From IMG/VR virus record IMGVR_UViG_3300031687_000046, positions 1 to 37,266 of that record: DNA of 37,266 nt, one strand, 5' to 3'. The translations under genes were made by a program, and so were the position numbers. The number at the start of each line of letters is the position of its first letter. Position 1 is the first letter of the stretch. The stretch is from a virus. This document shows, in pieces, positions 1 through 37,266 of this stretch. The notes under the pieces were generated by a model. It saw only the letters and a list, made by a program, of their open reading frames with translations, was not told the DNA's origin and made no database searches.

Positions 1-575
1 CTATCGTTTAACTCAAGTCGTTCCATAGCAGTTCCAAACATTTGTTGCCAAACTTGGACTTGTTGTGGATTGATACCACCTAAAAAGTTTGCTGCATGAA
101 ACAATGATCCATACAAATAAATTGCTGGGTGAGATTTTAGAATATAATTTGTTGCAACTGATGAAGTTAAAGCTGGGAATTTTTTAAAATAATTCATTAC
201 TGCTGTATAAGTTGCATCTGGTTTTGGAGAAAATCTTAACGTATCTCCTAAAATTGTAAATGAAGATGGTCTGCCAGTAGTTGATGTTCCACTTGTTGCA
301 TCCATTGATGCTGGTGTTGCATAAACCAATGGAGTTTTTGTTTGACCAGCTAAAATATAAAAATCTCTTGCTTGTAAAAAGTCAGTAGGTAAAGCAGCAG
401 TTTCTGCATTAACAGTTATATTTACTTGAGCTATCATTGATCTAACTCTTAATTTAGAATTAAAATCAGCTTCTGCTAATTTAATAAAGTCATCACCTAT
501 TTCAGTTGTTAAATCTGATCTGTTTAACCAGTTAGCAAGTGATGCTTTTAATTCTGTGTATGTAGTTAATGCCAT
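1..575 (-). CDS. Head-to-tail adaptor (tail tube A-like), partial, C-terminus off the window
   Basis: This is the first 191 codons of an adaptor protein whose second, complete copy lies at 36566-37219; the missing part is about 26 residues. The family (gp11/SU10 adaptor-like) forms the ring between portal and tail nozzle in podoviruses. The protein starts MALTTYTELKASLANWLNRS, and a TAATG overlap joins its start to the stop of the upstream gene. Compared with the right-hand copy there are many amino-acid changes, for example a block near residues 48-68 that reads AQVNITVNAE here and DQVSITISAE there. The function call rests on recognising the family and its position next to the tail nozzle gene. 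Confidence 0.85.
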   Translation of the reverse strand, partial: MALTTYTELKASLANWLNRSDLTTEIGDDFIKLAEADFNSKLRVRSMIAQVNITVNAETAALPTDFLQARDFYILAGQTKTPLVYATPASMDATSGTSTTGRPSSFTILGDTLRFSPKPDATYTAVMNYFKKFPALTSSVATNYILKSHPAIYLYGSLFHAANFLGGINPQQVQVWQQMFGTAMERLELND

Positions 576-622
576 TAATATTTACCCTCTGATGTTCTGA
601 AATATCTAAACTCATTACTGTT
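1..622. repeat. Left copy of the 622-bp imperfect terminal redundancy
   Basis: Positions 1-622 align with 36645-37266 over their full length with no gap. I count about 38 substitutions (roughly 94% identity), clustered within 107-500, while 501-622 is identical. Both copies hold the start of the same adaptor gene and the end of the same upstream neighbour, so this is most simply the overlap that closes a circular or terminally redundant contig built from two co-occurring alleles. Confidence 0.9.
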
Positions 623-916
623 TAGTTTTTCTTTTAAAATTTTTTTTTGTGTTTCTTGTGGCAAAGCAAACCAGTTACTTTTGTTTTGATCTTTGTGATA
701 TTCTTTGCACCAAATTTCAAGAACCATAGTTGGAATAGATGCTATTCTTTTTAATCCTTTACCAGGACTATAACCATCATTGTGATTATATAATTCTTTA
801 TTGTTTTTTAAAATAGGTTCAACATCTATTGATCTTTTATGGACAACCCCATCTTTATCATTATCAAAATAAGTTTCTTTAACATTTTTATCTATTTCTT
901 CACTAATTTTTCTCAT
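575..916 (-). CDS. Conserved phage protein, 113 aa, between capsid and adaptor genes
   Basis: A soluble, charged 113-residue protein with no signal peptide or membrane segment. The middle section contains DGYSPGKGLKRIASIP, a pattern I have seen in small proteins located between capsid and adaptor genes of marine podoviruses. A role in head completion or virion assembly is inferred from position only. Its ATG overlaps the stop of the 43-residue gene upstream and its stop overlaps the adaptor start, both as TAATG, so its translation is probably coupled on both sides. Its last 15 codons reappear at the right end of the window. Confidence 0.8.
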   Translation of the reverse strand: MRKISEEIDKNVKETYFDNDKDGVVHKRSIDVEPILKNNKELYNHNDGYSPGKGLKRIASIPTMVLEIWCKEYHKDQNKSNWFALPQETQKKILKEKLNSNEFRYFRTSEGKY

Positions 917-1047
917 TAACGACCTTGACCTTTATATCTAGTAAGTTTCATATTTCTTTTTTCTGACTTGTTAAGATTTTTTTTGTGCTTACCTAATTTA
1001 GGTGGCTTATCTCTTGGTGTATAAGAACTAAAATTTTGCTTCGCCAC
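916..1047 (-). CDS. Small basic protein, 43 aa, GTG start
   Basis: A short, very basic ORF. It starts at GTG 1047, which overlaps the TAG stop of the preceding gene as TAGTG, and ends in TAA that overlaps the next ATG as TAATG. The product begins VAKQNFSSYTPRDKPPK and is rich in Lys, Arg and Asn. The fit of both ends to the local coupling pattern is the main support that it is real. Its function is unknown; a nucleic-acid-binding or packaged virion peptide is possible but unproven. Confidence 0.65.
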   Translation of the reverse strand: MAKQNFSSYTPRDKPPKLGKHKKNLNKSEKRNMKLTRYKGQGR

Positions 1048-1559
1048 TAGCCTGTCATTTCAGTAATAAATAAAAAACCATTTTCTGTTGATCTTATTAC
1101 TGATACTTTAGTATTTGGAGAAACTTTAAAAATTTCAAATTCTTCTGCTGATACAAACATATCACTAACTGTTGCTGGAGTTGCTGCTGTGTCAGAAAAA
1201 GTTAAAACAACATTATTACTAACACTTACATTTCCACTTAAAACTATTACTGTTGCACTTGTAATACTTGCAACTGTTATAAGAGAAGATATTCCAGTTC
1301 CTGTAACTACTTGACCAACTGTGATTGGAGCTAAACCAGGTACAACTGTATCAATAGTAATTGTTGCAGCACCACTTACTGCACCATTCATTGTTGCCAC
1401 ACCTTGAGCTGTACTTGTGCCAAATTTTACATGACAATCTGTACTAGCTATTAATCTTAAATATTGACATTGACTACCAACTGCACTTGAAGATGCTGCT
1501 GTTGCTGATGTTGCAATTTTTTGCGTTACACCTGGTCTTAAACCATAATTATATGACAT
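1047..1559 (-). CDS. Small virion protein with an inserted beta-rich module, 170 aa
   Basis: The outer parts (about residues 1-52 and 122-170) resemble a class of short phage head proteins: an N-terminal segment with LRLIASTDCHVKFG and an ending ENGFLFITEMTG. Between them, residues about 52-122 are a Val/Thr/Ser/Gly-rich stretch (VGQVVTGTGIS, VIVLSGNVSVSNNVVLTF) of the kind found as surface modules in marine phage structural proteins. I infer a head decoration or fibre-like role. It is coupled to both neighbours by stop/start overlap. No enzymatic motif is visible. Confidence 0.75.
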   Translation of the reverse strand: MSYNYGLRPGVTQKIATSATAASSSAVGSQCQYLRLIASTDCHVKFGTSTAQGVATMNGAVSGAATITIDTVVPGLAPITVGQVVTGTGISSLITVASITSATVIVLSGNVSVSNNVVLTFSDTAATPATVSDMFVSAEEFEIFKVSPNTKVSVIRSTENGFLFITEMTG

Positions 1560-1660
1560 TAATATTTACCTTTCATTTTTTTAGATTTTGATTTTTTCTT
1601 TTTACCTTTTTTTGGTGGTCTACCTTTTTTAGAACCATACGTCCCTTTACCCATTGGCAT
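1559..1660 (-). CDS. Tiny Lys-rich protein, 33 aa
   Basis: The ORF encodes MPMGKGTYGSKKGRPPKKG followed by an almost pure Lys/Ser tail. The upstream AAAGGAA sits about 8 nt before the ATG at 1660, and the TAA stop overlaps the next ATG. Such Lys-rich peptides with a GRPPKK stretch (AT-hook-like) occur in the head clusters of marine phages. DNA binding inside the capsid is a plausible guess from composition only. Confidence 0.7.
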   Translation of the reverse strand: MPMGKGTYGSKKGRPPKKGKKKKSKSKKMKGKY

Positions 1661-1690
1661 AATTTATTTCCTTTATTTATTTGATTAGTA

Positions 1691-1727
1691 TTTGTGGGGA
1701 AGTATCGCTAGACAAGATCCCCACAAA
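1691..1727 (-). terminator. Stem-loop after the 113-aa virion gene
   Basis: A perfect 10-bp stem, TTTGTGGGGA with TCCCCACAAA, around a 17-nt loop, 8 nt past the stop codon at 1736. There is no strong T tract on either side, so it may be a weak terminator, an attenuator or a 3'-end stabiliser. Its arm shares GTGGGGA with the stem-loop at 2151-2176. Confidence 0.55.
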
Positions 1728-1735
1728 ATTTGTAA

Positions 1736-2077
1736 TTATCTTCTAATAATAAGAGTTACAGCCATAGCTGATGTATTTGTTGATCCACCATTAGTGATAA
1801 GTTCAACAGCACCATCTTCTTCAACTCTATTAGCACCAGTTGGAGCAACAGTTTTAACTCTGTTAGCTGATCCAGATGCTGTATGACTAATTGCACTACC
1901 AGCAATTGCTGTTCCACCTATTTCAAAAGTGATAGCTGCTGTTCCTGTAGTTACAACTGCATTGTGTGTAATAATTTTAATTATTCTTCCACCATCAGGT
2001 ATAGCAACAAAAGTTGATGATGCTGCTGATACGTTTGGTATTACACCAGTTATAAAATAATCGTTTAGTGTTCTCAT
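1736..2077 (-). CDS. Small beta-rich virion protein, 113 aa
   Basis: A hydrophobic, Thr/Ala/Gly-rich protein without Cys or a membrane helix, immediately downstream of the capsid gene and enclosed by two stem-loops (1691-1727 and 2151-2176). It begins MRTLNDYFITGVIPNVSAAS and ends in IIRR. AAGGAAAATACT precedes the start and gives a usable ribosome-binding site. Position and beta-rich composition suggest a capsid decoration protein; I see no diagnostic motif. Confidence 0.75.
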   Translation of the reverse strand: MRTLNDYFITGVIPNVSAASSTFVAIPDGGRIIKIITHNAVVTTGTAAITFEIGGTAIAGSAISHTASGSANRVKTVAPTGANRVEEDGAVELITNGGSTNTSAMAVTLIIRR

Positions 2078-2150
2078 AGTATTTTCCTTTTTTTGTATTG
2101 CTTCGTTCCGATATTAAATCTTCAAAGAAAACAAAATTGTTAATTAAATA

Positions 2151-2176
2151 ATAGTGGGGAGATTAATCCCCACTAT
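2151..2176 (-). terminator. Stem-loop directly after the capsid gene
   Basis: A perfect 10-bp stem, ATAGTGGGGA with TCCCCACTAT, closed by GATTAA, 11 nt past the capsid stop codon. On the minus strand it is followed by an AT-rich run (TATTTAATTAAC) and not by a clean T tract. A partial terminator or mRNA 3'-end stabiliser that gives capsid mRNA its own stoichiometry is likely. Confidence 0.6.
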
Positions 2177-2187
2177 AAATGTTTTGA

Positions 2188-3393
2188 TTAAGCTGCTGTG
2201 CAATCAAATACAGCACCATTTGCTGCTTCATTTTTTGAAACAAGTGTGTATTCAGCTATCATAGCTTTTTTCTGAGCATCACCAGTTACTGCAAGATCCA
2301 TAAGTTTGAAATCTCTTAGGTAAGCAACTGCCCACATATCAGGCTCTAGTACAAAAACATCTCTATTTCTTGAGAACCTATTTGGAACAACAGTCATTGA
2401 TCCAAAGTCTGATTCATAAATGTCAATTGCATTAACAAGTTTCTTGTCGTCAGCCTGAGTCATTTTAGTACTGCCACCAGTAAATCCTGATAGTTTTTGT
2501 TTATTAAAAGAACCCAACATAATCATTGATGGATCTCCACCTGATTCCCAAGTTTTCTTAACTGTTTCTTTAAGTAAAGCTTCAGTAAATACTCTTTGAG
2601 TACCATTAGCTCTTAGTATTCCTGGAGTATCAACTAATCCACCACCTGGATTAAATTGTCCATTAGCACCGACAGCAACTGCATTAGTTTGAATCCAAGA
2701 AGCTAAACCAGAAGAAGTTCTTGCAGTTCCAGCAGCACCAACATTAAATGATTGGTTAGCTGTTAGAACAACTTCCATATCTCTTTTAAGTTCTTTTGAA
2801 CTTTTTGAGATTTGGTAAGCTAGTTCGTTATTTCTACCAGCACTATTTACAGTGTCCTGAGTACCAGAAACAATAACAGATTTTCTTGAAATCTGAGTTT
2901 GGTTACTGATTCTTTTAGTAGGATTAACTGCTAAAAAAGCAACTTCATCACCCTCTATTTGTGCATTAGCTGCAGCAGTTGCAAGAGCATCTGTTTGCCA
3001 GTCATGTGATGTTCCAGTAGCTTTTTCTTTACCAATTGCACTCATAAATGGAGTATCTGTTGGTGAGATGTTCAATTGTGTTATCGTAATTTTTTTAATT
3101 ATTACTTCTGCATATTACTATGCAGTTCAGACTATATCATCCTTTTCAGGATCGGCACTCTTGGAAGTATTATTGTTATCCTCAACTTCTAGTCGTTGCA
3201 CTTTCTATATACCTTTTAAATTATATAGCTTAGCTCAGGATTGTCCCATAAGGAGTTCCCCTGAATTCACCGATTTTTTCCATTACAGCTTTTTAAGACC
3301 ATAAGGCTACTAACATTAATAGATTATATCGCTTAGGTCTTCTCTGTTCCCTTTTGCTTGAAAAGTTTGGAACGTATTTGTTACGATTGCCAT
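2188..3393 (-). CDS. Major capsid protein, split gene (exons 3393-3319 and 3072-2188)
   Basis: Exon 1 (25 codons, ATG at 3393 behind AAGGA) starts MAIVTNTFQTFQAKG and ends LSDIIY. Exon 2 continues in phase with NISPTDTPFMSAIG and 294 residues in total. Joined, they give a 319-residue HK97-fold capsid protein of the SU10/DUF5309-like group, in which the DIIYNISPTDTPF junction is normally continuous. The interrupting 246 nt are a group I intron. Without splicing, translation stops at the first intron codon (TAA). A TTG at 3075 could start a truncated product from exon 2, but that would lose the conserved N-terminus. The gene lies between scaffold and decoration-like genes, as usual. Confidence 0.93.
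3073..3318 (-). ncRNA. Group I self-splicing intron, 246 nt, no ORF
   Basis: Pairings visible on the minus strand: P1, exon CUAU plus intron UA with UAGUAG (3312-3307), placing a U.G wobble exactly at the 5' splice site 3319/3318; P10, intron AUGUU (3316-3312) with exon AACAU; P3, AUCGGU (3274-3269) with GCCGAU (3156-3151); P4, UCAGG (3264-3260) with CCUGA (3239-3235); P7, GACUA (3194-3190) with UAGUC (3134-3130); P7.1, GAAGU with ACUUC; P8, capped by GAAA; P9, CUGCAUA-GUAA-UAUGCAG. The last intron base is G (3073). The extra helix between P7 and P3 fits subgroup IA, common in phages. There is no room for a homing endonuclease ORF. Confidence 0.95.
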
Positions 3394-3417
3394 GTTTATT
3401 TTTCCTTATTGTTGAGG

Positions 3418-4449
3418 TTATTTGTTAGTTATCATGTCTAAGAAAACATCTTGAGCATCTTTAATATGCCCAGTTTTTCTTAAACGACTAAACTTATCCC
3501 TACTAGCTTTTGATCTGACATCACTCTTGTCTTGTTTAATCCCTGACGAAAACATTCTGCTTGGCTTAGAAATCTTTTTAGCAAGATTTGGTTTTGCTTT
3601 TTGTAAATTTCCAAACTTCATAGCATCATTCACCAACATTAAAATACGATGGTCATATACTTGAGCTATTTCTGAGTCGTTAAACCCATATTTAGCTAAA
3701 TGACTTCTCATATTGCTTTTTAAATTTGATGCTTTACCTGGATCTGCAAAATCAGGAATATTATTCACTAATTTCGTTTTTTCAGTTTGTAAATATCCAT
3801 CAAATTGTATTTTTTGCTCAGACTGAGTTTTTTGAATAGATGAATTAAGCATTTCTTGCTTTCTTCTTAATCTATGTTCAATCTTAGCAGCTTGTGCTGG
3901 ATCTTCTTCGTAAAGAGCTTCTAAATCAGCAGAGTTTATCTCTGTATTAAGCTCTTGTTGGGCATTAGACAAAATTTGATTCATCTCAGTAAGCTTTTGA
4001 GAATAGTCTTGTCTTTGCTTTTCAGACTGAGAGTGAAAGTTCTTTCTATCATTAGAAAGTTCCTCCGTCTTTTGTCTGTAATCTGCATCTTTTTGATAGC
4101 CATTTCTCAACTCATCAAGGGTAACCTCTAATTCTTGACCAGCAACTTTTACCTTGTAGGTGGAATTTTCTAGTTTCTCTTGAGTATCAATTTGTTCTTC
4201 ATCTTGAGATACATCTTCGGAAGTTTCATCTTGCGATTCTTCTTCCGTTATTTCCTGTTCCTGAGATTGATCGGTTTCCGATTCCTCATTTGTTGGTTCA
4301 GGAGAATTTTGTTGAATTTCTTCCTTTGGAGCTTCTTGTTGTCCAATAGTTTTTTCTTCTTGTGGGTTTAATAAACCATTTACAGCTTCTTGAGCTATTT
4401 GCAAATCAGTTTCAGATCCTTTTAATGGATTGCCTTGATTGTCTGACAT
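3418..4449 (-). CDS. Scaffolding protein, 343 aa
   Basis: The first ~95 residues are extremely acidic (Glu/Gln/Asp/Ser-rich). A short folded segment follows around residues 95-115 (YKVKVAGQELEVTLDELRNG), then a long helical, coiled-coil region and a basic C-terminus. This is the typical pattern of podovirus scaffolds, which line the inside of the procapsid and leave before DNA fills it. It sits between portal and capsid genes, which fits. A small hairpin (CCTC-ACAA-GAGG on the minus strand, 4472-4483) precedes the start, and AAGGAAAC lies just before the ATG. Confidence 0.88.
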   Translation of the reverse strand: MSDNQGNPLKGSETDLQIAQEAVNGLLNPQEEKTIGQQEAPKEEIQQNSPEPTNEESETDQSQEQEITEEESQDETSEDVSQDEEQIDTQEKLENSTYKVKVAGQELEVTLDELRNGYQKDADYRQKTEELSNDRKNFHSQSEKQRQDYSQKLTEMNQILSNAQQELNTEINSADLEALYEEDPAQAAKIEHRLRRKQEMLNSSIQKTQSEQKIQFDGYLQTEKTKLVNNIPDFADPGKASNLKSNMRSHLAKYGFNDSEIAQVYDHRILMLVNDAMKFGNLQKAKPNLAKKISKPSRMFSSGIKQDKSDVRSKASRDKFSRLRKTGHIKDAQDVFLDMITNK

Positions 4450-4506
4450 ATGTTTCCTTGTAAGTTAAGTTCCTCTTGTGAGGTTGACTTATCCTAACCT
4501 TAGTGG

Positions 4507-4800
4507 CTAGAATTTTTGGTTTTCAATCTGGTTTCTATAATCTTCCAATTGTTTAGAAGCTAATTTTCCAGTATCTAAAATTTCTTGTAAGTTTTGTTCA
4601 ACTTTACCAACAATGTTATAAGCTAACCAAAGTTTTTCTCTGGTTTCATTTTCATTAACACCAGTATTTAATAAACTTGTGCAATATAAATTTTTTAACT
4701 TATCAAAAGAATCTTTTAGTAAAGGATCTTCTAATAATGTACTAGCCTTGTTTGATTGGCTTACTTCCTGTTGGAGCTTCGCTTGTTCCTGGTTGTCCAT
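4507..4800 (-). CDS. Small conserved protein downstream of portal, 97 aa
   Basis: A mostly helical protein whose centre (LLEDPLLKDSFDKLKNLY) resembles short phage proteins usually found next to the portal gene. The function of that group is unknown to me. It overlaps the 3' end of the portal gene by 59 nt in another frame, with its ATG at 4800, so its translation is probably linked to portal synthesis. No Cys cluster, signal peptide or membrane helix is present. Confidence 0.75.
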   Translation of the reverse strand: MDNQEQAKLQQEVSQSNKASTLLEDPLLKDSFDKLKNLYCTSLLNTGVNENETREKLWLAYNIVGKVEQNLQEILDTGKLASKQLEDYRNQIENQKF

Positions 4801-6931
4801 TTAATGACTCAATTTGTTTTTGTAAGTTTTGTTGTGATTCTTGTGCATTTCTAAAGTCTTGTGTGCTTTCGGCTACTAACATTTTATTAAGATCGGCTTC
4901 TGCTTTAATTTGTGCAGAATCTATTTGAGCATTATATTTAAGCTCAAGTTCTTTCATTTTAATTTCATTCTCTAATAGCATTTTAGCATTACTGCCTTTG
5001 ATTGCTTTTAACTCTAATTCTAAACTAGCTAATTTACGTTTTTCTTCACTTGCTATTCTAGCGAACTCTATTTTCTCAATAGGAGTTGGAGCTGGTGGTT
5101 GTTTAGGTTGAACCATTGATTTACCTTGATCTGGATTAACAAAGTAATTCTCAACATTTTTAAGACCAGCATTTTCAATAATTTTTGCCAAACTATTATA
5201 AATATTTTTAAGACTAACCATTGGGTATTCTTGACCACCCTGTAATTGAAATGCCTGGAGCTGTCTTTCTAGGATATTGTTTAACATACCTATTTGTTGC
5301 TCAGAACTTCCAGTACCTAAACCAACAGTAATAGAAATATTATATCTATTTCTCCATTCAGTAGGTTTAACTGGAATAAATTGATTGTTTAATTCAACTA
5401 CTCTTTCTTTGTCTTGATACTTACAAGTAAGTTCAAAAATTCTTTTAAATAAATCTTTAACACCAGTTTCAGCAAATACTCTAGCTATCAGTTCCATTCT
5501 CATTTGAGATTGGCTCATCAAAGCATTAACACCAGTTGCAGTCTTATTTAAAGCATCTGCATCCATACCTTGATTGTATCTTGTAACACCAGTTCTAGAT
5601 TCTCTAACTGTATCTAAATATTCTAATAATGGAAAAGCCTGTTGCGAAATAGTTTGATTTTGCATTGGCATCATAACTTGACTTGGTGGCTGCTTAGTTC
5701 TTACAACTCCACCTGGTCTTGAAGTTAATAGGTCATCTAAGTTGACCATACCATCCATTATAGCAACTCTATTATTATTTGTTAAATACATATTATCTAA
5801 CAACTGACGCATAACAGTTGATTTAACTAACTGCACATCTTCTACTAATTCTGAAACTGATCTACCATAAAATCTGTGTGGCATTGGGATCGGAGTTAAA
5901 CTGCAAAACGGAATAAAATCGCATGGCATATTTTCTAAAATAACATAGCCAGTTCCAGCACAAATTACTTTTCTAAGTTCAGCAACACCATCGCCATCCA
6001 TATCAACTTTAACATAACATTCATAAACTTCAATTTCAGCCGTACTATCATCTGGACTATCATCAGTCGGTGAATCGTCAATAGTTGAGTTTCTTATTAA
6101 ACTTTCATCATTAAATAAATTATTATTTGAAGTTGGTAAATCATTAACAATATCTTCGTCAAAACCCATCTCAATTAAATCGGATCTAGTTTTCATAACT
6201 CTGTGAGCTACAAAATTTGCTTCTTCAATAGTCTTTGCTGATTTTTGAATTAAAAATTCTTCTGGTGGTATATTTTCTATTTTAACTTTACCAGCCGATT
6301 TAGTTCTTTTAATAATACAATTATGCAACATTGGAGTTGGAACTTCTTCAACCTCTTGTCCATTAAGTGCTGCTTCTTGTTTAAATTGATCTAATCTAGT
6401 TAAAGCATATTCATCAACAAATGATTCCTCTGATATAACTTCAATATCACTATCAAGCATTAATAAATCGTATTCGTAATCACTTAAATTTTCGTATGTT
6501 TCTTGTTCAACTTTTTTGGCATCATCCCAATAGACTTTGACAATTCCATTCTTTTCTAAAAGAGCATCTTTGAACCAGGTATATAAAATTGAGAAACCAT
6601 TATTATCTTTGTTAAAAATATAGTTAATATAGTTAGTTACTTGATCGGCTAACTCTACATCCTCTGCTTTAACAGGATCACATCTAACTACTTGGTCAGA
6701 TGAAGTAAAAACTCTTAAAAGGTTTGGCAAGATAGTTTCAATAGTGTCTGAAACATCTGTACTAACCACCTGGCTACGACCATCAACTTCTGTGCCTAGT
6801 TTTTCGCCCATATAATACTCAAGCGATTTTTTTCTAGACTCTGATAAAGCTCCACCCATAAACCCCATAGAGTTATTTATCTCTGATGAAATTATGCTTT
6901 TAATTTCTAATTCTGATACTTTTTTTGCCAT
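4742..6931 (-). CDS. Portal protein (P22-type size), 729 aa
   Basis: Length and architecture match podovirus portals of the P22/SU10 kind: an N-terminal alpha/beta part (residues 1-190), a central section with the PCDFIPFCSLTPIPMPHRFYG-like stretch and the TRYNQGMDADALNKTATGVN segment typical of these portals, and a C-terminal helical, Gln/Lys-rich tail from about residue 610. The portal is the dodecameric vertex through which the terminase pumps DNA. It starts 6 nt after the large terminase stop, and its end overlaps the next small gene. Confidence 0.92.
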   Translation of the reverse strand: MAKKVSELEIKSIISSEINNSMGFMGGALSESRKKSLEYYMGEKLGTEVDGRSQVVSTDVSDTIETILPNLLRVFTSSDQVVRCDPVKAEDVELADQVTNYINYIFNKDNNGFSILYTWFKDALLEKNGIVKVYWDDAKKVEQETYENLSDYEYDLLMLDSDIEVISEESFVDEYALTRLDQFKQEAALNGQEVEEVPTPMLHNCIIKRTKSAGKVKIENIPPEEFLIQKSAKTIEEANFVAHRVMKTRSDLIEMGFDEDIVNDLPTSNNNLFNDESLIRNSTIDDSPTDDSPDDSTAEIEVYECYVKVDMDGDGVAELRKVICAGTGYVILENMPCDFIPFCSLTPIPMPHRFYGRSVSELVEDVQLVKSTVMRQLLDNMYLTNNNRVAIMDGMVNLDDLLTSRPGGVVRTKQPPSQVMMPMQNQTISQQAFPLLEYLDTVRESRTGVTRYNQGMDADALNKTATGVNALMSQSQMRMELIARVFAETGVKDLFKRIFELTCKYQDKERVVELNNQFIPVKPTEWRNRYNISITVGLGTGSSEQQIGMLNNILERQLQAFQLQGGQEYPMVSLKNIYNSLAKIIENAGLKNVENYFVNPDQGKSMVQPKQPPAPTPIEKIEFARIASEEKRKLASLELELKAIKGSNAKMLLENEIKMKELELKYNAQIDSAQIKAEADLNKMLVAESTQDFRNAQESQQNLQKQIESLNGQPGTSEAPTGSKPIKQG

Positions 6932-6937
6932 AACTTT

Positions 6938-8206
6938 TTAAACTATATAATTTGTATTTATTTCAAATCCTTTTTTCCAATTTGAAAGCTCTATTCCTTG
7001 CCCAGCTATGCCAGTACGAAATGAATCTGCTGCATGACTTGCGTAGGAGTGGCTGGGTTTAGATTTAAAAACTTGTGCCTTGTCATCCCATTTTTTTTGG
7101 TAGGCTTTTAAATACTCAATGCCTGTTGCACACTTGTCTTTGTCAAACCAGCAATTTATTAAATTTCTTCTGACAGCTTCTATGCCATCTTCAATACTAA
7201 GCTTGGGTGCTACTTCACCAACTATCCCAAGATCCAATAAAGCTTCTAATCTTGTTTTAGCATAATTGCCAAGCTCCCTGACTTTTACATCATGTGGAAA
7301 TATGTGAGTGCTATATTCAAAGCCTTTATTTTTTAAAACGTCAGCATAGTGATCTAAACCATGTGAGGTGTTTTCGTAATAATCAATTAATCTTATTTCT
7401 TTTTTGTATCGTTGCACAAACCATATTGCAGTCTGGTCATTTATTCCAAGATCCCACCAAGTTTCTACATCTATATCTTCGTCATATAGATTAGACACCA
7501 TTCTTTTTTCTCTTACTAAATCTTCTATTATAGTTCCATAATATGATCCTGTTATTGCAGCTTGAAATGAACATTCAAATTCTTGCTCATATAAATCTTT
7601 GGACATTACATCTTTAGCAGCCTGTAATTCCTCATCGTCTAAAATCTGTGTTTCACTTGCCTTGTAAGTACAAGCATACCATTTAGGATTTTTTTTAGCC
7701 TGTTCGTAAAGCTGATAAAAATTGTTTCTTCCTTTTGGTGTCCCAATAAAAATGCACCAACCTTTTCGGTCTGCCAGAGCTGGTCTTATGACTTCTGGAA
7801 ATATAGTTGGTTTAATAGATTGTGTTTCATCGAATACACAACCATCTAAACTTATTCCTCTAATTGCTTGATCATTTTCTGCCCCAAGAATTGTTATCCT
7901 TGCACCATTTGCCAAATCACATCTAAGCTCAGATTCATTAAATTTTGTGCCAGGTATCTTTCCAGCGAACTGCTTTATGTAATCCCAAGCTGTCGCCTTT
8001 CCTTGTAGCCTGTAGGGCGATATAAAGGCATATCTAGGGTTAAGGTACTTGTTAGTTAAAGCTGCTCTTAACATATGGTTTATAGCCATGACTGTTTTTC
8101 CAGCTCTCCTATGGAGAACAATCACACTAAACCTATGTTTATCTATTTGACCATGTAGTATCTTTTGTAAAGCTCTAGGCTTGTAAGGTATAACTATATT
8201 GGGCAT
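6938..8206 (-). CDS. terL: Terminase large subunit, 422 aa
   Basis: This is the packaging motor ATPase and nuclease. A Walker A variant HRRAGKT spans residues 32-38, Walker B with the catalytic acid is CVFDE (D126, E127), and the coupling motif is FIGTPKGR (153-160). The RNase H-like nuclease domain begins at WWDLGIND (D252) and includes D394 in ASHAADSFR. All expected motors and nuclease motifs are intact. The gene lies directly upstream of portal. No Shine-Dalgarno is obvious before the ATG, which suggests coupling to the 62-residue gene ahead of it. Confidence 0.95.
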   Translation of the reverse strand: MPNIVIPYKPRALQKILHGQIDKHRFSVIVLHRRAGKTVMAINHMLRAALTNKYLNPRYAFISPYRLQGKATAWDYIKQFAGKIPGTKFNESELRCDLANGARITILGAENDQAIRGISLDGCVFDETQSIKPTIFPEVIRPALADRKGWCIFIGTPKGRNNFYQLYEQAKKNPKWYACTYKASETQILDDEELQAAKDVMSKDLYEQEFECSFQAAITGSYYGTIIEDLVREKRMVSNLYDEDIDVETWWDLGINDQTAIWFVQRYKKEIRLIDYYENTSHGLDHYADVLKNKGFEYSTHIFPHDVKVRELGNYAKTRLEALLDLGIVGEVAPKLSIEDGIEAVRRNLINCWFDKDKCATGIEYLKAYQKKWDDKAQVFKSKPSHSYASHAADSFRTGIAGQGIELSNWKKGFEINTNYIV

Positions 8207-8215
8207 TTTTTAAAA

Positions 8216-8404
8216 TTAGTGGAGTGTAATACTTTCAGATGTAGAAATAGGCTCTATGCCAAGATCATCCATGATCTGATAAGAAAAATTATCACATTCT
8301 TTAATATCTTTAAAACCATCAAAATGTACGATCACACTTTTAGTAGATTCCATCACATAGACGATAGCTGTATAACCCATTTTTTTATCGTCAAATTTTT
8401 TCAT
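8216..8404 (-). CDS. Hypothetical protein, 62 aa
   Basis: A short alpha/beta-looking ORF (TAIVYVMESTKSVIVHFDGF in the middle) between a 72-residue ORF and the large terminase gene. It is packed tightly with its neighbours (5 nt upstream, 9 nt downstream), which supports it as real. I do not recognise the family. Position suggests a packaging accessory role, without direct evidence. Confidence 0.65.
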   Translation of the reverse strand: MKKFDDKKMGYTAIVYVMESTKSVIVHFDGFKDIKECDNFSYQIMDDLGIEPISTSESITLH

Positions 8405-8409
8405 TACAG

Positions 8410-8628
8410 TTATCTATTTTTTAACATTTTTTTCATCATTGCTAATTCTTCTTCTGATACAGCAGCACCAGTTCTCTCAGCTATAAATTTAAGGTCAAGA
8501 CCCTCAATAACATTAGCTCTATCAATTGCGTTATTATCTTTTTGGGTAGCAACTCCTGTTAAGCTTTTAAATTTAAGTTCTAAAGCTTTTTGAGCTTTGG
8601 CTCTTTTTTTTCGTTCTTCTTCTGTCAT
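8410..8628 (-). CDS. Hypothetical helical protein, 72 aa
   Basis: I chose the ATG at 8628 because AGGAAA lies about 4 nt before it. An in-frame GTG at 8727 would add 33 residues but has weaker context. The product is highly charged and helical (MTEEERKKRAKAQKALELKF) and ends in MMKKMLKNR. It is the first gene after the 350-bp control region and so probably the first gene of the long late transcript. No family recognised. Confidence 0.65.
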   Translation of the reverse strand: MTEEERKKRAKAQKALELKFKSLTGVATQKDNNAIDRANVIEGLDLKFIAERTGAAVSEEELAMMKKMLKNR

Positions 8629-8980
8629 AATATTTCCTAATAGTGGTTGGTTGTTGTAGGTGTGTGTAACTTCCCTAATTTTATTTTTAATTTCTAAATA
8701 AGTTTTGGGGGTCGCTTTTTTCTTCACCCCATGACTTTCTGGTGCAAAACTGAGTAAAATGATTGTTAATCAACTGCTCTGGTTAAATAAGCTAATAAAT
8801 TAGCCATTTATTTATAGAAATATAAATAAAGTATAGCTTACCTTAATTTTTTAAGGTTTTACTTTAGAATCATTCTATTTTGTGACAAATATATCACACT
8901 TTTTTTTCTATAAGAGAGTGTGTGCTAGATTAATCTCTGACTCCCATGAATCATACAATAACCCAATCAATACAATACTT
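8629..8980. promoter_or_regulatory. Gap with candidate late-operon control elements
   Basis: About 350 bp without a convincing gene, between small terminase and the late operon. It holds a CCTTAA-TTTT-TTAAGG palindrome (8841-8856), a GCTAA-TAAA-TTAGC hairpin (8791-8804), a minus-strand TATACT that could serve as a -10 (8835-8830, no good -35 seen), and the TGTGA/TCACA palindrome listed separately. Promoter identity is an inference; the -10 overlaps nothing coding. Confidence 0.35.
8881..8898. promoter_or_regulatory. Palindromic operator candidate TGTGA-N8-TCACA
   Basis: TGTGACAAATATATCACA has 5-bp perfect half-sites (6 of 7 if extended inward). It resembles CRP/FNR-family half-sites but with an 8-nt spacer in place of 6. 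It lies upstream of the late operon and downstream of small terminase, a sensible place for a phage repressor or a host regulator to act. Confidence 0.45.
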
Positions 8981-9400
8981 TTACTTATCCCATTTAACAA
9001 TCAAAGGAGAGGAATCTGATCCAAATACCTGTAATTGATCTTTTTTCATGTATGTTTTAGGTGCTAATCGTTCTGATTTCCACTTAGTTAAATCAATAAA
9101 TGATTTGATTAAGTGAGTCTGACCTAAATCTGTTTTCTCTTTGTATTTACTATCTTCTAAACTCTGATTAATTAAATCAGTAGCATCACTTAATAAATAT
9201 TCTATTCCATCAGTCTTAGCTATTTCATATTGGCTTCTAAGCTCTTGGTCTTTAGCCATCCAGGTTCTAAATGATTGCCAACATGGTCTGTCTGGATTTT
9301 TATTCTTTGGAGATAAACAACTTCTGATACTTAAACCAATTGCTAGTTCTTCTATTATCTCAGCGATAACTTTTGGATTCTTTTTTGTTTTATTAGCCAT
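8981..9400 (-). CDS. Terminase small subunit candidate, 139 aa
   Basis: Start taken at ATG 9400 (MANKTKKNPKVIAEIIEEL); a longer GTG-started version to 9436 adds only 12 residues. The order of features matches small terminases of the DNA-binding helical type: an N-terminal HTH-like part with CWQSFRTWMAKDQELRSQYE (about residues 40-60), a helical middle, and a C-terminal IDLTKWKSERLAPKTYMKK that resembles the usual RKWLASKLAPKKYG ending. It would recognise packaging sites and load the large subunit. Its place ahead of the late operon agrees. Confidence 0.72.
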   Translation of the reverse strand: MANKTKKNPKVIAEIIEELAIGLSIRSCLSPKNKNPDRPCWQSFRTWMAKDQELRSQYEIAKTDGIEYLLSDATDLINQSLEDSKYKEKTDLGQTHLIKSFIDLTKWKSERLAPKTYMKKDQLQVFGSDSSPLIVKWDK

Positions 9401-9486
9401 TTTAAATGTAATTAAAGGTTGTAATTGAATTAACACTCATGTTAACTCACTTAGATTCGTTATTAACCGAATCAGAGAGGAATAAT

Positions 9487-9648
9487 ATGTTTAGAAATAA
9501 TAAAATATCATCCAACACAGTAAATATGTTCAAATTGGATATTGTTAAAATTTATGCAAAAAAAGAGATGTTAAAAGACATTATTAAATGTCCTAAACTT
9601 CAAAAGAAGCATAAATTACTTAGCTTTAATCCAATTGAGTGTAATTAG
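9487..9648 (+). CDS. Small basic protein, 53 aa, opposite strand to late genes
   Basis: The ATG at 9487 is preceded by AGAGGAATAAT, a reasonable ribosome-binding site; an upstream in-frame ATG at 9439 lacks one. The product is Lys-rich (MFRNNKISSNTVNMFKLDIV at the start) with two Cys far apart and no membrane segment. It is divergent from the small terminase gene, so 9401-9486 probably carries promoters in both directions. Unknown function; small early regulators often occupy such isolated positions. Confidence 0.5.
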   Translation: MFRNNKISSNTVNMFKLDIVKIYAKKEMLKDIIKCPKLQKKHKLLSFNPIECN

Positions 9649-9653
9649 TAATA

Positions 9654-9712
9654 TTTAGGCAGATAGTTTGTTTTGAGAGAGAGAAAGACGAAATAAAGCT
9701 GATCTGCCTAAA
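9654..9712 (+). terminator. Long inverted repeat after the plus-strand small gene
   Basis: TTTAGGCAGAT (9654-9664) pairs perfectly with ATCTGCCTAAA (9702-9712) across a 37-nt purine-rich loop. It begins 5 nt past the 53-aa gene stop. The lack of a T tract makes it an imperfect terminator; a structured RNA is the alternative. Confidence 0.45.
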
Positions 9713-9789
9713 ATCTTCACCGAAAGAGGTTAATGAAAAACCTTAATATATGAAGTGTAGATTTTTTTTAGGTTTTAACTGTCAACTTG

Positions 9790-10218
9790 TCAAATATATT
9801 TTTTTAGATTTCTATTTGCATACTTACAAACATTTTTTAATGCTTTTTCATATTCATATCCAATCTTAGTATGTGACCAATCCAAATACATTCTTTTCAT
9901 CTTTCTAAGAGATAATCGATGAGGAAAGTTGCGTAAATAAATTAATTCTCTGTCAGATGCTTTTGCATCTAACATAACTAACAATACAAAGTCATAAATT
10001 GTTATCTGTCTTGATGTTAATGTTATTTTTAAGGTAGCTGCATATTTATCTAAGTTTTTAATACTCTCAGCATCTTCTCCAATGCCAATAGCATTGTCGA
10101 TTACTTTAAACATCGTAGGTAATGACTTAGCTTTTACTTTAGGCATTTTGCTATCGCAAAAAGACGATATTTGTAAAAATCTATCTAACTCATCTATTGT
10201 AAGATTATTTGTTATCAT
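9790..10218 (-). CDS. Putative HTH protein, 142 aa
   Basis: The C-terminal half contains RNFPHRLSLRKMKRMYLDWS followed by HTKIGYEYEKALKNVC, which looks like a sigma-region-4-type helix-turn-helix in small phage proteins (DUF6362-like). The N-terminal half is helical with no motif I know. It is last in the minus-strand early block and overlaps the preceding gene by 14 nt. A DNA-binding regulator is inferred with modest confidence. Confidence 0.7.
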   Translation of the reverse strand: MITNNLTIDELDRFLQISSFCDSKMPKVKAKSLPTMFKVIDNAIGIGEDAESIKNLDKYAATLKITLTSRQITIYDFVLLVMLDAKASDRELIYLRNFPHRLSLRKMKRMYLDWSHTKIGYEYEKALKNVCKYANRNLKKYI

Positions 10219-10420
10219 CAGCTTTATACAATTCCTCCAGGTAAGTGTTGAATCTATCTTTACTAAGTGATTTTTGTAGTGTTTTAGTTTCTTTATTTTG
10301 ATAATATTCTTTGCGATTTTTCTTAATCTTTTTTACAGCACTAGAATAATAAACATTTGATGATTTAGTTACCCTTGCCAATGCTTTGGCAACTAACTTA
10401 GGATCTACATATGTTGTCAT
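10205..10420 (-). CDS. Hypothetical basic protein, 71 aa
   Basis: A Lys/Tyr-rich soluble protein (MTTYVDPKLVAKALARVTKS at the N-terminus). Its ATG overlaps the stop of a 29-codon ORF upstream, and its own end overlaps the following HTH gene by 14 nt. AGGGAGATATATATA just ahead supplies a ribosome-binding site. No recognisable domain. Confidence 0.65.
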   Translation of the reverse strand: MTTYVDPKLVAKALARVTKSSNVYYSSAVKKIKKNRKEYYQNKETKTLQKSLSKDRFNTYLEELYKADDNK

Positions 10421-10509
10421 TATATATATCTCCCTAAATAGGTATAGATAATAGGTATAGATTGACTCTCCTTTTCGCTACTCCCAAATGATGTTTTTGC
10501 TACTCCCAT
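10420..10509 (-). CDS. Mini-ORF with internal repeats, 29 aa
   Basis: ATG at 10509 to a TAA overlapping the next ATG (TAATG). It encodes MGVAKTSFGSSEKESQSIP and ends YTYLGRYI. The DNA carries two direct repeats: GGGAGTAGC twice and TATACCTAT twice on the minus strand. Either a real coupled peptide/leader or a non-coding regulatory spacer that happens to be open; the coupling pattern favours the former. No good Shine-Dalgarno at normal spacing. Confidence 0.4.
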   Translation of the reverse strand: MGVAKTSFGSSEKESQSIPIIYTYLGRYI

Positions 10510-10510
10510 T

Positions 10511-10900
10511 TTATTTATCCTTTCTTAGTATGTTGATAACATTGTCTATTTGTGGATTAATCTGTGGACTATTTTTTTGTTTGCCCAATGATATTCTTCT
10601 TCTCTTATTGATGTTGTGATTGATGTATTCTTGCATTGTAGTTTTATCAAAAACATAATGACAAGTTGAATTGTCAATTTGCTTTCTAGCCAACATTCCA
10701 AACAAAGTGAGTCGGTCAAGGATTTTAATTAATGTTTTCCTGGTCTTAATTTTGGTTCTATCCATCAAATACTTATGAGAAATACGACAACCCATTGGGG
10801 CATTTTCAAAACTCTTACAAATAATATAAACAACCTTTTCATTGGCACTTAAAACTTTGTTGTTTAATAAATCGGTATGAAACTTTTCAAATGTTTTCAT
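10511..10900 (-). CDS. Winged-helix DNA-binding protein, 129 aa
   Basis: Residues 1-90 have the layout of phage replication/regulatory winged-helix proteins: KVLSANEKVVYIICKSFENA, then a helix-turn-helix with MDRTKIKTRKTLIKILDRLT and a wing (LARKQIDNSTCHYVF). The basic C-terminus (KRRRISLGKQKNS) could contact DNA. It lies between the adenine methyltransferase and a mini-ORF. A replication initiator or transcription regulator is possible; no origin-binding evidence is seen. Confidence 0.7.
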   Translation of the reverse strand: MKTFEKFHTDLLNNKVLSANEKVVYIICKSFENAPMGCRISHKYLMDRTKIKTRKTLIKILDRLTLFGMLARKQIDNSTCHYVFDKTTMQEYINHNINKRRRISLGKQKNSPQINPQIDNVINILRKDK

Positions 10901-11445
10901 TAAAGCTCATTCCCCCAATTATCCCATCCATCGCTTTTAAAATCTTGTCTGGCAAATAATTCGATTCTAGGAAGATCACCACAAAGCTCAACTATGTCAT
11001 TCCTGATCCTATCAGGCTTCCTACTGTGTTCTCTCCTTACATCCATAACAAGTTGCTTAACACTCATCGAAACCCTCTTAGGTTTGCCCCTTGTAGCTAA
11101 CAGACACATCTCTGGGTTGGCTCTAGTCCAATATCCCATTCCAGTAAAATTACCCTCAGATTTTCTATTCTGTTTTACCCAAGTAAAAGCTACTGTCTTA
11201 AATTTAAAATTCCATGCTTTAAGCAGCTCAAAAGACTTGTGCAATAAAGGATCAACAACCCACATAAACAATACACAGTCATCAGCAGCAATATCATTAA
11301 TATTAAGATCCAATAAATCGTTAAATTCCATACATGGATAATGTTTTGTAGCATTTCGTTCTTCTCCTTTTTTTGAATAACTTTTAAAATACCAAGGTGG
11401 ATCAGCATAAATAATATTGTATTTCTTTTTAGGAAATGGGATCAT
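10900..11445 (-). CDS. MT-A70-family N6-adenine DNA methyltransferase, 181 aa
   Basis: The catalytic DPPW is at residues 15-18 inside YNIIYADPPWYF, and the downstream parts typical of MT-A70 enzymes follow: FMWVVDPLLHKSFELLKAW, TGMGYWTRANPEMCLLATRG, a variable specificity segment and EHSRKPDRIRNDI, then PRIELFARQ. The enzyme transfers a methyl group from SAM to adenine N6 in DNA. No partner restriction nuclease is recognisable beside it, so protection against host restriction or regulation of phage DNA is the likely use. The ATG overlaps the upstream stop as ATGA. Confidence 0.93.
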   Translation of the reverse strand: MIPFPKKKYNIIYADPPWYFKSYSKKGEERNATKHYPCMEFNDLLDLNINDIAADDCVLFMWVVDPLLHKSFELLKAWNFKFKTVAFTWVKQNRKSEGNFTGMGYWTRANPEMCLLATRGKPKRVSMSVKQLVMDVRREHSRKPDRIRNDIVELCGDLPRIELFARQDFKSDGWDNWGNEL

Positions 11446-11621
11446 TGTTTGACCACCTTTAATTTATCTTGCTTTAATATTTCCTGAGATAATTCTTCTA
11501 TGTTTTTTCCAGTCCATTTTTCACTTATGCAATCAGCACAATAATTACAATTGCTTTCAATAACATCGGCATCACTGCCACATTTACAACAAACTTTCAC
11601 ATCTCCATAAACATTAGCCAT
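11442..11621 (-). CDS. Zn-ribbon-like protein, 59 aa
   Basis: MANVYGDVKVCCKCGSDADV is followed by CNYCADC, giving CxxC...CxxC spacing (C11/C12, C14, then C26, C29, C32) suited to one zinc ion. The rest is a charged helix. Start and stop overlap both neighbours (TAATG upstream, ATGA downstream), which supports expression. Phage mini-proteins of this type often bind nucleic acid or polymerase; nothing more can be said here. Confidence 0.75.
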   Translation of the reverse strand: MANVYGDVKVCCKCGSDADVIESNCNYCADCISEKWTGKNIEELSQEILKQDKLKVVKQ

Positions 11622-12136
11622 TAGTTTAAACTTTCGTCTTTAAGTAGAATTATTGGATTTAAAATTTTTAAAGGTACTGCCCAAACTTTTGGTCTGGCAA
11701 GATTGAAGTCTGTTAAATAATCATCCTTACCTATTACAGCAGAGCTATTAATGAATCCTTTAATAGTAAATTTTGGTGCTTCACTTAATACAAATACATA
11801 AATCTCATTTGGTTTAACTCCTCCTGGTCTTATGATTAATGAGTTGTTATTATTTTTTTTAGGAGTCTGGGATCTAACCTGGATATTGTAATTTTTGTAT
11901 TTAACATCTGGTGCTGATCCAACATTGGTATGAAATTCAAATGGTGTTTTTAGATAAACACACAATGCAATTTCTGCCATTGCACCACTAATACTTTTAG
12001 CAATTTTATCTTCTAAAGTACCTTTGTAACCATGCCACCATTCTTGCTTTTGTTTTATGCTTTCAGTAACTCTAAGCAAACCAGTCTGGGCAGCAGTTGT
12101 TATCTCATATAAATCTAATTCTATTTCTGGACTCAT
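11621..12136 (-). CDS. PD-(D/E)XK nuclease-like protein, 171 aa
   Basis: The core SISGAMAEIALCVYLKT, then GSAPDVKYKNYNIQVRS, resembles a reduced PD-(D/E)XK fold: a helix Glu (AEIAL), an Asp in APDV and an acidic/Gln-basic strand (IQVR) where D/E-X-K is expected. The usual catalytic lysine is Arg here, so activity is uncertain. It lies directly before the Zn ribbon and methyltransferase genes. If it is a nuclease, a linked restriction-modification-like role could be considered, but that is speculative. Confidence 0.7.
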   Translation of the reverse strand: MSPEIELDLYEITTAAQTGLLRVTESIKQKQEWWHGYKGTLEDKIAKSISGAMAEIALCVYLKTPFEFHTNVGSAPDVKYKNYNIQVRSQTPKKNNNNSLIIRPGGVKPNEIYVFVLSEAPKFTIKGFINSSAVIGKDDYLTDFNLARPKVWAVPLKILNPIILLKDESLN

Positions 12137-12354
12137 TTAACCCACTCACCTTTTTCGTCTTTACACCAATGAGCTGAAATTATTTTTCCCTTATAAAAAT
12201 TGCCAAAGTCTTTATCTGATTTGTCTATGGTTTTTTCATAAGCCTGACTGCAAGTGATTTTCTTAACTGTTTGTGTAATAGGAATTTTAATAAGTTGGTA
12301 GCCTGGATTAATGTCAGATGTTCCAAATGCTAATATCAAAAAAAATATGCTCAT
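12133..12354 (-). CDS. Small exported or membrane-anchored protein, 73 aa
   Basis: MSIFFLILAFG forms a short hydrophobic start like a signal or anchor, followed by a soluble part with two Cys (ITCSQAYEK and SAHWCKDEKGEWVK). The C-terminal HWCKDEKG pattern recurs in small proteins of marine phages as far as I recall. The gene overlaps both neighbours by 4 nt (ATGA). Periplasmic location and a disulfide are inferences. Confidence 0.65.
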   Translation of the reverse strand: MSIFFLILAFGTSDINPGYQLIKIPITQTVKKITCSQAYEKTIDKSDKDFGNFYKGKIISAHWCKDEKGEWVK

Positions 12355-12533
12355 ATAGTAGGTGATTCGTTTTTGGCACTAAATATGGTGCGACATTTAC
12401 AGTAAAAAAGGTTGCTTAATTCTAACTGGACTGTTTTAATTAATAATGATTTTTGTTTATAAGAAACTATTAGAGAAACTATTTCCCTTAGATTAAGTAC
12501 TAAAACCCTTATTTTATCTATGTTTTCTCTCAT
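12351..12533 (-). CDS. Hypothetical protein, 60 aa, first gene of minus early block
   Basis: Helical, Leu/Ile/Lys-rich N-terminal two thirds (MRENIDKIRVLVLNLREIVS) with two Cys near residue 45. There is no clear Shine-Dalgarno before ATG 12533, so a leaderless or weak start is possible. It faces the divergent control region at 12539-12597. Support is its length and the ATGA junction to the next gene; function unknown. Confidence 0.5.
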   Translation of the reverse strand: MRENIDKIRVLVLNLREIVSLIVSYKQKSLLIKTVQLELSNLFYCKCRTIFSAKNESPTI

Positions 12534-12538
12534 ATAGT

Positions 12539-12597
12539 CCAGAGATCCACCAATTAATTTTACAAATGAATCGCTAACACAATTAATAACCAGAGAT
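12539..12597. promoter_or_regulatory. Divergent control region with nested repeated boxes
   Basis: Between two divergent transcription units lie CCAGAGAT (12539-12546), CAATTAAT (12551-12558), CAATTAAT again (12580-12587) and CCAGAGAT again (12590-12597). The outer/inner order CCAGAGAT, CAATTAAT, CAATTAAT, CCAGAGAT is a layout expected of paired operator sites. A minus-strand TTGCAA-16-TATTAA could be a promoter. The repressor candidate at 12640 begins 43 nt away. Confidence 0.5.
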
Positions 12598-12639
12598 AAT
12601 TATGTTGCAACCACAATCAAGTCAACATAAGGTCAAGTT

Positions 12640-13362
12640 ATGTTAAATAAAAAACCAACAAATAAATTCGATGTGCTATACAAGACTAAAAATAATATGA
12701 CTGATAGCACAAATGGTTTTAGAAAAGAGGGTTTAGAGTTTCTTAAAAAAAGATACAAAAAAACTACTGACGATTTTATTAGAGCTACTTACCCTAAAAA
12801 AGATCAAGCTAACATGAGAGTTAAAATCTCAAGATTAATTAATAGAAATCCTGATGCTCCAGGTTATTTTGATGCTCAAGAATTGGCTGTTGATCTGTCA
12901 AAATATTTTAATGATTTTAGAACTAATGGCGATCAATTTATTTCATCTAATTTTTTTATGGGTATGGCAGCTTATATAGATGTAATTGGTCAAGCATTTG
13001 ATGATGGTAGAATTGCTTTGTTTTCAAAAAAAGATATTAAAAAATGCTCAGTACCAGTTAGATATACAGGCTGTCAGGGTATCATAACTAAAACTCCAAG
13101 CTCTAATGGTTTGATTAGAGTCTTTAAACCTAAAAATAATATCAGCACTTCAGCAGATTCAAGATATGGAATCTGCCAGGATAAGAAATCAAAAGTAATT
13201 CATATTGGTTATCTACAACCAAATAGTAATGGTCGTTATGATGTTCAAGATAGATCATGGTCAACTGGTAAAGTTAATCTTCCAAATATCGCAACTGATA
13301 TTACTCCATCTTGGACTTCAAGAATCGTAACAGAACTCTACCCATCATACTGGGATTATTAA
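12640..13362 (+). CDS. Repressor-like regulator candidate, 240 aa
   Basis: Residues ~35-95 are helical and basic with an HTH-like stretch (KTTDDFIRATYPKKDQANMR). The C-terminal ~110 residues are beta-rich and start VPVRYTGCQGIITKTP, faintly like the LexA/CI C-terminal fold, though no Ser-Lys protease pair is clear. AAGG precedes ATG by 7 nt. Being the first gene of the plus-strand unit, next to paired boxes in a divergent region, it is the best positional candidate for the lysogeny repressor. The homology is weak, so an alternative DNA-binding role is open. Confidence 0.6.
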   Translation: MLNKKPTNKFDVLYKTKNNMTDSTNGFRKEGLEFLKKRYKKTTDDFIRATYPKKDQANMRVKISRLINRNPDAPGYFDAQELAVDLSKYFNDFRTNGDQFISSNFFMGMAAYIDVIGQAFDDGRIALFSKKDIKKCSVPVRYTGCQGIITKTPSSNGLIRVFKPKNNISTSADSRYGICQDKKSKVIHIGYLQPNSNGRYDVQDRSWSTGKVNLPNIATDITPSWTSRIVTELYPSYWDY

Positions 13363-13367
13363 TCCAT

Positions 13368-13384
13368 TTATCATTGAGTGATAA
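13368..13384 (+). promoter_or_regulatory. Inverted repeat after repressor candidate
   Basis: TTATCA-TTGAG-TGATAA, a perfect 6-bp stem 5 nt past the stop of the 240-aa gene. No T tract follows, so it could be a weak attenuator or a protein-binding site rather than a full terminator. Confidence 0.4.
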
Positions 13385-13404
13385 TTAAGTTGCTTTGAGC
13401 ATTA

Positions 13405-13422
13405 CATAGTATATCTACTATG
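13405..13422 (+). promoter_or_regulatory. Palindrome at the exonuclease translation start
   Basis: CATAGTA-TATC-TACTATG, a perfect 7-bp inverted repeat that ends 1 nt before the ATG at 13424 and takes the place where a Shine-Dalgarno sequence should be. It could act as an operator or as an RNA hairpin that limits translation of the exonuclease. Confidence 0.5.
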
Positions 13423-13423
13423 G

Positions 13424-14302
13424 ATGGAGAAACGAATCAGAAAAATTGGTGATTGCTACACTAAGTTCGGATTGAAGCACACTTCAAAATCTCAGAACAC
13501 AATACCTGACGACATACGATTTAGAAATTACATCGTAATGACTCCAAAAGAAAAAAGAGATATGCCTAAGAACTGTTCATTTGAGGGTGGAACTTTAGAG
13601 CATGAGTTGGTGCAAATACACTACACAGAAAATAAAACTTTAGAAGAAGCTCTTAACTTTGACTCTGTCCAGGACAGGATTAATAATTATTCTCCAGTAG
13701 ATGAAAAAGATAAAATAAAATTTGAGCATATTGTTGAACGATTAATACCAGTTGCACAAAATCATTTAGACAATGTTGGTGAGCTGCCTAAACAAAAATG
13801 GAAAGCTGAGTTAGAGTACACTCATTGGGATGATAGAATACAAACTTACTTCTTATCTTATGTGGATCTAATAGGTGAAACACACTTTGGAGATATTAAA
13901 AATGTTTTTGGTACTCTAGTTAAAACAAAAGCTGGTTACTCTTACACTAAAAAGAAATGCCCTCTAGTTCCATTTCACTCTGACTGCTTACAAATTTCAC
14001 TTTACCAAAAGCTATTACCAAAATTAAAACCATTTTTAACTTATGCAAGTGACAGCGATAAAAGAATATTTACTCCAGAAAATTGTACTGAACTAAGACC
14101 AGAAAGCTTGGAACATTATTATGATGAGTTGGTTCTTTACCAAAGATGTTGGGAGAAGAAATTAGAATTAGCTGATGGTGATATAAACACACTTGCTTTA
14201 CTTTGCAAACCTGACTTTTCCGAATTAAGAAAAAATAGTTTCTGGTGGAAAGGTACTGATCCAGCAGTAATAAAAAGATTTAAGGGTAACTATGGATTTT
14301 AA
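13424..14302 (+). CDS. PD-(D/E)XK exonuclease (RecB/Cas4-like), 292 aa
   Basis: An alkaline-exonuclease-type protein. H60 lies in LEHELVQIHY, E129 in KAELEY, D148 in SYVDLIG and the D-x-K pair in GDIKN (D157, K159), in the order expected for RecB-family nucleases. It would resect DNA ends to 3' single strands for the ERF annealing protein encoded two genes on. The start overlaps a palindrome, and no Shine-Dalgarno is seen. The end overlaps the coiled-coil gene by 11 nt. Confidence 0.82.
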   Translation: MEKRIRKIGDCYTKFGLKHTSKSQNTIPDDIRFRNYIVMTPKEKRDMPKNCSFEGGTLEHELVQIHYTENKTLEEALNFDSVQDRINNYSPVDEKDKIKFEHIVERLIPVAQNHLDNVGELPKQKWKAELEYTHWDDRIQTYFLSYVDLIGETHFGDIKNVFGTLVKTKAGYSYTKKKCPLVPFHSDCLQISLYQKLLPKLKPFLTYASDSDKRIFTPENCTELRPESLEHYYDELVLYQRCWEKKLELADGDINTLALLCKPDFSELRKNSFWWKGTDPAVIKRFKGNYGF

Positions 14303-14552
14303 AGGCTTAGTAGATCACTACCAAACACTTCCTAAATCTGAGCTAATTGAAAAATTAGTTTTTAAAAATGCAAGACTCTTAACTCAGGACAATGTGATTG
14401 AGAAACTTGAGGATGAAATAAAAAGAATTGAGGAAGTAGATCAAGGTCATCAAAAACTTAATAGTGAATTGTTAGAAGAAAATAATCAATTAAAAAAACA
14501 AAAAGAAATTTTACAAAAAGCAATTAGAAAACAAGGAGAGAACGATGAGTAA
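14292..14552 (+). CDS. Coiled-coil protein, 86 aa
   Basis: Nearly all helix with heptad-like Leu/Ile spacing from residue 20 onward (ENNQLKKQKEILQKAI). It overlaps the exonuclease by 11 nt and the ERF gene by 8 nt, so all three are probably translated together. An adaptor between exonuclease and annealing protein is a reasonable guess; no domain is recognisable. Confidence 0.75.
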   Translation: MDFKGLVDHYQTLPKSELIEKLVFKNARLLTQDNVIEKLEDEIKRIEEVDQGHQKLNSELLEENNQLKKQKEILQKAIRKQGENDE

Positions 14553-15237
14553 TATTTATGAGAAGTTAAGTAAGGCAAGTCAAGAAGCAGACAAAGTTAT
14601 TAAAGCACCTAAAAAAACAGGATTACATTTCAATCCCTTACTCCATGATGCAGTCCAAAAAGTTGCGATGGATGCTTTGAACAAACATGGTTTATATCCA
14701 GTATGTAATTATGAACCTACTGTTACTGACAAGTATGTTTTTATTAAATGTGAAATGACTATCCATGACACCACTTCAAAAGAATTTGTTTTAATACAAG
14801 GCTGTTCAGCATTTGGAGCAACTGACCGATATGGAACTGGTAATGCTATGTCTTACTCCAGAAAATATGCTTTCTTAAATGCACTTAATTTAGAAACTGG
14901 TTTGGATAATGAGGATGGTCATAAAGCTAAACCTTTTAAAGCACCTGGAACAATACTTGTTAAAGCTATGCCTTATCAAAATAAAGATAAAGTATTTGTT
15001 AAAGTAGATACAACAAAATTAGCTAACGATTGGATTGCAAAATTAAAAGAAGTTGCAAAACTTTCAGCATCACCAAACAAGTTTGAAAATAATATTCAGA
15101 TACAGATGAAAGAATTTGAATCTGAATTAAAACAAATCAGTTCTGATCCTGTTGAGGATCTAAGAGTTGAAACAGAATACACAAAACTAAAATCACAAAT
15201 ACAAAACAAACAAGGAAATAACAATGGCAGAGTTTAA
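14545..15237 (+). CDS. erf: ERF-family single-strand annealing protein, 230 aa
   Basis: The ERF signature is GTGNAMSYSRKYAFLNALNL followed by a Gly/Asp/Asn segment (about residues 108-132); in related proteins it reads roughly YGTALTYARRYAL..ALGI. The N-terminal part fits the beta-rich ERF core and the C-terminal ~90 residues are a charged helical tail. ERF proteins anneal complementary strands during recombination-dependent replication and circularisation. AAGGAGAG precedes the ATG. Neighbours (exonuclease before, SSB-like after) complete a phage recombination set. Confidence 0.88.
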   Translation: MSNIYEKLSKASQEADKVIKAPKKTGLHFNPLLHDAVQKVAMDALNKHGLYPVCNYEPTVTDKYVFIKCEMTIHDTTSKEFVLIQGCSAFGATDRYGTGNAMSYSRKYAFLNALNLETGLDNEDGHKAKPFKAPGTILVKAMPYQNKDKVFVKVDTTKLANDWIAKLKEVAKLSASPNKFENNIQIQMKEFESELKQISSDPVEDLRVETEYTKLKSQIQNKQGNNNGRV

Positions 15238-15451
15238 TAATAAAATTAGTCTATGGAAAAGAAAACCTAAAGAAACAGATGTGGCTGGTAAAGCCTATCC
15301 TCATTATTCTGGAAATCTTGTCTGTGATGGAGTTACCAAAGATATAGCTATTTGGATTCAAACAGAGAAAACTAAACCAGGTAGTCCAGATTTATCAGGA
15401 ACTATATCTGAGCCTTATAAAAAACCATCAAGTGAGGAGCAACCATTTTAA
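15224..15451 (+). CDS. Small ssDNA-binding-like protein, 75 aa
   Basis: The N-terminal ~55 residues (KISLWKRKPKETDVAGKAYP, then NLVCDGVTKDIAIWIQTEKT) look like a small OB-fold. The last residues SSEEQPF copy the acidic ...PF tip with which SSB proteins recruit partners. It begins inside the ERF gene and ends at the DUF3310 start. AAGGAAATAAC lies before the ATG. A minimal SSB is the favoured reading; a DUF736-like protein of unknown role is the alternative. Confidence 0.72.
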   Translation: MAEFNNKISLWKRKPKETDVAGKAYPHYSGNLVCDGVTKDIAIWIQTEKTKPGSPDLSGTISEPYKKPSSEEQPF

Positions 15452-15762
15452 TGGCTGAAAGCGAAAACCCAAATCACTATAAAAAAAGTATTCAGACTTA
15501 TGATGCAATCGTAAGCCAACTATCTAGTTTAGAGGTAGTTGGTTTCTTGCGTTCACAAATTTTGAAATACACAATGAGGTTTGGTGCGAAACATGGCAGT
15601 ACAGCAGAAGCTTGTTTGATGGATGTAAAAAAAGCTAATTGGTATTCAGCAAAACTAGAACTTCAATTGCAAGGATTAGGTAGTCCAAAACAAAAAGCAC
15701 CTGACTATGTAACTAAACCTAACATCACTAATTTATTTGATAAGGATAAAGATGGAAGATAA
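15451..15762 (+). CDS. DUF3310 protein, 103 aa
   Basis: NPNHYKKSIQTYDAIVSQLS near the start and ILKYTMRFGAKHGSTAEACL with DVKKANWYSAKLELQL match the DUF3310 pattern (NPNHY..., KY..R...K......DL.KA.WYL). The family is common in phage DNA-metabolism clusters and is sometimes fused to nucleotide kinases; its activity is not established. The start overlaps the preceding stop by 1 nt. Confidence 0.85.
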   Translation: MAESENPNHYKKSIQTYDAIVSQLSSLEVVGFLRSQILKYTMRFGAKHGSTAEACLMDVKKANWYSAKLELQLQGLGSPKQKAPDYVTKPNITNLFDKDKDGR

Positions 15763-16051
15763 TAAAGAAAACGATCATATATATTTAAGCAAGATCAAAT
15801 ACGATTGCTTAGATTTTATATCAACATTTATTAAACAATATAAATTCAGCCCAACTTATAAAGAGATAGCAGAAAAATTTGGATTCAGCAGAGCTAGAGC
15901 TGGTGCAATATGTGCCGAACTTTTTAAGTTAGGTTTAATCTCAAAAGGTTTAGCAGCTCATCGTAAAATTAGATTATCTAAAAAACAAATTAGTCAGATA
16001 CCCAATCTTAGTTTTAACAGAGAGTATTCAACAATGGAGTTTAGAAGATGA
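15752..16051 (+). CDS. LexA-N-terminus-like winged-helix protein, 99 aa
   Basis: SPTYKEIAEKFGFSRARAGA and the following ELFKLGLISKG form a LexA-type HTH (PT..EIA...G.....A...L..L...G.I). There is no protease domain, so it is a stand-alone DNA binder. I start it at ATG 15752, with AAGGATAAAG ahead. The longer version at 15737 only adds five residues. Likely an early regulator. Confidence 0.75.
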   Translation: MEDNKENDHIYLSKIKYDCLDFISTFIKQYKFSPTYKEIAEKFGFSRARAGAICAELFKLGLISKGLAAHRKIRLSKKQISQIPNLSFNREYSTMEFRR

Positions 16052-16233
16052 GCAAGGTTACTAAAGAAAGTTTTTTTGAAGCAAGTTTTCAAACTAAAGA
16101 AGAATTTGATTCAGCAGAGATAGCTGCTGGAGCTACTGTAAGCGATAACGCTGAACTTAAAGTTACAGAAATTAAATTAGAAAAATCTGTAATTAAACTT
16201 AACAATAGGACAGACCAGGATGGCAAGGAGTAA
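16048..16233 (+). CDS. Hypothetical protein, 61 aa
   Basis: Acidic N-terminal half (ESFFEASFQTKEEFDSAEIA) and a mixed-charge end. It overlaps the winged-helix gene by 4 nt (ATGA) and the next gene by 14 nt, the packing expected of a real gene. I recognise no family. Confidence 0.6.
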   Translation: MSKVTKESFFEASFQTKEEFDSAEIAAGATVSDNAELKVTEIKLEKSVIKLNNRTDQDGKE

Positions 16234-16414
16234 TAGTTTGTTGAGAAGATATGCTAAGCTTCAAAAACTTCATGGTGAGATTATGCAAAAACCAAAAGAA
16301 AACACAGGTCAATGCGTTCATTCACTTAAAGCTTTTAAATCTTATGTAAAAACTTTTCGACAAATAGTGTTAGTTGAAAATGGCGATGCTACTTTCAAGT
16401 TCACTCAACTTTAA
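16220..16414 (+). CDS. Hypothetical basic protein, 64 aa
   Basis: The N-terminus MARSNSLLRRYAKLQKLHGE is strongly basic and helical. The C-terminal 20 residues are beta-like with VLVENGDATFKF. Possible nucleic-acid contact from charge alone. Preceded by the 14-nt overlap with its neighbour; 67 nt of gap follow before the Xre gene. Confidence 0.6.
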   Translation: MARSNSLLRRYAKLQKLHGEIMQKPKENTGQCVHSLKAFKSYVKTFRQIVLVENGDATFKFTQL

Positions 16415-16481
16415 TTACTAACTAACTTAAAAGTTGTAAAATATTACAGGCTAGGAGTCTGCCCAAAATAAGGAGAGAGAA

Positions 16482-16922
16482 ATGACAAGACCATATAAAT
16501 CAGCAGTAAAAAGTGAGCTTCAAAAAGAAATAGATATTGAGGTTGGTAAAAGATTAAGACAAGCAAGAGCTTCCAGAAAAATACAAAAATTATCACATGA
16601 TAAAGATGGAAATATTATAGATACAATTCAGGTTAATAAACCATGTACTCAAATGCAATTAGCTAAGGAATTAAATTGCAGCTTCCAACAGATTCAAAAA
16701 TTTGAACATGGGAAAAATACACTAAGTCTTTATAAGACATTTCAAGTGTGTTGTTTTCTTAACATGGAGATTGAGCAATTTACCAACATCTATCAATTAA
16801 GATTATTCCCATCAATTAAACAAATTTTTTTTAAAGATGTTGAAACAAAATTAGTTGGTCAATATGAGCCACCAATTAATAGTTCTAAAGATAGAGATTG
16901 CTCCCTATCATCTGAGCTTTAA
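16482..16922 (+). CDS. Xre/Cro-CI-type HTH regulator, 146 aa
   Basis: VGKRLRQARASRK starts an HTH_3-like domain that is split by a ~20-residue basic/polar insertion (HDKDGNIIDTIQVNKP) before TQMQLAKELNCSFQQIQKFE, HGKNTLSLYKTFQVCCFL. The ribosome-binding site is strong (AAGGAGAGAGAA before ATG). It closes the plus-strand unit before the terminator. A repressor/antirepressor role in the lysis-lysogeny choice is likely; it could be the principal repressor instead of the 240-aa protein. Confidence 0.82.
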   Translation: MTRPYKSAVKSELQKEIDIEVGKRLRQARASRKIQKLSHDKDGNIIDTIQVNKPCTQMQLAKELNCSFQQIQKFEHGKNTLSLYKTFQVCCFLNMEIEQFTNIYQLRLFPSIKQIFFKDVETKLVGQYEPPINSSKDRDCSLSSEL

Positions 16923-17000
16923 TAAGTGCTTATTACATCATTATTCTTTAATGGTGTAAGTGGTTGTGGGTGCTTTGTAACCATCCACTTTTGTGTATTA

Positions 17001-17039
17001 AGGAAGTAGGTTTTTTAGTCATCTCCTACTTCCTTTTTT
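17001..17039 (+). terminator. Rho-independent terminator of the plus-strand unit
   Basis: AGGAAGTAGG (17001-17010) and CCTACTTCCT (17025-17034) form a perfect 10-bp stem with a 14-nt loop, followed by a run of T to 17039. This ends the 12640-16922 transcript. An AAGTGG...CCACTT stem lies just upstream (about 16959-16991). Confidence 0.9.
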
Positions 17040-17044
17040 AAAAT

Positions 17045-17614
17045 ATGAAAATAATAAACATTGAAAAAGAACCTCAGATATATTTTCTTTTTAATAAAAA
17101 TAAACTTGTTTATATAGGAGAAACCAAAGTAGAAAATGGTAAAAGAATAAATCAACATAAAGATAAAAAGTTTGATAAAGCTAAATGTATTAGTAGTAAA
17201 AAATTAAATTTTCTTAACAATGAATATTTTAGAAAATATTATGAGTTGCGATTAATTAATAGATTCAAGCCTAAATATAATAAAGAAAAAACTAAAGCTC
17301 CAAGTTTAAATAATTTTATTTGTAAAATATTTTTATTTAATGAAAATCCTAACCCTCAATTTATAACTCCTCTTACTGCTTACAATCAAATTATTTATAA
17401 AGGTAAATATAATAAGTTTCTTGAGTACAAAAATAAAAGAAGAAATAAAAAATGCCTTAATCAATATACTAAAGTTTGGGATAATTTAGATATTAATAAA
17501 AAACTTTACATTAATAATCAAAATGCTTTTAAATTTTTAGTCAATGAAACTATGAAATTACCTAAGAATTTATCTATAAAATTTACACCAAGAATAGAAA
17601 AGTTGCATAATTAA
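17045..17614 (+). CDS. GIY-YIG-type nuclease, 189 aa
   Basis: The family signature is in QIYFLFNKNKLVYIGETK (residues 11-28), with IYF for GIY and VYIG for YIG. GKRINQHKDKKFDKA supplies the conserved Arg/His segment, and YELRLINRFKPKYNK the acidic residue and C-terminal Asn-like end. These enzymes nick or cut DNA; phages use them as homing nucleases or for DNA degradation. The ATG is only 6 nt past a terminator, there is no Shine-Dalgarno, and the gene is more AT-rich and Lys/Asn-rich than its neighbours, suggesting late acquisition. A stand-alone homing nuclease is possible. Confidence 0.82.
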   Translation: MKIINIEKEPQIYFLFNKNKLVYIGETKVENGKRINQHKDKKFDKAKCISSKKLNFLNNEYFRKYYELRLINRFKPKYNKEKTKAPSLNNFICKIFLFNENPNPQFITPLTAYNQIIYKGKYNKFLEYKNKRRNKKCLNQYTKVWDNLDINKKLYINNQNAFKFLVNETMKLPKNLSIKFTPRIEKLHN

Positions 17615-17623
17615 CTATTAGAA

Positions 17624-17794
17624 ATGTTTTTTATTATATTTAAACCCAAAGATAAATTTAGAAGTTATAGCAATCAGATTTTTGCAACAGAAGCAGAAGC
17701 TCTGGATTGGGGTAAGAGATCATTTAAAAGAAAAGATATTTGGGAGGTAGTTCCCTACAACTCAGAGAACTACGAAAAGTATTGGTATAAATAA
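17624..17794 (+). CDS. Hypothetical protein, 56 aa
   Basis: Open from ATG 17624 to TAA 17794, just after the GIY-YIG gene; reads MFFIIFKPKDKFRSYSNQIF and ends in a Tyr/Trp/Asn-rich tail (EVVPYNSENYEKYWYK). Aromatic content and an A-T-E-A-E-A-L-D-W segment look like a small folded domain. The stop touches the integrase stop with no gap, leaving no space for a terminator between the convergent genes. Function unknown. Confidence 0.55.
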   Translation: MFFIIFKPKDKFRSYSNQIFATEAEALDWGKRSFKRKDIWEVVPYNSENYEKYWYK

Positions 17795-18949
17795 TTAGTT
17801 ATTAAACTGTTGGTTCTGCCAATCGCTTCTTCCTTTTTCCATTTCAGTATTGGCATAAGGCTTAATGTAAGTTCGGTTCACAAAATTTACATCCTTATCT
17901 CCAAGAGCATTAGCTAGATCCTGAGGATCTGTGTATTTCTTTTCCTTAGCCCAGTAGGTAGCCATGTAGTGCCTAAAAAAGTAACACTTTCTAGGTATGG
18001 GTAACACTACCCCAAAACTCTTTGTTGCCCTGTCTAAGGCTCTTATAAGAGTTTCTAAACGCATATAATTACCCAAGTCATTAAGGAATAAGCTTTCCTG
18101 ATTAGCTGGTAATTTACTGATGTGTTCTTGGATCTTATCTTTAAGACCAGATGAGATAACTAAATCTCTAGTACCACCTTTAGTCTTAGGTGTACCAAGA
18201 GAACCATCTCTTTTAACTGCATGAGTAATACTAATATAAGGTTGATTGGATCTAAATTTTAAATGCGATTTATTTAAACCTCTAATCTCACTTGGTCTAC
18301 AAGCAGTCTGCAACATAATATGAAACATTAATCTTATATCTTTTTTATCTATATGATTAATAAGCTCAACAACTCTATCCAATGACCACTCATTAAAATC
18401 AAGTTTGTTAAGTTGTTTCTCAGGTATCACAATATGTTTAAGATAATCTAAATCCTTACATACATTTCTAGCTATTTTTTCTTTAGCAGCAGACTCATCT
18501 AAGATAGCACTTAAAACATTAAACACTTTAGATAGTGTTTTAGGATTAATAGTTTTCTTATCCTCCAAGAATTTAACAAATGATTTTACTGAATCTTTGT
18601 CAATTAACCTAGCATCCTGGTTATAAAAGTATGGCAAGATGTGAAAGCTAGCAAAGCTATTATAATCTCTGATACAGCTTTTAGATGGTTTGCCATATTG
18701 ATCTTCTAAATAAAGCTGACGAACAAGCCATAGTTGGTGAGCTTCATCTATACTCCAATAGCTAAAATCAGTAATTTTAAAACCATCAGTTTCAACTTTC
18801 TTTACTACAATAGGAGTAAGATTTTTTCTCTTACCCCTTGTAATAAACTTGATTTTATTATCAGCACCCTTGTACTGAAAACGATACTTAGTCTGACCTC
18901 TAACTTGTACTGGTGTAATATTATTATATTGTAGTTTTTCTTTAGACAT
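17795..18949 (-). CDS. int: Tyrosine integrase, 384 aa
   Basis: Arm-binding N-terminus (1-60), core-binding domain (about 65-165) and catalytic domain (about 185-370). Catalytic positions: R218 in ACRPSEI, the beta-hairpin lysine K255/K257 in TPKTKGGTRD, R326 in YFFRH and the nucleophile Y361 in NRTYIK. The first His of the HxxR box is Tyr (Y323) and the H/W position is Asp (D351), an unusual pair of changes. The enzyme would integrate at the tRNA-Asn half-site found about 1 kb away. The ribosome-binding site AGGAGAGAG lies before the ATG. Confidence 0.94.
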   Translation of the reverse strand: MSKEKLQYNNITPVQVRGQTKYRFQYKGADNKIKFITRGKRKNLTPIVVKKVETDGFKITDFSYWSIDEAHQLWLVRQLYLEDQYGKPSKSCIRDYNSFASFHILPYFYNQDARLIDKDSVKSFVKFLEDKKTINPKTLSKVFNVLSAILDESAAKEKIARNVCKDLDYLKHIVIPEKQLNKLDFNEWSLDRVVELINHIDKKDIRLMFHIMLQTACRPSEIRGLNKSHLKFRSNQPYISITHAVKRDGSLGTPKTKGGTRDLVISSGLKDKIQEHISKLPANQESLFLNDLGNYMRLETLIRALDRATKSFGVVLPIPRKCYFFRHYMATYWAKEKKYTDPQDLANALGDKDVNFVNRTYIKPYANTEMEKGRSDWQNQQFNN

Positions 18950-18960
18950 TATGCTCTCTC

Positions 18961-19122
18961 CTATGTGTTATCCATCATTTCATTGATTAAGTTTTGTTGC
19001 TCAATACGACCAATCTGGTCAAATGTATCTGGCTTAGATTTTTTACAATCTTCATTTTCACATATTAGAAAATCATTAGAATCTAATTTTAAGTCCTCTC
19101 CACATTCTATACAAGTTTGCAT
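18961..19122 (-). CDS. Zn-ribbon mini-protein, 53 aa
   Basis: MQTCIECGEDLKLDSNDFLI is followed by CENEDC, so four Cys (4, 7, 21, 26) could hold one zinc. The ATG overlaps the stop of the previous gene, and the upstream GGGAGAGCATA cassette works as ribosome-binding site. The TAG stop leads into the AGGAGAGAGCATA that starts the integrase. It might be a recombination directionality factor or regulator given its operon position; that is a guess. Confidence 0.75.
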   Translation of the reverse strand: MQTCIECGEDLKLDSNDFLICENEDCKKSKPDTFDQIGRIEQQNLINEMMDNT

Positions 19123-19367
19123 TATGCTCTCCCTGTTAGTTTAGTTTTAAAACAAGGTAAAATATTAAACTCAACTTTATATAAAAAATCAAGTTTATCT
19201 CTAACCATATCAACAAAAGAATCATAACCAATTATACTGTCGATAACTTTCCATTGTCTTTGATTTTTACAAATAAATTCATCAACATCATTGTAAAGAC
19301 AACTATCTCCAGAACCTCTTTTATTGATAATATCTACTGCCAATTTATTTACTAATCTTTTAATCAT
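19122..19367 (-). CDS. Hypothetical protein, 81 aa, integrase operon
   Basis: A helical protein (MIKRLVNKLAVDIINKRGSG) with VDMVRDKLDFLYKVEFNIL near the C-terminus and Cys residues not arranged as a zinc site. Its last residues TGRA are encoded by the same bases that form the ribosome-binding cassette of the next gene, and its own start uses the same arrangement. Function unknown. Confidence 0.7.
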   Translation of the reverse strand: MIKRLVNKLAVDIINKRGSGDSCLYNDVDEFICKNQRQWKVIDSIIGYDSFVDMVRDKLDFLYKVEFNILPCFKTKLTGRA

Positions 19368-19663
19368 TATGCTCTCCCTCCATAATAGTTTAGCTCATTC
19401 TCTTTTTGACATTCTTCCAGCTCATCAACTGGAAGTTTTGGTTTTACAATTTTTAGATTATCAAATAAATCTAAAGCACCAACATCTTGTGCTTCTCCAA
19501 TAGTGCCATCAATTTTATGAATATTTATTGTAGCATTATATTTATCAGCACTTGCAACATTACAAATCATACCAAAGTAATTCAAAAGTCTTTTTTGATC
19601 TTTGTATAAATTTAAAGTGATTTGTATTACTTTACGATTTCTTCTTTGTTTTTGTGTAGTCAT
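19367..19663 (-). CDS. Hypothetical protein, 98 aa, first gene of integrase operon
   Basis: Basic start (MTTQKQRRNRKVIQITLNLY), then a mixed middle with IDGTIGEAQDVGALDLFDNL and an acidic end that closes with YYGGRA. AAGGAGAGAGAAAA precedes the ATG. As first gene of a four-gene unit ending in int, it could be an excisionase-like or regulatory factor, but I see no diagnostic HTH. Confidence 0.7.
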   Translation of the reverse strand: MTTQKQRRNRKVIQITLNLYKDQKRLLNYFGMICNVASADKYNATINIHKIDGTIGEAQDVGALDLFDNLKIVKPKLPVDELEECQKENELNYYGGRA

Positions 19664-19884
19664 TTTTCTCTCTCCTTATGTTAGTTGACGTTATATATTA
19701 CATAAGTTATACCTGAGATTAAGTGGATTACAACAGTCAATTGACCATATACTGCAATCATTTTACACCTAGCTCCAGGTGATATAAAAAAAATATGAAA
19801 TTGTGAGAAACGATTCGGTATAATTTTGGTATAACTTTTGTAATCAAAATTATTTTTATCGCATAAAACGAATAGTACAGTCAC

Positions 19885-19924
19885 AAAAAAAGAGCCGAAA
19901 AAAATCTTGCGATTCAATTCGGCT
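19885..19924 (-). terminator. Rho-independent terminator facing left
   Basis: On the minus strand AGCCGAA (19924-19918) pairs with TTCGGCT (19899-19893), with an inner AATC/GATT stem, and is followed by C and seven T (19891-19885). It would stop the long late transcript coming from the right before it reaches the integrase operon. Confidence 0.75.
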
Positions 19925-19935
19925 ATATATATAAA
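19907..19935 (+). promoter_or_regulatory. Promoter-like sequence ahead of the tRNA half
   Basis: TTGCGA (19907-19912), a 17-nt spacer, then TATAAA (19930-19935). The tRNA 5' end is 13 nt further on, so a start near 19942 would give a leader of about 6 nt. This spacing suits a promoter that drives the host tRNA after integration. The -35 box is in the loop of the opposing terminator. Confidence 0.65.
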
Positions 19936-19947
19936 CACTTTTAATAT

Positions 19948-19989
19948 TCCTCGGTAGCTCAGTTGGTAGAGCAGTTGACTGTTAATCAA
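19948..19989 (+). other. 5' half of a tRNA-Asn(GTT) gene: attP core
   Basis: TCCTCGG acceptor strand, TA, GCTC...GAGC D-arm with AGTTGGTA loop, A, then GTTGA-CTGTTAA-TCAA anticodon arm with GTT anticodon. tRNA-like sequence ends there: the next bases (GTTGCCCACCC) do not complete a variable loop, T-arm or 3' acceptor strand. This is therefore not a working tRNA but a 42-nt identity block for integration at the anticodon stem-loop of a host tRNA-Asn gene. Confidence 0.85.
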
Positions 19990-20176
19990 GTTGCCCACCC
20001 TAAAAACCTACCTATACCTAGTCTTTTACAAAAAAGTATAATCACAGTATATTTTTCATATTAGTTTTCATCTCATTTACCATAACTTATGTAAATTAAA
20101 TGTTAACCTAATATAAAGTTTATACCACTAAAATTCTTTACCCACCACTACCCCTGAAAGTCAATTGACTAACAAC

Positions 20177-20192
20177 TGATCTGAAAAGATCA
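20177..20192 (-). terminator. Small hairpin past the last late gene
   Basis: TGATCT-GAAA-AGATCA, a perfect 6-bp stem 12 nt after the stop at 20204 in the direction of the late transcript. No T tract follows on the minus strand, so it is more likely an mRNA end-stabiliser than a full terminator. Confidence 0.35.
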
Positions 20193-20203
20193 AACCGATT
20201 TTG

Positions 20204-20374
20204 TTACTTTCTTTTTGTTTTCTTAACTTTCTTAGCAGTCTTAGCTGCTTTCTTAAAATTGGCTGCTGTTGGAAAACCTTTAGCTCCAGGTCGTTTCATT
20301 GTTTCACCACTACCAGCTTTAATTCTTTTTCGCTTAGCATGGATGTTGGCGTATAAGCCTTTTACTTTTGCCAT
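20204..20374 (-). CDS. Small very basic protein, 56 aa
   Basis: MAKVKGLYANIHAKRKRIKA, then GSGETMKRPGAKGFPTAANF and a Lys/Ala tail. I recognise this YANI.AKR.RI..GSGE.MRKPG pattern from small basic proteins of marine phages and bacteria whose function is not known. Alanine/lysine repeats in the tail resemble histone H1-like tails, so DNA binding is plausible. The ATG overlaps the stop of the gene ahead (TAATG). Confidence 0.8.
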   Translation of the reverse strand: MAKVKGLYANIHAKRKRIKAGSGETMKRPGAKGFPTAANFKKAAKTAKKVKKTKRK

Positions 20375-20523
20375 TATCTTTTACCCTTTTTAAGTGCAAT
20401 CTTATGAGCTTTAGTAAAACTAATACCTTTAGCCATAGATGTTTTCATATCTTTCATGTGTTTTTTTGTGTGATGCACACTATGTTTTTTTAAAGTTGTT
20501 TTCTGTCTTGCAGTTAATGCCAT
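20374..20523 (-). CDS. Small His/Lys-rich protein, 49 aa
   Basis: Begins MALTARQKTTLKKHSVHHTK and continues KHMKDMKTSMAKGISFTKAH to KKGKR. Similar short KHS.HHT..HM..M...M..G.SF..AH..A sequences occur in phage genomes as far as I know. Net charge is strongly positive. Expression is supported by the TAATG link to the next gene; function unknown. Confidence 0.75.
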   Translation of the reverse strand: MALTARQKTTLKKHSVHHTKKHMKDMKTSMAKGISFTKAHKIALKKGKR

Positions 20524-20526
20524 AAT

Positions 20527-20703
20527 CTATTTGTCCTTTTCTATTAATTTTTTAAAGTATTCTTTTTTATCGCAAGTTATGTGGGATCTAGTTTCATCTG
20601 CAAAAGATAGGAAGCTCATATCATTCGTAATTTCTTTGTTACAAATTCTACATTCTCCAAGTGAAATAATTTGATCTGGTTTCTTCCAGGCTTTGTTTTT
20701 CAT
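20527..20703 (-). CDS. Zinc-finger-like protein, 58 aa
   Basis: CRIC (18-21) and HITC (41-44) give a CxxC...HxxC arrangement for one zinc ion. The first residues are MKNKAWKKPDQIISLGE and the last are a Lys/Glu-rich helix. The ATG overlaps the upstream stop as TAATG. It is in the row of tiny genes at the end of the late transcript. Confidence 0.72.
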   Translation of the reverse strand: MKNKAWKKPDQIISLGECRICNKEITNDMSFLSFADETRSHITCDKKEYFKKLIEKDK

Positions 20704-20924
20704 TATGTGGTAACCTTAAATGTTTCTTTACAATCAAATTGAGTAAAGGCTTTATATTGATCTACAAAATTTGGACTCATATCTTTTAATAATTTACTTG
20801 AATAATCATAAGCATAGTAAATACAGTTATGATAATTTTTAAATTCTATAATAGGTGTAGGTAAAGGCTTACAGTCGTTGCCTGGCAAACCACTACAAAT
20901 TAACATTACCAAAACAAAGTGCAT
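20703..20924 (-). CDS. Small exported protein, 73 aa
   Basis: The start MHFVLVMLICSGLPG is a short hydrophobic signal-like segment. Then come Pro- and Tyr-rich residues with Cys at 18, 34 and 65 (NDCKPLPTP, YHNCIYYAY, FDCKETFK). It has the look of the small signal-bearing proteins common next to marine phage lysis genes. Lipoprotein processing is not clear because no lipobox fits. Function unknown. Confidence 0.65.
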   Translation of the reverse strand: MHFVLVMLICSGLPGNDCKPLPTPIIEFKNYHNCIYYAYDYSSKLLKDMSPNFVDQYKAFTQFDCKETFKVTT

Positions 20925-21284
20925 TTATTTTTTCTTCATTTTATTCATTGTAGTCACACCAAATGAAGCTCCAACAATTGTCAAAATAATGTACCAAAAC
21001 ATTGGATCAGCATATTCTAAAATTTCCCAACCTCTTTGCATTGCGTCTTGTGTGTATGGAATAAAATGACAAGCCATTAATATTGTAAAAAATATAACTA
21101 ACCATTCATCTTTGTATGAGTTTTCTTGTTGTTTGATTTGCTCTACTGAAATTGTTTTGGCAGCTTCTATTTCTGCTGCTCTTATAATTTTAGTCTTTTC
21201 TGCCTTATGTTGAAAATGGCTAGAAATTTTATTAATCCCCATTTTTACTAAAGGATTTTTTAATAAGCTTAAAAATTGTATCAT
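20925..21284 (-). CDS. Holin-like membrane protein, 119 aa
   Basis: Two clear membrane helices at about residues 60-76 (WLVIFFTILMACHFIPY) and 93-112 (MFWYIILTIVGASFGVT), plus an amphipathic N-terminal part. The sequence between (TQDAMQRGWEILEYADPMFW) and the final VGASFG are like the GTA_holin_3TM pattern. The gene overlaps the endolysin by 4 nt, the classical holin-lysin pairing. It would time the opening of the inner membrane. Confidence 0.75.
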   Translation of the reverse strand: MIQFLSLLKNPLVKMGINKISSHFQHKAEKTKIIRAAEIEAAKTISVEQIKQQENSYKDEWLVIFFTILMACHFIPYTQDAMQRGWEILEYADPMFWYIILTIVGASFGVTTMNKMKKK

Positions 21285-21769
21285 TTTACATACCTATCTG
21301 TTGATAAATTTATTTGTTTGTATTGAGTTTTGCCATCTACTTTGATAGCCATTAAATATTCTTTTTTATTGTCACTAATTTCTGGTGAGTAACTGACATG
21401 AATCCAACCTGAGTTAGGATCTCCAGGCTTATAATGTTCAAGTATCAATTGTTTAAACATTAGGTTTTCTTTAATCCAATCACTAACAACATTGTTGTCT
21501 ATGCCATATATTTCAAAATCAGCAGCCCAAGCTTTGACATGGTCGCTGTTATCTTTACTGCCCAATTTACGATTCAAAATTATATTACGAAATCCACTGC
21601 TAACCGAAACTACTTGCTGGAAATGATCTCTAGTGGGTTGTAAAACTCTCTCACATAGCAATCTTAAATTTTCTATTTCTGCTTGTGATGGATTATTGTC
21701 TAACCCAGATCGTTCAGCCACTTGGCTTTTAGTTAATTCTGCAAGGCTAAAGTTTTTTGATAGTTTCAT
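21281..21769 (-). CDS. Endolysin, M15 peptidase, 162 aa
   Basis: A single-domain DD-/LD-carboxypeptidase-like enzyme that cuts peptidoglycan stem peptides. FSLAELTKSQVAERSGLDN at the start, VSVSSGFRN at 54-62, then zinc ligands H77 (SDH), D84 (WAADFE) and H124 (GWIHVS). Length is that of the M15_3 family. No signal peptide, which agrees with holin-dependent release from the cytoplasm. Confidence 0.92.
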   Translation of the reverse strand: MKLSKNFSLAELTKSQVAERSGLDNNPSQAEIENLRLLCERVLQPTRDHFQQVVSVSSGFRNIILNRKLGSKDNSDHVKAWAADFEIYGIDNNVVSDWIKENLMFKQLILEHYKPGDPNSGWIHVSYSPEISDNKKEYLMAIKVDGKTQYKQINLSTDRYVK

Positions 21770-21771
21770 AT

Positions 21772-21984
21772 TTACCTACATTTACAGTTGTCGCAGTTAC
21801 AAATTTCTTGATCCTCATGTATATGCAGATCAATTTTACAATGACATTTACAATGGCAATTTTTACACTTCTTTTTTTTAGGCTTTTTTTTTAGTTCTTG
21901 CCCAACATCAAATGTTAAAACATCATTAACTTTTTCCATTAAGGAGTCCATCCACCCAAAAAATTTAGATAAAAATTTATCCAT
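21772..21984 (-). CDS. Cys/His/Lys-rich protein, 70 aa
   Basis: The N-terminal 30 residues are helical and amphipathic (MDKFLSKFFGWMDSLMEKVN); KKKPKKKKC follows, then CKNCHCKCHCKIDLHIHEDQ and ICNCDNCKCR. Nine Cys and several His in 30 residues could bind several metal ions, like a metallothionein or a compact zinc cluster. It sits one position upstream of the endolysin. Function unknown; a membrane-surface role is possible from the amphipathic helix. Confidence 0.7.
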   Translation of the reverse strand: MDKFLSKFFGWMDSLMEKVNDVLTFDVGQELKKKPKKKKCKNCHCKCHCKIDLHIHEDQEICNCDNCKCR

Positions 21985-22193
21985 TATTCTAAAATAAGTT
22001 TTAGTATAGATTTTTTACCAACATAAATTTCTGTTTCTGCTTTAGATTTAATACATTGATATTCAACATTGGCATTATAAACTCTGTTGGCTATTCTTTT
22101 ACCCTTTAAACAATGTGACATGGATTCTTGTATTCTATGTTCTTTGATCTCTCCATTTACAATCATTAATAATGCTACAACCACCTCAATCAT
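21984..22193 (-). CDS. Small hypothetical protein with hydrophobic N-terminus, 69 aa
   Basis: MIEVVVALLMIVNGEIKEHR could be a signal anchor; the rest has Cys 28 and 47 and a YQCIKSKAETEIYVG stretch. TAATG junctions on both sides. I have no family for it; it belongs to the group of small envelope-directed genes in this section. Confidence 0.6.
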   Translation of the reverse strand: MIEVVVALLMIVNGEIKEHRIQESMSHCLKGKRIANRVYNANVEYQCIKSKAETEIYVGKKSILKLILE

Positions 22194-22558
22194 TAGTGGC
22201 TACCATTACCATTCTGTCTTACTTTATCTTTTAGTTTTTCTACATCTTCTAAAAGTTTTTCAGTTTGTTTCTTTAAAAATTCAATGTTGATTTTGTTGTG
22301 CATCATATTATCAATTCTTTTTTCTAATTTTTCAGTAGTCTTATATAAATCCTCAACCAACATAAATTGTTCTTGATCGGTTGGTAACTGCTCACTTTTT
22401 TTAAGTAAGTCTGCTTGAAACAATTCTCTTGAAGTTTCTAATGAAGTTAATCTAGCTGTCACTTCTGTATAGGCAAACACACCCATAGCTACTCCTACAA
22501 CAATACCAATCATATTTTTAACTGGCATACTTACTGATGTATTCTCTGATATTTTCAT
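22193..22558 (-). CDS. Membrane-anchored coiled-coil protein, 121 aa
   Basis: One membrane helix near residues 14-30 (NMIGIVVGVAMGVFAYT) is followed by long helices with heptad spacing (LKKQTEKLLEDVEKLKDKVR). Orientation and layout fit a spanin-like or envelope-tethered component, and the lysis cassette is next door. Without an outer-membrane partner that I can point to with certainty, the spanin idea is only an inference. Confidence 0.68.
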   Translation of the reverse strand: MKISENTSVSMPVKNMIGIVVGVAMGVFAYTEVTARLTSLETSRELFQADLLKKSEQLPTDQEQFMLVEDLYKTTEKLEKRIDNMMHNKINIEFLKKQTEKLLEDVEKLKDKVRQNGNGSH

Positions 22559-23091
22559 GGTGTGGGTACTGGTAATTTAAAATCTTTAGGTGGTATTAAA
22601 ATTTTATCACCCATTATTATAATTTCTGGGTTTTCTTTTTTATAATCATCTTTTAGATCATCCCAATTACTTTTAGAATCCTCTGGTCTATTATCAATAC
22701 TTGTTGGGGAAACACCTCTGCATTTAGATACAAGTAAATTAAAGTTTTTATTCTGTTCAAGACTAGGATTGCTATTAACCCTACCACACATTTTCATTAG
22801 CTCTAGCTGTTGCTTGAGTTCCATATTTTCTTGCTGCACTTTTTTAAAATCATCAGTACAAGCAGAACCTAAAAAATGTCTATAAGTTAATCTTACATTT
22901 TCATTTTCATGAGTGGAGCTTCCATTATTTATATAGTCTGTATCTCTTTGTTCTACGGAAATATCAAACGATCCTGTGCTACAAGTGTTAGAGCCATTAT
23001 TAAGATATTCGTTTCTTGCATGAGCTGGTTTGACAAACAATGCTAATAGAGTCATTAATACAATTAATATTCCTGTGAAGTAATAGTTCAT
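22555..23091 (-). CDS. Exported protein with cleavable signal peptide, 178 aa
   Basis: I start at ATG 23091 (MNYYFTGILIVLMTLLALFV, cleavage after AHA) because GGAG lies about 8 nt before it; an ATG 15 nt upstream is the alternative. The mature part has NNGS-type repeats (EYLNNGSNTCS, DYINNGSSTHE), then a coiled-coil piece with KKVQQENMELKQQLELMK. Four or more Cys suggest periplasmic disulfides. It precedes the membrane coiled-coil gene with a 4-nt overlap. A periplasmic or outer-membrane-directed partner in lysis is possible. Confidence 0.7.
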   Translation of the reverse strand: MNYYFTGILIVLMTLLALFVKPAHARNEYLNNGSNTCSTGSFDISVEQRDTDYINNGSSTHENENVRLTYRHFLGSACTDDFKKVQQENMELKQQLELMKMCGRVNSNPSLEQNKNFNLLVSKCRGVSPTSIDNRPEDSKSNWDDLKDDYKKENPEIIIMGDKILIPPKDFKLPVPTP

Positions 23092-23121
23092 CCTGGCAAT
23101 CTCCATTATTCATAAATCCTT

Positions 23122-23445
23122 TTATCTGTTTAAATCTTTAATATCGTATGAGTGTTCTCTCACTTGGTCTGCAAGAGTCCTGTATAAATTCTCTGCCATC
23201 TGCCATGTAGCCTCAGCAGAGGATAATCTTATTTTTAAATCTGCTACCTTGTCTTGTTCTATTTTTAAATCTCTTTGAAGATCATTTACTTCAACAGCTA
23301 ATATTTTTGTTATCGCTGTTTTATTACCATTAATTGTTTGAGTTAAATTAAGTACATATTTTACAGAAGTAAAACCCCCAACTACTATTGAAGCTACTAC
23401 TGGTATAAATATAAAATTCTTTTTAAATAAATCTGCTATGTTCAT
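23122..23445 (-). CDS. Membrane-anchored coiled-coil protein, 107 aa
   Basis: N-terminal anchor (NFIFIPVVASIVVGGFTSV, residues ~10-28) and then a long helix with DLQRDLKIEQDKVADLKIRL. Similar in plan to the 121-aa protein two genes downstream. It overlaps the nuclease gene start region by 4 nt. Might be an i-spanin-like or virion-associated membrane protein; not determinable. Confidence 0.68.
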   Translation of the reverse strand: MNIADLFKKNFIFIPVVASIVVGGFTSVKYVLNLTQTINGNKTAITKILAVEVNDLQRDLKIEQDKVADLKIRLSSAEATWQMAENLYRTLADQVREHSYDIKDLNR

Positions 23446-23777
23446 AATTCGTTACCATGATCTACCATGACTATTTTAATTCCTAATTTTTTTTGTTTGG
23501 CAGTAGGTATTCGCCAAATTTTACGTCTATAAGATTTGACGTTTTTTCTATAAGTATTTGTTTTAACGTCTATCAGTTCAATTTTACCATCAACATCTAA
23601 AGTAATTAGATCGCATGGAGATTGTGGATCAATGGCTTTAAAAACCCATTTACCTTGTTTAGAATAATCAACACAACATTGATATTCTGAAACAACTCCT
23701 TTTAAACTACGATTTAATTTAGTAGGCTTGATACCAAGCTTAATAGACTGCTTAGACTTATGGTTAGAATTACCCAT
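23442..23777 (-). CDS. PD-(D/E)XK nuclease (Hjc-like), 111 aa
   Basis: After a basic leader (1-25), GVVSEYQCCVDYSKQGKWVF holds the helix Glu. Then PQSPCDLITLDVDGK has the catalytic Asp and IELIDVKT the D-x-K pair, followed by basic residues and QKKLGIKIVMV. This is the layout of Holliday-junction-resolvase-like nucleases. It could resolve branched DNA before packaging. Its gene overlaps the preceding one by 64 nt, unusually long here; no later in-frame start would keep the domain. Confidence 0.82.
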   Translation of the reverse strand: MGNSNHKSKQSIKLGIKPTKLNRSLKGVVSEYQCCVDYSKQGKWVFKAIDPQSPCDLITLDVDGKIELIDVKTNTYRKNVKSYRRKIWRIPTAKQKKLGIKIVMVDHGNEL

Positions 23778-23920
23778 GCGATTTTTTTAATGTTTTTAAT
23801 CTCTAAATCTAAATGGTGTAAATGGTTGTGTGTGATTGTGTCTAATTTATTGTTAATAAGTTTTATCTCACCCTGTAACTTTATAATGTCTTGCGAATTT
23901 TTTACAGATTGAGAAGCCAT
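23714..23920 (-). CDS. Small tail-anchored membrane protein, 68 aa
   Basis: A polar helix (SQDIIKLQGEIKLINNKLDT), HNHLHHLDLEI, then one membrane helix at the C-terminus (AWVILTISLSSLLSLVSSLL). This plan is like XhlA/holin-accessory proteins. The 3' third is also read in another frame by the nuclease gene. The start overlaps the stop of the 672-aa gene (TAATG). Confidence 0.68.
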   Translation of the reverse strand: MASQSVKNSQDIIKLQGEIKLINNKLDTITHNHLHHLDLEIKNIKKIAWVILTISLSSLLSLVSSLLN

Positions 23921-25938
23921 TAATTGTTTTGCTCCATAGATTCAACACTAGCATTACCAAATGTTAAAGCTTTAACAAATCCAAAAACTTTTGCTTGATC
24001 TTTCCAATTAGCAGCTAGTTCTAACAAAGCATCTATTCCTCTATCACTAACCATAGCTTCGGCTAATTCATTTGATGTTTTGGTAAAAGCTCTTTGTTTA
24101 AAAAATTTATTAACACTTTGTAAAAATTGTCCTGTTTCAATTGCAAAAGAAACGTTGTTACTTTCTGCTCCCTCTTTATATAATAAATTTCCAGCAGTTG
24201 ATGATCCAGCTTGACCAGATTTACCACTAGCTTTTAAAACATTTGCAAATTTAACTATTGAATTTTCTATATCTTTATATTTAACATTAGCATTTTTAGT
24301 TTTTGCTAATTGATACATCATCTCAGTAAAATTTCCTTTAGTAGCTTCATTCTTCATAATAGAATTATAAAAAATAACACCAGTATTAATTCCCTCTTTC
24401 ATACCATCTGAACCAGCTACAATAAATTTGCTGTTAAAATAAGTTGAAATAGTATTTTCTAAAAGTCCTGGTACTTTACTTGCATTAACAGAGTCTGCAA
24501 ATCTGATAATATCTTTTTTAGATAAAAGAGGAGAATTTAGATGAGAAAATAATTTACCCATATTCTCTGGATTTTTAGAAAAATTAATTTTTTTAATATC
24601 ATTAAATACTTGAGTCATTGATCCTTTGGTAATTGGCTCAACAAAACCATCATAAAATTTAGAATATTTTTCGTTAGCAGTAGTCCAACCTTTATTTGTT
24701 GCTAGAACACTTTTAAGCTCTGATGCCATATCAGCATATCTAATTTTATCTAAACTTTTTTCATTAGTAAAAATACCATTTCTTTTAAGATCCCTAAATA
24801 TCTTATAAGAATTGTGCATGACTTGTCCATTACCCTCTGACTTTTTAATTTTAGCAACTTGATCTTTTAATAATCTTTGTACTCCTGTACTGCCACCATC
24901 TGCTGCTTTTTCTAAAGCTATAATCATGTCATTTACTTGAGTAGAACTATAATTAAATTTTTTAATTTCTGCTCCACCATTTAACAACCACATTTGTGAT
25001 CCTTGAGATTCTAAAGCTATTGCAGCTTTTTCGTATTGTGCATTTAATTCTTTAACACTTAAAGATTTATTTGTAGAAATAATGCCATTATCTTTTCCCC
25101 ACCTTGCAATAAAATCTTTCATTTCTGCTGGTCTGTTTGCCCAAAATTTATCTACAACTTTATTTCCTATAATAGACGACTCAACTGTACCATCCATTTT
25201 TATAATAGATTTATTTCCACTAGCTTCTGATGTCTTTAAAATTAAACCTTTGTCTTTTGCATACTTTTGAAGATCCTTAACTTTTTTAATGTCAGCAGCA
25301 TTATCAGGAATAATGTGTTTTGCTAAACCAGAAGTATTACCTCTAGCTGCCATGTAAAGATCAAGACCTAAATTAACAGCACCACCTACACCATAACCAG
25401 CAGCTTCGCTACCAGTTTTTTGTTCTACACCCTCTTTAATTACTCCAGATACAGCACCAGTTGTACCAAAAATCATTTTAGCTTTAGTAAAAATACTAGG
25501 TGATGCAAATTCCATTGCACTCCTAGAAAATTCGTTGGCATCTAATTTAGTGTCGTAAGTTAAAAACTTTTCTCTTAAATATTTTCCTGGTCTAATTTGA
25601 TTTTCTGATGCTAAAGCAACTTTATATTTTTGCTCCATGTCCTCAATATCAGATTCATCCATATTCATCATTTTAGCAACTTTAACTGCCAACATACCTC
25701 CACCCTTTTTAAAGGCATTATCTAATATAAAAGGTAGGTCAAGCAACTGAGTTATACCCTCACTATATCCAACAATAGGTGACGCAACAGTATCAATAGC
25801 AACTTCTGTATTAGTTAATTCAGATGCTTCAACATTGTTTTCAGGATTGTTAGTTTCAGCATTAGCTAATTGATTGGTAGTGGTTTTTATTTCTTCTTCT
25901 TGTTTTTTAATAATTGAAGTGTAATCAAATATTTCCAT
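23920..25938 (-). CDS. Internal virion / ejection protein candidate, 672 aa
   Basis: Large, mainly helical and Lys/Asn/Ala-rich protein. The region 140-200 is Gly/Ala-rich (GTTGAVSGVIKEGVEQKTGS) and could insert in membranes. No enzymatic motif. In podoviruses this position, between tail-fibre-side genes and lysis genes, is used for large internal proteins that leave the head with the DNA. The last of three consecutive large genes (672, 361 and 429 residues). Confidence 0.78.
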   Translation of the reverse strand: MEIFDYTSIIKKQEEEIKTTTNQLANAETNNPENNVEASELTNTEVAIDTVASPIVGYSEGITQLLDLPFILDNAFKKGGGMLAVKVAKMMNMDESDIEDMEQKYKVALASENQIRPGKYLREKFLTYDTKLDANEFSRSAMEFASPSIFTKAKMIFGTTGAVSGVIKEGVEQKTGSEAAGYGVGGAVNLGLDLYMAARGNTSGLAKHIIPDNAADIKKVKDLQKYAKDKGLILKTSEASGNKSIIKMDGTVESSIIGNKVVDKFWANRPAEMKDFIARWGKDNGIISTNKSLSVKELNAQYEKAAIALESQGSQMWLLNGGAEIKKFNYSSTQVNDMIIALEKAADGGSTGVQRLLKDQVAKIKKSEGNGQVMHNSYKIFRDLKRNGIFTNEKSLDKIRYADMASELKSVLATNKGWTTANEKYSKFYDGFVEPITKGSMTQVFNDIKKINFSKNPENMGKLFSHLNSPLLSKKDIIRFADSVNASKVPGLLENTISTYFNSKFIVAGSDGMKEGINTGVIFYNSIMKNEATKGNFTEMMYQLAKTKNANVKYKDIENSIVKFANVLKASGKSGQAGSSTAGNLLYKEGAESNNVSFAIETGQFLQSVNKFFKQRAFTKTSNELAEAMVSDRGIDALLELAANWKDQAKVFGFVKALTFGNASVESMEQNN

Positions 25939-25947
25939 AATTTACCT

Positions 25948-27033
25948 TTATTTTAAATCTTGTAATAACTCATTAATTTTAACCACATTCTCTGCACCAA
26001 ATACTTGTTTAATTTTTAATTGAATTTGTGCATTATTATAATCTCCATTAACTAAATTTTGAACAAAACCTTGTGCAACTTCTTTAGTAATCTTTAATTG
26101 GTTTTCTGGTTTTTCTAAAAACTCTTTATATTTGCCAGTCGGTTCACCTTTGTCATTTAAAGTAATTTCACCTAAACCCTCATTTTTATATCTTTCAAGT
26201 CTTTTAATATTTTGATCGTTTAATATTCTTGCAGCATTAATTTTTGCTCTAAATACTGATGGAGCATCATCAGGATTAGCAATAGTACCAGCTAAAAGTT
26301 TTATCTCTTTTCCACCAGCAGCAACACCAGTAATATATTTTCTGTATTGGTTAGAGTTTTTAAGAACTTCGGACTTCCATTCACCAAATTTAGATAAATA
26401 ATTATCTTGATCTTTACTTGTTTTAAAACCTAATTTTTGAGCTTCACCTAAAATAAAGGCTTCACCTTTTCCTAAATAAGTTACATATTTAGGATCAAAC
26501 AACACATCAATAGTTTCAAAACTATCTCTAAATTCATACTCAGTCATTAACTTTTGGTCAATATCAGTTTTAGTTTTCTTTGGAGTAAGATCGCTAGTAG
26601 TTTTTCCAGTAATTGATTGAGATATTTTATTATATTTATTTATATCGTTGGTCAATTCCTCAGACCTTAACAAACCAGCTTTAGTATTTGTGTTAATTGT
26701 TACTTTATCTTCTCCATTTGGAGATAAAAAAGTTTCAAATTTTGATCCTTTATCTTTAGCAAAAAGATTCTGTTCTACCCATTTTTCAGGAAAAGCTCTA
26801 AATGCTGGTAGTTGATCTGCTGGAACTTGATCTTCATATTGCTTTATAAATTTTGCTCTTTCATCTGCTGTTTTTTGTTTTTTAAATAATGATGCAGTTT
26901 GCATACCTTGTAAAAGGCTTGGCAAAGCAGCACTAGGAGCAGCACCTGATAACCCTTGAGTTAATAATCCTATTCCACCTAAAACTTCTGGTGAGTATAA
27001 AAGTCCTTTAAACTTATCTTCATCTTCTGGCAT
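25948..27033 (-). CDS. Internal virion protein candidate, 361 aa
   Basis: Starts with a glycine/alanine-rich, weakly hydrophobic section (LLTQGLSGAAPSAALPSLLQ), then predominantly helical and charged to the end. TAATG joins it to the preceding gene and 9 nt separate it from the next. Ejection-type role from neighbourhood and composition; no specific family recognised. Confidence 0.72.
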   Translation of the reverse strand: MPEDEDKFKGLLYSPEVLGGIGLLTQGLSGAAPSAALPSLLQGMQTASLFKKQKTADERAKFIKQYEDQVPADQLPAFRAFPEKWVEQNLFAKDKGSKFETFLSPNGEDKVTINTNTKAGLLRSEELTNDINKYNKISQSITGKTTSDLTPKKTKTDIDQKLMTEYEFRDSFETIDVLFDPKYVTYLGKGEAFILGEAQKLGFKTSKDQDNYLSKFGEWKSEVLKNSNQYRKYITGVAAGGKEIKLLAGTIANPDDAPSVFRAKINAARILNDQNIKRLERYKNEGLGEITLNDKGEPTGKYKEFLEKPENQLKITKEVAQGFVQNLVNGDYNNAQIQLKIKQVFGAENVVKINELLQDLK

Positions 27034-28322
27034 TATATTAATCCTTGTTCGTTTAAGTAGTTATAGAAAACATTACTGTTATTCATGGATCTGGAATAGT
27101 TATCATTGTAACTATTGCCATAACCATACTGTTGAGTATTAGGTGTTATATTTAAAGTGTTAGCCATTTTAGTCTTAGCTGTGTTGTAAGTGTTTAAATA
27201 GTTTTGATTAATACCAAGATTAGTATTATTTAGATTATTAAAATAATCATTAACCATAGATGGTTGAGAGGTAGTACCACCAACTGCATCAGCAGCATAA
27301 GGTGTTAATTGATTTACTGCATCTCTTTCACCTTGACTAGCATTACCAGTTAAAAAACCACCACCATAATTAAAATCACCAGAACCATCAGGATTATATT
27401 CTATAGTAGATCCTGTATAACCTAACAAATCCATAGCTTTATTATTTTTATAATTATCAGTAGCTCCTCTAAAAAAAGTTCCTATAATTCCACCTGATTT
27501 GGCAATTGTGCTTAATGGTGTAGTTTTTAAATCTTTTTCAAAAGTTTTAGCAACTTCACTAATATTGTCTGTGTATTTACTATATTTAGTTTGATCTATA
27601 ATTGATTTTAAAGAAGTGTCTAAATTGCCAATAACAAAATCATCTTCAATACCATCTATATTAGTTCCAACTAAATTTGAATTTGATATAGCTTGTAATC
27701 TTCCTAAAAAATCTGTTTTATCTTTATCTGAAACTCCTGGTGAATCTAAGTATGCTCCAATATTTGATGTTTGATACTCAGCAACATTAATAACTCCTGG
27801 TGTTTGTTTTAAACTAAACTTTCCAGTTTCAGGATTAAAGAAATTAGATTCTATTTTACCAGTTTTTACAGTTTTTTTAGTTATGGGATCATAATATTTA
27901 GAATATGCTTCTGTTTCATAATCAAAATTACTTGTAGGTGTTACTCCTGGAGGAGAAGCTGGGGTTGGTGTTGTATAATCATTACCACTATCATAACTAT
28001 CGTTACTATTTCCACTTCCTTGACCACCTTCTGCACCAGCATTTCCACCACTTGTGTCAGAACTACCATCAGAGTTTTTATCACCCCAACCATCTAAACT
28101 TAAAAGACCAGATGCACCAACATTTGGTTTTCCATTATTTAAAGAGTTGTGTAAATTGGCATCAAGTAATAATCCTTTTTCAGCTTCTGTAATATATACA
28201 AGTTCTGTTGATGGACTATTTTCAGATGACTTCCAAAATTTAGGTGCTTTAACTTCTTCGGTTTTACCAAGATAGTTTCTAACACCACCTTGCATTACAA
28301 AGTTGTCGTCATTTAATAACAT
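27033..28322 (-). CDS. Asn/Gly/Ser-rich virion protein candidate, 429 aa
   Basis: Low-complexity part at about residues 85-130 (DTSGGNAGAEGGQGSGNSND), then a mixed middle and an Asn/Tyr-rich end (NTQQYGYGNSYNDNYSRSMN). Such disordered, polar proteins are common among internal or tail-associated proteins of marine podoviruses. Weak AAGGACATAA before ATG. Assigned to the virion by position only. Confidence 0.7.
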   Translation of the reverse strand: MLLNDDNFVMQGGVRNYLGKTEEVKAPKFWKSSENSPSTELVYITEAEKGLLLDANLHNSLNNGKPNVGASGLLSLDGWGDKNSDGSSDTSGGNAGAEGGQGSGNSNDSYDSGNDYTTPTPASPPGVTPTSNFDYETEAYSKYYDPITKKTVKTGKIESNFFNPETGKFSLKQTPGVINVAEYQTSNIGAYLDSPGVSDKDKTDFLGRLQAISNSNLVGTNIDGIEDDFVIGNLDTSLKSIIDQTKYSKYTDNISEVAKTFEKDLKTTPLSTIAKSGGIIGTFFRGATDNYKNNKAMDLLGYTGSTIEYNPDGSGDFNYGGGFLTGNASQGERDAVNQLTPYAADAVGGTTSQPSMVNDYFNNLNNTNLGINQNYLNTYNTAKTKMANTLNITPNTQQYGYGNSYNDNYSRSMNNSNVFYNYLNEQGLI

Positions 28323-28330
28323 TTATGTCC

Positions 28331-28441
28331 TTATAAGATTATTGAAATTACAAATAGTACACCAAGTATAATAATGTATTTAGATGTGTTGTTATCTATG
28401 TCTGCTTTTAAATCGTAAATTATTTTATTTATTTTATCCAT
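28331..28441 (-). CDS. Mini membrane protein, 36 aa
   Basis: MDKINKIIYDLKADIDNNTS is followed by a C-terminal membrane helix KYIIILGVLFVISIIL. The ATG overlaps the previous stop (TAATG), and the gene fits exactly between two larger ones. Helix-plus-anchor plan like the 68-aa protein at 23714. Possibly a small ejection or lysis accessory. Confidence 0.6.
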   Translation of the reverse strand: MDKINKIIYDLKADIDNNTSKYIIILGVLFVISIIL

Positions 28442-29148
28442 TATAATAGTCCTCCTAAGAATCCTAAACCACCACCAATCATTGCACCTGGAACACCAAA
28501 CTTAGATCCAATTAATGCACCACCCATAGCAGTAGTTACTGGGTTAGCAGATGTTTGTGTGCTAGATTGTTGAACTGGTAGTCCAGTAGCAATAGGATTA
28601 ACAATACTGTTGTACTGTTGTAGTGCTTGAAATGGAGCCATGTTTTGTTGTCTTTGAATATTTTCTAACTGTCCACCAACTTGTGTTAAGTTTGGTGAAG
28701 AACCAGCTATTGCTAATTGTCTGCTTCGTTCTTTTCCGTATTCTTCAAACGCATAAGGTAAAGCAGCATCAGTAATACCACCTAAAATTTGTTGTTGATT
28801 CATCATTGAGCCAGGCGATCTTCCAGCAGCCGAAAATTCTGAATTGACAGATGTTGCAATATCGTTAGCAGCACCTTGTAACATTGGAGATAAAAAAGGA
28901 TTCAAATAGTTGCCACTTAAAGTGTCAGCCAACTGAGTGTTAGACGCATTAGCCATAACTTCTTGTTGGGCAAGACCTTGAGTAGTTTGAGTAGATGGAG
29001 CTACATATCCAGCAGCACCCACACCTTGATTATATAAATTTCCAGCTTCACCTATAATTTGATTTAAAGCTGGTCTAGCTGGTTCGTATGGTTGAACTGA
29101 TTGATTCTGCACAGTTCCACCTCCTGATGATCCTCCTCCAAATGACAT
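28441..29148 (-). CDS. Podovirus virion protein with Gly-rich ends, 235 aa
   Basis: Starts MSFGGGSSGGGTVQNQSVQP; the core contains NPFLSPMLQGAANDIATSVN and FSAAGRSPGSMMNQQQI, a pattern known from a widespread group of phage internal/DNA-transfer proteins (NP.L......A......V...F...GR.GS). The C-terminus is Gly/Ala/Leu-rich and membrane-compatible (GVPGAMIGGGLGFLGGLL). Probably ejected with the genome to help DNA pass the envelope. Confidence 0.78.
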   Translation of the reverse strand: MSFGGGSSGGGTVQNQSVQPYEPARPALNQIIGEAGNLYNQGVGAAGYVAPSTQTTQGLAQQEVMANASNTQLADTLSGNYLNPFLSPMLQGAANDIATSVNSEFSAAGRSPGSMMNQQQILGGITDAALPYAFEEYGKERSRQLAIAGSSPNLTQVGGQLENIQRQQNMAPFQALQQYNSIVNPIATGLPVQQSSTQTSANPVTTAMGGALIGSKFGVPGAMIGGGLGFLGGLL

Positions 29149-29149
29149 A

Positions 29150-29593
29150 TTATTTTTCCTTTTTGTTTATTATTTGTTTTTCAAGAACAACATGAGTTTT
29201 TTTATAATCAAATTGTTCCATAATTTTTTCCCAACCTTTTCTTGCAAAAAGTTCCATGTTGGTGCAATTGTTTTCTAAAGCAAAATCTTCAAGCACACTT
29301 ATTAAATGTTGCCATTTTTGTCTTTGTCTGCCAGTAACAATAAATATATTACAAGATTGTATTAATTTTCTTTTAACTATTTCTGTAACCACAACTCCAT
29401 AATACTTTTCAAGTGTTGTTGGTTTATCCTTATCCCAAACTACCCATAGCTGCATTTTATCTGCTTTAACACAATCATACACAAAGTCTGCATCTGTGTG
29501 ATTGCCTGAGTAAGATAGAGCTTCGCTAATATCTTTTTTAACTAAAGACCAAACATCATCTAAATTAGATGATGGTATATTGACTAAATTCAT
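29150..29593 (-). CDS. GNAT-fold-like virion-associated protein, 147 aa
   Basis: The second half (QKWQHLISVLEDFALENNCT, then LFARKGWEKIMEQFDYKKTH) looks like the end of a GNAT acetyltransferase fold in the style of T7 gp13 and its relatives, though the acetyl-CoA loop is degenerate. Such proteins are needed for assembly of the internal core. It is placed between two virion genes, with a TAATG link at its start. Confidence 0.7.
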   Translation of the reverse strand: MNLVNIPSSNLDDVWSLVKKDISEALSYSGNHTDADFVYDCVKADKMQLWVVWDKDKPTTLEKYYGVVVTEIVKRKLIQSCNIFIVTGRQRQKWQHLISVLEDFALENNCTNMELFARKGWEKIMEQFDYKKTHVVLEKQIINKKEK

Positions 29594-29919
29594 TACGTTA
29601 TATTTAAGTAACTTATTCCTATATTGACATTATCGTTGGTACTAACAGTTGCTTTTAAAACATCAGAAGATTCTAATATTAAAGGCATTGTTAAAATTTC
29701 AACTGATGAGTCTGCTGTAAGTGTTTGTGTATTTAGTATTGTAGCTTCAACACTATTAGAACTATCTAAAACATCAAAAGATATTGATGGTGTGTTGCCT
29801 GTATTATTTGTAACTCTTATAGATTTAATGATAATAGTTTCTTTAGCAGCAGCAGTTAGAATAGATGTTTCTGCCTGTGTTGATAAATTAACACCTAAAA
29901 ATTTATATGAGTTAGCCAT
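29593..29919 (-). CDS. Beta-rich virion protein, 108 aa
   Basis: A Thr/Ser/Ile-rich protein that reads like one beta-sandwich (IKSIRVTNNTGNTPSISFDV, then LILESSDVLKATVSTNDNVN). It is similar in style to small tail or decoration proteins of marine phages. No signal peptide, no Cys. The 144 nt ahead of it (29920-30063) hold no gene that I can see. Confidence 0.72.
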   Translation of the reverse strand: MANSYKFLGVNLSTQAETSILTAAAKETIIIKSIRVTNNTGNTPSISFDVLDSSNSVEATILNTQTLTADSSVEILTMPLILESSDVLKATVSTNDNVNIGISYLNIT

Positions 29920-30063
29920 AATTATCTTATTGTAGTTTTAATATTAATTTTGTTGTCAGATATATAAAGATAATTTTTCATAATATTAATTTATAGTTAA
30001 GCAAGTGAATATGTGGTGTGTAGATATAATATTTATTTACAAATGTTTTATAAAATTTTTTTA

Positions 30064-30681
30064 TTATAGAATTAATTCAGTTAAATTATAATTTGAACCT
30101 AATGTACCTTTATAAAAGGTATTAAAAGCTAAACTTATTCTAGTATTAGTTCCTTTTTTAGTATCTACCTGATGAGTAGTTGATGATGGAAACATTACTA
30201 ATTGACCAGTTTCTAAAGGAAACCACCAAGTTTCAGAGTTCCATATATTAAAATTTTTTATTTCAGGTTTTATTTGCTGGTAGCCTACTGGATGTGAAAA
30301 TTTAATTTTATCATTTTTTTTATCACAATCAAAATATAATATACCTGATGCAACTGAATTCGGATGTGCATGAATATGATGATGTTGATTTTCTTCTGTA
30401 TAATTTAACCAAGATTGAGTTATGTAAAGTTCTATATTATTTTTAGGAGATATAATTTTTTCTAAATAATCTTGACAAACTTTATCAATAAATTTTTTAA
30501 TGTTTTTAAATTCTTTTCTATTTAAAATGTAGTTATCTTTAGTGTTAATATTTCCTTCATTTTTATTACAATGTTTTTTTTGTTCATTTACAAATTGTAA
30601 TTCTTGTTTTGTAAATTTTCTATCTATATTTGACATATAAATAGGTATTGGAAATAAATTTTCAATAATAGGTTTTTTCAT
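30064..30681 (-). CDS. 2-oxoglutarate/Fe(II)-dependent oxygenase, 205 aa
   Basis: A 2OG-FeII_Oxy_5-like enzyme. LFPIPIYMSNID opens the family pattern; WLNYTEENQHHHIHAHPNSV gives the first metal site (H104, H106), with ASGILYFDCD after it. PSSTTHQV holds the distal His (H170) and TRISLAFN the 2OG-binding Arg (R181). It hydroxylates an unknown target. Its position beside tail-fibre genes suggests modification of a virion protein or of the host during infection. Its codon use is more AT-rich than the fibre gene. Confidence 0.88.
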   Translation of the reverse strand: MKKPIIENLFPIPIYMSNIDRKFTKQELQFVNEQKKHCNKNEGNINTKDNYILNRKEFKNIKKFIDKVCQDYLEKIISPKNNIELYITQSWLNYTEENQHHHIHAHPNSVASGILYFDCDKKNDKIKFSHPVGYQQIKPEIKNFNIWNSETWWFPLETGQLVMFPSSTTHQVDTKKGTNTRISLAFNTFYKGTLGSNYNLTELIL

Positions 30682-30693
30682 ATTATTAACAAA

Positions 30694-31134
30694 TTAATAA
30701 ATATTTGTTAAATCCCATGTTTGATTATTTTCATTCCAAACATAACGCCAACTATGAGTTTCGGCTGTATTTTGATCTTGTTGTTCTAAATTTAATGTTG
30801 GAATATTACCAATAGGTGATTTCCAAATACAAGTATTTTCATTTAATATCCATGATGCGTAAGGTTTAGGTGCTATAAAAGCATCTCTATCTTCATCATA
30901 AGTATAGCCAATACTAGCATGATTTTTTCTAAAAGGTGTTCCACCATTATCATGTACTCCACTATGAGTATTATAAGAAGTCTGAAACCAAATAGACCAA
31001 CCAGTTAATTTAGTTAGAAAATCTATTCCATTAACTTCTTGTTCAACTCCATTACTATCATGTAGCACTTCATTAACTACTGATTGAACTTCTATTACTT
31101 TATTGTTTAAACCTATTTTTGCGAATGATGCCAT
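30694..31134 (-). CDS. Marine-phage tail-associated protein, 146 aa
   Basis: The pattern MASFAKIGLNNKVIEVQSVV, then FRKNHASIGYTYDEDRDAFI, APKPYASWILNENTC and WNENNQTWDL is one I know well from cyanophages and other marine phages (FRKNYAGIGYTYD..RDAFI.PKPY.SW.L). The family is linked with tail/fibre loci; the exact job is not settled. TAATG joins it to the fibre gene ahead. Confidence 0.85.
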   Translation of the reverse strand: MASFAKIGLNNKVIEVQSVVNEVLHDSNGVEQEVNGIDFLTKLTGWSIWFQTSYNTHSGVHDNGGTPFRKNHASIGYTYDEDRDAFIAPKPYASWILNENTCIWKSPIGNIPTLNLEQQDQNTAETHSWRYVWNENNQTWDLTNIY

Positions 31135-34100
31135 TATGATGTATAACTCCCACTTCCATTAAATGTTAAAACTGTTTTTCCACTAACTCCTGTAGCAACT
31201 GTTGGAGAGCCTGATGTAGTTCCTGAATAACTTGCGTCTGGCATACTTAAAATAACCACACCTTTTCCACCAGCACCAGATTGACCAGAAGAAAAACCTC
31301 CTCCACCACCACCACCAGTATTAGCTGTTGCATTACCAGCTACTGGATTACCACTTCTAGCACCTGTTCCACCACCACCAGCACCACCAGAAGAAACTGG
31401 TAAAGTTGAACGACCTCCACCTCCTCCTCCAGCTCTTGTTACTGATGAACCAGTTATTGAAGATGCTGTTCCTGCACCACCAGTTGAAACATTAGAACCA
31501 TTGTCACCAGCAGCACTTGCACCACCTCCACCACCTGCTCTATTAGGAGAAGTTTCTGAAGTTCCACCATTGTTGCCTTGACTTGGAGATGTACTTGGGG
31601 TGTTACCTTGTCCAAAAGAAGTAGTGTAATAAGCACCACCACCAGAACCACCACTTTTACCATTATTTTGATAATAACCACCACCACCACCACCTGTACT
31701 TGTGATTGTAGATAAACCAGAACCAGATATTGATGAATTTGAACCAGGATTAGACCTAGAACTACCACTTGAAATTGCTGCTGCACCATCACCAACTGTA
31801 ATTGAAATTGAATTTCCAGCAGATGCAGTTTGAGTTGATGTTCTATAACCACCAGCACCACCTCCACCTCCATCTTGGAAACCACCACCTCCACCACCTG
31901 CAATAACTAAAAACTCTATACTATAAGGAGGAACAATCGGAGCATCCTCTACAGCATCATCCTCAGTTGGAATCCAACCTTTAGTTGCACCTGAATAAAC
32001 TATTCTTAATGATTGACCATTAGTATCATATTCAACTGTTAAAGCATCTGTATCTCCTTGATATTTTAAACCATTGCTATCTATTATAATTTTGTTTGAA
32101 CCCCAAGTTCTAGCATAATCTACGAAAATTAATTCATCACCAACACTAGCTGAACTAGGCAATGTAATAGTACAAGTATTTGATGTTGTATTAATCCAAT
32201 ATCCTCTACCAGCGACTACTGTTATAGTTGATCCTGTTACAATGCTTGACTGCCAATCTGTTCCACCAGATGCTGGATCACTCCAAGCTATATCCGTACC
32301 ATCAGATGTTAATACTGTACCAGCTCCACCTTTAGTTAAAATTGCTGTAGCTGCACTAGCATTACCATAAATAATACTTCCTCTACTTACAGCATCAAGT
32401 TTATTTATTTCAGTTGCAGTTGAAGTTACTGCTACATTTTCATTTATTTTTGGTGATGTTAAAGTTTTATTTGTAAGTGTATCTGCTGAAACTAAAGATA
32501 CTAAAGTTGAATCAGCACCAGCAGGTAATAACATAGTGTTAGTTACACTTGCAGAATGAGGTTGTGCTTTAACAATTTGACCATGAGTATTACTTTCACA
32601 ATTAAACTGTACTGCACCAGAGTTACTATTACCTCTAATAGTTACATGACCAGTACCTTTTGCTAATAAATCTAAACCAACATTGGTTTCTCCAGTTGAT
32701 GATAATCTTGGAGCATTACCACTAGCAGCATTTGCTATTGTAAATTCATTTACTGCTGAACCAGTAGCAGTTAATTTAGCTAATTCGTTTCCACCACTAT
32801 CTAAAATAGAAGTCACAACTCTAGGAGATGTTATTGTAGCTGTATTTATTGCTGGAGCAGTTAAAGTTTTGTTTGTAAGTGTTTGAGTTCCAACAAGTGT
32901 AGTAACAGTATTATCTATTGAAATTGTTCCAGCAGCAGTAATTGTACCACCATTAATTCCTGTACCAGTTGCAATACTTGTTACTGTTCCTGAATTACTT
33001 GGAGTAACAACTGTGTAAGTAATTGCTATTGATCCTAAAGATCCATTACTATCTGTCGTACATAAAAATATTTTATTATCATTTACAGAACCTTGATTAG
33101 TTATAACCATACCACCTGATAGTTCGGCAATAGTATCATGTTCTGGATCTCTTGATGCTGCACCAGCACCTGATGCTACTGCAAGATATAAACCATTTTG
33201 AGATGCTGTACTCTGATTCTTTAAAAGCACTCTATCTCCAGCAACTAAAGTTATACCATCTATTGCATCACCAGCTTCTAAACCATTTGATATATTTACA
33301 TTTGCTGTTGAAGCACATTCTGCAATAGTTCTAGTTCTTAAACCAGCAACTGCTTGGTCAACATAAGATTTAGTTGCTGCATCTGAATTATTTGATGGAT
33401 TGCCTAGTCCTGTAACAGATCCACCAGATATTGAAACATTGTTTGCTGCTTGTGTTGCAACAGAACCTAGTCCTAAAGAAGTTCTAGCAGTAGCACCATT
33501 TTCAGCTACCCAAGTTGATCCATTACCAACAATTAAATTACCATCTGTTTTTGCTAAGTTACCAATCGCTACTAAATTAGCATTAGATGCACCTTTTGCA
33601 TCTATTTGTGTTTGAATATTTGAACTTGCACCATTTAGAAATCCAAACTCAGTATTAGAAATTGTACCATCATGTATTTTAGTAGCTGCTATTGCAGCAG
33701 AAGCATTTACATCTGCATTAACAATTGCACCATCTGCTATTTTAGCAGAAGTAATTTGTGAGTCTGCTATCTTTGCAGTTGTTACATTTCCGTCTGTAAT
33801 TTTAATAGTTGTAACAGCATTAGTTGCTAGTTTTGCAGTAGTTACATTAGAGTCAGCAATCTTAGCTGTTGTTACATTTGAATCTGCTATCTTTGCAGTA
33901 GTAACATTTGCATCAGTAATTTTTGCAGTAGTAACATTTGCATCAGTAATTTTTGCTGTTGTAACTTGTGCGTCAGCAATATGAATTGTATCTATTGAAC
34001 CATTTACATACTGGTCAGAATCAACAGAATTATCTGCCATCTTAGCAACTGTAATATTTGAATCTAAAATTTTAACAGCAGTGATTGCATTGTTAGCAAT

Positions 34101-34565
34101 ATTAGATGTGCCAATAATTTCTGTTGGAATAGATGAGTTAGTTTTTGATAAAGCACCAATATAAATTCTTAATACGTTTGATGAAGCACCTAAGTTGCCA
34201 CTATCAAAAGTAGCTGTAACTGTTTGTAATGTACCATTATTAGAAGTTGCAGTTATTGATCCATAAACAAGACTATTATCTGCTTTTAAAACTTTTAATC
34301 TTCTACCAACATGATAGATCGCACTAATATCTACACCACTTGCTATTGTAAATTGAGTTGTTGAAACCCAAGCAGAAGTATAAGCACCAGAGCCAACACC
34401 ATATTCAAACCATTGTGAGTCATTTGCTAAATCTCTAGTATTCTTCATCAATGCTCTTAAAGCATTATTTAGATTACTAGGTAACATACCCTCATTGGTA
34501 TCAATTCCATTTAAAGAAATGTTACTTGCTTGTGTTGTTGAATAATCTTTTATATTGCTAGTCAT
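31134..34565 (-). CDS. Long tail fibre / receptor-binding protein, 1143 aa
   Basis: N-terminal 150 residues are the tail-attachment part (MTSNIKDYSTTQASNISLNG, NNALRALMKNTRDLA). Residues ~151-280 are 13 decapeptide repeats of the VTTAKIADSN type. The middle has NNSDAATKSYVDQAVAGLRT and repeated TLTNKTLT blocks. The last ~260 residues are glycine-rich (AGGGGGGFQDGGGGGAGGYR), like the polyglycine-helix adhesins of T-even gp38 and marine phage fibre tips. It would bind the host surface. AGGAGC precedes the ATG. Confidence 0.92.
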   Translation of the reverse strand: MTSNIKDYSTTQASNISLNGIDTNEGMLPSNLNNALRALMKNTRDLANDSQWFEYGVGSGAYTSAWVSTTQFTIASGVDISAIYHVGRRLKVLKADNSLVYGSITATSNNGTLQTVTATFDSGNLGASSNVLRIYIGALSKTNSSIPTEIIGTSNIANNAITAVKILDSNITVAKMADNSVDSDQYVNGSIDTIHIADAQVTTAKITDANVTTAKITDANVTTAKIADSNVTTAKIADSNVTTAKLATNAVTTIKITDGNVTTAKIADSQITSAKIADGAIVNADVNASAAIAATKIHDGTISNTEFGFLNGASSNIQTQIDAKGASNANLVAIGNLAKTDGNLIVGNGSTWVAENGATARTSLGLGSVATQAANNVSISGGSVTGLGNPSNNSDAATKSYVDQAVAGLRTRTIAECASTANVNISNGLEAGDAIDGITLVAGDRVLLKNQSTASQNGLYLAVASGAGAASRDPEHDTIAELSGGMVITNQGSVNDNKIFLCTTDSNGSLGSIAITYTVVTPSNSGTVTSIATGTGINGGTITAAGTISIDNTVTTLVGTQTLTNKTLTAPAINTATITSPRVVTSILDSGGNELAKLTATGSAVNEFTIANAASGNAPRLSSTGETNVGLDLLAKGTGHVTIRGNSNSGAVQFNCESNTHGQIVKAQPHSASVTNTMLLPAGADSTLVSLVSADTLTNKTLTSPKINENVAVTSTATEINKLDAVSRGSIIYGNASAATAILTKGGAGTVLTSDGTDIAWSDPASGGTDWQSSIVTGSTITVVAGRGYWINTTSNTCTITLPSSASVGDELIFVDYARTWGSNKIIIDSNGLKYQGDTDALTVEYDTNGQSLRIVYSGATKGWIPTEDDAVEDAPIVPPYSIEFLVIAGGGGGGFQDGGGGGAGGYRTSTQTASAGNSISITVGDGAAAISSGSSRSNPGSNSSISGSGLSTITSTGGGGGGYYQNNGKSGGSGGGAYYTTSFGQGNTPSTSPSQGNNGGTSETSPNRAGGGGGASAAGDNGSNVSTGGAGTASSITGSSVTRAGGGGGGRSTLPVSSGGAGGGGTGARSGNPVAGNATANTGGGGGGGFSSGQSGAGGKGVVILSMPDASYSGTTSGSPTVATGVSGKTVLTFNGSGSYTS
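33726..34115 (-). repeat. Tandem 30-bp (10-codon) repeats in the fibre gene
   Basis: Thirteen in-phase decads with consensus roughly N-V/I-T-T-A-K-I-A/T-D-S/A. Two adjacent units at about 33901-33960 are almost or fully identical at DNA level; the others differ mainly at third positions. Repeats of this kind can gain or lose units and so alter shaft length. Confidence 0.85.
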
Positions 34566-34577
34566 AATTTTTTGCTC

Positions 34578-34724
34578 CTAATTTATAAACCAACTAAAAG
34601 CCTTATCGCTTTCAGAGTTATTTTTATTAATTAATGTATTTACTGCTTCTTCTACTTGTCTTTGAAAAAGCTCTTTTAAGTCAAATGAATATCTGATGTT
34701 ATCTATATCTATTTTATCTGACAC
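34578..34724 (-). CDS. Small protein, 48 aa, GTG start
   Basis: GTG at 34724 overlaps the TAG of the tail nozzle gene (TAGTG), and TAG at 34578 is followed by the AGGAGC used by the fibre gene. Product VSDKIDIDNIRYSFDLKELF, then QRQVEEAVNTLINKNN, acidic and helical. A helper for fibre folding or tail assembly is possible from position; no homologue comes to mind. Confidence 0.65.
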   Translation of the reverse strand: MSDKIDIDNIRYSFDLKELFQRQVEEAVNTLINKNNSESDKAFSWFIN

Positions 34725-36547
34725 TATCTATCTCCACCTGGTACTGCTTTTAAATCTATTCCTTGTGCATTAGTCCAAAGACTCTCTGCTGGAATTTTAA
34801 CATTAGCTCTAAAATATCTACCAGATTTTCTTACTGGATTTATACCACTTGCGTTCATTGAACTTGATGGTGATGCTGTAACTGCATCTGCTAATTTATC
34901 TCTAGTCTTAATAACTACATTTGCACTTGCATCTACAATTGGTCTAACACTTGTTATGTTTGCTCTTAAACCTGGAAACAATTCTGTTTCTTTAGTTTCA
35001 AGTTCAGCTTCTAAATTTTTTCCAGAAAAAATAGCTGCTTTAAAATTTTCATCAACTGCACCTAAATACAAATGTCCATTTTCCCAGAACCTTGTATCAA
35101 GTGAAATATTAATATCATCTATGTTAGAACTTATAATATCCATAAGCTCAACTGTGTTAGCTACAATAAATTGTTGAAATATTTGTGATGCTTTAACTTT
35201 AGCAATTGACCATTTCTGAGTTACATAATTGTATATCAAAAGTTTATCACAAATACCAGTAGTGTTTGGATTATCCTTACTTGGATATAACCAAATCGCT
35301 AAAGTATTAAATGGATCTACTGCTGCTGTAATTCTATCTGTAAATGCTTTGTTTAAATCTTGTTCAAAAAATCTATTAACTTTTTCAGATCCAATAGGAA
35401 GTATCTGATCTCCATTGATTTGAAAAAATCCGTCCGAAGCATAAAAAAAAACCTGTCTGTTGTCCTGGCAAACAGCTTGAGCAAATACTGCACCTCTATT
35501 TGGAGATAATACTGAGAAACGGAATACTACGTTCCCACCAACAAAGTCCATTCTTAAAATTGAATCTTCTCTGAAAATATATCCAACCTCACCAGAAGTA
35601 ATTGCAACTATTTGACCACCAGAGCCAGGCAGGTCTTGAGTATCTGATGAACTAACACCAGCTTCCCAAGTAGAAATATCATTAATACCTGACCAAGCTA
35701 ATCTGTTTTTTGCATTTTCTATGTTACCTGACACCAAGAAATCTCTTATGACACCTGAAACTCTAAACTTAGAAGGTACTGTTCCTGATCCTGATGCAGT
35801 TGCTAAAGTTTGTAAATCAACAAAACCTGTTGAAGTTCCCATTAAAAAATATTGAGGTGCATCTACACCATTTGATGCAATAACATAACTTCCAAATTGA
35901 GTAAAAGTTATATAATCAGTAGCAGTTCCTGATAAAGGTGTGCCACCAATAAAATTTGTTGTTGTTAATCTTACAGTATCAGATGAAACATTAGTTAAAT
36001 TTAATCTACCTACTGCTGCTCTGGTAACTGTTACAACTGCATTTGATACTGTTGCTGTAAAATGAGCATTAGCATTAATAGCTACTCTTAAATTTGATGC
36101 AGTAGTATTGTTATTTGTTTCTACTTTAAACTGAGTTCCTGATGCTGTGCCTACTGTTGATGTAAAAACAACAGTTGAGCCATCATTTTTTTTTAATGTA
36201 ATAGTTTTGTTAGCTCCAATATTTGCCTGATCTGAAACTGTAATTGTGCATGATGCTTTAGCAGTATTTAAAAATAATCCACCAGCACCCTTATCTACAA
36301 AAGTTCCTGATGCTAATTGGTAAATTGTATCTGCTGTTCCTACAAAAGTAAAAACTGTGTTTTCATTATTTCTAAAACTTTTTGCTCCTTTAGCATTTTG
36401 TAAAACAGTTGATGTACCACTATAAGGTACTAAACCTTTTACAGGCTTATAACTTGTAGCAGCATGAAAAACGTTAGTCGCTACAGTTGCACCTGGATTT
36501 AAATGATCTGGTTGATCTGGTAACCATTCGCCAAAAGGTAATTGCAT
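34724..36547 (-). CDS. Tail nozzle / tail tube B-like protein, 607 aa
   Basis: Opening MQLPFGEWLPDQPDHLNPGA and SYKPVKGLVPYSG match the start of podovirus nozzle/stopper proteins (W.PD.P...NPG...A.NV......Y.P..G). Further on are FTQFGSYVIASNGVDAPQYF, NRLAWSGINDISTWEAGVSS and SPNRGAVFAQAVCQDNRQVF, all typical for the propeller-like body. Residues ~95-207 are an inserted beta-rich module (ITLKKNDGSTVVFTSTVG, LRVAINANAHFTATVSNAVV). It is the tail part next to the adaptor. Confidence 0.85.
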   Translation of the reverse strand: MQLPFGEWLPDQPDHLNPGATVATNVFHAATSYKPVKGLVPYSGTSTVLQNAKGAKSFRNNENTVFTFVGTADTIYQLASGTFVDKGAGGLFLNTAKASCTITVSDQANIGANKTITLKKNDGSTVVFTSTVGTASGTQFKVETNNNTTASNLRVAINANAHFTATVSNAVVTVTRAAVGRLNLTNVSSDTVRLTTTNFIGGTPLSGTATDYITFTQFGSYVIASNGVDAPQYFLMGTSTGFVDLQTLATASGSGTVPSKFRVSGVIRDFLVSGNIENAKNRLAWSGINDISTWEAGVSSSDTQDLPGSGGQIVAITSGEVGYIFREDSILRMDFVGGNVVFRFSVLSPNRGAVFAQAVCQDNRQVFFYASDGFFQINGDQILPIGSEKVNRFFEQDLNKAFTDRITAAVDPFNTLAIWLYPSKDNPNTTGICDKLLIYNYVTQKWSIAKVKASQIFQQFIVANTVELMDIISSNIDDINISLDTRFWENGHLYLGAVDENFKAAIFSGKNLEAELETKETELFPGLRANITSVRPIVDASANVVIKTRDKLADAVTASPSSSMNASGINPVRKSGRYFRANVKIPAESLWTNAQGIDLKAVPGGDR

Positions 36548-36565
36548 TATTTTTTTTTCCTGTTG

Positions 36566-37219
36566 TTAAGAAATTGAAACAAATGGAGAAGCTACTGATG
36601 TTGTAGTTCTTACTTGTAAAGGACTTCCATTGTATTCATCTTCTCTATCGTTTAACTCAAGTCGTTCCATAGCAGTTCCAAACATTTGTTGCCAAACTTG
36701 GACTTGTTGTGGATTGATACCACCTAAAAAGTTTGCTGCATGAAACAATGATCCATATAAATAAATTGCTGGATGTGATCCTAGAATATAATTTGTTGCA
36801 ACAGATGAACTTAAAGCTGGGAATTTTTTAAAATAATTCATTTTAGCTGTGTAACTTGCATCTGGTTTTGGAGAGAATCTAATTGTATCTCCTAAAATTG
36901 TAAATGTACTTGGTCTGCCAGTAGTTGATGTTCCACTTGTTGCATCCATTGTTGCTGGTGTTGAATAAACCAATGGAGTTTTTGTTTGACCAGCTAAAAT
37001 ATAAAAATCTCTAATTTGTAAAAAATCAGTTGGTAAGGCAACAGTTTCAGCACTAATAGTTATGCTTACTTGATCTATCATACTTCTAACTCTTAATTTA
37101 GAATTAAAATCAGCTTCTGCTAATTTAATAAAGTCATCGCCTATTTCAGTTGTTAAATCTGATCTGTTTAACCAGTTAGCAAGTGATGCTTTTAATTCTG
37201 TGTATGTAGTTAATGCCAT
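36566..37219 (-). CDS. Head-to-tail adaptor (tail tube A-like), complete copy, 217 aa
   Basis: A mainly helical protein with a central beta portion (ALPTDFLQIRDFYILAGQTK, then TILGDTIRFSPKPDASYTAK) and a C-terminal helical part with HPAIYLYGSLFHAANFLGG, the layout of gp11/SU10-like adaptors that dock under the portal. Length is normal for the family. Its 5' 575 bp equal the partial copy at the left end at about 94% DNA identity. The ATG overlaps the stop of the gene ahead. Confidence 0.87.
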   Translation of the reverse strand: MALTTYTELKASLANWLNRSDLTTEIGDDFIKLAEADFNSKLRVRSMIDQVSITISAETVALPTDFLQIRDFYILAGQTKTPLVYSTPATMDATSGTSTTGRPSTFTILGDTIRFSPKPDASYTAKMNYFKKFPALSSSVATNYILGSHPAIYLYGSLFHAANFLGGINPQQVQVWQQMFGTAMERLELNDREDEYNGSPLQVRTTTSVASPFVSIS

Positions 37220-37266
37220 TAATATTTACCCTCTGATGTTCTGAAATATCTAAACTCATTACTGTT
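36645..37266. repeat. Right copy of the 622-bp imperfect terminal redundancy
   Basis: The counterpart of 1-622, offset 36644, no indels. Clusters of changes fall in the middle of the adaptor gene, while the last ~120 bp (gene start and neighbour end) are identical. Confidence 0.9.
37219..37266 (-). CDS. C-terminal fragment of the 113-aa gene (partial)
   Basis: The last 15 codons and TAA of the same gene found in full at 575-916: NSNEFRYFRTSEGKY. It is cut by the window edge and identical at DNA level to 575-622. Its presence on this side too shows that the end overlap extends beyond the adaptor gene. Confidence 0.85.
   Translation of the reverse strand, partial: NSNEFRYFRTSEGKY

Follow-up and report, generated by a model that had tools for sequence, protein, structure and literature searches.

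Integration into tRNA genes is usually called harmless on the ground that the host promoter stays in place. With very few exceptions a bacterial tRNA retains its own promoter (PMC8371274, which also discusses how anticodon loops resemble core sites), and elements that carry the 5′ part of their tRNA or tmRNA target (Zhao and Williams, 2002) are, as PMC6563490 describes them, considerably less frequent. Integration of the T7-like cyanophages P-SSP7 and S-TIP37 has been shown experimentally and stable lysogens were not found (PMC8776855). For tRNA-dependent lysogeny, cases outside actinobacteriophages have been asked for (PMC10865867).

We analyzed the whole of one IMG/VR virus record of 37,266 bases, which we call the window. 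Its closest cultured relative among the phages compared is Pelagibacter phage HTVC106P (amino acid identity of 62% for the portal, 56% for the terminase, and 61–67% for several structural proteins), from which an integrase annotation is absent. SAR11 bacteria are the commonest bacteria of the ocean, and positions 19948–19989 of the window (plus strand, TCCTCGGTAGCTCAGTTGGTAGAGCAGTTGACTGTTAATCAA) match nucleotides 1–42 of SAR11 tRNA-Asn(GTT) at 42 of 42 positions (E 8e-19). This match spans the acceptor 5′ strand, the D arm, the anticodon loop, and four bases of the 3′ anticodon strand, after which the phage reads GTTGCCC and the host TTGGTCG. No complete tRNA gene was found in the window with ARAGORN. 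The core is the 5′ half of the tRNA, anticodon loop included, without the 3′ half, and this agrees with a preliminary description of the locus that had reported 42 nt of tRNA-Asn(GTT) followed by unrelated sequence.

To compare this with hosts, we fetched 120 host-genome loci that contain the 42-mer exactly; of those listed, nearly all bear the title Pelagibacteraceae or Pelagibacterales. All 120 run on into the 3′ half of the tRNA (one is cut by the end of the locus), which is where the window departs. The usual host order is valS, tRNA-Cys, tRNA-Asn, an HTH gene, and aap transporter genes, with the HTH and aap genes converging on tRNA-Asn. An exact 38-mer was present in 264 of 397 Pelagibacterales genomes, and in the per-genome table two copies occurred only in genomes G181 and G003. 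Genome G002 (L208, which is its contig C15, and L209), outside this sample, also has two copies; it contains an apparently unintegrated contig like pelagiphage HTVC028P with an intact attP, and its own tRNA-Asn is already preceded by a phage-like TTTTGATTTACAG region and lies beside genes other than valS. In genome G004 (L036) the region upstream of tRNA-Asn is unlike both native and HTVC028P-type promoters and there is no adjacent tRNA-Cys; this is possibly the end of a third type of element.

A tyrosine integrase of 384 amino acids is encoded at 17795–18949 on the minus strand (PHROG integrase, E 5e-28; Pfam Phage_integrase above the cut-off). The gene is intact, lies about 1 kb from the core, and is read opposite to the tRNA. 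Between it and attP the ORF list has two small ORFs of 81 and 98 amino acids (19122–19663, minus strand) with no match in Pfam. Relatives of the integrase at 33–92% identity adjoin the same attP. Repeats flank the core as well: AGTCAATTGAC is found at both 19735 and 20159, giving a putative arm-type site on the left (19735–19745, plus strand) and another on the right, which reads AGTCAATTGACT (20159–20170, plus strand) and is kept in the right arm of attL in G003. An inverted repeat of 35 nt has its left element at 19676–19710 (plus strand), 74% complementary to the right element at 20082–20116 (minus strand); the latter contains CTTATGTAAATTAAA, also present in attL of G003. Repeats placed in this way around a core are of the kind expected of integrase arm sites, and we regard them as putative sites.

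Under our main reading, to which we give a probability of roughly 0.88, 19667–20230 serves as attP for a temperate pelagiphage, with the host's tRNA-Asn gene as the target and the anticodon loop as the place where the integrase recombines; the rebuilt tRNA would be read from phage DNA, and a terminator on the opposite strand would guard int. A crossover in the anticodon loop would fit the shared region, which includes the whole loop in every Asn-type attP. Phage DNA upstream of the crossover would supply the tRNA from nucleotide 1 to about 31, so that the full tRNA would be rebuilt at the prophage end where phage DNA lies upstream and the other end would keep the host promoter followed by a truncated 5′ half. 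Because the phage would supply everything upstream of the crossover, the rebuilt gene would depend on phage DNA, and it would be transcribed from there; a promoter within the 60 nt before the core is the most likely source.

Searches with the window integrase gave no match in GenBank phages or in Pelagibacterales genomes (12 chosen and 397 sampled). The failure to find a lysogen of the window phage itself among the 397 genomes by this search is what one would expect if the tRNA fragment had been left behind by imprecise excision or captured as a piece, and were not a functional attP. We consider such an origin very improbable, given that the half is exact in 21 viral contigs beside integrases with identities down to 35% or unalignable, that the arm repeats flank the core, and that real junctions occur in G181 and G003.

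In G181, contig C12 carries valS, tRNA-Cys, the native promoter, tRNA-Asn nucleotides 1–38, phage DNA, and an integrase 75% identical to that of HTVC028P, in this order, and contig C21 carries phage genes, an HTVC028P-like arm, a complete tRNA-Asn, and host genes. The two contigs are unjoined in a fragmented assembly and hold complementary parts syntenic with HTVC028P; the simple reading of this arrangement is that they would form one HTVC028P-like prophage. With both ARAGORN and Rfam, one tRNA-Asn was found among the 26 tRNAs of this genome. In G003, contig C4 runs from tRNA-Cys through the native promoter and the 5′ half into a right arm like that of the window (75% over 169 nt in register, E 3e-23), and contig C24 has a left arm that matches the window's at 28 of 28 nt (E 5e-9), followed by a complete tRNA-Asn. 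The island in G003 (L207 1–6879 and L206 1–799) holds non-phage genes; judged by eye from translations, these include a cytosine DNA methyltransferase and two further ORFs, one large and helicase/nuclease-like and the other restriction-like. It has no match to the window integrase, and it may be a decayed prophage or an integrase-dependent satellite.

In both genomes the restored tRNA lies downstream of element DNA and the host promoter stays with the tRNA fragment. Once integrated, the element stands between the tRNA and its host promoter, so that the tRNA must be transcribed from element DNA. The proposal in the preliminary description that this is an attP targeting tRNA-Asn is borne out by the integrase 1 kb away and by these junctions at tRNA-Asn in related elements; we found neither prophage junctions elsewhere nor host loci where identity extends through the 3′ half and not the 5′ half. 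It had also been suggested that integration swaps in a phage promoter and 5′ half and so places the tRNA under phage control. The exchange of upstream DNA holds, since phage DNA joins the front of the restored tRNA and the host promoter is left on the truncated copy in G181 and G003, but having its promoter in phage DNA would not by itself put the tRNA under phage control.

The candidate promoter consists of TTGCGA at 19907–19912 and TATAAA at 19930–19935 (both plus strand), separated by 17 nt and ending 12 nt before nucleotide 1 of the tRNA. TATAAA is kept in close relatives (L123, L132, and L143). The hexamers, their spacing, and their place ahead of the tRNA agree with the preliminary description; however, the −35 hexamer lies outside the interval first assigned to the feature and a positional score for the pair gave a p of only about 0.03. 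We consider this promoter plausible from its sequence and statistically weak. The positional test has little power, since native host tRNA-Asn promoters score poorly on it as well, and it cannot decide the matter because known host promoters score no better. A standard scan for promoters and terminators was uninformative, as it demands T at position 6 of the −10 hexamer and its stem-loop rules miss a hairpin at 19893–19924; it did not list TTGCGA–TATAAA, and it gave 4 hits in the region compared to 3.3 in shuffles, which is no enrichment. In other attP types (L126, L135, and L128) the positional score for a consensus promoter gave p>0.6, and some types may use read-through or promoters outside the consensus.

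These scores would also suit an alternative in which the tRNA of the lysogen is read by read-through or from another promoter in the arm, with the hexamers being a chance match in AT-rich DNA. We think this somewhat unlikely. The 17-nt spacer and 12-nt distance resemble native SAR11 tRNA-Asn promoters (for example TTGTTT-17-TATGTT at 9 nt), and TTKACA-17-TAAA recurs in divergent arms of the HTVC028P type. In the window, int and the ORFs to the left of the core are directed away from the tRNA.

On the strand opposite the tRNA, 19884–19924 (minus strand) contains a terminator-like hairpin (19893–19924) followed by a U run, with a folding energy of −15.2 kcal/mol and a z score of −3.85; none of 200 shuffles was as good. 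A hairpin and U run occur at the same place in L124, L126, L130, L137, and L141 with differing stem sequences. A minus-strand terminator here would shield int in the lysogen and the free phage alike, facing read-through from the convergent host aap and HTH genes in the former and the minus-strand late operon in the latter. We also considered an RNA switch, since in L124 and L141 a complementary GGTGGGYTA/TARCCCACC pair covaries across the core, and dropped it, as the window and L123 have no such pair. Between L124 and L141 the pair changes jointly: one contig has GGTGGGCTA/TAGCCCACC and the other has GGTGGGTTAC/GTAACCCACC.

A promoter motif of the HTVC028P type was found ahead of tRNA-Asn in 6 of 397 Pelagibacterales genomes, one of them being the lysogen G181. 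In the remaining five (G001, G244, G136, G170, and G371), tRNA-Cys lies 107–201 nt upstream with no prophage between, and the intergenic DNA matches phage left arms over approximately 80–124 nt (best E per genome from 6e-29 to 4e-12). At most other loci the usual promoter is close behind tRNA-Cys (about 48 nt in L008). The phage-like stretches are apparently promoter scars of lost prophages, where the prophage and the native promoter would have been deleted and the phage promoter, by then essential, would have been kept. If the sequence were instead an ancestral host promoter that phages acquired, no prophage need have been lost; the direction of transfer is unproved, and several of the genomes look related by flank, so that the events may be few. 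This is unlikely in our judgment. The homology takes in the 80–124 nt of phage arm, including a putative arm site, TTCACTATTT, that is also in the right arm, and about 115 other SAR11 tRNA-Asn loci have no phage-arm match.

The same geometry is widespread among pelagiphages. The exact 42-mer occurs in 28 viral contigs. In 21 of them there is the 5′ half only, with unrelated right flanks, and the other 7 have a complete tRNA. In the larger viral contigs L125, L131, L134, L138, L142, and L145, a complete tRNA-Asn gene with these 42 nt directly follows other tRNA genes. The contigs with the tRNA-Asn half have integrases of either the window type or the HTVC028P type, and BLAST aligned no pair between the types; in the former, int and the promoter lie on the same side of the core, and in the latter they lie on opposite sides. 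Because the integrases are not alignable and int is on opposite sides, the two types appear to have reached the same tRNA half independently.

For a broader survey we compared SAR11 tRNAs with cultured pelagiphages and scored partial fragments near int. The attP of HTVC028P has tRNA-Asn 1–38. Nucleotides 1–41 of tRNA-Cys were found in HTVC021P, 022P, 121P, 201P, 304P, and Jormungand, and with one mismatch in 131P; tRNA-Arg 1–42 was found in HTVC120P and Bylgja (93–98% to non-host genomes) and tRNA-Leu 3–42 in HTVC109P (95%). No 3′-only tRNA fragment near int was seen among the cultured pelagiphages compared. HTVC011P (L249 5592–5672) and HTVC200P (L288, approximately 1140–1229) have a complete tRNA-Leu immediately next to int, in contrast to their relatives, whose attP holds half a tRNA, and were set aside because they cannot discriminate between halves. 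The attP of cyanophage P-SSP7 reads as the 5′ half of tRNA-Leu, as judged by tRNA structure and not against the host gene. The HTVC022P-type integrase had no match in 377 genomes, and hence no tRNA-Cys lysogens were obtained from these.

HTVC019P (L248) offers a comparison within one integrase family. Its attP (4713–4727) keeps only nucleotides 27–41 of tRNA-Cys, and it has a complete tRNA-Cys at 8946–9019, whereas seven phages without a tRNA gene, with integrases 85–98% identical to that of HTVC019P, keep nucleotides 1–41. This contrast, from a single phage, suggests that nucleotides 1–26 are retained for rebuilding the tRNA and not for integrase binding. It also makes HTVC019P a candidate for tRNA-dependent lysogeny outside actinobacteriophages.

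The 5′-half attP is a general habit of pelagiphages and not a feature of one phage, a point that the preliminary description missed. Integration by way of the 5′ half is itself not new, being known and uncommon. Its prevalence across pelagiphage integrases, the natural junctions, and the apparent promoter scars in hosts seem to be new; in the literature searched, we found no earlier description of pelagiphage attP sites as 5′ halves, with the main pelagiphage lysogeny paper excepted. What matters is that the geometry opposite to the usual one recurs with several unrelated integrases in a very abundant group of marine phages. Lysogeny then ties the supply of an essential tRNA to phage DNA and selects for a phage promoter that is active in the host, and clean loss of the prophage depends on keeping that promoter. 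We are inclined to accept, with reservations, that this guild of phages settled on 5′-half integration, that lysogeny moves an essential and usually single-copy tRNA onto a phage promoter, and that after decay of the prophage selection keeps this promoter, leaving SAR11 tRNA-Asn permanently phage-driven.

As a comparison, the element of Zhao and Williams (2002), as described in PMC6563490, is like the window in carrying the 5′ and not the 3′ part of its target; by that description it is set apart as rare, whereas the 5′ half is the rule among the pelagiphages tested. The archaeal pTN3-like integrases (PMC8371274) likewise have an attB in the 5′ half of a tRNA, and the recombinant tRNA is expressed from element DNA. 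In that case the integrase promoter drives the tRNA and int is split on integration; in the window attP is not inside int, which is intact, 1 kb off, and in the opposite direction. In tRNA-dependent lysogeny (PMC10865867), survival of the lysogen likewise needs phage DNA for an essential tRNA function. There a core of about 10 bp is used and the broken host gene gives way to a whole tRNA encoded by the phage, whereas in the window a 42-nt half rebuilds the host gene and no complete tRNA of that isotype was found. The T7-like cyanophages P-SSP7 and S-TIP37 (PMC8776855) likewise have int and an attP matching a host tRNA, theirs being tRNA-Leu of a cyanobacterial host, and the dependence on phage DNA proposed here may bear on their integration without stable lysogens. 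Among pelagiphages, HTVC028P, HTVC022P/121P, HTVC120P, and HTVC109P have other integrases and, except for HTVC028P, other tRNAs (Cys, Arg, and Leu), and their attP likewise runs from tRNA nucleotide 1 (or 3) to 38–42.
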